From positions 5,582,501-5,646,500 of the forward strand of contig JAQPZY010001625.1 of the NCBI GenBank assembly GCA_029931535.1: DNA of 64,000 nt, given 5' to 3'. The position numbers and the translations under genes were made by a program. This DNA is from Margaritifera margaritifera. Lineage: Eukaryota > Mollusca > Bivalvia > Unionida > Margaritiferidae. The notes under the pieces were generated by a model. It had not been told where the DNA came from. It saw only the letters and a program-made list of their open reading frames with translations, and made no database searches. Numbering within the stretch: the stretch's first letter is position 1; every line of letters starts with the position of its first letter. Shown piece by piece: positions 1-64,000 of this stretch.

Positions 1-752
1 TTGACCTTGAAATTTTGACCCTAAAATCGACAGACTTCTTCTTTACCCGAAGAGCAGACTATCCACATAGGTTGGTCAAGGTTTGTGATGTCGAACTAAT
101 GTTATGTGCATTAAAACTATTTTTCTCTTCTAAGTCACGGTGACTTTGTCCTTGGACCTTTTAACCCTGAAATTGATAGGATTCTGCCTTACTCAAAGTG
201 CAAGCCATCCGCATAGTTTAGCTAAGATCTGACCTTGTAGAACATACCTTATTGAGCAAAAATAATCTTTCTTCCTTCAGGCAATGTGACCTTGACCTTT
301 TACTTTATGACCCCCAAATCAACAGGCCTCTTGCTTATCTCAAGTGCAAGTCATCTGCAAAATATTTTCCAGGTTCGTGATGAAGCACTAATATTATTTT
401 GTGGAAACCATTTTTTCTTTTCAGTCACAGTGACCTTGACCTTTTGAGCACTAAATTGATTTAATTCTTCCTAAACCCAAGCTGAAGCAATCCAGAAAGT
501 TTGGTAACTGCAGATGGTGGAGAAATAAAGTCATTATGCAGGACCATTTTTCTTCTTTCGGTCACACTGACCTTGACCTTTGAATTTTTGTCCCCGAAAT
601 CGATAGGGTTCTTTCTTACCCAAAGTGCAAGCCATCCGTAAAGATTTGTAACTGTACATGGTAGACAAAACGAGTTATTGCGAAATTGGTAACATACGGA
701 CGGATAACATAATAACATAATACGCTCCGCCTTATGGCGAGAGTATAAAAAT
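1..752. repeat. ~140-bp imperfect tandem repeat, about five units, ending in a GC-richer tail
   Basis: The phrase GTGACCTTGACCTTT (with variants) recurs near 143, 283, 427 and 567, so the period is about 140 bp. Each unit goes on with a 'cttacccaaagtgcaagccatcc'-like stretch. The array ends in a GC-richer tail around 700-750 (acggacggataaca, then ctccgccttatggcgagag) that looks like the end of a dispersed repeat family. TGACCTTGA is the reverse complement of TCAAGGTCA, the monomeric nuclear-receptor site of ERR/NR5A proteins; whether it is used here is unknown. A 135-codon minus-strand reading frame across part of the array is a by-product of the repeats. Confidence 0.7.
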
Positions 753-1154
753 AAGACTCTGGAAGATGGAAGTGGGACGCATATGGACCTAACTGAAACG
801 ATTAGGAGAGGACGTGCCTGAAATTCAAGAACAAACTTGATTTCGAATTTCTCGAGTTCGAACTTCAAGAATTTATGAATTCATGGATAATTTCAGGCCA
901 GATCATCGGGAAGTAATTATTAAACCTATCTTCAACAACTATTTTTACATCAGGTAAATGATTTGAATAGGAATAATATATAAGTGTTCAATTCGAAACT
1001 GGAAGAGTTGCGTAGAATTCCGTTTGAACTTGAGCAGTACATGCATATAAAATAACCTAAGAAACCTTCAAGGGGACAAAGAAGACCAAGGGTTCTAGAA
1101 AAACACCAACATTGTACTCTTTCTTTATATATAATTACTTACATTCCCACAAGT
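753..1154. other. Intergenic sequence, nothing recognised
   Basis: AT-rich single-copy-looking sequence between the tandem array and the start of the direct segmental duplication. No ORF, RNA motif or inverted repeat stands out. Confidence 0.5.
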
Positions 1155-3335
1155 TACACGCAAGCGGGTCTTTATATAAAAATAAATCTCAAGATTTGTA
1201 AAGGAATATGTTTCAAAGAAGTCGCTCATATCAATAATTTTCTTCCCTTATAAATGACGTTCTTAGCCGTCAGCAAGAATAAGAATGTTCTAGAACTATT
1301 TCTTACATTCCTGCTTGTGTATTATCGTGTTTTCCAGTGTAGAACAACGATGGATAATTTCTTTTCTCACGTGACTGTTGCCATTCATGGTAAACTCCAT
1401 GATTTCCATTGAACATTCCTTCACAATAATCAATATAAACATTAACTTAAACACTTTTGCATCCTAAAAATGCAACGGTTGTCCTGCAAACAGGACGTTT
1501 TGCACAGGTAATGATTCTATAGTGCGATTTCGAGTTGAAAAAGTTGTTGTCGTAATTGTAAATTTTTTTGTGTGAAGAAATTAATCTTCTCATTGTTATT
1601 TATAAAAACAAAATCAATTCTAAATCAAACCTGAATCAAGGACTATATCACCCTTTTTGTTTGCCTCGTTTAATCTTAGCGTAAGAGTGGACTTTATTTT
1701 GTGACCTGTTTACATTTGTATCATTGCGCAAGCTATCTGTCGCACACAGTTCGCACGCTATGTATATTCGTTACCGCGATGGTATTGGCCACTGTTTTGT
1801 TTTAAAGCCGACATATGTTTAAACGTCATTTAAAGTTGACACTGAAATTTTCAGCGTAGACTTAACATTTTACAATCTATCTTAAGGTGGTAAATTTAAA
1901 TTTCCATCACTGTTCACAATACACCATTTTGACTTCGATCTTCATTTTTCGTTCAGGAATTTGAGAACAGAATGCTGATTATACATCGGTGTTGGATAGG
2001 AAAATGCCACTCTAGGAATCAGAATTTTGCTTCAGACACTCTGCAAATCCTTGTCAACATTCTGAACCTGAGGGTGAAATTATCCTATCCAACAGTGATC
2101 CATAACGAAGAATTCCATTTATCACCCACCCACCCCGCCCCCGGGTTTACATATTCTGCTAAATGGTCGATGTTATATTGGAAAATTCAACGCAAGTGTT
2201 TAGAGTCTCGATCGAATACAATGATACAGAGATGTGCTAATAAAATTGAAATCTAAACGATGCAAGATAGAAAAGAGGGATAATCTTTTTTGTGTTTTTA
2301 GTCTGAATGCAAGAAATTCACATAAAAACTTGGAATACACAGTGGAAAATATTTTTTATTTTAGTACATAACGCAGAAAGCATTGAATGTCACATGTGAT
2401 ACACGTGGTATATTGATTTGCATTCGTTGTTTTGTACAAGCGAGGTTTTGTTGAGACAAAACGATGTAATTTCATGCATGCCAATACTATATAAGCCCGT
2501 GAGCTACCACCTCATCTGCAATGGTGCAATTCATTGTCGTACTCATGCTGTTGCAAGCAATTATGTAATCAAAGACATATATCGGCAGGTATGCTTGAAG
2601 AACAGGTGTCAACCGTGGTAAATTATTACGGTTTAGCACGTACAAAAAGATCATAAGTAAAAGACAAATGTTTCTGCAAGATGTAATAAGAATTTCTTTT
2701 TTCTTTACTGTAGTCAACATTGATTGGTAATAACAAATCAATAAAATAGATATTTAAGTAATGTATATATTTGACTTCAAATATTAACAAAGATATTCAA
2801 TAGGTGTAATGAATGCCCAGATATGAATTACATGTATCACATCTATTCTTTTCACTAGTTTACATAAAATTTCCGTTTTATTAATTACAGAGTATCAAAT
2901 TCGATGTCCTAAAGGTGTAAAGGCAAACAAACCAAAATAACATTACAGAAAGAACCGTGTTATGAATAGTAATACAACCTCCATATAAACGTATACTTAT
3001 TCAATACAAAAATATTTAAGCAACTTAAGCACTTGTGTGTACAAATAAAGAAACACACACTCGACTGAAAACATCTTCCATTAAAATCACATAGTGTTAC
3101 GTGCATAAAACTAGTTCAATGTCATATTTGACACTGTATAACTTTGATAAAGAGTCAATATTATCAATGTAAATGGGTATATCAGTATGTGAATGCATGT
3201 GTATGAGAATGTTGTGGTTACGTATTTGTAATACATATAGATATATCAATAGTTAAATGCATTATGTTACTTTGCTTGCTTTTGTTTTTGTAGTTTTTAT
3301 TTCAGTGAAAAGATTGTAAAAGAATGCCTGAAGAG
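1155..3335 (+). repeat. Direct segmental duplication, copy 1 block A
   Basis: This block matches 47045-49235 in the same orientation at an eye-judged 75-85%. Shared landmarks in order: the gtagaacaacgatgg / gtatagaatagcgatgg stretch (1339 and 47243), the hairpin (1991 and 48025), the paired phrases around TCATATTTGACACT (3121 and 48995), and the gatTGTaAAAGA stretch near 3310 and 49216. Reading frames of about 94 codons occur at matching places (1972-2256 and 47994-48275), but their differences do not favour silent sites, so I do not call them genes. It could be a host segmental duplication or two copies of a long non-coding element. Confidence 0.75.
1991..2093. repeat. Foldback hairpin (MITE-like or ncRNA-like), copy 1
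   Basis: GTTGGATAGG at the left end pairs with CCTATCCAAC at the right end. Pairing carries on inwards through ACTCT/AGGGT and then AATCAGAA/TTCTGAA, giving arms of about 35 nt around a loop of roughly 30 nt. The same structure lies in the duplicate at 48025-48126. It may be a small terminal-inverted-repeat MITE or a transcribed stem-loop. No clear target-site duplication flanks it. Confidence 0.6.
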
Positions 3336-3850
3336 AGATTCGTGAGTAGTATAGGTGGACGATCTGGAAACAAAAATTACCCTCTGGGGACTGGAAATTA
3401 ACATTACGACCCCCATCTTGAACGTATGACCCTCTAGGGACAATGGGAATTTAACATTATCCCATAGGTTTAACATTAGTATCACGCTCTGAAGACTAGG
3501 GGAATTTAACTTTAGTCCATATGCATATGATGGTCATGGGAATGGTTTCAAAAATGACAATGGTAATGTTCAAAATGTCCCTAGGAATAACATGATGGGA
3601 TTGTCTGGAGACAAGGGGAAATGTACTAAGCAATACGCCGTTTTGACTGACCAGCATGGTACTATCTGGGGATAAGGGAAATATAATGTTAAAACTACAC
3701 ATTCTAACCAATACGCCGTTTTGACTGACCTTCACACAGTCTTCTATTGACCAATACCTAAACTTACCAACCAACACCCTGTTTGACTGACCAATACCTA
3801 GTCATCTACAGACCAGCACCCACACCTAGTAACCATCGAAAAGGGTTGGA
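3336..3850. repeat. Imperfect short repeats (ctctggggac / ttgactgacca)
   Basis: Phrases such as 'gaccctctagggacaatgggaattta' and 'caatacgccgttttgactgacca' recur two or three times each with irregular spacing. The stretch has no counterpart at the matching place in the second duplication copy. Minus-strand frames of 62 and 93 codons cross it and show no recognisable domain. Confidence 0.5.
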
Positions 3851-4072
3851 ATATACACACACTATCACCATAAACACACTTATATACTATCACACATAAA
3901 GGTATGACTGCTCACACACTATATACACAAGCATACTATCATACTATCACATACAAGACAGAAGAGTGGAGACGGGGTTACATTTTAGTTGTGAATAGAC
4001 AAAACATAAACAAAGACATACACACATAAAGAAAAAATATTGGTAATGACATAGTTGTATATCAGTCTGAGT

Positions 4073-4088
4073 AGCCCTGAAAAGGGCC
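4073..4088 (-). promoter_or_regulatory. Histone-type mRNA 3' stem-loop
   Basis: Read on the minus strand, the sequence is GGCCCTTTTCAGGGCT preceded by CCAAC. This matches 15 of 16 positions of the metazoan replication-dependent histone 3'-processing stem-loop (six-base stem, four-base loop), including the usual A/C-rich 5' flank. SLBP would bind such a stem and direct U7-dependent cleavage. The last stem base is T rather than C, leaving a G-U pair. I see no histone reading frame upstream, so this is probably a relic. Confidence 0.55.
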
Positions 4089-4109
4089 GTTGGGGTTACC
4101 CTAAGATGG

Positions 4110-4440
4110 TTAACATACACCACAAATCTTTACTTTTTTCTGTCTCAAACTTCTCCTCACTGCCGGCCCATACACCAATACTCTCTTCAGGCATCCTTGT
4201 CTCTCCACATACACTCTTCTTTTCCAGAATGCCGTATCTGTAATCTTGGTGATGGACCACATCGCCTTCACATATACTGGGAAGTCATGATTAAATAACA
4301 TCGTTGAAATAATAGTAGAAGACTATACTCTTACATTCATCTTGGTGGATTGTCTTGATAAGAGATGAAACGTGAGGCAAACGCGCCTCTATATTTAGTC
4401 TACGGGCAGATCGAAACTGATTTGGAGGTTCCACCAATCA
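4110..4440 (-). pseudogene. Possible histone gene relic (promoter-like elements, no histone ORF)
   Basis: Upstream of the stem-loop on the minus strand there is an inverted CCAAT box (4434-4438, in CCAATCAGAACGCG), a TATA-like ACTAAATATAG (about 4388-4398), and an ATG at about 4340. That spacing suits an invertebrate histone promoter. The frame from that ATG stops after five codons. A second 63-codon frame (4301-4110), rich in Lys/Arg, resembles no core histone I know. The 250 bp between ATG and stem-loop is shorter than an H4 CDS (about 310 nt). A decayed or disrupted histone gene is the likeliest reading; chance is possible. Confidence 0.35.
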
Positions 4441-4554
4441 GAACGCGTGTGATATAATTCAGTCAAAGCATGTTTTCTATCTTCCAATCCAAATGATATA
4501 TGTAGGCGTTCCTATGATTTACAAGTGCGGAACAGTGTGAGTACAGTATAGCAA

Positions 4555-5063
4555 GGCTGAAATGAAGACGTTGTGTTGGGGTACGCCTTCATTGGATACT
4601 TTTTATACTCAGAGTGATAGTACGACTACTGTTGCTGTTGAGAGCATTATTTCAGAGGAGTATGACTCAAATTTGGATTCGGCTTTTTGCAATTTCTTAT
4701 CTTCGCAATAATTTCATCAGTACCACCTTCACCTCCTTCTCCATCATTGCCAGCCTGTGATGATTTTAAAAAGAAACATCAGGAAGAGTTAGAGACCTTT
4801 TTACAACGCAGAAAAGAAGAAGAACAGATATTTGTTCGAAAACACTAACAAAAAGAGGAACAGAAAGCAACAAGAGAAGATGAGAACTTCGAACAGTTAA
4901 CAGAAGGAAGGGAGTGAAAACAAAACTGTCAGTTTGTTACAGAACATTTTGACGGAGTTAAAACACATGTATGAAACTTCTTTGGCAAAACCAAAGAGAT
5001 AGAGACCTTCACAATCCAGGAATTCTAAACCTTCCATGACTACACCAACGCTCACCACTGAGG
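4555..5063 (+). pseudogene. Decayed coding-like stretch, charged coiled-coil composition
   Basis: Joined plus-strand frames give a coding-like sequence with stops: an acidic Ser/Thr-rich start, a proline-rich PPSPPSPSLP phrase, then a Lys/Glu/Gln-rich stretch (KKKHQEELETFLQRRKEEEQ) typical of a coiled coil. Several stop codons and frame changes interrupt it. I do not recognise the family; it may come from a mobile element. It lies between the histone-like relic and duplication block B. Confidence 0.3.
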
Positions 5064-5290
5064 ATGGGCCAACACCAATCTTTCATGCCTAGCGCGATGT
5101 CATTAGTACTCTTTATGCACGAGACGGAAAAGTATGTATGTATGTATGTATGTATGTATGTATGTATGTATGTATGTATGTATGTATGTATGTATGTATG
5201 TATGTATGTATGTATGTATGTATGTATGTATGTATGTATGTATGTATAGTTCAGCTGACATCAACACAATACGGACTATATGGTGCCGAT
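5064..5290 (+). repeat. Direct segmental duplication copy 1 block B, with expanded (TATG)n
   Basis: 'caatctttcatgcctagcgcgatgtca' matches 'caagctttcattcatagcgcgatgtca' at about 50077, and both go on into 'ggaaaagtatgtatg'. Here the TATG run covers 5132-5247 (about 29 units); in the other copy it is only two to three units. The microsatellite therefore expanded after the duplication. Reading frames through it (YVCM or HTYI repeats) are not genes. Confidence 0.75.
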
Positions 5291-6500
5291 TCAAAGTTAA
5301 GTTCTGAAAAAGTAAAGATAAAGAATTGAAAAACATCGGAAGACAAAGCCTTCTAAATAAACGTAAAAATGCAGTACTACAAGATTAAAGATAATGGTGA
5401 AGCTGTTAACATTCTGTAATAGTTATATAAAGTATAATAGATAGGTAAAAAAAATATAAAATTCTAGAAATATACGAGAGGGAAGAAGAATGCAGACGGC
5501 ACAGTGGTTGTCAAATTAAAACCGATCTTTCTCTATTCTCGTGAAGAACAGTCTGGTGGAATATGCATGAAAAGTAGCAAACCTGTTTATCTAACATATT
5601 CTATCAGATATAACTTGTCTTCATGACAATGAGGGGCACCAAACAGTCAAAGTTTTATTTTTTTCAGAGATATTATCAGAGATGAGATGAACGGGTCGAA
5701 TCACATTCTTCTAGTTCTTAACTTGATATTTAACTGGACAACTCACGGTGTCGTCTATATCCTTGAACTCTCTCATTCGTAACCTAAATGTCACTCTCAG
5801 TTTTATTGACATAACATCTCGCTATGCATGAGGGACATTGGTGGCAGTGAGTTAGGGCATTTTAACATTGACTTTTGTAATAAAATCGGCAATAGTGTAA
5901 CGGGACTAGGTTATGCTTCGTAATTACGTACATTGACAACGAGCATATGTTTACCTCTGGCAAAGAGTTTACATCAATTTGACTTTTAATCCATGCCTCC
6001 AGCCATATCTGACACCAGATTTCCGATGACGGAACAGATCAGAAAGTAATAAAAGATGACAAATTTACAATGAAAAAATGCGTAGACATTGTTGAGAGCA
6101 GAAAAGTAGCTTTACAAGATTTTTATTGGAGAAAAGGCTGAATCAGTGTGCAAACTAAAGGCTAACACTCAGTAACAAAAGATTTCTTAAGGGGGGGGGG
6201 GCTTTCATCGGTCATTGCAATACAAGTAGCAATATGTACTCAGGGGATTGAATGAGCCATGACGATCAAAAAGAGGTCCAAGTGGTCCTTATGTCGTACA
6301 CCTGTCTGACATCTGCCTAATAATCAAAGGCTAGCGCAGTTGGCCACGAACTCTGAGTCAGGAGGATGTTTTTTGTAGAATGTGTTTCTAGTGCTGCTGA
6401 TTGCATGTCATACGAAGGTTTCTCTATACTTTGTTTTGTAGCTTTATCAATATTTGATAGATTAATAGCATCATATGCCAAATATTGAAAGGACGTTATG
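5291..6500. other. Intergenic AT-rich sequence
   Basis: No coding region of note. It contains a run of about ten G at 6191-6200. A 64-codon minus-strand frame at 6317-6511 shows no recognisable domain. Confidence 0.5.
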
Positions 6501-7440
6501 CCAGGAACCATTCTGGAGAAGTCAAAAACAAGTTTTCCACCTAGTTGTTATGGAAACCACACCATTGCCAAAGAATTCAATCCTAATAAAAATCTGGTAG
6601 GCTCTGGTAGAACATGTTATCAGAATTGTTCCGACCATGTTTAATCAAACTTTGCTCAGCCGTTGTAGCGAAGTTGAAAATAAGTTTTAAATAGATTGCT
6701 AAGGAAGGTACATTATTGCCAGTGAACCACGCTGGACCCAATTTTGGTGCAGCATTTCTAATTATTACTACTAAGCTTAATCAAAACAAGCTCAAAAAGT
6801 CTGGAAAATAAAACAGGTTTCCGAACGGTTTCTGTTATAGCCATAATATTACTAGGGGAGACAAACAGGACACAATTTTAATACAGCATGTCCTATAAAA
6901 CATTCTTACCAACTTTGATCAAAATTTGCCCAGCCGTTCTAGAGAAGAAGTTAACAAATTGCTTTTATATCTGATTCCTAAGCAAACTACACCATTGTTT
7001 AAGGAGCCACCTAGGGCATACTTTCGATATAACGTGTCCTAAGAAGCATGTATATTCAGTTTGATTAAAATTGACCCCACTGCTATGGAAAAGAAGTTAG
7101 AAATATGTTTTCCATATGGTTCCCATGACAACCACATCATTGCTAAGTAAGTCTCTCTTGACAAAGTTTGGATACAGCATATCCTAGTAAAAACATTCAT
7201 ATCAAGTTTTATGCAAATTAGCTTAGCCGTTCTAAAACAGAAATTGAAAATGGGTTTCCACCAAGTTGATTAGGAAGCCACACTGTTGCTATGGTTTTTG
7301 ATTGAAATGGTCCAGCGGTTTTTTAGAAAAAGTTTAAAATAGTAATGTTGATGGACAAGGAACAACAAACAGTGCACGCAGGATGCAGGCCCTAATCATA
7401 AACTTACTTGACCCTATGGGCAGGTGAGCTAAAAGTTTAA
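6501..7440. repeat. ~140-bp imperfect tandem repeat with 'cagccgttctagagaagaag' motif
   Basis: Motifs like GCTCAGCCGTTGTAGCGAAG recur near 6655, 6927 and 7222 with weaker versions near 6789, 7074 and 7310, at spacing of 134-148 bp. Each is followed about 45 bp later by a 'gttgctaaggaagccaca'-like phrase. The array ends with 'acgcaggatgcaggccc...ctatgggcaggtgagctaaaa', which looks like the terminal tail of a dispersed invertebrate repeat. Confidence 0.65.
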
Positions 7441-8263
7441 AACATATTTACTCAAGTCATAAAAAGTAAAATATTTGGGAAAATTAAAAGAAGAAACGTG
7501 ACAGTTTTTTTTAAAAAATTGGGTTTGGTAATAATCTGAATTTTGTTTTCCTTTTAAATTAATATTTTTTACTGAGCTGATACGTCTGTAAAGACTAGAC
7601 AAGTGCAATCTTTTTTACTTTATAAGTGTCCACCAAGAAATCATCAATTATAGCCTTTTTGTTATACCTATCATTTATTAATCATTTAACAAACATGAAT
7701 TTAACTTGCAAATACCTTATGCATACAATTAAAATGATGTTGACGGTATATGGCCGTGATCGTTCAATCCAATTATCATGAAAAAAATATTCTTTTGAGA
7801 ACAGCTGGAAATTTGTTGCATCAAATAATAAATATGACAGATATAGTCAGTAACTGGCGCAATTATCTCTTCAACACATTACACAGTATGTGTTTATGAC
7901 ACGAAATTGCATTCCAGTATACTTATAACATGAACCGGCATTTCTTTTTGCCAAGCAGAAGCAGAAACAATGTGCAAAATTCATGGGATGGTTGCTTGGT
8001 GAGAATTTATGATAACTTAATTAGGTATATTTTCATGTGTTAAGAACTGATAATTCACAGTAGTTATGATTAACATCAAGACAATCTCTTACGCTGTTGC
8101 ATGACGATGCACCATGGATAATTTTGCTGTGTTAGTAAGGTAAAGATATCAATCAATGAGCAAGGAAAAAAGAGACTGATAATTTATCGTTAACTACATT
8201 ACACAAAACAGCACTGTAGTGATGATGTATGATTAACAAAAAAATATATTTTGCATCGTTTTT
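7441..8263. other. Intergenic AT-rich sequence
   Basis: No ORF above noise, RNA motif or inverted repeat recognised. Confidence 0.5.
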
Positions 8264-8640
8264 GAGGTATGCACTAAAGGTGTAATAACTGTAATACTTT
8301 GTATTATTTTGTGAGGTATGCACTAAAAGTGTAATAACTGTAATACTTTGTATTGTTTTGTGAGGTATGCACTAAAAGTGTAATAACTGTAATACTTTGT
8401 ATTATTTTGTGAGGTATGCACTAAAAGTGTAATAACTGTAATACTTTGTATTGTTTTGTGAGGTATGCACTAAAAGTGTAATAACTGTAATACTTTGTAT
8501 TATTTTGTGAGGTATGCACTAAAAGTGTAATAACTGTAATACTTTGTATTGTTTTGTGAGGTATGCAGTAAAAGTGTAATAACTATAATACTTTGTATTA
8601 TTTTGTGAGGTATGCACTAAAGGTGTAATAACTGTTCGTA
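8264..8640. repeat. 49-bp minisatellite, about 7.5 units, with alternating 98-bp higher order
   Basis: Units begin GAGGTATGCACTAAAAGTGT at 8264, 8313, 8362, 8411, 8460, 8509, 8558 and 8607, exactly 49 bp apart. The tail of the unit alternates strictly between TATTATTTTGT and TATTGTTTTGT, so the last amplification step copied a 98-bp dimer. The unit length is not a multiple of three and no frame crosses it. Confidence 0.9.
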
Positions 8641-10203
8641 TTTTAAATTTTCTTGCTTTATCATTTTACAGTCTATGTTATTATCTCTGTGAATTAGGGC
8701 GTCGGGCTAAACTTGTTCGCTTGCGTGTATCCGAATATATATTTGCAACTTATGAGATAAATGAGAACAAACTAATAATCTTCGATATGCACGAAAGATT
8801 TTTTATTTACATAGATTTACAATGTACTATACGAATTTAATTTGAAAATGAAACTTAATTAAGAAAAATCTTTGCATCTGCTTTCTTCATCTTCTCCATT
8901 TCATGAATATATATATTGTCCATACAATCTCTAAAGATGTACGAACTTTTATTTCCAATGTCATTCACTGTATTTTTTTATGAATAACATTGCATGACAA
9001 CAAATTCTCCAAAAAAGAATTCTTTGTTGCTTAACTTTATATTATGACTATAATTTATTTGGCCTCTTTGAATATTTGTCCATTTTTATAGCGTAAAAAG
9101 TGTATATGTTGTCTGTTTCCACTGGAATATTATCTGCTTTAAAGCAGCACTAGTTAGACATAATCATCGCAAGCATGTTGTTTCATGACCTTTGATAACG
9201 TGTGTCCCAGGGCAAAATCATTTTCAACTTCTGAAGACAAGTATCATATCTTTTGTTACAATTATTACTTTGAGTACATTCGCTTGTAAGCCATCCCCTA
9301 CCCCCACCCCACCCCTAAGTTAAATGCACTTGTTATCAAATTGTATTTGATTATTACAGTTTGTACAGACATTTTTCTTTATATATCCCGCAGGCTTTAG
9401 ATACTAATCATACATTTAAATATATCAATACAATATTTAAAGACATTCTCTTTTGTATCCTTCTTGTTGACTCTACACTTATTATACTATTTCATTGACA
9501 ATTGGAATTTTTAAAACGTTCCCGCTGTCTTCTTAAAGTATATTTTTGCAACTTTTGAAAACATTACCTTGTGCCTCTGCAAGAGTTAAAATGTTGTTAC
9601 TTCCATATTTTTTAAATATTTGTCATTGGCAAATAATTTTCTTTTGCCTCTCCCAAGTTTGCATGTGTGACTTGTCATTTTTAAATCATTAATTGCTGCT
9701 TTTGAAGATTTTACTTTTGTGTCAAACAAAATATTCATATTCTTATTTATAGTTGATAATGTTTATGCGGTTATCGGGAGCGAATTCCCAGATTCATTTC
9801 CATAAAACTTGAATGTATTTTAATTGTTCTTTTTCTCAAATCTGTCATAGAAAAGTCGTTGAAACTGCCATGCAGCTTAGTTTCATTATTAATTGCCTTA
9901 ATGGTCAATCTGCCTAAATGGCGACATTGCTTGCATTAAAATGATAAAGAGCATAGTGTTTTCTCTGTCTACACTAAATTGCTTAAGGATCGAATAGGAA
10001 TAATGTCAGAAATTATTTTTTGATCTTTGCAGTTTAAGGTTTATCCTTTCTATGTTGAACAATAGTTTTGTTTTTAATTCATGGATGAGAATGTATAGTT
10101 GCACCATGCAAAACCAAAAGTACATACATAACATATTATATTTACTAGAAGCTTTTTGTATACAGAGTTCTCACTGGCTACTTCGAATCTAATTTTTAAA
10201 TTG
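8641..10203. other. Intergenic AT-rich sequence
   Basis: About 1.5 kb with no coding signal or recognised repeat; only short homopolymer runs and a CA-rich patch near 9298-9318. Confidence 0.5.
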
Positions 10204-10208
10204 TACTG

Positions 10209-11456
10209 TGAAGCGCCTGTCAATGTCACAAACGCCACTAAATGTCACAAGTATCGCCTGTAAATGTCACAACTGACATTAACCGATGACATTGCATGCT
10301 AAGTTTGAATCTCACATTTTCCGATGACGTTAAGGCCAGTAAATGTCACAAACAATTGTTAACGTCACACCTAGAAATTGTATTATTTGCTGGCAGTAAA
10401 GTACTTTCAATTTTTGCAATGTGTGCTATAGACCAAGTACTTACCAATAAAGTCCTTAAATGTATCAGAGGACATTGAAAAAAGAGTCTGAAACCCAAAC
10501 ACAAACGTTTTACAGAATTGCCGCCATTTGCAGCTGAAGCGAAGAAATAATCGTCGTCCTTCCTTTCGTCTGCAATGAAGAATTTTAAACATTCTATGAT
10601 CAACATTCACATTTGTTTAAAATTAAATTCTAGGAAAACCCTCATTTTAGGAGATCTCAGACGGTTTTAACGATGAGCAGAATTGATTTCGTCCATAATG
10701 TTCTGAGTTATCGACCTTTTTAAACTTTGATTGTACATTTATTAAGCTTGTAATCATCTGAAAGATCAGACTAACATGACCATTTCTTAACAGCAAATAA
10801 TATTTTAGTATCACTTTTACCCATTTGTGAAAAACATATATAGTACTTTTGTGAATATAGTCCAAAATAAGAATTGTGGGGCCATTGCTATTCTAAACTA
10901 ACTCAATGTTTATGACTGTACTTGATAAAGTTCTGGAAAATGCCTGCTAGTCATAGACAGATCAATATATAGACAGATATATAGGTAGATGGGTGGATTG
11001 ATGGATATGTGTGTAGGTAGATAGAAGAAGATATAGTGTTAATCGTCATTGTGAATTATCATACAAGAGACAAAGACGGGCAGATGGACTGATGGATGCA
11101 CGGAAACACTATAAACAAAGCAAAAACAGGCGGACAGACAAGGGACGCAATCAATTGTATTATCTCCTCAAAGGAGCTGATATGATGACAAACCCTTTAC
11201 ACAAAGAAATAATGTATATCCGAAACAATATGACATTTATCGTTGATGTTTTACTTGCCCAAAAGTAATTGTCACAATTTGTTACATTTCCAGTTGCAGA
11301 ATGGACAGTAAATGTCATAACAACAGTACGTGTTACAAATTATTCCAGCTTTCAGAGTCACCGGTAAATGTTAATATTGTGACATTTACCGGCGACTTTG
11401 GATGCAATGTCACCGTGTGACATTTACCGGCGTTTGTGACAGTTACAGGCGCTTCA
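10209..11456. mobile_element. 1.25-kb non-autonomous DNA transposon with terminal inverted repeats
   Basis: The left end TGAAGCGCCTGTCAATGTCA mirrors the right end TGACAGTTACAGGCGCTTCA, and similarity continues through CACAAACGCC. A TACTG duplication flanks it (10204-10208 and 11457-11461). Subterminal motifs GTAAATGTCACA or their complement recur at least eight times near both ends (10210-10370 and 11260-11440), as expected for transposase-binding sites. The interior (10380-11250) has only frames of 60-86 codons with no recognised domain, so it needs a transposase from elsewhere. I cannot assign the superfamily; a 5-bp duplication does not decide it. Confidence 0.7.
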
Positions 11457-11461
11457 TACTG

Positions 11462-12280
11462 TACTGAAAAATACCTGCATTTCTTCCTTATCAGTTTAAA
11501 CTTTTCATAAATAAAATATTCTATGGACTTGACCTTTACATTTGTCCGTGAACCAGCTCAAGAGCTACAAAGACCTATTTCCAAGGGCATGTATCTTATT
11601 TATTTTATAATAAGCTTAGTTTATAAGGGCAAATCATCAAAAACATGATTCTTTCATCCATAAATCTTTTTCATTAGTACAATTTCTTAGGCCTCTGATA
11701 ATCCATTTTTCAATTTATAGCTCTGAAGCTATCTTTTTCTATTTCCAGTATAATAGTTATTATGTAAGTAATACGCAAATAACTTGATAAAATATTCATG
11801 GTAAACGTACAATTCCATGACTTCAGAGCAAATCCTTTTTCTATTTCCGATTCCATGTATCATATTTCATTCTGCAATATTTACTTTTTGAAGTTCTTTT
11901 ATGTAACCGCCATAGTTTAAATTACTAATTTGTATATTATGTTCAATAATTGCAAATCCAAAAGATTTCCCAAATCAAAGTCTTCCCAAATTATTCACAA
12001 TGACATTGTTACCAACTGATTTAAAATGATTCACAACTACATTGTTACCAACTCATTTAAATTTTATATCGAACGAAATAAAAAATTAAATAAACTAAAC
12101 AAAAACATTCAAGACATTTAACCATAACCTAGGTATTACCACTTAAAGTTTGTGTTCAAGTTTTATACTACTTGGCTTATGTGTAATAGAATGCTACGTT
12201 GGATTTAAGATGTTAACACCACGTGGTGTTTGTTTTGTTTTGTTTCCTATTTGTGATGAGTTGTATATTGTCCATACATT
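11462..12280. other. Intergenic AT-rich sequence
   Basis: Contains a short 39-bp imperfect direct repeat near 11992-12060 ('cacaatgacattgttaccaact'). No gene seen. Confidence 0.5.
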
Positions 12281-14046
12281 TTCCATTGGATAAAACAAAA
12301 GAATATATCTATAGTATGTTTGCAAGAAACTCATAGTACAAAGAACGATGAAATATATTGGACTGCTGAATGGGGTTACAAATGTATATTTAGCCACTGC
12401 TCTAGTAATAGTGCTGGGGTCGCAATATTATTTAGAAATACCTTTGAATTTGCAATTAGTAGAGAAAGATGTGACAGTCAAGGGAGATTTATTATTTTAG
12501 ATATTACAATTAATGGCAACAGAATAACCCTCGTGAATGTGTATGGTTACAACGATGATAATCCTAGCTTTTTAGAAAGTTAAAGGAGGAGATTTTAGTT
12601 TTTGAGAACTTATCAATTATAATGTGTGGAGATTGGAATACTGTTCAAGACGTAGATTTGGATACTTACAATATTTTACATGACAAACACCAACCGTCAA
12701 GAGCAGCGATTCAAGACCTGAAAAACGAATTGGAATTAATTGACCCCTGGCGAAATTCCAATCAAGACTTAAAGATGTATACCTGGAGGCAAAAATCTCC
12801 CTTGAAACAAAGTAGATTAGATTACTTTGTTGTATCTGATGACATTCATATGACTACAACTGATGCGTGTATCTTAGCAGAGTATAAGACTGATCACTCA
12901 GCTTTTGTTTTGAGGGAGGCTTTTTCAACGTGTCCAAGGGGAAAATGATATTGGAAATTTAATGCCCAACTGTTGATGAACATTGAATATACTGATTTGG
13001 TCAAAAAGTGTATAACTAATACTGTAAATGAATATTATGTATGGGGAAATACAGATGACTCTCTCCGTGTTTCTCTTTCCTGTAATGATCAAATGTTCTT
13101 TGAAATTTTGAAAATGAAAATAAGATCTGAAACTATATGTTATTCTATTAGGAAAACAAAAGAGAAACGGGAAAAATTAAAGAAAATTGAACAGGTAATA
13201 ATAGTAATTCATGGGGGACTGTCGAATAAAATAGATGGGGAAACTCTGGAAAATTTAGAAAAAAAGAAAGCAGAATTAGAGGAATCTAGAAAAAAAAATA
13301 CATAGAAGGTGTTATATTAAGATCCAAAGCTAGATGGTACGAATTTGGAGAAAAAAGCACGAAGTACTTTTAAAATCTTGAAAAAAGAAATTATGTAAAT
13401 AAGAAAATAAAGGAAATTATGTTAGATGATGGGACAAATATATCAGACTAAATAGATATTTTAGAAGCCCAAAAACAGTTTTATATTGAATTGTACAAAA
13501 TTAGAATTACTCAGCTTGATGTTGAGGATACTCAAGAAACTCAAAATAGATTTATTAATCACAATATTAAACTTTGTCAAGAGGAAAGAGAATCATGCGA
13601 GGGTCTACTTACAATTAAGGAATACGGTATGTCTCTAAAACGGATGGAAAATGGAAAAAGTACTGTTCAGATGGATTCACTGTAGAGTTCTATAAATTCT
13701 TTTGGAAGACTCTTGGAGGATTTCTATGCAGATCAATAAATTATGGATATACTGTAGGAAAACTTTCCGATTTTCAGACTCAAGGAGTCATCACATTGTT
13801 ACCAAAGGTAGAAAAAGGCAGAAGATATATCACTTTTAAATATTGACTATACGATTGCTTCGGGAGCCATTACAGCTAGGATTAAAAATGTTCTTCCATC
13901 AATAATCAGTGATACTCAAAAAGGATTTATGAAAGGTAGATTCATTGGAGAAAATACCAGGCTATTATATCATGGATCAACTAGAGAACGAAAATAGATA
14001 TGGTTTATTATTGTTAATAGACTTTGAAAAAGCCTTTGACTAAAAA
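12281..14046 (+). pseudogene. L1/Tx1-like LINE ORF2 relic: endonuclease plus start of RT
   Basis: Broken plus-strand frames read through an APE-type endonuclease and into reverse transcriptase. Endonuclease signatures: CLQETH at about 12317, a GDWNTVQD phrase near 12628, RLDYF near 12818 and a TDHSA phrase near 12889, where the catalytic Asp-His pair is expected. Then come a Lys/Glu-rich linker (12973-13305), a KARWYEFGEKSTKYF phrase (about 13328) typical of the L1 RT leader, and RT pieces such as GVITLLPK and an FEKAFD block at 14022-14039. It breaks off just after that block in an A-rich run. Several stops and frameshifts show it is dead. The 3' part of RT, with the catalytic YADD-type box, is missing. 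Confidence 0.8.
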
Positions 14047-15100
14047 AAAACAAAACACTCTCACTCATTTACTTACTTAATTCTTTGATCTAGTAGTATC
14101 CATTGTGCTACTAAATAATCATTTGTAAACTGAGACAATAAAATCGGAATAATTAACTTAATGACTTATTCATGTATGGACATTTTAAGTATCTTAAATA
14201 TCACGCTGTAACCAAGTGTAAGAGTTGAATTTAATGCTGCATGGTAAATAGTGTTAATTATGGTATTTTTCTCAGTTGCTATTTATTACTGCGAAATTCA
14301 GAGTATTCTTGGAATTGTATTTGTTTGTTCTTTTCTAACTATTTTATCTGGTTGTTCTTTTTTACCTTTTTCGCCACGCTCAATGCTTTCAGGTTGTTTA
14401 TCATATGCACCAATTTTTTAAACAGATCTCTTTCAATATATCAATCCCAATCTTAACACAACAACTATACCAACTATCAAGCACTGCACTGTGTTTGAAC
14501 TACTTGTTTCAGAGTTATCTTAGTTTTATCTTGATCTTCTGCTTTGGATTTTTTTTAATTCTCGTGAACATCTTTTACCAAGTTGCTTTCCAAGTTTACC
14601 TCTGTAGATTTTTCTCCTTTTGCGAAGTTACCTTTTCTGGTTGCTCTCCAATCTGTGTTTTATTTAATGTATGTGTCTAAACGTTATTTAACTTGCACTC
14701 AATGCAGAAAGTGGTAATTCTATCCTAAATAATAAATATCCAGTAAAGTATCTTAGTCCATTTGTTGTCTTGTTATCTTCTTTTATTTCTGTCTGTAAGT
14801 CTGTCTGTAAGTCGTTCAAATGATCAACTGAAATAAATTTACTCATCAGAGATGTCACTCACAGTATTATTAGATCTGAAAAAGTGACTTTGATATTCTT
14901 GCTGATCTTACATTTACAAAAATTGTGTACATTGTCTTTATTTATTACTTTTTTTCCAATTTTTTTCTAACTTCTTGTCGGTTACAGTTTTTTCAGTTAT
15001 ATCGTTGTATGTTCAGTTTGTTATACTAATTTGTAGTTCCTGCTTGTATTTTTCATCTTCATAGGAATTCTTCTTCCAGTCGTTTTGATCTATTTAAATA
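14047..15100. other. AT-rich stretch, possibly decayed minus-strand coding sequence
   Basis: Plus-strand frames of 71 and 91 codons (14241-14680) are Phe/Leu-rich and look like the antisense of a Lys/Glu-rich sequence. The minus strand gives broken Lys/Glu/Gln-rich runs. This could be the eroded flank of the element at 15.1-17.5 kb, but no domain can be named. Confidence 0.25.
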
Positions 15101-16490
15101 GTGTATTATTACAGAAGGTGGTAGAAACGAATTTGAAGATTTGGATAATCCTGTTTGCGATGAAGAGGATTATGAGATTAAATAAAATCCAACATTTGAA
15201 GATTCTTTAACAGATAATAATTTTTTCTAACGGTGGATTTGAAACTCCTAAATTGGATTTGAAACTCCTAAATTGGATTTGAAACTTCTAAATACATACC
15301 AAAATTATTGAGTAAATTTAAGCAACATATCACGTCAGAATAGACAATCGTTAATTTTGAAAATGCCCTTCAAAATACTGTAGGATCAAATGATGTAAAA
15401 TATGACACAATTCAACCTTATTTAAAAACTGACTATGTAAAACTGCATATTGGAAAAAAGGTTAAGATATTCTTTTATGAATAAACTGGAAGAAAGCCCA
15501 TTTGTATGACAGATCTAAACGTTCTGAATCGAATACAGTATCCTGGTGGAATAGAAAATGTGAGCAAGATGTTAGTGATGGACGTGCATTTTGAGAGTGG
15601 TTGAGTTTTAAAAAAAAATCAAAAAAATCTGGAAAATGGGTACAATAAAGAGAAGAATCTAAACTCAAAGTATCCAGTAGATCCTACCGCTACATAAAGG
15701 CGGCCAATAAAAATTCCAGAGGAATAGAAATGCAAGTAATTAACACAAATAAATAATTTAACTGCAAGCAAAAGAAACAGAGACTATAATTGATGAATAC
15801 TACGAAAGACTTGGTAGTAGACCACCTTCTAGGATATATACGCTGGAAGAAGAAAGAAAATTGAGAGATTATGTAGATGCAGTGAAAGTAGCTAAAGCAA
15901 AACTAATATCGATCAAATCAGCTGTTAAAATGTACGACAAACAGATAGAAGAGATACAAAAAGACATCAGCAAAGAAACAGATGGAACTAAAAAAGATAA
16001 ATTGCAAACACTCTTGCATAATACTTAAAGCAAAAGATCACAAATAGCTGGATATTGAACAGATTTAGAAAATAAATTTAGAGAAAATATGAAGTAAATA
16101 AATCTCAAAGGTATGAAAAGGCACCATTAGGTGAATGGTGAAAAAAACTATTTTAAAAACAGAGGTGTAACAGTTGCAACTATTGTTACAACTATAGGTA
16201 TGATAGCAACAACTTTTGGTATAGTCATAGAAAATTTTGTGAAAGGTTTGATAGAAGGAGGCGGAGGAACAAGTGGTGGTGGTGGGGGGGTCAAAGGTAG
16301 TTTGAATGCATTCGTTGACAAAGTTAAATAATAAATGAAAAATATTGCCAACTAGTTGTGTGAGTTAGCTAAAAAAAAAAAGCTACAGTATCATTGCCGG
16401 CTATCATTGGCAATGCAATAAGCTGGCTTTTAAAATCAGCTGCACAAATTGTCTGTATTAGCTAATCATATTATTCTGCTTATTGTGACC
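15101..16490 (+). pseudogene. Decayed ORF of an unidentified mobile or virus-like element
   Basis: Broken plus-strand frames run in order: an acidic start (EFEDLDNP then DEEDY, about 15128-15180); three 19-24 bp direct repeats (15232-15293); an IDEYYERLGSRPPSRIYTLE phrase near 15790 followed by a Lys/Glu coiled-coil-like run; a hydrophobic segment (VTVATIVTTIGMIATTFGIV, about 16166-16225); a Gly-rich linker (16258-16295); and a second hydrophobic block (LPAIIGNAISWLL, about 16395-16433). The layout of coil, two membrane-like segments and glycine linker resembles a multicopy family of unknown function that I recall from cnidarian and bivalve assemblies. That recollection is unverified. Many stops are present. 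Confidence 0.45.
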
Positions 16491-16884
16491 TTAGTCCGTT
16501 TGTTTGCATAATTCTTGCTCACGTTCTCTTCTTGTTACCAGTTAGTTTGTAATCTATCTTTGATGAATTGTTACAGACTGTTTATCAGCTGCTGGAATAC
16601 CGGTTGTTACCTGGTCAGCATTTATAGCAGCATTTATTCCTGTACAAAATGTATCTGATGACTGTTATAAATTGTTATTATAGTCAACTATACTTCATAT
16701 TTTCATAACCATATCACTTGGTAACAAAAATATAAGATCATTACCAACAGCATAGTTTAACCTTATTGTCCAATCTGAAATATATTACTGACATCTTATT
16801 GGAATATTTTCATCTGAGTCATATCATTGTTCATCCAAAATTCTATTTTCTATCTAAATATGTACAGTGTTTTCTACGGTTGTG

Positions 16885-17480
16885 TTAGAATGCATAGGAG
16901 ATGTTCGATTTTGTATCTGCCCACCTAAAACAAATATCACATACGACCTTATTCTTTGCTTTATCTTCTGTTAGTCCGTTGATATCTTGTAGAAAGAAAT
17001 AAGTCCATCTTTTTTCATCACATATAAACATTGAATTTATTTCTTCAGCATGCATTTTTCTCCAGTATTCAACTGTTCCAACTCCGTAATTATATTTACG
17101 TTTTAAAGTATCTTTTACATGATCTGGCGTAGGTTTTCCAAAAACACTGAAGTACAGAATTATGTTCCAAAAAGATACATGTATTTATTTTTTCTATTAA
17201 TATATCTCAGTCATAATGAGGAGGAATATTAAAGTTACTACAGATTATGTATATTTTGTTAGATCTATATTATTGTTTGTTGGATTAAAAGATGGATCAT
17301 CAGTTAACAGTATTTTGCTTTCAGAAAACAGGTTTCGCATCTGAAAGCAGATGTGAAACCTTTACATTGAGTTACTAATTCTGGTATGCTAGTATCAGTT
17401 AGATGCCAATAAGATATTCCACATCTTGTTGTCATCCGTACTTCCTAGTTTAACTGATTTTACCAGAATTTTATACCACA
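16885..17480 (-). pseudogene. Decayed ORF, convergent with the preceding one, unidentified
   Basis: On the minus strand an open frame of about 100 codons (about 17193 down to 16885, closed by TAA) carries FSVFGKPTPDHVKDTLKRKY, an EYWRKMHAEE phrase, WTYFFLQDINGL and a final CDICFRW. Weaker coding-like pieces continue upstream to about 17480 (CGISYWHLTDTSIPELVTQC, FRCETCFLKAK), broken by stops. Cys pairs suggest a metal-binding fold, but I cannot name it. The composition is clearly more protein-like than nearby noise, and the convergent layout with 15101-16490 suggests both belong to one large decayed element. Confidence 0.4.
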
Positions 17481-18039
17481 CTGTGCTCTACATCTGTTCA
17501 TTGTATCGCCATTGTTAAAAAGTTAAAGTGTTTTTGTCTAAAATGCTCAATGGCTTGTACGTAGAATAACTGTTTGAAGTGTAGCGTATTTTGATATAAC
17601 TATAAATATGTGTGCAATTTCTTTATTCACTGGAGGGCAAAACTGAGTTGCTGTGATTTCTTTTGTTGTGACTTTTTCCCTTGTAAAAGTTAAGCTTTCT
17701 ATCCGTGACTTTTTTCCTGTGACCTTCTTTCCGTTTCTCTTCGTATAGTGCGTCGACGGGACACAACAATGTACAAGATAGATATATTTTAAAGGGAAAT
17801 AACCTTCCTGAAATATATTCTGTAAGAAGATTTAAATGGCATAGTAAAACTGTGTCATAACAACTAAATGACACTAAATAAACTAAATTTACTTGCATGT
17901 TACTTAGTAACCAGCAAGAAGCAATTAACAATTCTCCAAATCTCTCCATGGATAAATATTAAATGGAATGAAATCAATACAGTTTTAGGTGTATTTTTTG
18001 TACGAATCATTGACATGGACTAAACAAATCTGTTATGTG
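17481..18039. other. Sequence with one unrecognised minus-strand frame
   Basis: A 108-codon minus-strand frame at 17623-17949 begins MERFGELLIASCWLL and ends in a Lys/Arg/His-rich tail. It has a hydrophobic start and a basic end but no domain I recognise, and its coding status is doubtful. Confidence 0.3.
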
Positions 18040-18350
18040 TAACTAGCCCGTGCAGTTGCATTACCAAGAAAACTTGATAAATATATATCTGGAGATGCAA
18101 AAAAAATTTTTTTTTATAATGTTCTTAAATGCTTGTTTTACTACCATGCTTGATTATGATGCGATTATATGGGGACAATGCTGACAATAATCAGCAAATA
18201 TGAACCACGTCACGTCAGATAACACAGTTACATAAGCATGCATTGAGAATAGTATTGAATACGTTCACTATCACATGTAGCAAAGATAAATTCGAAAGAA
18301 TCAAATATGTAGATTATATTTCTTTGCCTACTTTAATACCATATATATTT
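18040..18350 (+). pseudogene. LINE reverse-transcriptase C-terminal fragment (part 1)
   Basis: Broken plus-strand frames read KLDKYISGDAKKIFFYNVL, then CLDYDAIIWGQC in place of the common 'DYxxxVWG' block, then HALRIVLN and FERIKYVDYISLP. These are the thumb and C-terminal motifs of Jockey/CR1-type LINE proteins. The next motifs resume at 19125, so about 770 bp appear to be inserted. Confidence 0.6.
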
Positions 18351-19124
18351 CTTTCATCGTGTGATACAAACAAACGTAATACTTTAACGAGCGGCGAAGC
18401 CACAATTAATTTTTTTTTTTTTTTTTTTTTTTGTACCTCTAGATGAAATAAATGCAGTATTTACGCAGGAAAAGAAAAGTTTCTTATTATTATATACCAA
18501 ACTTGCTTCTGAATCGAAGCTTCGAATATTAAACTCTCTCTTTAGCACACCACCACCAACCACCCCCATTCTTTTCGTAAGTTCACTTCAATTTTAAGTG
18601 CATTTATTGGCTGATCATAAAAATATCATCGATTTGAGAGAACTGTTCATTTGGGGTGAACTAATCCGTTGCAATAAATAACATTTTTTATATTTTGTAA
18701 ACTATTTTACCCTACCTGACAACAACAGCGAGTCCGACTGAGCGATACAACACACCTGGTTTTTCACATTATTTTTAAGGTAACAAAATGGACATAACTT
18801 CGTCAAGAAAAAAAAAAAAAAAAAAAAAACGGTGGTGAGTCAAGTATCTTCGGCCAAAAATAATTTCCATTCCTGAGATGTCATGCAGTTTACATTTGTT
18901 GCTCAAACTCACACAATGCATGATTTCTTGCTGCAATATCCCTCTGTTTGCACACACAAGCAAGTGCCGCATGGCATGATGGGAAATCTTGTATTTTCAC
19001 ATGTGCAAATATAAGGATTGTATTTTCCACGTGAAAATAATGGAATTAAAGAAATATGAAAAATATTTCAACAATAAATTTCTGTATTTCACACTTAAGT
19101 GTATAATAAAGTTTAGTATATAGA
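18351..19124. other. Insertion between two LINE fragments, with opposed poly-T and poly-A tracts
   Basis: This interval splits the LINE C-terminus. It holds a run of about 25 T (18408-18432) and, about 375 bp on, a run of about 23 A (18808-18830). Opposed homopolymers suggest one or two retro-inserted short elements. No gene is recognised. Confidence 0.4.
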
Positions 19125-19350
19125 AAGCATCACACGATTTAACGCCAGAGTATATCAAATCTTTAGTAAAACCTATATAGCTAAGTTGCCAATATAATTT
19201 CAGGTCATATTCCAAGGAAAATCTTATTTTGCCTAGGCCAAATTCAGAACTCCTTTAAAAAATCATTCGGTTATTCTGCCGTCTAATTACGAAATGCCAT
19301 GCTACAACAAAACTATAAAAATACCAACAATGATAAGCTTTAAGTGATAT
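19125..19350 (+). pseudogene. LINE reverse-transcriptase C-terminal fragment (part 2)
   Basis: Reads HDLTPEYIKSLVKPI, then YNFRSYSKENLILPRPNSEL, then KSFGYSAV and LRNAM. This is the standard C-terminal order (LTPEYL, NLRS, KENLxLPRP, KSFSYSGAxLWN) of CR1/Jockey-type LINE ORF2. Stops and a frameshift are present. It continues the fragment at 18040-18350. Confidence 0.65.
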
Positions 19351-19911
19351 TTGCAGAAATTTCTGATGACAACTTATTTAAATAGCGTCCAGTAATTCTG
19401 GCCAGGCTCTCTCAGCCTGCTGCTTTTGCATCGTCAATTAACATCCCACGGATATCTGTCCTCCTATGATGCTATTTTATTTTTTCAAAGCTACGCCTAT
19501 TTTTTGTGTACTGATAATTTCTCCTATTGTATGTCAGTCTTTTATCTTAGTTACGAAAATTCATTAGATCGTAGAAGTGTACATCTTAGACGTTCCTGTA
19601 TGTTTAATCAGCACTATATTGCCAATATTGTGCCGATATGCCGTGAAACCTTATACATACACACATACGTCTCTGTACATGTTTGAAAGTGTTTGCAATG
19701 TGTTTTTATTATTTTTATTTTCTATTTGTGCTTACATGCTCACTAGCGTGTGCATTGGATGTATGGATAAGGTGTGTGTGTGTGTGCTTGTGTGATTGTG
19801 CGTGTGCATGTTCTGTATGGTAACTTAAATGTTAGGTAGCTATATTCTAGTTTTCTTTTGCTGATTTTGTGTCAAGTATAGTGCTTATTGATAATGAGTG
19901 TAAATTGAAGA
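19351..19911. other. Intergenic sequence
   Basis: Contains a short GT-rich run near 19771-19810. No recognised gene; frames of 72-86 codons lack domains. Confidence 0.45.
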
Positions 19912-20900
19912 ATGTGTTTAAATGTGTTTATGTGTGGAAATTTATAACATTAGAGTATATGTCCATCTTGCTAGAATAATGTGTTTATGTGTAGAAATTG
20001 GTCACATTACAGTATATGTCCATCTTGTTTGAATAACGTGTTTATGTGTAGAAATTGGTCACATTACAGTATATGTCCATCTTGTTTGAATAATGTGTTT
20101 ATGTGTAGAAATTGGTCACATTACAGTATATGTCCATCTTGTTTGAATAATGTGCTTATGTGTAGAAATTGGTCACATTACAGTATATGTCCATCTTGTT
20201 TCAATAATGTATTTATGCGTAGAAATTGGTCACATTACAGTATATGTCCATATTGTTTCAAAAATGTATTTATGCCTACAAATTGGTTACATTAGAGTAT
20301 ATGTCCATCTTGTTTGAATAATGTATTTATGCGTAGAAATTGGTCACATTACAGTATATGTCCATCTTGTTTGAATAATGTGTTTATGCGTACAAATTGG
20401 TTACATTAGAGTATATGCCCATCTTGTTTGAAAAATGTGTTTATGTTTAGAAATTTGTTACATCACAGTATAAATCGATCTTGTTCGAATAATGTGTTTA
20501 TGTGTAGAATTTGTTTACATTAGAGTATATGTCCATCTTGTTTGAATAATGTGTTTATGCGTAGAAATTGGTTACATCACAGTATATGTCCATCTTGTTT
20601 GATAAATGTGTTTATGCGTAGAAATTGGTCACATTACAGTATATGTCCATCTTGTTTGAATAATGTATTTATGTATGCGTACAAAATGGATACATTAGAG
20701 TATATGTCCATCTTGTTTGAATAATGTGTTTATGTGTAGAAATTGGTTACATTAGAGTATATGTCCATCTTGTTTGAATAATGTGTTTATGTGTAGAAAT
20801 TGGTTCCATTAGAGTATATGTCCATCTTGTTTGAATAATGTGTTTATGTGTAAGAATTGGTTACATTAGAGTATATGTCCATCGTGTTTGAATAATGTGG
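19912..20900. repeat. 57-bp minisatellite, about 17 units
   Basis: The unit has the form AATAATGTGTTTATGTGTAG followed by AAATTGGTCACATTACAGTA and TATGTCCATCTTGTTTG. Because 57 is divisible by three, a 104-codon frame (19981-20295) stays open as a 19-residue repeat. Neighbouring units carry stops in that frame, so it is not a gene. The middle units vary most; the last five or six are almost identical. Confidence 0.9.
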
Positions 20901-21072
20901 TTTAGTAGTTCAGGATATTTAACTTTTGTGTACATTTGTACATAAATCTATCTTCACTATTGTTCTTCTGAGAACCATATGGAACAATAAATATGTAAAT
21001 ATGTAAATCTCATTAAATAAAATTAATATTACCGCTACTAATAACAACAATAACAATTATGATAATAATTTA

Positions 21073-21107
<35 letters not shown>

Positions 21108-21524
21108 TCATCAACTAAAATATCGAATTAAAGGTTTAAAGATCACTATGAACTATGCAAACATTTTGTTTTGGATAATATCTCTTGATGTGCTTTCCTT
21201 TCCAGCTTGTGCCAGTAAAACATAGGAATTATCAAACTCACATAAAACTGAAATCATTTGATGAATATGCTGGTACATGTTTATGTTCGATCCATATATA
21301 TGCTGATGTTTTATGTCTTTTACGAATGTGCAGACCATCAATACAGCTTTTCGACCAATGAAATAAATTGGTTATTCATATCTTCCAACATAAATTTGTT
21401 ACCAGATTTAACAGCATTAATACCAGCGAATAAGGAAATAGCAACGACATTTAACAGAACTGATTAAACAGTTAATACAGGGAAATATTTCTGCATAATT
21501 TCTGTGTTTAATGGCAACAACTCA
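20901..21524. other. Intergenic sequence with a (TTA)n microsatellite
   Basis: A (TTA)n run lies at 21076-21107. Nothing else is recognised. Confidence 0.6.
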
Positions 21525-22112
21525 TATTTTTAATTTAGTTGAAGGATAAACGCTAATTGTAGTTGAAGGATAAACACTTATTGTAGTTGAAGGATAAACA
21601 CTAATTGTAGTTGAATGATAAACACTAATTGAAGTTGAAGGATAAACACTTATTGTAGTTGAAGGATAAACACTTACTGTAGTTAAAGGATAAACACTAA
21701 TTGTAGTTGAAGGATAAACACTAATTGTAGTTGAAGGATAAACTCTAATTGTAGTTGAAGGATAAACACTAATTATAGTTGAAGGATAAAACCTTATTGT
21801 AGTTGAAGGATAAACAGTAATTGTAGTTGAAGAATAAACACTAATTGTAGTTGAAGGATAAACACTTATTGTTGTTGAAGGATAAACAGTAATTGTAGTT
21901 GAAGAATAAACACTAATTGTAGTTGAAGGATAAAACCTTATTGTAGTTGAAGGATAAACAGTAATTGTAGTTGAAGAATAAACACTAATTGTAGTTGAAG
22001 GATAAACACTTATTGTTGTTGAAGGATAAACATTAATTGTAGTTGAAGGATAAACACTTATTTTTATATATAAGATAAAGCTCAACGGCAGAAATACTGT
22101 CAAAAGCATCAA
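21522..22112 (-). CDS. Possible secreted repeat protein (YPSTTISV octapeptides), doubtful
   Basis: A 196-codon minus-strand frame opens at TTG, immediately followed by ATG (22109), with a signal-peptide-like start ([16 protein letters not shown]), then about 22 copies of an octapeptide like YPSTTISV and a stop. Ser, Thr, Tyr and Pro dominate, which resembles mucin-like or adhesive secreted proteins. A 24-bp repeat without stops stays open automatically, so the frame alone is weak evidence. The in-frame hydrophobic leader outside the array is the only independent support. No promoter or poly(A) site was identified. Confidence 0.2.
21525..22066. repeat. 24-bp minisatellite, about 22 units
   Basis: The unit is GTTGAAGGATAAACACTAAT plus TGTA, with single-base variants (aataaac, cagtaat, accttat). 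Groups of three or four units repeat as blocks: the run of variants at 21790-21860 recurs at 21870-21940 and again at 21950-22010, showing higher-order amplification of about 72-96 bp. On the minus strand it stays open as an eight-residue repeat. Confidence 0.9.
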
Positions 22113-22277
22113 ACTTGACGACTTCCAAACTCGTGATGATTGCGGATGGTGGTGTTAGAAAATCTGCACTTACAATTCAGTTCTTCATGGGAATGTTTGT
22201 CAAAGATTACTGCCCTTCTGTTGAGGATTCTTATATCCAGCACACGAAGATATACAGCGAATGGTGCATCCTTGACG
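22112..22277 (+). pseudogene. M-Ras-like small GTPase exon fragment with damaged P-loop
   Basis: About 55 codons align without gaps to the start of the Ras G-domain, closest to M-Ras: KLV, then [15 protein letters not shown] (P-loop, about 22139-22183), then [10 protein letters not shown] (switch I), then a [12 protein letters not shown] phrase. The QFF after the P-loop and the segment after switch I favour M-Ras over H/K/N-Ras or R-Ras. Two invariant P-loop glycines are changed (first Gly to Ala; the Gly before Lys-Ser to Arg) and switch I Thr is Ser, so GTP binding is probably lost. Similarity stops at 22277 exactly before GTACGT, a plausible 5' splice site, which suggests a genomic exon copy rather than a processed retrocopy. 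No later Ras exon was found in the window. The 24-bp array abuts its 5' side. Confidence 0.75.
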
Positions 22278-22404
22278 GTACGTTCATGAAATTCAATCAA
22301 TTGTATGACAGTATCCTAGTATTACAAAGTAAGACTTAGACCTGATGAGTGTGATGAGGGAGCGACCCCTCCCCCTGTCATAAATATCAGGGCTGACGTC
22401 TTAC

Positions 22405-22592
22405 ATTGTAGGACTAGGGCTGTAGCGTACTAACGGAGGAGGGGGGGAGGGGGCGGACGGGGCGGTTGCCCAGGGCGCCAGAGGTCTTGGGGCGCCAAAA
22501 CAGCTGATATAAATTCGGGCCTCGCATTCTGGCCCTTTGGGCCATCATCGTTGCCCCGAGCGCCATTTACCCTTAGTACGCCACTGGACTAG
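22405..22592. mobile_element. GC-rich MITE-like foldback
   Basis: GTAGCGTACTAACGG near the left end pairs with TTAGTACGCCACTGG near the right end, giving imperfect terminal inverted repeats of about 17 bp around a GC-rich core with GGGCGCCAGAG and GGGGCGCCAAAA. The core is far richer in G+C than its surroundings and holds a G-run stretch (22437-22465) able to form a quadruplex. It looks like a short non-autonomous DNA element. Confidence 0.5.
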
Positions 22593-23149
22593 GGTGTATT
22601 CCGTAGTCCTGGGAGTATAGTATTAATGCATACTGTATTCCAGCCTGGACTAACAATAGTCCCAGTTTCCTCTGACCTTTCCCACCCCGTATTAGATATT
22701 TGGACAGTTATATTGGGTTGGGAGGTCAGAGCACATACCCTATAAAAATTATGGAATTCACGGAAACCACGTGGAAGTAGCATAATAAAATCGCTTCCAA
22801 TAGGGCCAGCATAACTGGGCGACTTTATATCAGACCCTACTTGTCTGATATCCATAACTTGAATATTTTGATTTTTATTCATAAAAATTAAAACATATTT
22901 CTTCTCTTTAACAAGCTGACGCACGAACCAAATAGGTGGATTTTTCGTGACGTAATCAGCCATTGTTGTCTTACTTACAAGTACATCCTCATTCGATGCA
23001 AGACTCACTATAAATTTGGAAATAAAATTCCAACCACTATACTCAAGATAATCTAAGAATGTTCCATTAAAGAGAAGTCCTTCAGTAACATTTTCAGAAA
23101 AAAAATAAACATTTCTTAAGTATTTAATACTGTCAGTACTTTTAAAAAG
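22589..23149 (-). CDS. Unidentified coding-like exon, 186 codons
   Basis: An open frame runs from just after a stop at 23150-23152 to a stop at 22589. The longest annotated start is a GTG at 23008, but coding-like sequence continues upstream (FFSENVTEGLLFNGTFLDYL), so this is more likely an internal or terminal exon. Notable parts are PPIWFVRQL, VLIFMNKNQNIQVMDIRQV, GSDFIMLLPRGFREFHNFY and RVCALTSQPNITVQISNTGW, with N-glycosylation-type NVT, NGT and NIT sites. It reads like an extracellular beta-rich domain, but I cannot name the family. A shorter diverged copy of its C-terminal part lies at 33414-33483. No cysteine pattern or transmembrane segment is evident. Confidence 0.4.
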   Translation of the reverse strand, partial: LFKSTDSIKYLRNVYFFSENVTEGLLFNGTFLDYLEYSGWNFISKFIVSLASNEDVLVSKTTMADYVTKNPPIWFVRQLVKEKKYVLIFMNKNQNIQVMDIRQVGSDIKSPSYAGPIGSDFIMLLPRGFREFHNFYRVCALTSQPNITVQISNTGWERSEETGTIVSPGWNTVCINTILPGLRNTP

Positions 23150-23948
23150 TTACTAAATTTGTTTATTTTATCATGGATAACTATCCTATTTAAAGCGTTT
23201 ACGAGCTGGACACCGTGCAGTAATATTTCTTACACTGCAATGTCACGTGATCCAAAATAATTTCATTTTTTCTTGACGTCAGAGGTGTAATAGTCATGGG
23301 ATACAAACAACCAATGTAGGAAAAAGGACGATTGCGATTGAATACCCATGTCTCGAGATTCATCTAGTATGTGAGTAAGGAATAAAGTTGGATATTGACA
23401 GTCATGTTATATCATGATATGTATCACACAATAACTGTCTTCAGCACGATATACATCACAAGAGTCATATATAAATAAATTATAAACGGTACTAATGAAT
23501 CCATGACAGTGTGGGCGTCATCCTTCTGGAAAACTGCTCAAACAAATATCACTCGTATCATTGATTAAATTTAGTGTAGGTTAAGCTGAATTACAGGAAC
23601 GAACCGAAATAAAGATGTTTCATTTCTCTGTTTGTTGAACATGATCAAATACACGAAAGGGATTTTATTATGCACCATATGAGAGTTAGATTAAAACAAA
23701 ATATATGGGGGTAAATGCACAATGCAAATAATACTTATTTGGAAGAAAAAAAATGAAAATAATATTTGCCCGAAAGAATCAAAACGTACATGGTCATACG
23801 ATATTTTCAATATTAGATCCAGATCTAACCAATAATGCTCGTTTCCGGTGACGAGTAAAATTTTGTTTTCAAACTTGGTTGAACTTAAAATCTTTTGATG
23901 AATGTTATTCTCGTTACAAATTGTTCATTTCCACAGCAATTTCATCCC
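23150..23948. other. Intergenic AT-rich sequence
   Basis: No gene or clear repeat seen between the coding-like exon and the retrotransposon target site. Confidence 0.5.
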
Positions 23949-23952
23949 ATAT

Positions 23953-24674
23953 TGTTACGACTCTATGGTCTAAGAAAAATGTAACAGAAAGAAAGTGAAA
24001 CCAACAAATCAAGTAAAAATCAACAAGCAATTTATTACTAGATAATTAAAATGAAAAATAAAAAAGTCACTTACAGTAATGTGTTTTGAAATCCTAATAA
24101 TCCAATAAGAATGATTGTTCTAATCACAAGTCCTAAATATAGAATGTTCCGAATTCACGGCTGTGTCCTTGAATGTTATGATGTGCTAATGGTCTCCAAA
24201 GTCCTGATGTACTAGTAATCTTGATGTGCTGATGTCAAAATGAAGTATTCCAAAATCATCAATTAAAAATCCAAAATCCAAAAGTTTATGAGCACTGTTA
24301 TAATCCAATGAATATTTAAAATAATTCCTCTCTTAGAATTTGGAATGAATTTTCACAACTGTAATAGCTCTTTACAAGACTGATGGTAATGTCAAAACTG
24401 AATAAATGTCCACCAAACATGGCATATATAAAGATTGGTCACATGACAGAATGTTCTAGAATATGAGTCATCTTAATGGAATTTTTACTTGTAAACAAAA
24501 ATCAACCTTGACCTTCAAATTGAGAAAACATATTGATCAAAACAACCTAATTCAAGGCCACTAGTTAAACATGTTTTTCCTGATAAACATTAGGATTTAA
24601 GCAAATATTAAAGTGAAGAAACATTTATAATTTCCCAAAATATTTATAATATTATATAAACATCATACATAACA
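23953..24674 (-). repeat. 3' LTR of the Gmr1-like element (722 bp)
   Basis: Starts TGTTATGTATG and ends GTCGTAACA in element orientation. It has a 17-bp segment (near 24149-24165, with the phrase ccgaattcacggctg) that the other LTR lacks. It contains a TATA-like TTTATATATGCC (near 24424-24435, complement) and an AATAAA signal close to its 3' end (near 24030-24036, complement), both in the expected U3/R layout. Confidence 0.95.
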
Positions 24675-24683
24675 CCTCCCCTC
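24675..24683 (-). promoter_or_regulatory. Polypurine tract
   Basis: GAGGGGAGG in element orientation lies directly against the start of the 3' LTR. It is the expected RNase H-resistant primer for plus-strand DNA synthesis. Confidence 0.85.
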
Positions 24684-24812
24684 ATAAAGAAAAAGAAAAA
24701 TTTATATAATAAAGCTTTCTTTTGAATATACATCTAATACTATAATAACCAAAATTACATAAGAACATGTTTTATGATACTGGACTTAATTACATCAAGC
24801 AATATTACATTT

Positions 24813-25700
24813 CTAGGCATGTGAGAGTGCATCTGGAATCACATTGTCTTTTCTCCTGATGTGTTTGATGTCAATGTTATATTCTTGCAATATCAAACTC
24901 CATCTCAACAATCTCCGATTTTTATCTTTCATTTTGTTGATGAAAGTAAGGGGATTGTGATCACTGTACACAATAATTGGAGAAAGAGCTGAGGTAACAT
25001 ACACTTCAAAATGCTGTAAAGCCAATATCAAAGCCAAACATTCCTTCTCAATTGTGGAATAATTTTTCTGATGCTTGTTTAGTTTTCTAGAAAAATAACA
25101 CACAGGGTGATCCACACCACTTTTGTCTTCCTGAATCAATACTCCACCAACCCCTACATCACTTGCATCAACAGATAATTTAAATGATTGGATGAAATAT
25201 GGTGCAGAAAGAACTGGTGCATTCTTAAGCATGGCCTTTAACTTGTCAAAAGATTCCTGACACTTGTCAGACCAATGAAATTTGGTTTTCTTACTCAATA
25301 AACTTGTCAAAGGTTCAGCAATTTTGGAAAAATTGGAACAAAATTTCCGATAATATCCAGCCATACCTAGAAATCGCATCAGTTGCTTTTTACAAATTGG
25401 AACTTGAAATTCAGAGATAGCTTTGACCTTAGCTTCTATAGGTTTAACTTGACCTTGTCCCACAATATGTCCTAAAAATGTGACACAAGCATGGCAAAAC
25501 TCACTTTTGCTCAAATTAATTGTCAGATTCGCATCACTGAGTCGATCGAAGAATTTTCGAATGGTTTCCAAATGATCTTCCCAGGTGTTGTTGTAGATAA
25601 TGACGTCATCGATATAAGCGTCACAATTATCAAGACCAAATGTTATCATGTTCATCAGACGTTGAAACGTTGCAGGCGAATTTTTCATTCCAAACGGCAT
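24813..25700 (-). CDS. Gmr1-like pol, 3' part: RT palm/thumb and RNase H
   Basis: This 295-codon frame begins at the conserved MPFGMKNSPATFQ block of gypsy RT, the direct continuation of the upstream frame. The RT catalytic box YIDDVII is intact at about residues 29-35, followed by the thumb (FLGHIVGQG, FLGMAGYYRKF). RNase H follows with its acidic residues: Asp in LSVDASDVGVGG (about 172), Glu in IEKECLALILAL (about 218) and Asp in VYSDHNPL (about 245). It ends RKDNVIPDALSHA, a standard gypsy RNase H C-terminus, and the stop lies about 130 bp before the polypurine tract. No integrase follows, unlike ordinary Ty3/gypsy. A one-base deletion near 25713-25716 separates it from the upstream frame. 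The Met at 25700 is therefore an artefact of the break, not a true start. Confidence 0.9.
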   Translation of the reverse strand: MPFGMKNSPATFQRLMNMITFGLDNCDAYIDDVIIYNNTWEDHLETIRKFFDRLSDANLTINLSKSEFCHACVTFLGHIVGQGQVKPIEAKVKAISEFQVPICKKQLMRFLGMAGYYRKFCSNFSKIAEPLTSLLSKKTKFHWSDKCQESFDKLKAMLKNAPVLSAPYFIQSFKLSVDASDVGVGGVLIQEDKSGVDHPVCYFSRKLNKHQKNYSTIEKECLALILALQHFEVYVTSALSPIIVYSDHNPLTFINKMKDKNRRLLRWSLILQEYNIDIKHIRRKDNVIPDALSHA

Positions 25701-27442
25701 GACTTTATATTGATAAGTCCATCTGGAGTAACAAATGTTGAAATTTCTTTTGCCCTTTCCGTCAGTGGAATTTGCCAGAATCCTTTTAAAAGGTCAAACT
25801 TGGTGACATATTCCGCATTTCCAATTTTATCAATGCAATCGTCCATTCTTGGGATTGGAAATGAATCCGTTTTGGTGACACTGTTGACTTTTCTATAGTC
25901 AGTACACATACGGAATGTATTATCTGGCTTGGGAACAAGAATACATGGTGAACTCCAGTTACTTTTACTTGGTTCTATGAAATCATTCTCCAGTAGATAC
26001 TGAATTTCTTTCTTCAGATAGTTCTGTTTGAGAGGATTCATCCTATAAGGATGCTGTTTCACAGGCGCAGAATCTACAATGTCAACGTCATGATAAATTT
26101 TACTTGTTCGTGTTGGAACATCAGGAAACAAGTGCTCATAGTCATGTAATAGCTGTTTTAGTTCATTTCTTTCCTGTTGTTGTAGATGTGAAAGTTTCTG
26201 GTCTAGGTTGTTCAATATTTCTGAATTCCGAAGATTGGTTATACCAGAGTCACTATAGTCTGATTGTATTCCATCGTTGATATCTTCACTGTGTGGGACA
26301 GGTACAACTAAATTAACTGAATAATTAGCTGGGCTATCTCTGTCAAAATATTCCTTTAACATATTTATATGACAAAGTTGTTTCTGTTTCCGTCTCCCAG
26401 GAGTGTTAATGATATAATTTAAGTCATTTACTTTCTTTTCAACGGTATAAGGACCATAAAATTTAGCCTGAAGAGGATTCTGAGGTATGGGAAAGAGAGC
26501 CAGAACTTTGTCACCAGATTTAAAACTCCTTTCCTGTGTATTTCTGTCATACCTTAATTTCATTTTTGACTGGGTATTGTGAAGATTAGTTCTTGCTACT
26601 TCACAGGCCTTTGACAACTTGTATTTGAAATCAGAGACATAATCAAGAAGATTAATCTTCGAATCTTCATTTGAAAGAAGTTTCTCTTTCAATAATTTCA
26701 ATGGTCCACGGACAGTATGACCAAAAACTAGTTCAAAGGGACTAAAACCCAACGACTCTTGAACTGATTCCCTAACAGCAAACAACAACAAATGAACACC
26801 CTCATCCCAATCCTTTTCTGTATCAAAGCAATTTGATCGAATCATATTCTTCAAAGTTTGATGAAATCTTTCCAAAGCACCTTGACTTTCAGGGTGATAG
26901 GCAGAAGATTTAAACTGTTGGATGCCTAATTCATGCATAACTTGTTGGAAAATTCCAGACATAAAATTTGACCCTTGATCTGACTGGACAGATTTGGGAA
27001 GGCCAACAAGTGTAAAAAACTTCACCAAAGCTTTCACAATAGTTTTAGTTTTTATATTTCTCAGAGGAATTGCCTCTGGAAATCTTGTAGATGTACACAT
27101 GATGGTCAACAAGTATTGGTTGCCTGACTTGGTTTTAGGTAAAGGACCAACACAGTCTACCATTATTCTACTAAATGGTTCATCAAATGCAGGAATAGGT
27201 TGCAGATGAGCCTTAGGTATCTTCTGATTGGGTTTTCCTACCATTTGACAAGTGTGACAAGATCTGCAGTATTTAGAAACATCACTTTTGAGTTTCGGCC
27301 AATAAAAATGATTCAAGATCCTGTGATAAGTCTTATGGACTCCTAAATGACCAGCCAAAGGAGTTTCATGGTCTAAATTAAGAATTTCCTGTCGATATGA
27401 CTTAGGAACAACAATTTGATAGCTAATTTGATAGCTGACCAC
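25685..27442 (-). CDS. Gmr1-like pol, 5' part: integrase then N-terminal RT
   Basis: 585 codons, apparent GTG start after a frame break. The integrase zinc-binding domain has HLGVH (His32, His36) and CRSC (Cys59, Cys62). The catalytic core has Asp96 (MVDCVGP), Asp155 (QSDQGSNF) and Glu191 (GALERFH), the canonical D,D(35)E spacing, all intact. A C-terminal GPYTVEKK...LCHINMLKEYF segment (about 322-360) ends integrase. RT begins near residue 430 with YRMNP, then FIEPSKSNWSSPCILVPK, MCTDYRKVN and KFDLLKGFWQIPL; its sequence becomes out of frame near 25717 and ends 585 residues in. The order integrase-RT within one frame is the diagnostic feature. It overlaps the gag-pro frame by 20 nt in a different phase. 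Confidence 0.92.
   Translation of the reverse strand: MVSYQISYQIVVPKSYRQEILNLDHETPLAGHLGVHKTYHRILNHFYWPKLKSDVSKYCRSCHTCQMVGKPNQKIPKAHLQPIPAFDEPFSRIMVDCVGPLPKTKSGNQYLLTIMCTSTRFPEAIPLRNIKTKTIVKALVKFFTLVGLPKSVQSDQGSNFMSGIFQQVMHELGIQQFKSSAYHPESQGALERFHQTLKNMIRSNCFDTEKDWDEGVHLLLFAVRESVQESLGFSPFELVFGHTVRGPLKLLKEKLLSNEDSKINLLDYVSDFKYKLSKACEVARTNLHNTQSKMKLRYDRNTQERSFKSGDKVLALFPIPQNPLQAKFYGPYTVEKKVNDLNYIINTPGRRKQKQLCHINMLKEYFDRDSPANYSVNLVVPVPHSEDINDGIQSDYSDSGITNLRNSEILNNLDQKLSHLQQQERNELKQLLHDYEHLFPDVPTRTSKIYHDVDIVDSAPVKQHPYRMNPLKQNYLKKEIQYLLENDFIEPSKSNWSSPCILVPKPDNTFRMCTDYRKVNSVTKTDSFPIPRMDDCIDKIGNAEYVTKFDLLKGFWQIPLTERAKEISTFVTPDGLINIKSCRLE
27413..27436. repeat. 12-bp tandem duplication at the gag-pro/integrase junction
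   Basis: AATTTGATAGCT occurs twice in a row (27413-27424 and 27425-27436) exactly where the gag-pro frame ends and the integrase frame starts. It is frame-neutral itself. Just upstream, the conserved junction sequence (WRPPDVPADDEW) is readable only in a third frame, so at least two single-base changes flank it. Confidence 0.7.
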
Positions 27443-29633
27443 TCGTCATCAGCAGGTACATCAGGTGGTCTCCATTTCTCATAAGGACCCCATTTTTCAC
27501 AAAGTAACACACTGGAACTTGTGTGGCTTCATTTTCACTAATAGCCCTCTGAAACAAACAAGATATCTCGGGATCTTGCTCCTGTTCAACGACAAGGGAT
27601 TGTCGTTTGTCATCCTGATTAGAACAAAGAGAATGAGTTGCCAAAAGAGGATCACTGTAATCAATACCATTTGATTGATCAATACCTGAGGAAAAAGTGA
27701 CCTCATCAAAAGACTGACCAATACATGTGTCAGCTAAAGGAATAATATCCTGATCAACATCACTCTCAAGAGCTCTTTTTGCCATAGCTCTAGTAACTGC
27801 ACAAGCAGGGTACAAATCAGGGATTTCAGTTTCGACAGGATCAACTTTCTGATCCAAACAAGGCTTGTCAGTTACAAGTGGATTAACCACAACCTTATCT
27901 CCAGCTAGGTCATTGCCTAGTAATAAATGAACACCCTCTATGGGTAAAGAAGTCACTGCCCCAACAGTCACAGGTCCAGAAACTAAGTCTGATGCCAAAT
28001 TTACACAATGAAGAGGAACATTTACAAAGCCGCACTCTACTCCCTGAACAAGAACACTTTCACTTGAAGAAGACTCCTTAGACAAAGGCAAAGTACCTGA
28101 TAATAAAAGACTCTGAGAAGCTCCAGTGTCCCTTAATATTTTAATTGGGATAGGCTTGGCAGAATCACCAATAAGTGATATAGAACCTTCTGACATGAAT
28201 GGTTCATAAGCCTCTAAAATAGAATCAGACTGGGATTTGTTTGACCCAACAAATGTATTGCTTTCAATACAAGACCGTGACCTTGACCTCGTAGAAATAA
28301 GAGCATTTGGAAAAGCTCTGTCTTTTCTCTGTTGCTTATTTTTCAACTTGAAGCAATCAGAAATAACGTGCCCTTTCTTTTTACAATAAGTGCACGTAGG
28401 AAGAGATAAGGATTTCTGATCAGTCTTATCAGATGTTTGATTCCTAACAGTTGTGCTGTTGTGAAATTTGGAAGTACTCGAATGAGATTGAAATGGTTTT
28501 TTACCAGAAAACTGCTGAGAGGACGACTTATTGCCAAATGAAATTTTGTTCGTCAAGGAATAGTCATCAGCCATACGAGCAGCATTTTCCAAAGTTTCCA
28601 CATTCCGCTCGTCAAGATAGGTTTTAACATCACTATGGATACACCTCTTGAACTCTTCAATTAATACGAGCTGTCTGAGGTTATCATAAGCTTGATCAAC
28701 TTTCTTGGCTGAGCACCACCTATCAAATAGTTGTTCTTTATCCCTTGCAAATTCGACATGAGTTTGTCCAGTTTCTTTTCTACAATTCCTAAACCTTTGT
28801 CGATATGCCTCTGGTACCAACTCATAAGCTTTCAAGATGTACTCCTTAACCACATCATAATCAGTGCTTTGTTGTACTGACAGTGAAGTGTAGACTTCAC
28901 GAGCTTTGCCAATAAGTACACTTTGTAATAACAAAGTCCAATGCTCTCTGGGCCATTTCAAGTTTTCAGCTATTTTCTCGAAATGAAGAAAGTATTTATC
29001 TACTTCTTTTTCCTGAAAAGGGGGTACTAACCTAATATATCTAGTAACATCAAAACCTGGACTTGTGTTTAAAGGAGTGGAGTGTGCTCTGTTTGCCAGT
29101 TCTAATTCTCTTAATTTAAATTGCATTTCCCTTTCTTCTCTTTGCATCTGCATTTGTATTTGCCTCTCTTCTTTCTCTCTCTCCATCTGTATTAGCCTCT
29201 CTTCCTTCTGCATTTGTATCTGCCTCTCTTCCTTCTGCATTTGTAGCTGCCTCTCTTCTTTCTCTCTCTCCATCTGTATCTGCCTCTCTTCTTTCTCTCT
29301 CTCCATCTGTATCTGCCTCTCTTCTTTCTCTCTCTCTCTCTGAATCTGAAGCTTTGCCAATTCTAAATCCATCTGGTTCTTTAATTCTAATTCCCTTAAT
29401 TTCCTGTCAGAACCAGATACAGGCTTTCTTTTCAAACTTAAAGCACTATTTTCAAAAATTCCCTTTCCTACTAAATATTGAATTAAAATGATCTTTATTT
29501 CCTGTTTTGTCAATGTTACTGTTGCCTCAGATAGACTGTATTTTCTGGCAAGCTCGAGCAACTCATCCTTTCTCATGCATTCTAACCCCTCCTGGGTAGG
29601 TTTTGAAATGAAATTCTGAACATTAGATGCCAT
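27423..29633 (-). CDS. Gmr1-like Gag with SCAN-like domain, zinc knuckle and protease
   Basis: 736 codons from ATG at 29633 (A at -3). Residues 15-60 look like a SAP-type helical start (MRKDELLELARKYSL). Residues 84-180 are a Glu/Lys/Arg/Gln-rich coiled coil made of EREKEERQIQM repeats. The capsid region starts at about 195 (YIRLVPPFQEKEVDKYFLHF), and residues 270-357 (EAYRQRFRNCRK to ARMADDYSL) have the helix pattern of the vertebrate SCAN domain. One CCHC knuckle, CTYCKKKGHVISDC, lies near 413. A retropepsin-like active site, ILRDTGASQSLLLSG, lies near 496-511. The C-terminal part leads into the integrase leader (VCYFVKNGVLMR) before the frame is lost. It packages element RNA and processes the polyprotein. 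It is longer than most gypsy Gags because protease is fused in. Confidence 0.9.
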   Translation of the reverse strand: MASNVQNFISKPTQEGLECMRKDELLELARKYSLSEATVTLTKQEIKIILIQYLVGKGIFENSALSLKRKPVSGSDRKLRELELKNQMDLELAKLQIQREREKEERQIQMEREKEERQIQMEREKEERQLQMQKEERQIQMQKEERLIQMEREKEERQIQMQMQREEREMQFKLRELELANRAHSTPLNTSPGFDVTRYIRLVPPFQEKEVDKYFLHFEKIAENLKWPREHWTLLLQSVLIGKAREVYTSLSVQQSTDYDVVKEYILKAYELVPEAYRQRFRNCRKETGQTHVEFARDKEQLFDRWCSAKKVDQAYDNLRQLVLIEEFKRCIHSDVKTYLDERNVETLENAARMADDYSLTNKISFGNKSSSQQFSGKKPFQSHSSTSKFHNSTTVRNQTSDKTDQKSLSLPTCTYCKKKGHVISDCFKLKNKQQRKDRAFPNALISTRSRSRSCIESNTFVGSNKSQSDSILEAYEPFMSEGSISLIGDSAKPIPIKILRDTGASQSLLLSGTLPLSKESSSSESVLVQGVECGFVNVPLHCVNLASDLVSGPVTVGAVTSLPIEGVHLLLGNDLAGDKVVVNPLVTDKPCLDQKVDPVETEIPDLYPACAVTRAMAKRALESDVDQDIIPLADTCIGQSFDEVTFSSGIDQSNGIDYSDPLLATHSLCSNQDDKRQSLVVEQEQDPEISCLFQRAISENEATQVPVCYFVKNGVLMRNGDHLMYLLMTSGQLSN
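29130..29343. repeat. Internal minisatellite in gag coding the coiled coil
   Basis: Imperfect 27-33 bp units of the form 'ctgcctctcttctttctctctctccatctg' (plus strand) encode EREKEERQIQM-type repeats. Unit lengths stay multiples of three, so frame is kept, which suggests length variation was tolerated while gag was under selection. Confidence 0.8.
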
Positions 29634-29801
29634 TGTAAATGCTTGTTGGTTTCACACACAAAAAAAATTTCTCTACTAAAAATCTTTGCCAAAGACAAAA
29701 AAAAATTCCAAGACAAAATCAATATGAATTTCAAAGATAAATTTAATATCTCTAATATGCTTTAAAGAAATTCAGATCCCGGAAGACGAGCCCCCAATTT
29801 C
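29634..29801 (-). promoter_or_regulatory. 5' leader with tRNA-Pro-like primer-binding site
   Basis: Five bases after the 5' LTR (element orientation) comes TGGGGGCTCGT, perfectly complementary to the 3' end of tRNA-Pro. It is followed by CTTCCGGGATC. The complement to tRNA-Pro therefore resumes after a 3-nt insertion (CTT) between the acceptor-stem and T-stem parts. The rest of the leader up to the gag ATG is A/T-rich. Confidence 0.7.
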
Positions 29802-30506
29802 TGTTACGACTCTATGGTCTAAGAAAAATGTAACAGAAAGAAAGTGAAACCAACAAATCAAGTAAAAATCAACAAGCAATTTATTACTAGATAATTAAAA
29901 TGAAAAATCAAAAAGTCACTTACAGTAATGTGTTTTGAAATCCTAATAATCCAATAAGAATGATTGTTCTAATCACAAGTCCTAAATATAGAATGTGTCC
30001 TTGAATGTTATGATGTGCAAATGGTCTCCTAAGTCGGGATGTACTAGTAATCTTGATGTGCTGATGTCAAAATGAAGTATTCCAAAATCATCAATTAAAA
30101 ATCCAAAATCCAAAAGTTTATGAGCACTGTTATAATCCAATGAATATTTAAAATAATTCCTCTCTTAGAATTTGGAATGAATTTTCACAACTGTAATAGC
30201 TCTTTACAAGACTGATGGTAATGTCAAAACTGAATAAATGTCCACCAAACATGGCATATATAAAGATTGGTCACATGACAGAATGTTCTAGAATATGAGT
30301 CATCTTAATGGAATTTTTACTTGTAAACAAAAATCAACCTTGACCTTCAAATTGAGAAAACATATTGATCAAAACAACCTAATTCAAGGACACTAGTTAA
30401 ACATGTTTTTCCTGATAAACATTAAGATTTAAGCAAATATTAAAGTGAAGAAACATTTATAATTTCCCAAAATATTTATAATATTATATAAACATCATAC
30501 ATAACA
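29802..30506 (-). repeat. 5' LTR of the Gmr1-like element (705 bp)
   Basis: Same termini and internal motifs as the 3' LTR. Visible differences are about seven substitutions plus the missing 17-bp segment, roughly 1% divergence. It drives transcription leftwards from a TATA-like TTTATATATGCC (about 30248-30262, complement). Confidence 0.95.
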
Positions 30507-30510
30507 ATAT

Positions 30511-31752
30511 TATTTCCTCGAACGCTGTTTGTATTCATGAATATCGGCATCAGAAGATTAAGCATCTATGTAACATTGATCAATGTAAATACATGTATTG
30601 TGCTAAAACATGGCAACAATTAATGGTCTCCAGTGGCATACCAGATCACTGTCATTTTTTTGTCAGGAAAAAAATATTTCGCTACAGTTTGATTAAAATA
30701 TATACTTAGGAAAGGAAAGAATTGAGTACTTTTTGCCCTCATTATTTTAGCAGTCACTTTAGTTGTTTTACAACAGTCACATTGATTAATTCTAATACTA
30801 ATACCGGTATTATGTATCATCTGTTGTAAAATTAGAAACGTAAACAAATCCGATAACCTTTGTGTACATAATGTTTTTGAAGTAAAACACTAATGTCAAA
30901 CAAACGCTAATAATGGATGTATATACATTGGTCAAGTGTAATATTTTAAGTACAACGATTGTCATTTTTACACATCCCTTATTAAGTTGCAATAATCTGA
31001 CAGATGCTGATACATCAAAGAATTTGATATACAATTACGTACCTAATTTTGTTGAATCCTTATATTTGTACTGCTAAACGTTGCTAAAGTATTACATATA
31101 GTTAGTTCTTCATGGGAGTCACCATATTATTTGCGTCGTATAGAACCAGACGCTGTCAGATTGTTTGATTAGCACGACGTCACACACACATTAAGTAAAA
31201 TCCGCATTGCATATTTCTTCGATGTGTATCGACGAATCTTGATCCAGAATGTTCTTATGTATAAAATAATAAACAATGAAATCCTAACACTTTATATTGA
31301 ACAATATTTATATTCCCATACAAAATCAGTAGTATCAATAGATTTTCATTAAAGTTGAGAAGTTACTTTCTATTCTTGTTGAGAAATATTTTGTAAATAA
31401 CTGATAGATTATATTGTATACATGACTTAGGTTCCGCTCTAAAGTTATTAGGTACTTCTAAACGCGGGACAGGTATAAGGTGAAGCTGTGTGCATTGCAA
31501 CAAGCACGATGGAGAGAAATTGTGGCATACCTCTATGCTACTTTCATGTACTGTGACTGAAATTCTTTTATATGTGGTATTAGAGAAACAACGTACTGCC
31601 TAAAGCAGACAGCAAATCGAAATGGCTGTTTCTATAGGCTCGATAAATGAACTTGAATAGTCCAAAGTACACTAATTTTAGCAGTTATTAAAATCGGGAA
31701 AATGACTTTTGCCAGAGTAGACAATACTAACTTCTGAAAGTACAATCAATGA

Positions 31753-31820
<68 letters not shown>

Positions 31821-33020
31821 TGTTGTTGTCTTATGGAACGAACAGTAATTGATGGCACGAGTGGTTTCTAAATTGCACTCATCCCAAGGGACAAGCGCTT
31901 CAGATTCTAAAATTTTTTTCTCACCTTGGAGTACTTGTTATTAATGTGTATATATTGGAGATATATATGCATACATGGTTTCAGCGGCCTTACTTGCTTA
32001 ATTTGAAGGAATAGAACGACAAGAAAATATTCATTTTTGGATAGTTTATATCATTTTGGTCATGTTTTATTCTACTGTAACACGCACAGGGGTTCCTCTA
32101 CCGAGCGAATCAAACATCTGCGTAAGGTTGGGCTGGAAGTTCCTTGTTTTCCCCTATTTCCAAGGACTTCCCGACAACATTCGTTGTCAACTGGAAGTTC
32201 TCGTAACGCGCCAAGACTAGAAACAATTTTTCTCACATCAATAAATAAATGGCTACAATATCACAACTACAACTTCACATTTGCATGGCTTTTCCTTGTA
32301 GCATGCCGTGGCATGAAGCACACATAACACAATTCAAACACCTAATGCAGGGAACTGCATCAATAGAATCTTGTCTCTATTTTATTTTACTAAAATTTTA
32401 CTTTTCATTATTAATCAATTATGGACTACCAAACCTGTATATACTCTATTGTATCTGAACCCATTTTTAGACTGGTTCATTGCTGTTTTTGTGCTAGTCT
32501 GACCCCATCTCAAACTACGAAACCAGTCCATGCCACTGCAAAGTCTCTTAAAAACTCTAAGTATGACGTCTGTTCCTAGAAATTGTCTAATTACTCGGAC
32601 TGGGAAATATTTTCCCAACACCGACTTCCCATAATCAAACAACTAATCACTAAAATCTAACGAACCTATAAATGGAGATGTAAATACAAATGGAACATAC
32701 CCAAATTTATTACACTACTATACTGGATCGAAATACACTATCACCAGAGAAAGTATTACAGTTATCGATGCATCGATGATATTGAACCACGTTTACTAAG
32801 TAATAGTGTAAAAAGTGAGAGGAAACTGGACTCAGACCACAATTATTTTCCCTATATAGTATATTTGTTTGTCAGTACCAAAATTTCCAGTGTGTCCAAA
32901 TCCTAATAAATCATATATGAATCTAAAGTATATTCAAAGATGAACTCAGAGTGAAGTTCTTGTTATAGGCTAACCGGCATTTTTTGAGAGGTTGGACTGT
33001 AAACAAAACAACGTGCAATG
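30511..33020. other. Intergenic sequence with a long (TA)n
   Basis: A (TA)n run of about 58 bp lies at 31758-31816. Frames up to 96 codons (32037-32327, 32415-32642 and others) show no recognised domain. No RNA gene seen. Confidence 0.5.
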
Positions 33021-33260
33021 GGTCACAGATTTTACTTCCGGGTACGTATCAATGCATGATTACTCACTGTGCACTGTCGCCAAATTACGCTCAGACTATC
33101 ACAGCATAATGCTCATATTGTAAAGAATAAACAATTTTCTTTAAATCAATACCAAGAATACCTGAAAGCCAAGGATCAACACCAAGAAAGGTGAGGAATA
33201 ATACTCTAAAATTGATTGGGACCACATTCTTGGATACTGACCCGGAAGTAATAATTGTGA
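33021..33260. mobile_element. ~240-bp MITE-like foldback
   Basis: GGTCACAGATTTTACTTCCG at the left mirrors CCCGGAAGTAATAATTGTGA at the right; the shared arm is TTACTTCCGGGT with a TCACA-type outer part. The interior is non-coding. No convincing target duplication seen. Confidence 0.45.
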
Positions 33261-33413
33261 TACGAACGAGTCCAACTCAGACTAGACCAACAAGTTCTTG
33301 TTTGCCACTTTTGATTATTTTCTGACGTTATTTGCCGTGGCGGACAACAACTGTACTAGGGCAAATTAAATGGCAGACGGTCCGCCCTGTGAAAAATCTG
33401 TACTTGGATAGTC

Positions 33414-33483
33414 TGAGTTACCTCTGACCTTTCCCACCATATGTTAGATATTTGGACAGTAATGATGGGGTGGGAAGTCAGAT
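33414..33483 (-). pseudogene. Small fragment related to the coding-like exon at 22589-23149
   Basis: The phrase 'cctctgacctttcccacc...ttagatatttggacagt' nearly matches 22670-22710. On the minus strand it reads LTSHPIITVQISN then WWERSEVTQT, against LTSQPNITVQISN and GWERSEETGT in the larger exon. It is only about 23 codons long. Either it is a dispersed copy of one exon part or both come from a repeat that once encoded this segment. Confidence 0.5.
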
Positions 33484-33929
33484 GGCATTTGAGTTGGAAA
33501 GTTGGAATTCGAGAACACAGAGTGGTAGCGGTATAAGGTAGTCACTTTAAGCATGGGCTTCCGTAACTAATGTGGTCTTGAATCGAACCTTACGTGCCTG
33601 AAAGCTGTAAGTAGAATATTTATCTTCTTAGACATAAGAATTCGAACGCTGGGACGAGTATGTGTAATTCTAGTCGGTTGGGAGTATAATGTGTAATTCT
33701 CGTCCCAGGGGAAGGCAGCTGCAAATAGACAAATTGTTATTTCTAAAACTTATTAGTACCTGTAAAATTAAGATCCAGTGAATTTATTTATTTATTTACT
33801 TTTAAATCCAACTCATTTTTATTCAGAACATATAAGCGCTTAGAGCTTCTAAAGATTAAGCGCTGTATTAAGTCCTCATTATTATTATATCTTAAAGAGC
33901 AATATCAATAGGAATAAAGTGTCAATAAA

Positions 33930-34590
33930 TATATCTCATACAGAATTACAGTTATGTTGCATAGTGATGTTTTTGTGCCATTAAATATATCTCATACAGT
34001 TATGAGATATTACAGTTATGTTGCATAGTGATGTTTTTGTGTCATTAAATATATCTCATACAGAATTAGTTACGTTGCATAGTGATGTTTTTGTGTCATT
34101 AAATATGTCTCATACAGAATTACACTTACGTTGTATAGTGATGTTTCAGTATTAAATATATCTCATACAGAATTACAGTTACGTTGTATAGTGATGTTTT
34201 TGTGTCATTAAATATATCTCATACAGAATTACAGTTACGTTGTATAGTGATGTTTTTGTGTCATTATATATGTCTCATACATAATTACAGTTACGTTGTA
34301 TAGTGATGTTTTACTATTAATATATCTCATACATAATTACAGTTACTATACTATGTATAGTGATGTTTTAGCATTAAATATATCTCATACAGATGTACAG
34401 TTACGTTGTATAGTGATATTTTAGTATTAAATATATCTCATACAGAATTACAGTTACGTTGTATAGCGATGTTTTTGTATCATTAAATATATCTCATACA
34501 GAATTACAGTTACGTTGTATAGTGATGTTTTAGCATTAAATATATCTCATACAGAATTACACTTACGTTGTATAGTGATGTTTTATTCAT
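33930..34590. repeat. 53-bp satellite, short block in inverted orientation (about 12 units)
   Basis: Units contain CATACAGAATTACAGTTACG then TTGTATAGTGATGTTTTAGT then ATTAAATATATCT; some carry 'tttgtgtcattaa' variants. It is the reverse complement of the longer array at 43985-45260. Confidence 0.9.
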
Positions 34591-34722
34591 ATGCTGATAG
34601 TGATATGTGGAAGAGACTTTGGAGATCAATTTGGTGTGAGTTTTAATCAACCTTTTCGTGAAATAAATCATTGTCCTGGAAGAGAAATTATTTAAGATTG
34701 AAATATCGAGGCAGCTTGACTT

Positions 34723-35055
34723 ATGAACTGTGCACATGAATCCTTTCTAACCGAGCACCCTTCATCTTACAGACTGATCAACTGTGCACATGAGTCCTTT
34801 GTAACTGAACACTCTTCATCTTGCAGACTGATCAATTGTGCACATGAGTCCTTTGTAACTGAACACTCTTCATCTTGCAGACTGATCAACTGTGCACATG
34901 AATCCTTTCTAACTGAACACTCTTCATCTTGCAGACTGATCAATTGTGAACATGAGTCCTTTGTAACTGAACACTCTTCATCTTGCAGACTGATCAATTG
35001 TGCACATGAGTCCTTTGTAACTGAACACTCTTCATCTTGCAGACTGATCAACTGT
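34723..35055. repeat. 54-bp minisatellite, about six units, open on both strands
   Basis: The unit is AACTGTGCACATGAGTCCTT then TGTAACTGAACACTCTTCAT then CTTGCAGACTGATC. Because 54 is a multiple of three, 18-residue repeats are open on the plus strand (132 codons, 34723-35121) and the minus strand (94 codons). The array is absent from the right arm of the inverted repeat, so it expanded or inserted after the arms formed. I do not regard either frame as a gene. Confidence 0.85.
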
Positions 35056-35077
35056 CACATCATCCCAAATCAAGACC

Positions 35078-35215
35078 AATTAGAGGTATTTTATTGGTTT
35101 GTTAATTTGAAGACCAATTAGAGGTATTTTATTGGTTTGTTAATTTGAAGACCAATTAGAGGTATTTCATTGGTTTGTTAATTTGAAGATCAATTAGAGG
35201 CATCTTATTGGTTCG
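35078..35215. repeat. 38-bp tandem repeat, about four units
   Basis: The unit is AAGACCAATTAGAGGTATTT then TATTGGTTTGTTAATTTG. Counterparts with different spacers lie at 43690-43905 in the right arm. Confidence 0.85.
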
Positions 35216-35451
35216 TCTAAAAAGGTAATTTACTTGAACGTATCTCTGTAGGTCCGGTCAACAATACAATTCTAAAGTGGCACCGTTCTTGTATTTGGAG
35301 AAACATGTGTCATACAAGGTATCATACTATCTATTTCAATGTGCTTCTTTGCTTCATTACAACAAATCATAAATTTCTAAGGAAGATTATTTTAATACGG
35401 GCTGTGGAAAAGGTCTAAATAAATTGAATATTTTCACCTATCGGAAATTGG

Positions 35452-35680
35452 GCCGTTATTCACGAAACTCCTAAATTTGAGTGCACACTCAATCTAAAAT
35501 TTTGTTAGTTTACAATATATAAATTAATTGAAATACAAGACATTTCAAAGTAGCAATACATTTAGATACAAATGTATGTTAAATATCAATAGTTTATTTT
35601 GTAACTACATAGCAAACATAAGGCAAAGGTAATGATAAGCGGGGGTGAGCAATCAAATTTAGGAGTTTCGTGAATACTGG
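35452..35680. mobile_element. ~229-bp MITE
   Basis: The left end TTATTCACGAAACTCCTAAA mirrors the right end TTTAGGAGTTTCGTGAATAC, giving terminal inverted repeats of about 30 bp. The right arm of the large inverted repeat retains only one end (43437 onwards), as if the other half was deleted. LINE coding sequence starts almost immediately to the right. Confidence 0.7.
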
Positions 35681-35684
35681 TCCT

Positions 35685-36141
35685 GCGAATCCGAACCCTT
35701 CAAATATTACAATGGATACTTTTGAAATATGCTTTAAAGCTGTAAACAATTCTAATGACCACTTTTTTATACCAGATGAAGATGTTTTACACTGTAATGA
35801 AAGATATGTAAAAGGAAAGTTTAATGTCATGTTTAATGAACTAAATAAATATATTTCCTTTCAAGAGGTAGAAAAGACTTTCCATCAAATAAAATTAGGC
35901 CGCAGTGCTGGCCCAGATACGATTACTAATGAGTTTCTTAACCATGGTAAAGATATACTTTTAAATACATTCTGTAATTTATTTTGTGCTGTATTTCAAA
36001 GTGGTCACTTTCCAGAAATGTGGTCCCAAGGTCAAGTTATACCATTGCATAAAAAGGCAATTTAGATGATGTTAATAATTATAGAGGTATAACGCTTCTT
36101 AGTTGCATATGTAAATTATTCGCACGTATATTTAATAATAG
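35685..36141 (+). pseudogene. LINE reverse transcriptase, 5' part (before solo LTR)
   Basis: The plus-strand frame runs to a stop at 36065 and then on in shifted frames. It contains the RT N-terminal blocks: ISFQEVEKTFHQIKLGRSAG then PDTITNEFLNHG, then FQSGHFPEMWSQGQVIPLHK and NNYRGITLLSCICKLFARIF. The endonuclease is missing, so the copy is 5'-truncated. It stops at 36141, where a solo LTR begins, and resumes at 36964. Confidence 0.8.
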
Positions 36142-36963
36142 TGTTACGGAATTATGTATCATCTTTTAAATTATAATATAGTTTTATTTGGTTTATGACC
36201 TTTGTATTATAATTTATATTATTCTTTTAGTAGCCAAAGCTATTATTGAGTACATGAGTCATTGTTTCTGTCCAAGGAAATCAATAATTATGTGGGTCAA
36301 CTTAACACAACATGGAGGTCACGTGAGTAGCGCGTGGTGAAATGAATCATTTTTCGTGACCTGATTCACATCACTCAGAATGTGTTTACTTGTAAGAATT
36401 TAAATCGCAGATTGGATTTTATATTTGTTCTACGCAGTATGGATACTATACAACTAGGATTTACACCAGTGTGAGGTATTCTTCACGATTACTTCAGCTC
36501 GCAAAAGTCATAGAGGAATTTGTGTATTGTTTGAGATAGTCAGCTTGTGAACTCTTATTTCTAACTATTACTTTTGGAATTATGTACTATTGGTCGAAGA
36601 TCTGAACGTTATTTAACTCCGTTGGAATTAACGGAAACATTTCAAGAACTTTTAAGATATTCTACGTGCACAGGAGTTTACCTAGAATTAATAACGTTTG
36701 GATTTAGAACTGATTCTTGTTAGCACATAAGCACATTAGTGTTCTCATTCGGAATACCTTTGGACAGTTTCCGGATTAGTGAATTCTATAGAACAATTTA
36801 GGACTTTTTAAGGAATTTCTAAACTGTAAGTTATTTTTAATTCTTTCACTCTGTTTGTTTTAAATATTTTATATTTTAGGAAAATAAATTTGTATTTTAG
36901 AAATTGTGAAAGCTTGTTGGAGTCTTTCTTTCTTTTGTTACATTCAAACCCCTAGTCGTAACA
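36142..36963 (+). mobile_element. Solo LTR of a second Gmr1-like family (822 bp)
   Basis: Starts TGTTACGG and ends GTCGTAACA. The last 80 bp resemble the end of the Gmr1-like LTR at 24-30 kb (AATAAA, 'cttgttgg', 'ctttctttcttttgttaca', then GTCGTAACA), while the rest differs, so it is a related family. It interrupts a LINE reading frame cleanly between the FARIFNN and LTDWAGN phrases. A perfect target duplication is not visible (ATAG left, AGAG right). It remains after recombination between two LTRs. Confidence 0.75.
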
Positions 36964-38152
36964 AGAGACTTACTGACTGGGCAGGAAACAGTCATGTCTT
37001 TATTGAAGCACAAAGAGGATTTAGAAAAAGGCACGAATATGGTTGACAATATTTGTATTTTACATGGGCTTGACTCACATATTATTAATCAAGGTAAAAA
37101 ATTGTTTTGTGCTTTATTGATTTCACCAAAGCGTTTGATTACATAGTAGGGATAAGGTATGGTATAAATTAATAAAGCTTGGTTTAAGGGGAAATATTCT
37201 AGATATAATCAAATCAATGTACAGCAATGTAAAGTCAAGAGTTAAATATGATAATATGTTAAGTGATAAATTCTCTTATATTCTTGGTGTCCGGTAGGGT
37301 GAATGTTTATCACCATTTCTTTTTTCATCATTTGTAAATGATTTGGAGGAAGAGTTCGCCATGCATGGTATTGAAGGTATAGATATTGGCATGTTACACC
37401 TTTTTATTCTTTTGACATTATCATCTTTTCAGGTTCGCACGAAGGCTTTCAGGCCGGGCTGAATTATTGGAAACATTATTATGCTAAGTGGAAACTTTTG
37501 GTTAACACCTCAAAAACAAAGGTTATGATTTTTAGAAAAGGTGGTACTTTACCTAGAAATATGGAATTCACTTACTAATGAAGAACTAGAAATTTAAAAT
37601 AAGTTTACTTATCTTGGACTTGTTATGACGTCTGATGGTTTCTTTACCAAAGCACAGATAACATTGTCAGAGCAAGCTAAAAAAGAGATATTTTGACTTG
37701 AAACATACCTTTATAAATTTCTATCCTTAAAAACAAGCCATGTCATGAATCTTTTTGACAAACTGATATCTTAAGTTACTGTTGCCAACTTTGGGGATTT
37801 ATTGATGCTAAATGCATTGAAAGAGTGAAGTATTGGTTTAAGATATCATACGCAAAGGAGGACAACTGTAAAAAAATATATATGCCAAATGATGTTGAAC
37901 GATTTAGAAGCTGTACCCAATAAAGTAAATTGGGCATATTTAATTAAAGATTTATTGTCAATATTAGGATTCTATAAAGTTTGGGTTAATCGAGGGGTCG
38001 GTAACACTGACATATTTTTACAGTTATTTAAATTAAGGCTATCGGACAATTTTATCCAAAGCTGGATGGATCGTCTTAAGAACAGTAGTCGAACATTATT
38101 TTATGTAAATAATATCACCAGAGCTGACAATGTGGTTTTCCTTTGTGCATAA
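36964..38152 (+). pseudogene. LINE reverse transcriptase, 3' part (after solo LTR)
   Basis: Broken frames continue the RT: QRGFRK then ALIDFTKAFDYI (first catalytic Asp block), a KLGLRGNILDIIKSMYSNVK phrase, GECLSPFLFSSFVNDLEEE, then degraded sequence where the ADD box should be (about 37415-37435), then WKLLVNTSKTKVMIFRKGG, FTYLGLVMTSDGFF and LFKLRLSDNFIQSW near the C-terminus. Multiple stops. It lacks the final C-terminal part and a tail. The family is a mollusc-type LINE with a C-terminal domain; the exact clade is uncertain. Confidence 0.75.
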
Positions 38153-38189
38153 TAAGTCTAGTGTACTTTCCCTAATTTACTTCAAACGA

Positions 38190-38750
38190 CATAGGTAGAC
38201 TACACTTGGGTAGAGCCAGCTCCCTATTGATTCTGAGGCCCAGGTGAAAGGTCAAGGTCACTGAAGCTGGTCTTGTATTTATTTAAATTTCCCCTCGATA
38301 AGTTATGTTTCTAAAGATCCAGTTTTTACCAAACTTCATGGGTAATCTACACTTGGGCAGAATCATATCTCTGTTGCTTCTTGCGTCTGGAGGTCAAATT
38401 CACTGGAGCTGATCTTGTAACTGTTTTGTTTTCCTCTCGACAAGAATATTTTAAAACTGGATCCAGTTTTCATCAAACTTCATAAATAGTCTACACTTGA
38501 ACAGAAGCACCTACCTACTGATTCTCGGGCCCAGAGGAGCTAACATTGTGTCATTTGGGGTTATTTATGATAAGTCCACGTTCCATAAGTTTCCCGCACC
38601 CATTTTTATCAACTTCATTGTTACATTACACTTGAAGAAGGGCAGCTCCCTACTGGGTCTGCGTTCAAAAGATCAAAGGTCAAGGCCAATGAAATTGCAT
38701 TCTTTTTTAAAATATCCGTGCTAGGGTTCAGGAACCCTGGGCACACTGTC
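38190..38750. repeat. ~145-bp imperfect tandem repeat with AAGGTCAAGGTCA
   Basis: 'ctacacttgggcagaagcacctccctactgattctg' recurs near 38200, 38347, 38490 and 38628, followed by phrases such as AAAGGTCAAGGTCACTGAAG. About four units. Confidence 0.7.
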
Positions 38751-38790
38751 TTACGATAAATACAGTATACACTACACGTAAACATTCTGA

Positions 38791-38834
<44 letters not shown>

Positions 38835-39679
38835 AAGAGAGAGAATTTAAGACTATATATATTTCTATTACTTTAAAGTCCTTATTACTTCTCTAACATG
38901 GCTTACAAAAAAACGTAAATGTATGTCAATTGTTGAAAACAGATGAACTCTGAATAACTTGTTCATATAAATATATGGAATACATATACAATTTATCAAA
39001 GTGGGAATTATATAAATGACATGCATGAAAGCCAATTCTCTCGAGATGTATCTCATCTGTTTTTCATTATCGGCAAATATTTTTCTGTTTTGTAAACTCT
39101 TTTCATATATTTTTGTGAAGTTTTGAAAGAGAGGTAAATTTTCCACATGACTTATTTTGTATATAAACAATTTACCTTGCAACAAAATTTGTTGCAAAAT
39201 TCTGTTTTACCTCTTTATTTTCACCTAAGGTGATCATTTCGGCAGTGAAATTAAGATTTTAAATGAAGATAATGTATTATCTGGTTCCAGCGTTTGTAAC
39301 GATATGCATTTAACGAAATAATATTTTCTTTGACAAGCCTGGGTTGCCAACTTTGTAAATTACTTGAAAATTTGGGTTGGGTGCTGTAGGGTGGGTCTCA
39401 TCAGAGAAAATTTGGTTTCATTAAATAAATTAACCAAACTGTTATTTAAATGAGGGATGGGTCTAATGTGAAGAATTACGGTAAACATAACAGCTTTAGT
39501 GTGAAACCCATTGCTGTAACTCCATTCTCATTAACTCTACAGAATGTCATGTATGAAGCGTTATTTGTGGGCAGTTGCGTGCTGTCTATTCTAACGTCCG
39601 TCTGTCATACTGACCTTGTAAACAAGAATTATAAAACAAATTAACACTCCAAACAAGACTAAATGTCATATTTAGAAAC
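38751..39679. other. Intergenic sequence with (GT)n
   Basis: A (GT)n run lies at 38793-38831, followed by a GA-rich patch. A minus-strand frame of 109 codons (38868-39197) shows no recognised domain. Confidence 0.5.
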
Positions 39680-39908
39680 CTGAGAGAGTTTCAACTTGAC
39701 TAAATCCCGGTGAATGTGACCTCACTTTCAAGGTCACAAGGTTATACTTTGTGTTTTGTAAAGGACGAAAACTTTTAAGCAAGACCTCTTAAATGCATTT
39801 TGATAACAACGTATCAAAATTTGAATGCAGATACCGGCGGGTGGAGGGTGAAGGAGGAAATAACTTATTAGCTATTGAGGATCACAAGCACATTCCGTAA
39901 GTTGGAGT

Positions 39909-40001
<93 letters not shown>

Positions 40002-40011
40002 ACTATTATCT

Positions 40012-40110
40012 TACAGGTTAGAGAATGTGTTTAATTCGTCCCCTACCGAGACTCGAACTCAGGTCCGCGTGTTACGGCAACAATCGCCTTGCCTGCACGC
40101 ACGAACCCCA
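40012..40110 (-). repeat. tRNA-derived SINE-like head
   Basis: On the minus strand, GAGTTCGAGTCTC matches the pol III B box, preceded by about 45 nt in which an A box is only weakly visible. The (TA)n run on its downstream side (39914-39998) may be its tail. Confidence 0.5.
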
Positions 40111-40281
40111 ATACTCCCTCGACCATGCACACATCCCCCAAAAAGGATGGAACATAGTTGCTGGTATAAGTATTCGCACGTAGCAGACACACCCGCATGA
40201 CGACCCAGCAATTAACTCTCATCTACTTCACAGCCACTCCGGACAGAAATCAAGGCATATATAAATTAATACAGATAGGGT

Positions 40282-40484
40282 CAAATATACACAAGACAGA
40301 CCGAAAAGCGCTATTCCTGGATCCTACATAACGATGCATAGACAGGTAGTTAACGAATTAAAAATATTCTCTAACCTGTATGATAATATTCTTTCTCAAT
40401 ATATAATAATTTCACTCTATATTATCATGCATCCTCACGTAGGATCCAGGATAGTACTTTCCGCTCTGTCTGGTGTATATTGCT
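40282..40484. mobile_element. ~200-bp foldback with ~60-bp arms
   Basis: The stretch CAAATATACACAAGACAGAC...CTGGATCCTAC at 40284-40330 mirrors GTAGGATCCAGG...CTGTCTGGTGTATATTGC at 40439-40483. A second inverted pair overlaps it: 'acaggttagagaatgtgtttaattcgt' (40013-40040) with 'acgaattaaaaatattctctaacctgt' (40353-40380). The two pairs interleave. Confidence 0.6.
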
Positions 40485-40884
40485 GAGAAAGTCCTAAGAC
40501 TTGATTAGATTCTAATGAATGTGACCTCGTTATCAAGGTCATAGGGTCGTAGTTTGTGTTTTGTAAAAGATATCAGCTTGCAAGCAAAATACCTCCAATA
40601 TTGTCTGAGAAAACTTAACCAATTTTGATATACGGATGCTTTGAGTAGGTTTGATAGATTAACATTTGGTGACCTTAATCTAATTTTAAAGGTTACAGCG
40701 GCATTTTTCATGCAGTCAGGGTAGCTGAGGGAGGCCTGCCGAGCTTGTAAGCAAGATATTTGGAAACAATTAAATAGGGCCAGACCTATTTTGATATGTA
40801 TATGCCTTTGGAGAATCCATAGGCCTGATTAGCATCTGGTGACTGTGACCTATTATCGTCACACTCCTAATTATCACACCCCAA

Positions 40885-42202
40885 ACACAAAGAAATATGC
40901 TGAATAAGGGCCATCAACCCCCCCCCCCTTCGCAACTTTTCTTCATATCATGAATATTATCAGTATATTGTTTAAAATTTTCATTTCTGACATAAATTTT
41001 GTGTTCACGTACTGGTTACCATGGAAACGGTGTGTTAAGAAAATATCAAAGAAGATATGCATTTTTTTCATCTTTTCTGTGTTTTCCTCATTGATACTGT
41101 CTATCCATAAATTATTCACTAAATTTAATATAACAATTTTCATTATTTATTAATGGTATAAAGCTGCATACAATAAGGTTTTAACTTGCTAAAAAAATGA
41201 CCCAAAATGGACTCTAGTAGCCCATGCTGAATAAATTTATCTTAGAAATCAGCCTAAAACGATTTTAAACTCCGTTACAAAAATAAGTCAGTCATTCATA
41301 AAATAAAAAAATGTGTCTGAAATATTGTTTAATTGTTGGCTGATATTATTGATAATGAGACCTTTCAAGAGGTTTTCTGAGTTATCTTGTGCGCCGATTT
41401 AACATTTATTTCAAATATAAATTGTTTTTTACACAATATTTCCTTAACTTCTTGGTAATGTAAACACTCACACACACATTCATTTATTCATTCATCTTGT
41501 ATGGGTTTTCATTTCATCCTCCCAAGAACCTGATGTCGCAGAATGACATCAAATATCAAGGGGACGGTGGGAAACACGTCTTTTGCTTTCAAAAACAAAT
41601 CTCTGCTAATTAATTATTGTCCCCCATAAGCCTGTAATTAATCCATTACAATTAGGTATCAAATGAGTTTGATGATTAGTTTGTTTATCACCGTCAAGAA
41701 AAATATGGCCATTGATTGATTTGGATATAAATCTTCATGTCTTGCAAACACTTCGGCATTCAGTTTTTTGTTTGATTTAGACTACATTTGCAGTGAGAAT
41801 TTGTATTAAATAGTTTTTTTATTTTACTTTGGTTGTCAGAACTGCAACGTGTTTCACACAGTTATAATCATCAATCACCACATAATGGAAATCCCATGTG
41901 TTTGTGAACACCAACTTGAACATTTTTTTTTCTTTATCCATTACAGCCAAATTTACTGTAATGCTTGCTTTATGTAGCTCTGAGATTTGTTTTAATATTA
42001 GTAGTTTTGATTGTCATCTAACACAGTCAAGACCCTTGACTGACTCGTGTTAGATACAGTATGTCTGGTGAGCACGCTAGGATTCTTTATCTTGTTTCAC
42101 TTCAGTCATGTTCTTTATTAAACTGTGCTTAAACACTGTCTCAGTTTTATTTTCATTGTCTTAAAATGTTTTCTCAATTTAACAGACTTATATCCCATGT
42201 TT
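40885..42202. other. Intergenic AT-rich sequence
   Basis: Complementary frames of 66-67 codons at 40943-41153 are AT-rich noise. A small hairpin lies near 42016-42053 (TCTAACACAGTCAAGA with CTTGACTGACTCGTGTTAGA). Confidence 0.5.
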
Positions 42203-42628
42203 TGCTTATAACGATGAGCTGCTTGAATTCCAGAAAAGAGATTCAAATATACCTGACAATTCATGAATTGCTTGGCTTATAATGATGAGCTGCTTGAATT
42301 CCAGAAAAGAGATTCAGATATCCTTGACAATTCATGAATTGCTAGGCTTATAACGATGAGCTGCTTGAATTCCAGAAAAGAGATTCAAATATCCCTGACA
42401 ATTCATGAATTGCTTGGCTTATAATGATGAGCTTCTTGAATTCCAGAAAAGAGATTCAAATATCTCTGACAATTCATGAATTGGTTGGCTTATAATGATG
42501 AGCTTCTTGAATTCCAGAAAAGAGATTCAAATATCCCTGACAATTCATGGATTGGTTGGCTTATAATGATGAGCTTCTTGAATTCCAGAAAAGAGATTCA
42601 AATATCTCTGACAATTCATGGATTGGTA
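42203..42628. repeat. 71-bp minisatellite, six units
   Basis: GATGAGCT recurs at 42213, 42284, 42355, 42426, 42497 and 42568, exactly 71 bp apart. The unit reads GCTTGAATTCCAGAAAAGAG then ATTCAAATATCCCTGACAAT then TCATGAATTGCTTGGCTTATAA. 71 is not a multiple of three; overlapping frames of 75-88 codons arise by chance. Confidence 0.9.
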
Positions 42629-43436
42629 TCTTTAGGAGTCTTATTGTTTCCACAGAAGGATTATTGTTCATTGTGTCTAATAACGTGTCGTTTGAAGAGG
42701 CCACCAAATCCACAAAAATTGTCACTCCACGCAAAGTACTGACTTTGCAGTATTTAAACTTGCTTGGGTCGTAGTACATTGGATGATCACTGTACATTTG
42801 GGTCAATTCAGCCAACAAAAACATTTGTTTTTAATGTTTGTACTACACGGTCATGTATACTATTTTTCTACCAATCTTTAAATACGAAACTAAAAAAGGC
42901 AATATCTTCAAGGCAGATATTTAAGGTTAACAACACAGAGTCCAATATAATCAAATTTGTGCTTGGAGATAAGGGGCTACTATACTGTTCGATCTGGGAT
43001 GCCACACGTGTTTAACACTGGTAGCGTAGCAGGTTACAAGCTGACATTATGCCAGGTTCTACAATTTAAAACAAAAAGAAGAAAAAAACCAAAAACTATA
43101 TCTAACAAAACTAATGTGACAAGAGATTCGCTTTTTGTGATCCGATCCCTTTAGGACAGAGGGTAGTATTGTGTATCTATGACAACCATGTGCATTTCAG
43201 TATCTGTTTCAGTGTCATTAGTTGATTTGTGAGAAATTACATAAAATGGACCATTTTTTTAGTACATTTTTGAATGTTTTTTCTCCAGTCAACGACCTCA
43301 GAAGTTCAGTCACCTGAATATGTTGATGCTTAAACCTTTCTATGACAACATCTGATCCTCTTTTCTTCAAGAAAAGTATCATAAAAGGCAAATGATTTCA
43401 GTATATTGCTTTAACACATGGGTTAAGGCTAAGTCC
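42629..43436. other. Sequence with an unrecognised minus-strand frame
   Basis: An 87-codon minus-strand frame (42824-42561) reads YYDPSKFKYCKVSTLRGVTI then FVDLVASSNDTLLDT before entering the 71-bp array. Composition is protein-like, but I cannot identify it. The remainder shows nothing. Confidence 0.3.
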
Positions 43437-43984
43437 AGTATTCACGAAAGTCCTAAGTTTGAGTGCTCACCCCAGCTCAGAATTACCTTTGTCTTATATT
43501 AGCTAAATTGTTACAAAACAAACTATAGAAGTTTAAAAATAGTCTTCCTTAGAGATTTCTGATTTGTTGAAATAAAGCTATAACAACATGGACACAGATA
43601 TTGTGTTAACTTTGATGACACACGTTTCTACAAATAAAAGAGCAGTGCTATTTTAGAATGTTATTGTTGACTGGAGCAACAGGGATATCAATAAAATACG
43701 TCTAATTGGTCTAGATTTGGGATATGATGTCAAATAAACCAATAAAATACATCTGCCTGGTCTTCAAGTGAACCAATAAAATACCTCTGACTGGTCTAGA
43801 TTATGGATGGCGTCAAGTGAACCAATAAAATACCTCTGACTGGTCTAGATTAGGGATGGCGTTAAATAAACCAATAAAATATCTCTAACTGGTCTAGATT
43901 TGGGATGACTTTAAATGATTGTTTTCACGAAAAGGTTGATTAAAACTCATACCAAACTGATCTTCAAAGTCTCTTTCCCATATC

Positions 43985-45260
43985 ACTATCAGCATATGAC
44001 TAAAACATCACTATACAACGTAACTGTGAATCTGTATGAGAAATATTTATACTAAAACATCGCTATACAACGTAACTGTAATTCTGTATGAGATATATTT
44101 AATACTAAAGCATCACTATACAGCGTAACTGTAATTCTGTATGAGATATATTTAATACTAAAACATCACTATACAACGTAACAGTAATTCTGGATGAGAT
44201 ATATTTAATACTAAAACATCGCTATACAACGTAACTGTAATTCTGTATGAGATATATTTAATACTAAAACATCACTATACAGCGTAACTTTGAATCTGTA
44301 TGAGAAATATTTATACTAAAACATCGCTATTCAACGTAACTTTGAATCTGTATGAGAAATATTTATACTAAAACATCGCTATACAACGTAACTGTAATTC
44401 TGTATGAGATAATTTTAATACTAAAGCATCACTATACAGCGTAACTGTAATTCCGTATGAGATATATTTAATACTAAAACATCACTATACAACGTAACAG
44501 TAATTCTGGATGAGATATATTTAATACTAAAACATCGCTATACAACGTAACTGTAACTCTGTATGAGATATATTTAATACTAAAACATCACTATACAACG
44601 TAACAGTAATTCTGGATGAGATATATTTAATACTAAAACATCGCTATACAACGTAACTGTAAGTCTGTATGAATATATTTCATACTAAAACATCGCTATA
44701 CAACGTAACTGTAATTCTGTATGAGATGTATTTAATACTAAAACATCGCTATACAACGTAACTGTAATTCTGTATGAGATATATTTAATACTAAAACATC
44801 GCTATACAACGTAACAGTAATTCTGTATGAGATATATTTAATACTAAAGCATCACTATACAGCGTAACTGTAATTCTGTATGAGATATATTTAATACTAA
44901 AACATCACTATACAACGTAACAGTAATTCTGGATGAGATATATTTAATACTAAAACATCGCTATACAACGTAACTGTAAGTCTGTATGAATATATTTCAT
45001 ACTAAAACATCGCTATACAACGTAACTGTAATTCTGTATGAGATATATTTAATACTAAAACATCACTATACAACGTAACTGTACTTCTGTATGAGATATA
45101 TTTAATACTTAAACATCACTATACAACGTAACTATAATTCTGTATGAGATATATTTAATACTAAAACATCACTATACAACGTAACTATAATTCCGTATGA
45201 GATATATTTAATGCTAAAACATCACTATACAACGTAACTGTAAATCTGTATGAGACATAG
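43985..45260. repeat. 53-bp satellite, main array, about 24 units
   Basis: The unit is TATGAGATATATTTAATACT then AAAACATCACTATACAACGT then AACTGTAATTCTG. Recurrent variants (gctatac, cagcgtaac, tctggatgag, 'tatgaatatatttcat') occur in the same sequence around 44100-44330, 44430-44690 and 44830-45020, indicating block amplification of several units at a time. Confidence 0.92.
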
Positions 45261-45689
45261 TTACACTTTATTCCTATTGAAGGTTATCTTAAATGATGTA
45301 ACTAAAATGAGGTGGATTTTTGTTTTCTGTCACAAGGTCTAAAATATCGATTATGCTATTTACTTTGCACAACGGCAATTGCAGCTTTAATCCTTATTGA
45401 TGGTGTATTTCTGATGTGTAATGACTAATTATTGATATCGATTCGGTAATTTTGTTTCATTTGTGTATCTCTGAATCGTTAATAATTTTCAAAGGACAGA
45501 TATTCTCTTCTATTCCATATGTGGATCATTCTCCTACGACATAATTAAACAAGAAAATCTATCCATCTCTCTGTTTGTCTGTCTGTCTGAATATTCAATG
45601 TAAGCTACATATTTATCAATCGCTAAAATAAATAATTCACTGGATCTTAATTTCACAGGTTCTAGAAACTTTACAAATAACTATGTGTC

Positions 45690-45985
45690 CGCTTATAGCT
45701 GCCTTTCCTTGGGATTAGAAATAACTAGTGTCTGCTTACAGTTGTCTTTCCTTGGGACTAGAAATAACTATGTGTCTGATTACAGCTGTTATTCCTTGGG
45801 ACTAGAAATAACTAGTGTTTGCTTAGTTGCCTTTCCTTGGGACAAGAAATAACTAGTGTCTGCTTACAGCTGCCTTTGCTTGGGACTAGAAATAACTAGT
45901 GTCTGCTTACAGCTGCCTTTCCTTGGTACTAGAAATAATTATGTGTCTGCTTACAGCTGCCTTTCTTTGGAACTAGAATTACACA
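45690..45985. repeat. ~43-bp tandem repeat, about six units
   Basis: The unit is AGAAATAACTAGTGTCTGCT then TACAGCTGCCTTTCCTTGGGACT. A single, partly matching unit is present in the left arm near 33700. Confidence 0.85.
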
Positions 45986-46894
45986 TTCTTGTCAGAGCTT
46001 CCACGAGTGAGTAAGATGTAACTGAAATAATAACTAATCGATATACTTTGATCACATTTGCCCGCGGCTAAACTTGTGATTGATAACTGTCCATAGATGT
46101 ACCTGTTTTCACGTACTCGTCTCGGTACTCTACACTTCCATTTGCGACATCCAATGATAGCAATGAACATTGAACGTTTAAAACAAAATATTTAAAAAAA
46201 TTATAAGTTACATCGTCAAAATGTGGATAAAGTTTCGCTTCAAAACTTTGACGCAAGAAATTAAAATCAATATTCTTTTGAAAAGGACATAAGTATACAG
46301 CAAACGTTTTTTTATTTGAATGGGTCATATTATTTTTTATTCAATGTAAGTATTTTCTAAATGCAATAAATATCTCTATCCTTTCTCTAGGCTACATTAT
46401 GTCAATAAGTTTGTCATGAGTAGTATTTTCCATCATTGATGATGATTTATTCTGACAGAAAGAAGCAATTTCTACACTGAAGGAAATGAGATTGATGACA
46501 GTCTTTAAGACATGTCATTGAAATTGTTAGTTTGCTTTTCCGCCTTTGTTAAGCAAAGACCATGCATACAATTTTCGTATTACCTCTCTTGGACACAGTG
46601 ATACCTTAATGTCCATTTCAGTTTTGGAACATACATGCAGAAAGTCAGACGGTCAGACAGACGTGCATCTACCAACCTACCGCCCTATTAACCCGCATAT
46701 TTACATATAAAATTTCACGCACATACTGCCCTACCTAAGCACCTACCTCCCAAAAACATCTATAAGTCAACATACCGACCTACCGCAGTATGTATGTATC
46801 TGTGCATGTGTGTTTATATGTTGGTTGTGTGGTTGGTTTTTAATGGTACTTTGAACACATTATTTGCTATATCATGCCGAGGAAATGGGAGCTA
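45986..46894. other. Intergenic AT-rich sequence
   Basis: Overlapping minus-strand frames of 63 and 86 codons (45979-46328) have no recognised domain. No other feature seen. Confidence 0.5.
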
Positions 46895-47044
46895 ATTGCT
46901 TTTCACAAGGACACACCGAGGCAGCATTGGCTTAAGAGTTTGACCCTCTACCAACTAAGCTACTGCGGCTCCGTATGTATGTATGTATGTATGTATGTAT
47001 GTATGTATGTATGTATGTATGTATGAATTTATGGATGTACCTAG
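46895..47044 (-). repeat. tRNA-like SINE head flanked by (TATG)n
   Basis: On the minus strand, GCCGCAGTAGCTTAGTTGGTAG (46950-46972) has a good pol III A box (TAGCTTAGTTGG). A B box is not visible downstream, so it is a partial or diverged SINE or tRNA relic. A (TATG)n run lies at 46973-47024. Confidence 0.5.
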
Positions 47045-48554
47045 GCACATGCAAGCTGATTTTCATAAAAAACTAAACCTCAAGGTTTGAAAAGCATGTT
47101 TCTAAAAAGTCACTAAATACTTTTATTTACTCGCATCAATCACTTTGTTCACTTGTAAATCACGCTCATAGCTATTTGCAAGAATGTGAATGATTTATAA
47201 CTAGCTTTCTAACATTCCTTCGTGTATATGATCGTGTTTACCAGTATAGAATAGCGATGGTGAATTTATCTTTTATCACGTTACTGTTGTTATGCATCAC
47301 GCGACCTTGTACTGCTATCATAATGCACACAAGATGGCAAACAACCCAATTTTCGTTGAGCATTCTTTCACACTAATTAAGATAAACATCAATTGCAACA
47401 CATTTATATCCAAAACATGCAGCTATTAAAGTTAGTGTCATGCAAACATAACGTTTTCCACTGATCGACATAGAGACGAACCAGATATTTTAGTCTAGTT
47501 TAGAGTCGAAAAAATCGTTGTTTTAATTGTAATTGTAAATGTAATTTTTACAAATAATCTTCTCATTATTTTTATGAAAACAAAATCAATTCTAGATCAA
47601 AGATGAATCTTGAACTATACCATACATTTTTGTCTGTCTCGATTAATCTTAGAGATAAGAGAGGACTATTTTTTCTGTCTCGTTTAATCTTAGGAATGAG
47701 AGAAGACTTTTTTAAAACCTGTTTACATTAGTATCATTACGCAAGCTATCTTCAGTAGTCCTTTCGGACGTTGTGTATATCCATTACCTCGACAATCTCG
47801 ACCAATGTCTTTTGAACCCTGATATGTGTTTAAACGTCATTTATAGTTTACACTAAACTTTTCAGTGTAAACCTAATATGTTACGCTCTGTCTTTATGTG
47901 AGTAGACTTTCAATGTGTGTTTTGCTGTTTTAAAGTCGCACCAGTATTCACAATATGCCATTTTGATTTTCTCCCTCGTTTCTCTTCAGGAATGTGAGAC
48001 GAAAATTCTTTAGTATCCTTTGGTGTTGGATAGGACAATTTCACCCTAGGAATCAGAACTTTGCGTCAGACACTCTGCAAAGCCTTGTTAATATTCTGAT
48101 GCTGAGGGTGGAAATATCTATCCGACACGGATGTATAATAAAGTATTCTATTAATCCACACCTCACCCCGCCCCCAAGTTTTACATATTCTGCTACATCA
48201 TCGATGCTATATTGGAAAATTCAACGCAGGTGTTTAAAGTTCCGATGGAATCAAAGGTATACTGCGATGTGCTAATCAAACTGAAATCTAAACAATGGAA
48301 GATATACCAGAAGGGACAACTTTCTTCTTCTGTTAGTCTCAAAGCAACAAATTCGCGACAAAAATATACTGGAAAAAATAGTGAAAAATATTTGCTTTTA
48401 CTACATACAAAGTTATTACAGCTTAGCATGTGCAAACGGTCATAAATAAGACATAAATATTCCTGAAAGATGTAATCAGAATTTGTTTTCTTTATTCGTG
48501 TCCACTATTGATTGATAAAAACAAATCAATTTAAAAGATATTTAGGACGGAGTA

Positions 48555-48608
<54 letters not shown>

Positions 48609-49109
48609 CTTGAAAAACTTAAATATAAATTCAACATCTGTAATTAACACTCAGATATTAATTAGATCTTTGATATTTATTCTTTTGACTGGTTTACATA
48701 AAATATCGGTTTCATTCATTATAAAATATTTCATTTGATAAGTATATCCTGGTATAGTAAAGGCAGTCTCACACAAATAGCATCACAGAACGTGCACAGA
48801 AGAAAAATCAGCAAACATCACATAAAACAACCAAATTAAGAACAGTATTGTAATCACCATTTAGGTGAACGTATGTTCGATACATAATCTAAAGACAACT
48901 TACGCGCTTGTGTGCATGAGCAAGAAAACATATACACGATTGAAAACATCTTCCATTAAAACACAGTGTTATGTGCATAAAACTGCCTCAATGTCATATT
49001 TGACACTATAACTTTGATAAAGAGTCAACATTTTGAATGTAAATGGGTATGTCAGTATGCCAATGCATGTGTATGAGAATATGTATGAGAATGTTGTGCT
49101 AGGTATTTG

Positions 49110-49164
<55 letters not shown>

Positions 49165-49235
49165 AATGCATTATCTTACTTTGCTTGTTTTTGTTTTTGT
49201 AGTTTGTTTTTCAGTGATAAGATTGTTAAAGAAGG
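47045..49235 (+). repeat. Direct segmental duplication, copy 2 block A
   Basis: Counterpart of 1155-3335, same orientation. It differs by an extra segment near 47290-47350 and by (TA)n expansions at 48555-48606 and 49110-49160, where the first copy has only short TA tracts. Confidence 0.75.
48025..48126. repeat. Foldback hairpin, copy 2
   Basis: GTTGGATAGGACAATTTCAC pairs with the stretch ending ATATCTATCCGAC; the inner stem AATCAGAA/TTCTGAT also pairs. The stem is kept in both duplicates although the arms have diverged. Confidence 0.6.
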
Positions 49236-49292
49236 CTTAATGGTAGTTAGAGCATTCACTTATTGAGTTACATCCTACAAATAAAGTTTCTT

Positions 49293-49355
<63 letters not shown>

Positions 49356-50059
49356 TTAATTTCTACATCGTAACAGGAGGACTTTGCTTTGTTAATACAA
49401 AATCAGCGTCCATTCTTATTCATGGGATGAAAGATAAACTCTTTATACATAATACAGTATACTCCTTTTTGCAATACATGTATATAAATTTTGTATTAAA
49501 GTTTACTTTGCCACCTACTCTGAACATCCTCTGCCCTGTTCCGTGTGCAGTGATGTAGTCTCACGAGGATGGATAACGATCGTTCAACATGTTGGCAGCT
49601 TTTTGCTAGAGAGAGAGAGAGAATTCAAATATAAGAGACCAGTAATTATAGCAAACGTTATAGTTATTTCCATGGGGCAGTGTTCACATGAGTGGTATTT
49701 TCAGGTGATACTTCATTCGTCTGGGGTGGGTGGGGTTGGGGAAATAACTTTTGATTTATCCTTATAACAGTCATATACTTCAATTCTTTATTCGCGATAA
49801 TGTCCGTATTATAGAATTTTCAATAATCTAAAAGTATTACAAAACAATTTTTTCATAACATTCAACACAAATACGTAGATTTGTGAAGTATGTGAAATTG
49901 AAAAGACTGAGTCATATCCTTGCATCAAATATGACAGTCTTTCATAAAGTAGATAGCAGAAGTGCATATCAAAAACTGTCACCAAAATATATATTTCCAT
50001 TAATTAGGGGTCAAGGGGTCAAGAAGGATGTCATTTAAAAATTTTCTTTTAAATTCTCA
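49236..50059. other. Non-homologous centre of duplication copy 2
   Basis: Contains (TTC)n then (TTA)n at 49288-49355. It does not match the corresponding 3336-5063 of copy 1. No gene recognised. Confidence 0.5.
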
Positions 50060-50215
50060 GGATGAGTTATTACCAAGCTTTCATTCATAGCGCGATGTCA
50101 TGTCAATTAACCGTGAGAGGGACCTTTAGATTATGCAAGAGAGGAAAAGTATGTATGTTTGTATCTGTAGGGTTTAACACAGTCACGTCAGCACAATAGT
50201 ATGGTCACAGTCAAC
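50060..50215 (+). repeat. Direct segmental duplication, copy 2 block B
   Basis: Matches 5064-5290, with the TATG microsatellite unexpanded. Confidence 0.65.
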
Positions 50216-50734
50216 TTATTATTTATGAGACCAAGAACCAGTCAGCTTGTGGTGGTATATTTGATATCGCATAAAAAAGCGAATTCTTACAGTGGATAAT
50301 CTGATGTTATGCATACCAGATATTTCTCTAAAAAAATAAAATGGACCTACAACACTACTATCAAGTTAATTACTTGATTTAGGTTCCATTTTTATCCTGC
50401 AACCAGCGCTTGCATTCACTTAATACAATGTATCCAATAAAGTAAAGCTTGATTGGATTAGTACCATGATAAAGTCACATGCTACTTCATTAACTGGAAC
50501 ACTCTCAAACCTTTTCCGCCCATGATTGGAAAATCACATAGGAAATATTATAGTAGCTGCCATGCGTGTACATGTACCTCGCTTGCCAAATGACGTCATG
50601 TGCACATGACTTTAGAGCTGTTTAATATCTCGATTGTTACGCGGTGATGCGGTCAAGGTTGGACCAGAATAGGCTAACAGTAACTGAAATTTAAACACGT
50701 CTTCGGTTATTTTTGTTTTCTTAATTATAAGCTT
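50216..50734. other. Intergenic sequence
   Basis: No recognised feature. Confidence 0.5.
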
Positions 50735-50908
50735 GCAGGATAAATAAAATACGAGATTAATATCTTCAAATACAAGGTTTATTTGGTCTCGGGGCGAAAA
50801 CGTTAAGTTTGCTCGGGAAAGCTTTGCCGTCTTAACGTTTTCTAACCCTAGACAAAATAACACTTGTATTCGAGGACACTCTCCTAATATTTTATATTTA
50901 TTACAATG
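50735..50908. mobile_element. ~170-bp foldback (MITE-like)
   Basis: GGCGAAAACGTTAAG (50793-50807) mirrors CTTAACGTTTTCTAACC (50831-50847). Pairing continues outward: TCTTCAAATACAAGGTTTAT with AACACTTGTATTCGAGGA, then ATAAATAAAATAC with AATATTTTATATTTAT. The arms are about 80 bp with a loop of about 20 bp. A 125-codon minus-strand frame over it (50612-50989) is a by-product. Confidence 0.6.
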
Positions 50909-51530
50909 CACTTCATAGAGAAGCACTAGTTGCAGACTGGAGGTGTAACAGTGCCAGGCTAATATGCTCAAAAAAGAGCAGCGCAACATATAATTCTTGT
51001 GATTTCAAAAGGTAACGCAAGGCCCAAAGCATTACCAGATATGTTTTGTTTATGGCAATTTCACGGTGACAATATATTTATTTTAAGAAACATCACCATT
51101 ATGGTATAGGATAAATGAATTAGTTGCTAGTGCGCTATAGGCTCTACAGGCCTTTGCGTGCTTCCATAACAACCAACCCAGCATCAACCGCTATCTCGAA
51201 TTTATCACAAATTTAGAATCATGAATGAATTTTGGAATAAGTTTAGACTAATATTAAAGAGAAAATGAATGAAATTAAATAGCAATATTGGTTGATTTCA
51301 ACGGAGAGTGTCCCCTGATTATTATGGATATAGCCAAATTAAAGTGAAATGAAATGCTGCAAATACACAAATGAATGAGCCTGTGGACTATCCTACATGG
51401 TTAATGTTAGGCTAACTTGTAATAAAATGCTCAAATTTGGCCATGATGGTGGAATTTATAACATTTCAAACCTTTGCCATAAATAAACTTTGCATCAATG
51501 CTGCCCATCTAACACTAGAGCAAAGTTATG

Positions 51531-51580
<50 letters not shown>

Positions 51581-52058
51581 TAAAAGACAAGATCTCTGTA
51601 AAAAAAATGTCTTGAGACAGTTTGCATATTGTAGGTATATATGCACATTTTTTTCTTCTGATTAATTTTTACTAAGATGATATTTGCACCTGACTTTATT
51701 GATAATATTTCGTAACAGTTGACCTTTTGTATAATTTCGCTGTTCCTGATAATCCTCGTAGAGCCTGAAATAAAAATGCTCTCTTTCTACACCTTTTTAA
51801 AACTATATGTTTGTTTGGTATAATTTATCCTGATCATAACAAATTTGTTCCTTTTTCAGCTAGACAGCAACTGAACTGGCAGGAGTTATTGGAGAGCCTA
51901 CCGCACTACACAATTTGACGATGGACTCGCTCAGCCCAAAATTTCTACAGAGGACTGCACTATGTGCCCTGCAATGAAAGTTCCCGGAAAACACCTTATT
52001 TTTCGACAAGTTTGTTCTGATAATTTTATTTCCTGATTCAGTCTTTTTTTGACTGTTT
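50909..52058. other. Intergenic sequence with (GA)n
   Basis: A (GA)n run lies at 51534-51578. No gene recognised. Confidence 0.5.
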
Positions 52059-53475
52059 GTATTGAGCCCTGTTTTCATAATACCTATAATTGTTTACCCA
52101 AGGTGGTACTGTATGCACATGTCAACAAGAGACTCCTCACGAGATCATACTTTCAGTTTGAATATGGAGGTCAGAAAAGTCTTGCAGGAAACCCAATTAA
52201 ATTTTCCCTTGGAGCAAACTAATGAACGTTTACGACGCAGAGAATACTTACCTTTAATAGCACTTTACTATAGTACTGGAAGTAAAAGATATTGCATAAA
52301 TCAATTATTTCCCATTATCTTGAATTTGTTTGAATGCACCATTAAACTCTGCATGGCACCTTCTGCTCAGGTCTATGGCAAATCTACTTTTCATGTTTTC
52401 CTTCTCTAATTTGGTATTCTTGGCATGAGTTTTATAAGGACACCAGAGCGTTTAATAAACTTCCTGTCCAGAACGTTTAATAAACTTCCTGTGATTCTGT
52501 TCTAAATCTCTTCTATCAATGTGACTAACAGGCTTTGTTTTTGTTTTCCCTTTGGTATTTAAATCCCAAAATGCACGGTAGATTGCAATGTCGGAGTCAG
52601 TAGTGATAGTTCTAACTTCAAGGATTTATTGAATTTTTAATTCCTAAAGTTCCTCTTGGTCCATGAATATTCATCTTCAATATTTGTTTGTAATGCAATA
52701 TTAGCAGCACAGTCCGATTATGTGGCCTCTTTGTCAGAGGTGTAATCTTCCATTTGAGCAAAGTATATTCGTATTGAGCCTTGTTTTCATAATACATATA
52801 GTTGTTAACCCAAGGTGGTACTGTATGCACATGTCAACAAGAGACTCCTCACGAGATCATACTTTCAGTCTGAATATGGAGCGCAGAAAAGCACTGCAGG
52901 AAACCCAATTAAATTTCCCCCGGAGCATTCCAATGAATGTTTAAGGCATACGAAATACTTACCTTGATATCACTTAACTATAGTACCATATTTGAAGCAA
53001 AAGACATTGCACCAATCAACTTCTTTTCTCCATTATATTGAATTTGTTTGAATGCAGCATTACATTCTGCATGGCACCTTTAACTCAGGTCTATGGAAAA
53101 TTTGCTTTCATTTTATCCTTCTCTAACTTGGTATTCCCAGGCATGAATTCTTTAAGTACACCAAAACGTTTAATAAAATTCCAATGATTCCGTTCTAAAT
53201 TTCTTCTACCGATTTGACTAACAGGCTTTGTTTTTGTTTCCTCTTTCGTATATAAACACAAAACTGCACGGTATCATACAGTGTCGGGGTCAGTAGTGAT
53301 AGTTCTAACCTCCATGATATATTGAGTGTTTTATTCCTAAAGTCCCTCTCTGGCCCCAGAGTATTTTTCTACCATATTATTTGTAATGCAATATTAGCAG
53401 CACATTCACATTATGTGGTCTCATTGTTTGAGGTATTTAGTTTTCTCTTTGAACAAAATTTACTCTTGGTCACCA
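52059..53475 (+). repeat. Tandem duplication, two units of about 713 bp
   Basis: Unit 1 starts 'attgagccctgttttcataatac' (52060) and unit 2 'attgagccttgttttcataatac' (52773). Both share AAGGTGGTACTGTATGCACA then TGTCAACAAGAGACTCCTCA, and further 'ggcatggcaccttt/ctgctcaggtctatgg' and 'gtaatgcaatattagcagcac'. Plus-strand frames (115 codons at 52062-52409; 74 at 52720-52944) share the STRDSSRDHTFSLNME and LQETQLNFP stretches. The frame is lost further on in both units, so coding status is doubtful. Confidence 0.75.
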
Positions 53476-54164
53476 CTTGAATGGTATAAAGTGACTCAGT
53501 CAGATTCTCAGCCTGCGTGTACATACACTGACTCAGAGACTGAAAAGTTGGTTTTCAACACCTGAATATAAAATATATGAATATCATCCATACACCTGTA
53601 TGTCTATTACATCTGAATCATGCTCTCCCAACTGGTTCAGTACTTTTATTACATCGCGTCTTTTCTCCATGTCAGACCGGATAGCCTCAAAAATTTCCAT
53701 CGAAAGAACATTGGTGGTCTTTTGCATACAATGCCTCGAAGGCGCGGGTATGTTAGAACTCATTAAAACTTTCTTATGATCCTAGTCCCTATAGGAGTTT
53801 GAAAAAGGCCAACTTGATGTTCTTTATTAATTGTAACTGCTCTCTAACCTGGGGCAACTGCTTGTACTTCATCATACAACTTATACTGTTTTGAGTGATA
53901 GTGACACTTTGAACATGCTGCTATTTCCCTCCACCCCAGTCAACGCCTCTTGTTCCTTTCTAATGTCTATTGTAATGTTCCTTCACATATGTGGGACATT
54001 GCTGTATATTATCAGAACACTTCATTCCACATCTTGGCATTTTTAGCGACTTTTACTATGCGCAAGTACTCTCCTCCATGGGTCAACAATGAAAATTTTC
54101 TTTCCATTCAAACAATTCATTGCAAACAGATACCATACAATTATCATACTTAATAAACTGGTAC
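53476..54164. other. Intergenic sequence
   Basis: A phrase 'tcctccatgggtcaacaatgaa' (about 54072) resembles the complement of the 'ttgttaacccaaggtgg' part of the upstream duplication, so it may hold a fragment of it. Otherwise nothing seen. Confidence 0.4.
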
Positions 54165-54515
54165 TACATTTAAGCAAAACATACTGTCATGTTCATCATG
54201 GATGCCTACGGTACGACATTTAAGCATAACATACTGTCATGTTCATCATGGATGCCTACGGTACGACATTTAAGCATAACATACTGTCATGTTCATCATG
54301 GATGCCTACGGTACGACATTTAAGCATAACGTACTGTCATGTTCATCATGGATGCCTACGGTACTACATTTAAGCATAACATACTGTCATGTTCATCATG
54401 GATGCCTACGGTACGACATTTAAGCATAACATAATGTCATGTTCATCATGGATGCCTACGGTACTACATTTAAGCACAATAGAATGTTATGTTTATCATG
54501 AATGCCTATCTCTAA
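54165..54515. repeat. 50-bp minisatellite, about 6.5 units
   Basis: The unit is TACGGTACGACATTTAAGCA then TAACATACTGTCATGTTCAT then CATGGATGCC. Units are nearly identical, suggesting recent amplification. Confidence 0.92.
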
Positions 54516-55764
54516 AAAGGCTGATCTAGATCTGCGGTTTCAGCTGTGCTAGCCGAGTAGATTACTGAATTATCTCCCTTGGACCACTGAATGAATTATT
54601 GTAATTACATAAAGTATTTTGTACTTTAATGGACGTTAAGTGGAATTTTGGTTACATACCACATGTAGATAATTGCAAAGCTCTATGCATTTGTGTACAC
54701 AATGTTGTTTTCATTTTAATAAGCATAAAATTAATCGGAAGTGTATTTCACAGTATTGCAACTGTTTTCAATCATATTTACCTTGAGTATATAACATAGA
54801 TTGTTATCGGTGTCTTTGAAATGTTTTATTTATCTTACCTATTTTTGCCAATGTAGTTCCGATTTGATGGTCATAACCAATCGCTTTGTATGGATTGGCC
54901 TAAGTAAAATGAGGTTGGCTGTGAAGTTTGCACCCGAGGACTCTTTAAGTAGCAATGGATTAATTGTAAAATTGTCAGAAAGATCTTTGTCTGGTCTTAA
55001 ATAAGATTTAATTGATTACTTACAACCTCATATTGAAGTGATTTGCACTTGTTATTTAGTATATTTCCTTTTCTGAAGTAATTTCTTTTTTTGGTTTATT
55101 TATCTTTGGACCGGTTCATTTTGTGGACATTGTTGCATAATAAGACTCTACCGTTCTTTGCGTTGACTTTGCTCTTTAGACTGGCATGTATTAGAGACAT
55201 CTTTTTCTTACATGCTGGAATAACAATAATTGGCATAAACATGGGAACACAGTCTAAGGTATAAGAGTATGTATTGAAGGCACACATTAAACAATTGCTA
55301 CGTATGTGACAGACAGTAAATTTACAAAAAATCATTCACTCTCAGTCTAACCCGACTCAGGATGTTTGTCACATGTTTGTTCTATTTTGGAGGAAAATGT
55401 GAGTCTGTCTGCACTCCAATTGGAATGCCGTATTACGACATACATTTTACACGAGAAGTCTGTCTGTTTGGAACATGTTGATTCTATTTTGGAGAGAAAT
55501 GTAATGGGTTGAAGTTTTATTGAAAGGGGAAAATGGGAGTATGTCTGCCCTATAAATGAAATGACTTATTTAGTTTTGCTTCATAATAAAACTAGCTTCT
55601 TTCTCTCCCCTTGCCACCCTATAATCCCTCTTATAAAGTTAAAATCTGTACCCTATTCTATAATATCCCCATTCTATTCTACCTTACATTTAAAAAAAAC
55701 TACCATCTTCATAATCCTTACATATCATTACTTTGTTATCTACTATTTACCACCTAGCTGTCTA
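54516..55764. other. Intergenic AT-rich sequence
   Basis: Frames of 67-79 codons have no domain. A phrase 'ttctattttggag' repeats near 55380 and 55490. Nothing else noted. Confidence 0.5.
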
Positions 55765-55930
55765 ATATCCAGCACCCAGTGATCTACTATCAACCAACCA
55801 AGTATCTACTATCAACACCCAGTGATCTACTATCCATCAACCAGTTATCTACTATTCAGCCCCCAATTATATACTATTCACGATATATTTGCCTACTATC
55901 TAGCACCCAGTTATATACTATCCACAAACC
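55765..55930. repeat. Imperfect ~30-bp repeats (cacccagtgatctactatc)
   Basis: About five degenerate units with 'cacccagt(g/t)atctactatc'. Confidence 0.6.
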
Positions 55931-56589
55931 AGAAAATGAGAAGGTAACCTTTTCTTAAATTTAAATCAGTCTATTAGAGTAAATTATGACAAAAAATGTG
56001 AGGGGTCAAAGACAGACTTTTTACTCGCAAGTCCTGAGAAAAGATCCAGTTTCGAAAAAAAAAACTTTTAAGGACTGCATTGGTTTCTCAGTGGAAGGAT
56101 TTCATTTATATGAATGAGTAGTTGGATCAGGGAGCCTTTATATTTTTCTTACTGATATAGGTCAAAGCCTTCTACACTCTTTGATTTTACCCTCGAATCA
56201 CACGCGAGTGCATTATTTAATTTACGCAAGTGTACACAAGCGAAGTTACTATACTAAGTGCCGCAGTCAGGCCTGTGCACTGGCAAACATGCTGGCAGAT
56301 TGATCAATATACACTGGCAAAGAGTTGCTCGATGTCCAACGCCAATTTAATGAAATGCTATCGATGAAACTGGAACTGATTTAAGGGCTTTCTGGACTTT
56401 TTGAAGCGACGCCTTTCTCTGACATTGGTCACTTTGACTCACCTATTCCTTAACGTCACTGAATGAGCCTTTCCAATAATACCACTGTCGGATCTTATTC
56501 CACCTGTGAAATACAAGGACGAATAAGCCGAGTTTGTGTGGAAAAATACTTCGTGGTGCATCGATTTCCGCTTCACAAGCCTGTCCTCC
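55931..56589. other. Intergenic sequence
   Basis: No recognised feature. Confidence 0.45.
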
Positions 56590-56775
56590 GGGACAATGTT
56601 CAATGTTGAAAACTTACCCCGGGGAGAGTTTTCAACATTGAAACATGACGCCGGGGTTAGTTTTCAACGTTAAAAATATACCCCGAGGACAGTTTTCAAC
56701 GTCGAAAACTAACTCCCGGGGTTAGTTTTGAAAGTTGAAAAGTGACCACCGCGATAATGTTCAACGTTGAAAAAA
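56590..56775. repeat. Palindromic array built on TTTTCAACGTTGAAAA and CCCCGGGG
   Basis: Four or five units of about 37 bp contain a near-perfect palindrome TTTTCAACGTTGAAAA (variants with 'aatgtt' or 'gtcgaa'), alternating with CCCCGGGG or CCCCGAGG-type palindromes and 'ttagttttcaac'. A looser version recurs at 59495-59640. Confidence 0.75.
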
Positions 56776-57424
56776 ATCCAGATAAAAGTGTGGAGTAAAA
56801 AGGTATCATTGCGTATCATATGTATGCATAAACACCACAATCTTCGTTTAATGGCCATGAAATCAGTAATCTTCCCGTTAAGCCGGCTATGTGGAAATGG
56901 TTTTAAATTGACTTAGTGTTCACATAAAAGGTTAAATCGGTTAAGACATCGGTGTAAGTCATTTATTTACATTTCTGTTGAGGGTTTGGTTGATTTATCC
57001 ACGTCAAATCAACCTTGATAACGTAACTTTTTAATCGAAATTGATTTTATTCAGTCTGTGTGTCAAATAAAGATTTTACTTGATCCGAAATAAAGCTGTT
57101 TTTTTTTTTTTTTCTAACAAAGGCTCAAACTTATGGCCAATAAGTTTGAAGAAACTTTTTTTTGAACTGCAGGATTAAGTCAAAATCAACTTGTTTTGTT
57201 TTAAATTTGACTTTAAACATAATTATAACATAACCTTAGAAGTGATCAGTAACTATATACTGGCTTTGTTCCTTCACTCAGTTTACAACAAAAGCAATTT
57301 ATAAAGTTCCCCTATGGGTTTTTTTAAAATGCTTTTCACACCCATAACTGTGATTTGTTAAATGTGTATCAAAGAACAAGCGTTGCAGCCTTCATTTATT
57401 TTCATTTCATTTATGAAATAGTAC
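56776..57424. other. Intergenic sequence
   Basis: Contains a poly-T run near 57097-57112. No gene recognised. Confidence 0.5.
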
Positions 57425-57615
57425 GCAGTGAGTGAGTGAGCGAACCCGTGTTTAACGTCACACCAACACAGGTTATACGGAGACCGGAAACTCAGTTTAA
57501 AGTCTCAGCCGAAAGACTATTTGTTAAAAATAAACCCTGACATTTGTGGGACTCGAACCAGTGACCGTTTACATGACAGTCCTGAGCTTATCCACTGCAC
57601 CACACGAGCCTCTTG
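57425..57615 (-). repeat. SINE with tRNA-like head and core domain
   Basis: On the minus strand the head reads GGCTCGTGTGGTGCAGTGGA (A box) and, about 45 nt on, GGTTCGAGTCCCAC (B box). It is followed by a body ending near 'gtgagtgagtgag...gtgtttaacgtcac' at 57428-57460, which resembles the conserved central domain of mollusc SINEs. Transcribed by pol III if active; mobilised by a LINE in trans. Confidence 0.7.
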
Positions 57616-57890
57616 GTTTACATATTGAAAAGTAATGATTATATATCTTTAGTTTGTTTACTATTGTATTTTTAGTAATATTACGAGTGTCTAACACATA
57701 TCAGACTGATTTCAATTCATTTGACAAACTGTTAATCATGAAATATTCCCGACATCAGAACATACATTTCCTAGTACACATGCATGAAACCTTTTGTGCA
57801 AAATGCACTAAAATTTGTTTTTCAAATTGAAATAAATTCTGAATTGTAATATGACTTTAAAGTAAAATAAAATCGAGATAGTTAACAACA

Positions 57891-57960
57891 GCCCGGTTAG
57901 CCCCAATGGTAGAGTGCCAGACCAGTGATCCAGAGGTTGGGGTTCTTTTCCCAGACAGAC
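57891..57960 (+). repeat. tRNA-like sequence (SINE head or tRNA pseudogene)
   Basis: 70 nt with GCCCGGTTAGCCCCAATGG (A box) and GGTTGGGGTTCTTTTCCC (diverged B box). The acceptor-stem complement is not clean, so I do not call a functional tRNA. Confidence 0.5.
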
Positions 57961-58124
57961 CAATACATTTTTTCTTCAGATAGCAATGATGTTTTGATGT
58001 ATCGAGTGTGCATCGAGGTGAAAAGTGAATTGGATACTCTTAAAACCTCTTATTTGCATATCTTCATTAAGTCTGTAGTTTACATTTTCTAGATGTAAAA
58101 AAAAACCCAACTGTTGATGGATAG

Positions 58125-58315
58125 ACGAATTTGGGTTTTACGGTTAATCGACAGTATTTCGGTCATTTACAGCGGTGATGATGATAAATGATTGGTGCTC
58201 ATGAAACAGGGGCAGTGAAAATCTGTGACAAGTTTCGGTTCTCCTGAAACTCGAACCCATGACCTTCAAATCAAGAAGCGAGCACCTAAACCATAGCGCC
58301 ACCGCCGCCCCTTGA
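58125..58315 (-). repeat. SINE with tRNA-like head and core domain
   Basis: On the minus strand the head has GGTGGCGCTATGGTTTAGGTG and GGGTTCGAGTTTCAG (A and B boxes). The core near 58130-58185 (plus: 'ttttacggttaatcgacagtatttcggtcatttac') resembles central-domain SINEs of bivalves. Confidence 0.65.
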
Positions 58316-59204
58316 AAAATGTAGAAAAGTTAAGAAGTAAGCGTAACCAATGTCTATAACTTGATAATGTGCTTATGTATCTGGGCCGCCAATGCAATGA
58401 CTACGCATTTGGGCAGATTACCGAAAAAATGTAAGCTTCCAATGAGTCGTAAGCATTCCAAAGAAAATAAGCCCCGATTGTTTTATTCCCTGCGTCTTTC
58501 CTCCCGTTCAAAGTGGTTTATTTTACTTAGATGGCTGCCTCTATGTCTTAGTAGCATCATTTTGAAATTTGCATGTCCCTGAGGGTTCTAAGTGAAAGTG
58601 GTGATTTTAAAGAAAATCTGAACAAATAAGGATAAAAATAATAGCAAAAATGTGCGATTGCATTCAGCAAAATGGGACTTTCTTAGATGACACTCAACCC
58701 CTTTTCCCGACTAAAGTTTTTCCTTTGTGTGAAGAAATACTTTACGATTATGTAGGTCCGTGAACAGGTTAAATATTTTACAAAATTTGGAATAAGCCAC
58801 CAACCATTTTTCGTCGGGGGGGGGGGGGGACTGGGATTGTTTTGTTTTTTTTTTTGGGGGGGGGACTAGATATTTTTTTCTCGCGGTAGGTAAATCGGAC
58901 TTTAAAATCAGGCTTTATTTCAAAGAACATTATTCAAATACATTGGAGCAACGATTTTTGTTCAAAAGTGTAACGAAGGCATTTTGATCACTGTGATCAG
59001 TATCGACTCTTTAAGGGTATACGCACAAAACCCGCAATGCATGTGCATTGCATAGCCGTAGGAGCGTTTTAATTAATTCAGTAATATGACTTAATTAAAG
59101 GTGATTAATACCCCTGCTTGAACACCGAGAAGGTGTCTCTCATATATGCATTTGTCAACTTTTTAAAAGGAAGCAAGCTCTTGTGTATAGATATATTTTT
59201 TCCT

Positions 59205-59264
<60 letters not shown>

Positions 59265-59494
59265 ACGATTAAATCAAATTTGAATTGTTCAAATTAATAA
59301 AGAAGAAAGCACAAGAACTAGTGGAAGTGCTATATTGTCTTTTAAGTCTAAGTATGAAACTATGTCAAGGTCGGATAGTCAGGTCATCACTGAGTAGGTC
59401 TTAATGCATTGAATTTACAGTGTGACACTTTAAATGGAACAAATGGAATAAGGTAATTATAATCATAACTTTAACGATATCAGGCCGGTCACCT
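58316..59494. other. Intergenic sequence with G-runs and (GT)n
   Basis: G-runs at 58817-58829 and 58855-58863 flank a T-run. A (GT)n run lies at about 59208-59262. A 73-codon frame (58361-58582) is unremarkable. Confidence 0.5.
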
Positions 59495-59640
59495 TTTCAA
59501 GGGGTATAAGTTTCAACATCACTAGCACGTTGAAAATTGAGCCCCACGAGAACGCCTTTCAACAGCGGGGGCAGGTTTACACGAGTGAGGGGTCATTTTT
59601 TCAACCTTGAATCGTCTTCCGGGACACATTTTCAAGTGGG
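59495..59640. repeat. Degenerate copy of the palindromic TTTTCAACGTTGAAAA family
   Basis: Phrases such as 'gtttcaacatcactagcacgttgaaaattgagcccc', 'tttcaacagcgggggc' and 'tttttcaaccttgaa' echo 56590-56775 with lost palindromy. Confidence 0.5.
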
Positions 59641-60106
59641 TACACGATTCTTAGTTACACTGGTGGTAATCCAAATCATCCAACGTTTCTAAGACTATTT
59701 GACTCCCTCTTTTAGCTTAAACATATTTTATTTCATAAATTTGTAGTTGGAGATTACAAGAGGTACAATATAGAAGGTACATAATTAGAATGAAAGCCAA
59801 TAGCTTATAATGTCCTTGTCCTTTTAAGATACAAAATTTTTAATATATATATGAATACATGGCGGACAATATTAATTTTTCATGACAAAAAATCTAAATT
59901 ATTTGATAGTCAAAGTGAAGAGTCTCTTGGTTAAACATTAGCATTTAGCCAAGGTAAAGCAGGAGGACGAACAACGAGGGAGTGGGTGAAAGACGAGGAT
60001 AAAGAAAAGAAAGAAGTAAAAAGGAGAAATTGTCAAATAAGAGGTGTCAAACATTGTGTAGAAAGTTGAGAAAATAGGGAGAAAAGAAAGGAACAAAAAT
60101 GAGAGA
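59641..60106. other. 3' flank of the minus-strand LINE
   Basis: Purine-rich on the plus strand ('agagtctcttggttaaa', 'gaaaagaaagaagtaaaaagg'). Part of it is probably the LINE 3' UTR, but the end is not clear. Confidence 0.4.
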
Positions 60107-63100
60107 TTAAAAGTGAACAGTTCTTCCTTCTACAGCGAGTCGTTGCGGAGGCGATGGCGCATCATTTGGAAAAATTGGGAAAATTGCTGTTTGCAGCTGT
60201 TCATGACCTGTGGAAGTGCATGCGTGATAGTAACATGTGCGCTTAAGTAAATCGTTTTGAATTTTCAATACATTTAGGAACGTCATCGAAAGCGTTGTAT
60301 CACCATACAAGAAGGTATTTAAAGTTAAATTATCATATGGTGTGAGGGATTTAAATAGTTGCGTCGTTCTTGGTAATAAACGCAAGGAAAAAAAAAAGAA
60401 GTGTTTTGTACTTTCTACAGATCCACATCTACAAAGAGGTGATCTGATTATATTCTTTGTAAATAAATATTGATTAAGTGAACTGCAATTTGCTCTAAGT
60501 CGGGCATGAAGAATTTGAAATTTCCTTCTACACCAATAACAGTGTCTGGGAACATAAGTGTCGCGAGAATTTAATGTGCTTTAAAAGTTGTAAATGGAGT
60601 CAATTTGACGAGTCTCAATAGATAATGTATTCCATTATCGAATGGCCGAAGGAAGAAACCAGTTGTAATAAAGACTTGTTCTAGCCTGTACTTATTGGAA
60701 ATTGTTTACATTACGTAAGTCATAGCGAGTAATATCACTAACAGCTGGTGGAATCATAGATGTGAGATAGGGAGGGCTTGAACCAGTTGTCATTTTATAC
60801 AAGAGTGTAAGTTTGTGTTTTTGTCGTCTGGTTTCAAAGCTTTCCCATCCTAATTCTTGGTGTTGCGCTTCAATAGATACTGATTTTGGTGCACCAGTCA
60901 CAATTCTGGCTGCCTCATTTTGTATTTTCTCGAGTAATGTGCAGTTGTCCCAAACCACATTTCCATATTCCAGAATGGATATTATAAAAGACGTGAATAT
61001 AATTTTTAAAGATTTCCTGTTAAGTTGAATTTGAGTCTACACATTACATTAATTTTTGACCATGACTTTCCCTTTATACAGTCTATTTGTTTGTGCCATT
61101 AGCAGTCATTTGAGAGAAAAACTCCAAGATATTTGTGCGCGTCAACTTCCTTAATTCTATAGTTGAGCATATGTAGTGGTGGATGGAAAGGTCTATGAAT
61201 ATTCCTAAAAATTGTCAGAGATTCAGTTTTAGAAGGGTAGAAAGATGCAAACCAATTATTTGCCCACTGAGAAATTGTTTCCAAGTCAGAATTGAGGTTA
61301 TGAGCGGTTACGACGGGATTATCTACGATTAGAAAGAAAGTTGTATCATCTACAAATAAACTTATAGTTGAGTGTATATCATATACAATATCAATTATAT
61401 ATATAAAAAGTAAGGGACCTAAAACGAATCCTTAAGGCACACCAGCTCTAATATACCTCCTCTCTGAAAACACACCCGAAAGTATCACTCGTTGTTTTCT
61501 GCTTTTGAGACAGCTAGAGAACCATTTTATAAGGCTTCTTGTGATACCGGTTGCTTTCAATTTGTGAACGAGTCCTTTATGCCACACTCGGTCAAAAGCT
61601 TTACTTATGTCGCAAAGCACAACTCTAATTTCCTTTTTGGAATATATTGCTTTGCAGAACGTATCATAGATGTATGTAAATTAATTAACTGTAGAATCAC
61701 CCGGAATAAAACCCGATTAGAAAGGTATAATAATGTTATTTTCATGGAAGTAATTAAATATGTGTTTAAAAACCAGTCTTTCAAACACTTTGCCAACAAC
61801 ATTGAGAAGCGATATTGTTCTGTAATTAGATACGATGGAAGGGTCGCCCTTCTTTAAAATTGTCTGGAAAGGTTGATTCTCTAAGAGACTGATTAAAAAG
61901 TGAGAGTTCATTCCACAGCTCACGCAGAATACAGTTATTTAGACCATCGGGACCAGAAGCCTTACCAAGAGGAAGGCTTTGTAGAACATTTTGTACTTCG
62001 TCAGGCGTTAGTTCTACAGAGCTTAAGATTACATCCGTATGTAAAGATATATCTACAAGGTTAGCTTTTTTAAACTAGTACAGTTTGCTCTATAAACAAA
62101 TCGTTAAATAATTCAGTTTTGCCAACTTCATCGGTGATTATCGAACCGTTATGTTGAAGTTATGGAATAGAATGTGTATGGTGAGGGCTGATGAACACCT
62201 TAAGCGCTGACCACCAGTCTTTGGATGATGTAGTGCATGATTTCCAATGAGTTGATAGGCTAGATTGCTTGGTTTTTCGATAGGCTCTCTTACGTTTGCT
62301 TATTGACCTTTTGATTGCCGTTGTGATCCATGGAGGTTCTGATGGTTAACTTGAACAGGTCTGTTCGGAATACATTGGCCAGATATCAAGACTATGTATT
62401 CAGTGATATTTTCTTGCATATTTGTCAATATTGTCACATTTCTAGCAATCCCAGTCGGTAGTGGATGCTTTATGTCTCATGAGATTATAGTCGCATTGGC
62501 CGTATATCCATTTATGCCTCTGAAACGAATTACGTTTTGGTTTTCTGTAGTTAAATATTCCATAAATGGGGCAATTATATTTAATATTTGATGTAAGAAG
62601 GGATCTCCAACCCCGCTGAGAATTTAACTTTTATTATTCATTATAAGTAACAGATTTATCAAGGTTGATGAGTTTTCAGTGAAATGAGTGGGCTGATTAA
62701 TGAATTGGTGACGGGAATGCTCAGTACATAGTGAATTCATTTTTTGACCTGACAGTGGATTTAGCCTATTGAAGTTAACGTCGCCTGTTATAATCATATC
62801 TCTAATCCCGTATCAACAGCAAGGTGTATGGAGTCTTCTATCATTGAAATTTACGCTTTGTTTGCAATTTGAGGTCTATAAAATAAGCCTACCAAAATGT
62901 GTTTCTGTCTAAGTGAAAGTTCAATCCATAAGCACTCGAAAGTATTTAGTTCAAGATCCTGTTGCCTTTGAAAATGAAGCGTTTCTTTCACTTATATTAT
63001 GACACCACCGTGAGTATCACCTACACAATCTTTCCTAACTGAGTTGTGGTAAAATTGGAGGGAATGGTCATCAGAAGAAATGGAGGGATTAAGTCAAGTT

Positions 63101-63375
63101 GTAGTGAGGGCCAAAATATAAAATTCCTGCAATTCTGCATAGAATGTATCTAATTTGGGCAAAATACTTTGAACATTATAATGCGTAATAGAGAGGTGGT
63201 GTGAAAAGTCAGGTAGATTGCAAGAAGAAACTGACGATCTAGATGTGTCGTATGAGGAACTACTGAAGGAGGCTGTAAAATCTGGTCCAGGATTGGGATG
63301 AATGTCACCGGCTATTATGAGTACGTTCAGCAACCAGACGGTCAAACCTAGGGTAAATAGAACACGCACAAGAAA
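60107..63375 (-). pseudogene. Near-full-length LINE (CR1/Jockey type) with 2A-like N-terminus
   Basis: The minus strand holds ORF2 in pieces. N-terminus at 63369-63094: a hydrophobic leader, then AGDIHPNPGP (2A-like), a Ser-rich spacer, then ITHYNVQSILPKLD (endonuclease start). Downstream are an EPPWITTAIKRSISKRKRAY linker, ASGPDGLNN at the start of RT, NYRTISLLNVVGKVFERLV, VLCDISKAFDRVWHKGL, FVDDTT (catalytic box, Ala to Val), HKYLGVFLSNDC, then a thumb and C-terminus with ARLRANCSSLNQYLF and a Cys motif SPLCRCGSVESTKHFF near 60395-60450. At least five in-frame stops or shifts show it is inactive. The endonuclease middle part is poorly readable. The first frame opens at GTG, and the frame remains open some way upstream without an ATG, so the true start is unknown. 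Confidence 0.85.
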
Positions 63376-64000
63376 AAATGTGAAATTGATATTACTTAAA
63401 TAAGAATTCTTTGCAAGAGGTCGTCAAGAATTACTTTTCAATCGGATCCTATATGAAATCAGTGAGGACTTGCCCACTTCAAACAAATAGATGCAGTGCT
63501 ATCATCGCATCTTTGGATCATGAACATAATCAAAACATGAAGCTGCAGTGTAAATTTGAAATTATAACGATAGAATCTTATGATGGCAACAGGGATGCTT
63601 ATACAAGATTTTAAGTAATTGTCATAAATCGATGAAGAAACAAGCGAGTTCCCACCATGAAGATGCGTCCCGCCAAACCCACACAGCACAAATATACTTT
63701 GTTGAGTAGTACCTGTGTCATCACATATCCGTATGATTTCGCTCCATAAGGATGAGTAACACGATAAGGAATAAAAGTAAACAGAAGTGGAAAACAAAAG
63801 ATGCAAAACAAAAATAACAATGAAAGAGAAACCAGGTCAAGAGAAAGGTCTTTCATCCGTAAGTTGTGATTGGTGTATGAGGATCTTAAATGTTTACATC
63901 AATGTGCATGATAGCGTTGTAGTATAAACTATCTGTCTTGGTGATTGTAGTTTTGCGTTGGACAGGGATCTTGCAATAAAGTAATGCAAAGATACATACA
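63376..64000. other. 5' flank of the LINE
   Basis: Minus-strand frames of 81 and 115 codons (63459-63856) have no recognised domain; an ORF1 or 5' UTR of the LINE could lie here. Confidence 0.3.

What the first reader, a model, noticed from the sequence alone, without database searches (positions are those of the whole stretch)
24675..29801. Ty3/gypsy-type element with integrase upstream of reverse transcriptase in an apparently molluscan genome
The minus-strand order is gag-protease, integrase (intact D96, D155, E191), RT (YIDD box), RNase H, then the polypurine tract and LTR, with nothing after RNase H. Integrase and RT start share one 585-codon frame, so the order cannot come from nested insertions. 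This is the Gmr1-like arrangement, originally reported from deuterostomes; its presence with paired LTRs and a related solo LTR suggests at least two families here. How widely Gmr1-like elements are already catalogued in molluscs I cannot check.
Basis: partly seen in the sequence, partly recalled or inferred. Interest (0 to 1): 0.88.

Follow-up and report, generated by a model that had tools for sequence, protein, structure and literature searches.

The report
Abundant Gmr1-like integrase-first retrotransposon family
This is a recently inserted but broken copy of a jumping gene whose integrase sits, unusually for its class, before its copying enzyme; thousands of sister sites share the genome, including hundreds that lost most of their capsid gene and probably ride on the others.

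Summary
The core observation holds. Window 23953-30506 (minus strand) is an LTR retrotransposon ordered gag-protease, integrase, RT, RNase H, PPT, LTR. The copy is dead: the frame breaks between gag-pro and integrase and inside RT. It fits Gmr1-like Ty3/gypsy elements: Ty3-type integrase and RT, integrase first, SCAN-like capsid, and integrase 65-73% identical to integrase-first elements of named echinoderms and hemichordates. No Gmr1 reference sequence was available, so the decisive tree is missing. Two named bivalve proteins of this build already exist, so occurrence in molluscs is not new as data. The claimed solo LTR was not found. In the window's own 2.45-Gb assembly, 20 of 20 fetched sister copies have the same order. 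Pattern counts: 3,421 LTR/PBS junctions, 5,311 intact capsid-edge sites, and 631 sites with one ~0.9-kb gag deletion that removes most of the capsid. Four deleted copies read in full have their own target duplications and near-identical LTRs, so the deleted form probably spread on capsids of full copies (inferred). Shared-LTR arrays and an unusually variable PBS were also seen. New member of a known kind, with a parasitic derivative worth follow-up.

The parts
23949..23952 (.). target-site duplication ATAT, left
   Evidence: matches 30507-30510
23953..24674 (-). 3' LTR (722 bp, TGTTA...TAACA)
   Evidence: alignment with 29802-30506: 17 gap columns, 7 substitutions
24675..24683 (-). polypurine tract (sense GAGGGGAGG) against the 3' LTR
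   Evidence: sequence; the same or a one-base variant in the sister copies with two LTRs
24813..25700 (-). ORF: end of RT (YIDD) and RNase H; no further domain found after RNase H
25685..27442 (-). 585-aa ORF: integrase (aa 8-376; D96, D155, E191) followed by the start of RT (from aa 447)
25685..25700 (-). frame change inside RT: this copy is broken here
   Evidence: the two RT parts in frames 3 and 2 here, in one frame in 20 of 20 fetched sister copies
27423..27442 (-). frame change between gag-protease and integrase: second lesion
   Evidence: frames 2 and 3 here; one frame in 17 of 20 sister copies; single proteins of 1500-1700 aa among relatives
27423..29633 (-). 736-aa gag-protease ORF with coiled-coil repeats, capsid, CCHC knuckle and DTGA protease motif
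   Evidence: motifs seen by eye in the translation
28548..28814 (-). SCAN-like capsid part (aa 274-362)
   Evidence: Pfam PF02023, E 2.6e-12, 46.8 bits against cut-off 27
29776..29796 (-). primer binding site TGGGGGCTCGTC-TTC-CGGGAT, complementary to the 3' end of tRNA-Pro apart from a 3-nt insert
   Evidence: tRNA-Pro(UGG) genes with that 3' end in the same assembly
29802..30506 (-). 5' LTR (705 bp)
30507..30510 (.). target-site duplication ATAT, right

Best explanation
A recently inserted, now frame-broken copy of a high-copy Gmr1-like Ty3/gypsy LTR retrotransposon family. Shown: anatomy, order, LTRs, target duplication, thousands of sister sites. Inferred from the family: RNA made from the 5' LTR gives one gag-pro-IN-RT-RNase H polyprotein; Gag with a SCAN-like capsid packs the RNA; tRNA-Pro primes minus-strand synthesis at the PBS and the PPT primes plus-strand synthesis; integrase inserts the DNA with a 4-bp target duplication. 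The integrase-first order belongs to the whole group of relatives seen, not to an accident in this copy. A large derivative group lost most of the capsid by one deletion and probably moves on capsids supplied by full copies (inferred).
For: Domains and order. LTR pair and target duplication. 20 of 20 fetched sister copies in the same order, 19 of 20 with both LTRs in the stretch; LTR K2P 0-0.0134 in 18 of 19 pairs and 0.075 in one. 2 of 20 carry one frame from capsid to the end of RNase H. 3,421 exact LTR/PBS junctions, 5,311 intact capsid-edge sites and 631 deletion-junction sites; reversed-pattern controls 0 in all three. 229 of 229 collected relatives with both domains are IN-first. SCAN in Gag. 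tRNA-Pro genes match the PBS.
Against: The 20 sister copies were picked by RT score (20 of the 33 places of the 477-bp match class among the 150 scored), so they are biased to well-preserved RT of this kind and could not have shown an integrase-last family. The 347 relatives were found with integrase-first queries, so 229 of 229 is biased too. No conventional-order element from the same genome was compared. No expression data.
Confidence: 0.92

Rival explanations
1. An integrase-first Ty3/gypsy lineage that gained this order independently of Gmr1 (convergence), for example one of the mollusc MolGy clades.
For: The 2018 mollusc survey found 21 Gypsy clades and did not list Gmr1 among the six known ones (PMC6238403, section 6 read); its tree used RT/RNase H, not gene order. 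No Gmr1 reference sequence could be compared here.
Against: The SCAN-like capsid is tied in print to Gmr1-like elements; relatives in named echinoderms and hemichordates share the order and have integrase 65-73% and RT start 66-72% identical.
Confidence: 0.07
2. Nested insertion or rearrangement of two ordinary elements at this locus.
For: None beyond the unusual order.
Against: IN and RT start share one frame; paired LTRs and a target duplication; same order in 20 of 20 sister copies at other sites.
Confidence: 0.01
3. For the 631 deletion-junction sites: they are mainly not a mobile derivative but segmental or tandem duplications of a few deleted copies.
For: Of the first 100 listed junction places, 23 lie in 7 arrays with 4.96-5.00-kb spacing, which shows amplification without transposition.
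Against: The four copies read in full sit at different sites with four different 4-bp target duplications and LTR K2P 0, 0.0040, 0.0094 and 0.0041, which shows transposition after the deletion; the other 77 listed places are not in arrays. Flanks of those 77 were not read.
Confidence: 0.15

Closest known systems
Gmr1-like (Gmr1 clade) Ty3/gypsy elements; fish 'Gmr1-Gmr4' of Tetraodontiformes (PMC11117352, passages and table rows read)
   Same: Integrase upstream of RT is stated for the Gmr1 clade (PMC6238403 and PMC3587641, passages). The fish forms have one gag-pol of 1506-1634 aa and 6.1-6.5 kb in all; here relatives of 1500-1700 aa and an element of 6.55 kb. SCAN-like capsid.
   Different: LTRs longer here (705-836 bp in the copies against 337-518 bp); host apparently not a fish; the passages seen do not state the domain order of the fish elements; no direct sequence comparison was possible.
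Unnamed-function proteins of Pinctada imbricata (P0254) and Pecten maximus (P0302)
   Same: SCAN, IN, RT and RNase H in one protein, IN first; IN 69-72%, RT start 66-70% identical
   Different: Different families of the same kind; named only hypothetical protein, reverse transcriptase or uncharacterized protein.
Ty3 of yeast (PDB 7q5b)
   Same: Same domain types; alignable IN and RT
   Different: RT before integrase in Ty3.
BARE2, gag-less parasite of barley BARE1 (PMC3735527, passages read)
   Same: A conserved deletion removes Gag function, the rest is kept, and its RNA is found in virus-like particles
   Different: BARE2 is Ty1/copia and loses the gag start codon; here the start is kept and the capsid core is removed in frame; packaging here is inferred, not shown.

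Membership tests
Gmr1-like Ty3/gypsy | Ty3/gypsy-type integrase and RT/RNase H | tested here: met
   Pfam H2C2, rve, p58_C, RVT_1, RT_RNaseH; best solved-structure match Ty3
Gmr1-like Ty3/gypsy | integrase upstream of RT | tested here: met
   window and 20 of 20 fetched sister copies; 229 of 229 collected relatives with both domains
Gmr1-like Ty3/gypsy | capsid related to the SCAN domain | tested here: met
   E 2.6e-12; PF02023 precomputed for the 120 gag relatives listed of 2,153 hits, by my reading
Gmr1-like Ty3/gypsy | single gag-pol frame (as in the fish forms) | tested here: met
   not in the window copy (two lesions); 2 of 20 sister copies run unbroken from capsid to the end of RNase H; relatives of 1500-1700 aa
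Gmr1-like Ty3/gypsy | RT/RNase H/IN tree groups it with Gmr1 references | tested here: inconclusive
   integrase tree of 46 rows with relatives from named deuterostomes, bivalves and MAGs, but no Gmr1, fish or tunicate reference, Ty3 as a saturated outgroup, and no RT tree made
BARE2-type gag-less parasite (the 631-site derivative) | one conserved gag lesion shared by many dispersed copies | tested here: met
   identical breakpoint in 4 of 4; 631 sites
BARE2-type gag-less parasite (the 631-site derivative) | RNA packaged in particles of the full element | not testable with these tools
   needs particle RNA

The most novel reading that the evidence does not exclude
The genome carries a capsid-less parasite of a Gmr1-like element: one ~0.9-kb in-frame deletion removed the coiled coil, the capsid N-part and most of the SCAN-like part but kept the end of gag, protease and pol; it reached up to 631 sites by using capsids of full copies, and the deletion has moved between LTR and pol backgrounds by recombination with full copies (co-packaging). 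I found no such derivative described for Gmr1-like elements; the searches on this were (8 of 217 papers listed; no paper), with the Gmr1 searches, all in open-licence papers only.
Probability: 0.5. Interest if true: 0.6.

Novelty: new member of a known kind. Interest (0 to 1): 0.45.

Why it matters
It extends a lineage first described from deuterostomes, and the source of the vertebrate SCAN domain, to a very abundant, recently active family in an apparently bivalve genome, where the 2018 mollusc survey listed no Gmr1 clade. The capsid-deleted derivative, if mobile in trans, is a natural test of which Gag parts can be supplied by another copy. The shared-LTR arrays and the variable PBS offer material on how such elements recombine and reverse-transcribe.

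Tried and rejected
Nested insertion: rejected (one frame, a target duplication, same order in sister copies). Related solo LTR in the window: not found. A gag match to solved structures by sequence: none at E 0.01. Viral-contig scan for relatives: no pattern match. Scan of prokaryote genome contigs: 29 stretches matched a pattern, 2 were relatives, both in one Heimdallarchaeota MAG, read as animal contamination. Selection on pol of the deleted form: pN/pS 0.48 (4 deleted copies, 15 segment comparisons) against 0.42 in full copies (241 comparisons), no clear difference; L025 and L028 were left out and the integrase segment dropped out of all fetched copies by my length filter, so this rests on RT and RNase H segments. 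Monophyly of the 4 deleted copies: AU p 0.185 on pol (not rejected), 0.032 on the 3' LTR (weakly rejected; the group was named before the trees); L025 and L028 were dropped before these trees. Whole-genome copy search by protein and by LTR DNA: not completed. Pfam on three other window ORFs: nothing at its cut-off.
Full report
WHAT IS THERE. The element lies on the minus strand at 23953-30506. Direct repeats of 722 and 705 bp flank a 5,127-bp interior; they differ by one 17-bp indel and 7 substitutions. Both sides carry ATAT, a 4-bp target duplication. From 5' to 3' in the sense direction: 5' LTR, a PBS 5 nt inside it, a 736-aa gag-protease ORF, a 585-aa ORF with integrase then the first part of RT, a 295-aa ORF with the rest of RT and RNase H, a polypurine tract and the 3' LTR. 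D96, D155, E191 and the YIDD box are present. Against Ty3 the two domains appear in swapped order.

THE COPY IS BROKEN. The frame changes between gag-protease and integrase and again in RT. Both look like lesions and not programmed shifts: the RT change is in 0 of 20 fetched sister copies, gag and integrase share a frame in 17 of 20 by my reading, 2 of 20 have one frame from capsid to the end of RNase H, and single proteins of 1500-1700 aa are common among the 120 listed hits.

SISTER COPIES. The window lies in contig C527 of a 2.45-Gb assembly of 1,696 contigs. An RVT_1 search there scored 150 of 43,450 candidates; 33 of the 150 places are of a short, 477-bp match class. I fetched 20 of these 33 with flanks. 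All 20 have gag-IN-RT-RNase H in this order, 19 with both LTRs in the stretch (L025 shows the 3' one only). Two further places read only in an earlier fetch (L014, L015) also have integrase first. By eye, 18 of 19 LTR pairs have matching 4-bp target duplications (L033 with a small change at the LTR end); L028 does not match. LTR K2P is 0-0.0134 in 18 of 19 pairs and 0.075 in L028; two pairs are identical. I give no dates in years because no rate is known here. The family was recently active (inference).

COPY NUMBER. The LTR-end plus PBS pattern has 3,421 exact matches, an intact capsid-edge pattern with up to 2 mismatches has 5,311, and the deletion junction described below, with up to 2 mismatches, has 631; the reversed-pattern controls are 0 in all three. 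These count short sites, not complete elements, and the patterns differ in strictness.

MEMBERSHIP. The Gag has a SCAN-like segment (E 2.6e-12), and PF02023 is precomputed for the 120 gag relatives listed of 2,153. The SCAN domain is stated to derive from Gag of a Gmr1-like element (PMC3424704, passages read; the primary paper, PMC3209298, is not held). A profile search returns proteins named from Glandiceps, Ptychodera, Amphiura, Apostichopus, Holothuria, Lytechinus, Pinctada and Pecten. Against the window, integrase is 65-73% and RT start 66-72% identical in the echinoderm and hemichordate ones, with lower values in the second half of RT and in RNase H. Of 347 proteins collected in three searches, 229 hold both IN and RT and in all 229 IN comes first. 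The collection is biased: the queries were integrase-first and only the best 120 of 2,090, 2,153 and 2,982 hits are listed. An integrase tree of 46 rows places the window beside an unnamed NCBI protein at 87% identity and, in a wider set of 19 rows (SH-aLRT 97), with two proteins from Thiodiazotropha MAGs; the named bivalve and deuterostome rows fall outside that set. No cod, fish or tunicate Gmr1 reference was available, so the key tree is missing.

LITERATURE. Crustacean elements were described as the first Gmr1-like ones in protostomes (PMC3587641, passages); an annelid family LGF3 falls in Gmr1 (PMC8220671, passages); the annelid survey lists Gmr1 among clades present in several phyla and says it was not found in its own analysis (PMC8556966, passages). 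The mollusc survey (PMC6238403, section 6 and passages) describes the Gmr1 order in its background but does not list Gmr1 among the clades found. My searches for Gmr1 with mollusc or bivalve listed no paper that, from its title, abstract start or the passages I read, reports it in molluscs; the library holds open-licence papers only, and one of the 21 papers was not listed. Two named bivalve proteins of this kind are in public databases, so presence in molluscs is at most unreported, not new as data.

THE CAPSID-DELETED FORM. Four of the 20 copies (L020, L021, L026, L036) have an interior about 0.9 kb shorter. The breakpoints are at the same alignment columns in all four, and the gag start is joined in frame to the last part of the SCAN-like segment. 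The coiled coil, the capsid N-part and most of SCAN are gone; the end of gag, protease and pol remain, with frame breaks of their own in places. The four have different target duplications and LTR K2P of 0, 0.0040, 0.0094 and 0.0041, so they transposed after the deletion arose. Genome-wide 631 sites carry the junction against 5,311 with the intact edge, about one in nine. A Gag without capsid should not build particles (inference), so capsids of full copies are the likely vehicle, as for BARE2 in barley (PMC3735527, passages). The four do not group together in the pol or LTR trees; in the LTR tree L020 falls with two full copies (SH-aLRT 99). Holding the four together is not rejected on pol (AU p 0.185) and weakly rejected on the LTR (p 0.032). 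That suggests recombination between deleted and full genomes; it is not proof.

ARRAYS. Of the first 100 places listed, 22 lie in 7 head-to-tail arrays with 4.97-5.95-kb spacing, which is about one LTR plus one interior; the deletion junction shows the same in 23 of its first 100 (7 arrays, 4.96-5.00 kb). The listed places are the first contigs by number, not a random draw. One array read directly (L043) is interior-LTR-interior-LTR, its units 99.7% identical over 3.9 kb. Unequal recombination between LTRs is the simplest account (inference).

PBS. The recalled tRNA-Pro 3' end has 6 matches in the assembly; 4 became loci and 3 of these 4 are tRNA-Pro(UGG) genes by ARAGORN. The first 12 nt, TGGGGGCTCGTC, match the CCA end, acceptor strand and next base in 11 of 20 copies compared (19 fetched, L025 not among them, plus the window). 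What follows varies: 2 of 20 copies have the exact 18-nt complement, and there are 17 variants among 20. The PBS is the most variable 24-column window of a 473-column alignment of 19 copies (L025 and L028 left out; 0.22 against a median of 0.039), although homopolymer runs in the leader come close. In the first 100 genome-wide places I count 13 spacer forms and 20 exact complements by eye; that pattern fixes the first 12 nt. Subfamily inheritance and errors at strand transfer both remain open.

HOST. Not established. Relatives in two named bivalves and the nearer ones in MAGs of Thiodiazotropha (lucinid clam symbionts, recalled) make a bivalve likely.

Noticed in passing
own assembly, e.g. C42:193829-223123, C197:469321-494220; L043:1-9901: Head-to-tail arrays of the element sharing LTRs, both full and capsid-deleted forms (22 of 100 and 23 of 100 listed places).
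   Followed up: partly
29776-29796 and the same place in L017-L036: The PBS beyond the acceptor-stem complement is hypervariable, with inserts of several lengths.
   Followed up: partly
L041, L042 (NJBF01000101.1, NJBF01000089.1): A Heimdallarchaeota MAG contains Gmr1-like elements of animal type; Thiodiazotropha MAG and Campylobacter records (P0269, P0272, P0289) do too. Read as contamination by animal DNA.
   Followed up: partly
P0214 (950 aa): A relative with capsid and RT-RNase H but no integrase between them: possibly an integrase-deleted derivative in another genome.
   Followed up: no
P0121 (1245 aa): A gag relative with two SCAN stretches, possibly a duplicated gag.
   Followed up: no
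L044 (C1478, four RT places about 7.3 kb apart): An array with a longer unit whose integrase match is split by about 1.3 kb.
   Followed up: no
21522-22112 and 34723-35121: Tandem-repeat ORFs (YPSTTISV and NCAHESF-type repeats), most likely minisatellites that happen to be open.
   Followed up: no
35670-36065: ORF that by eye resembles part of a LINE-type protein; no Pfam family at its cut-off.
   Followed up: no
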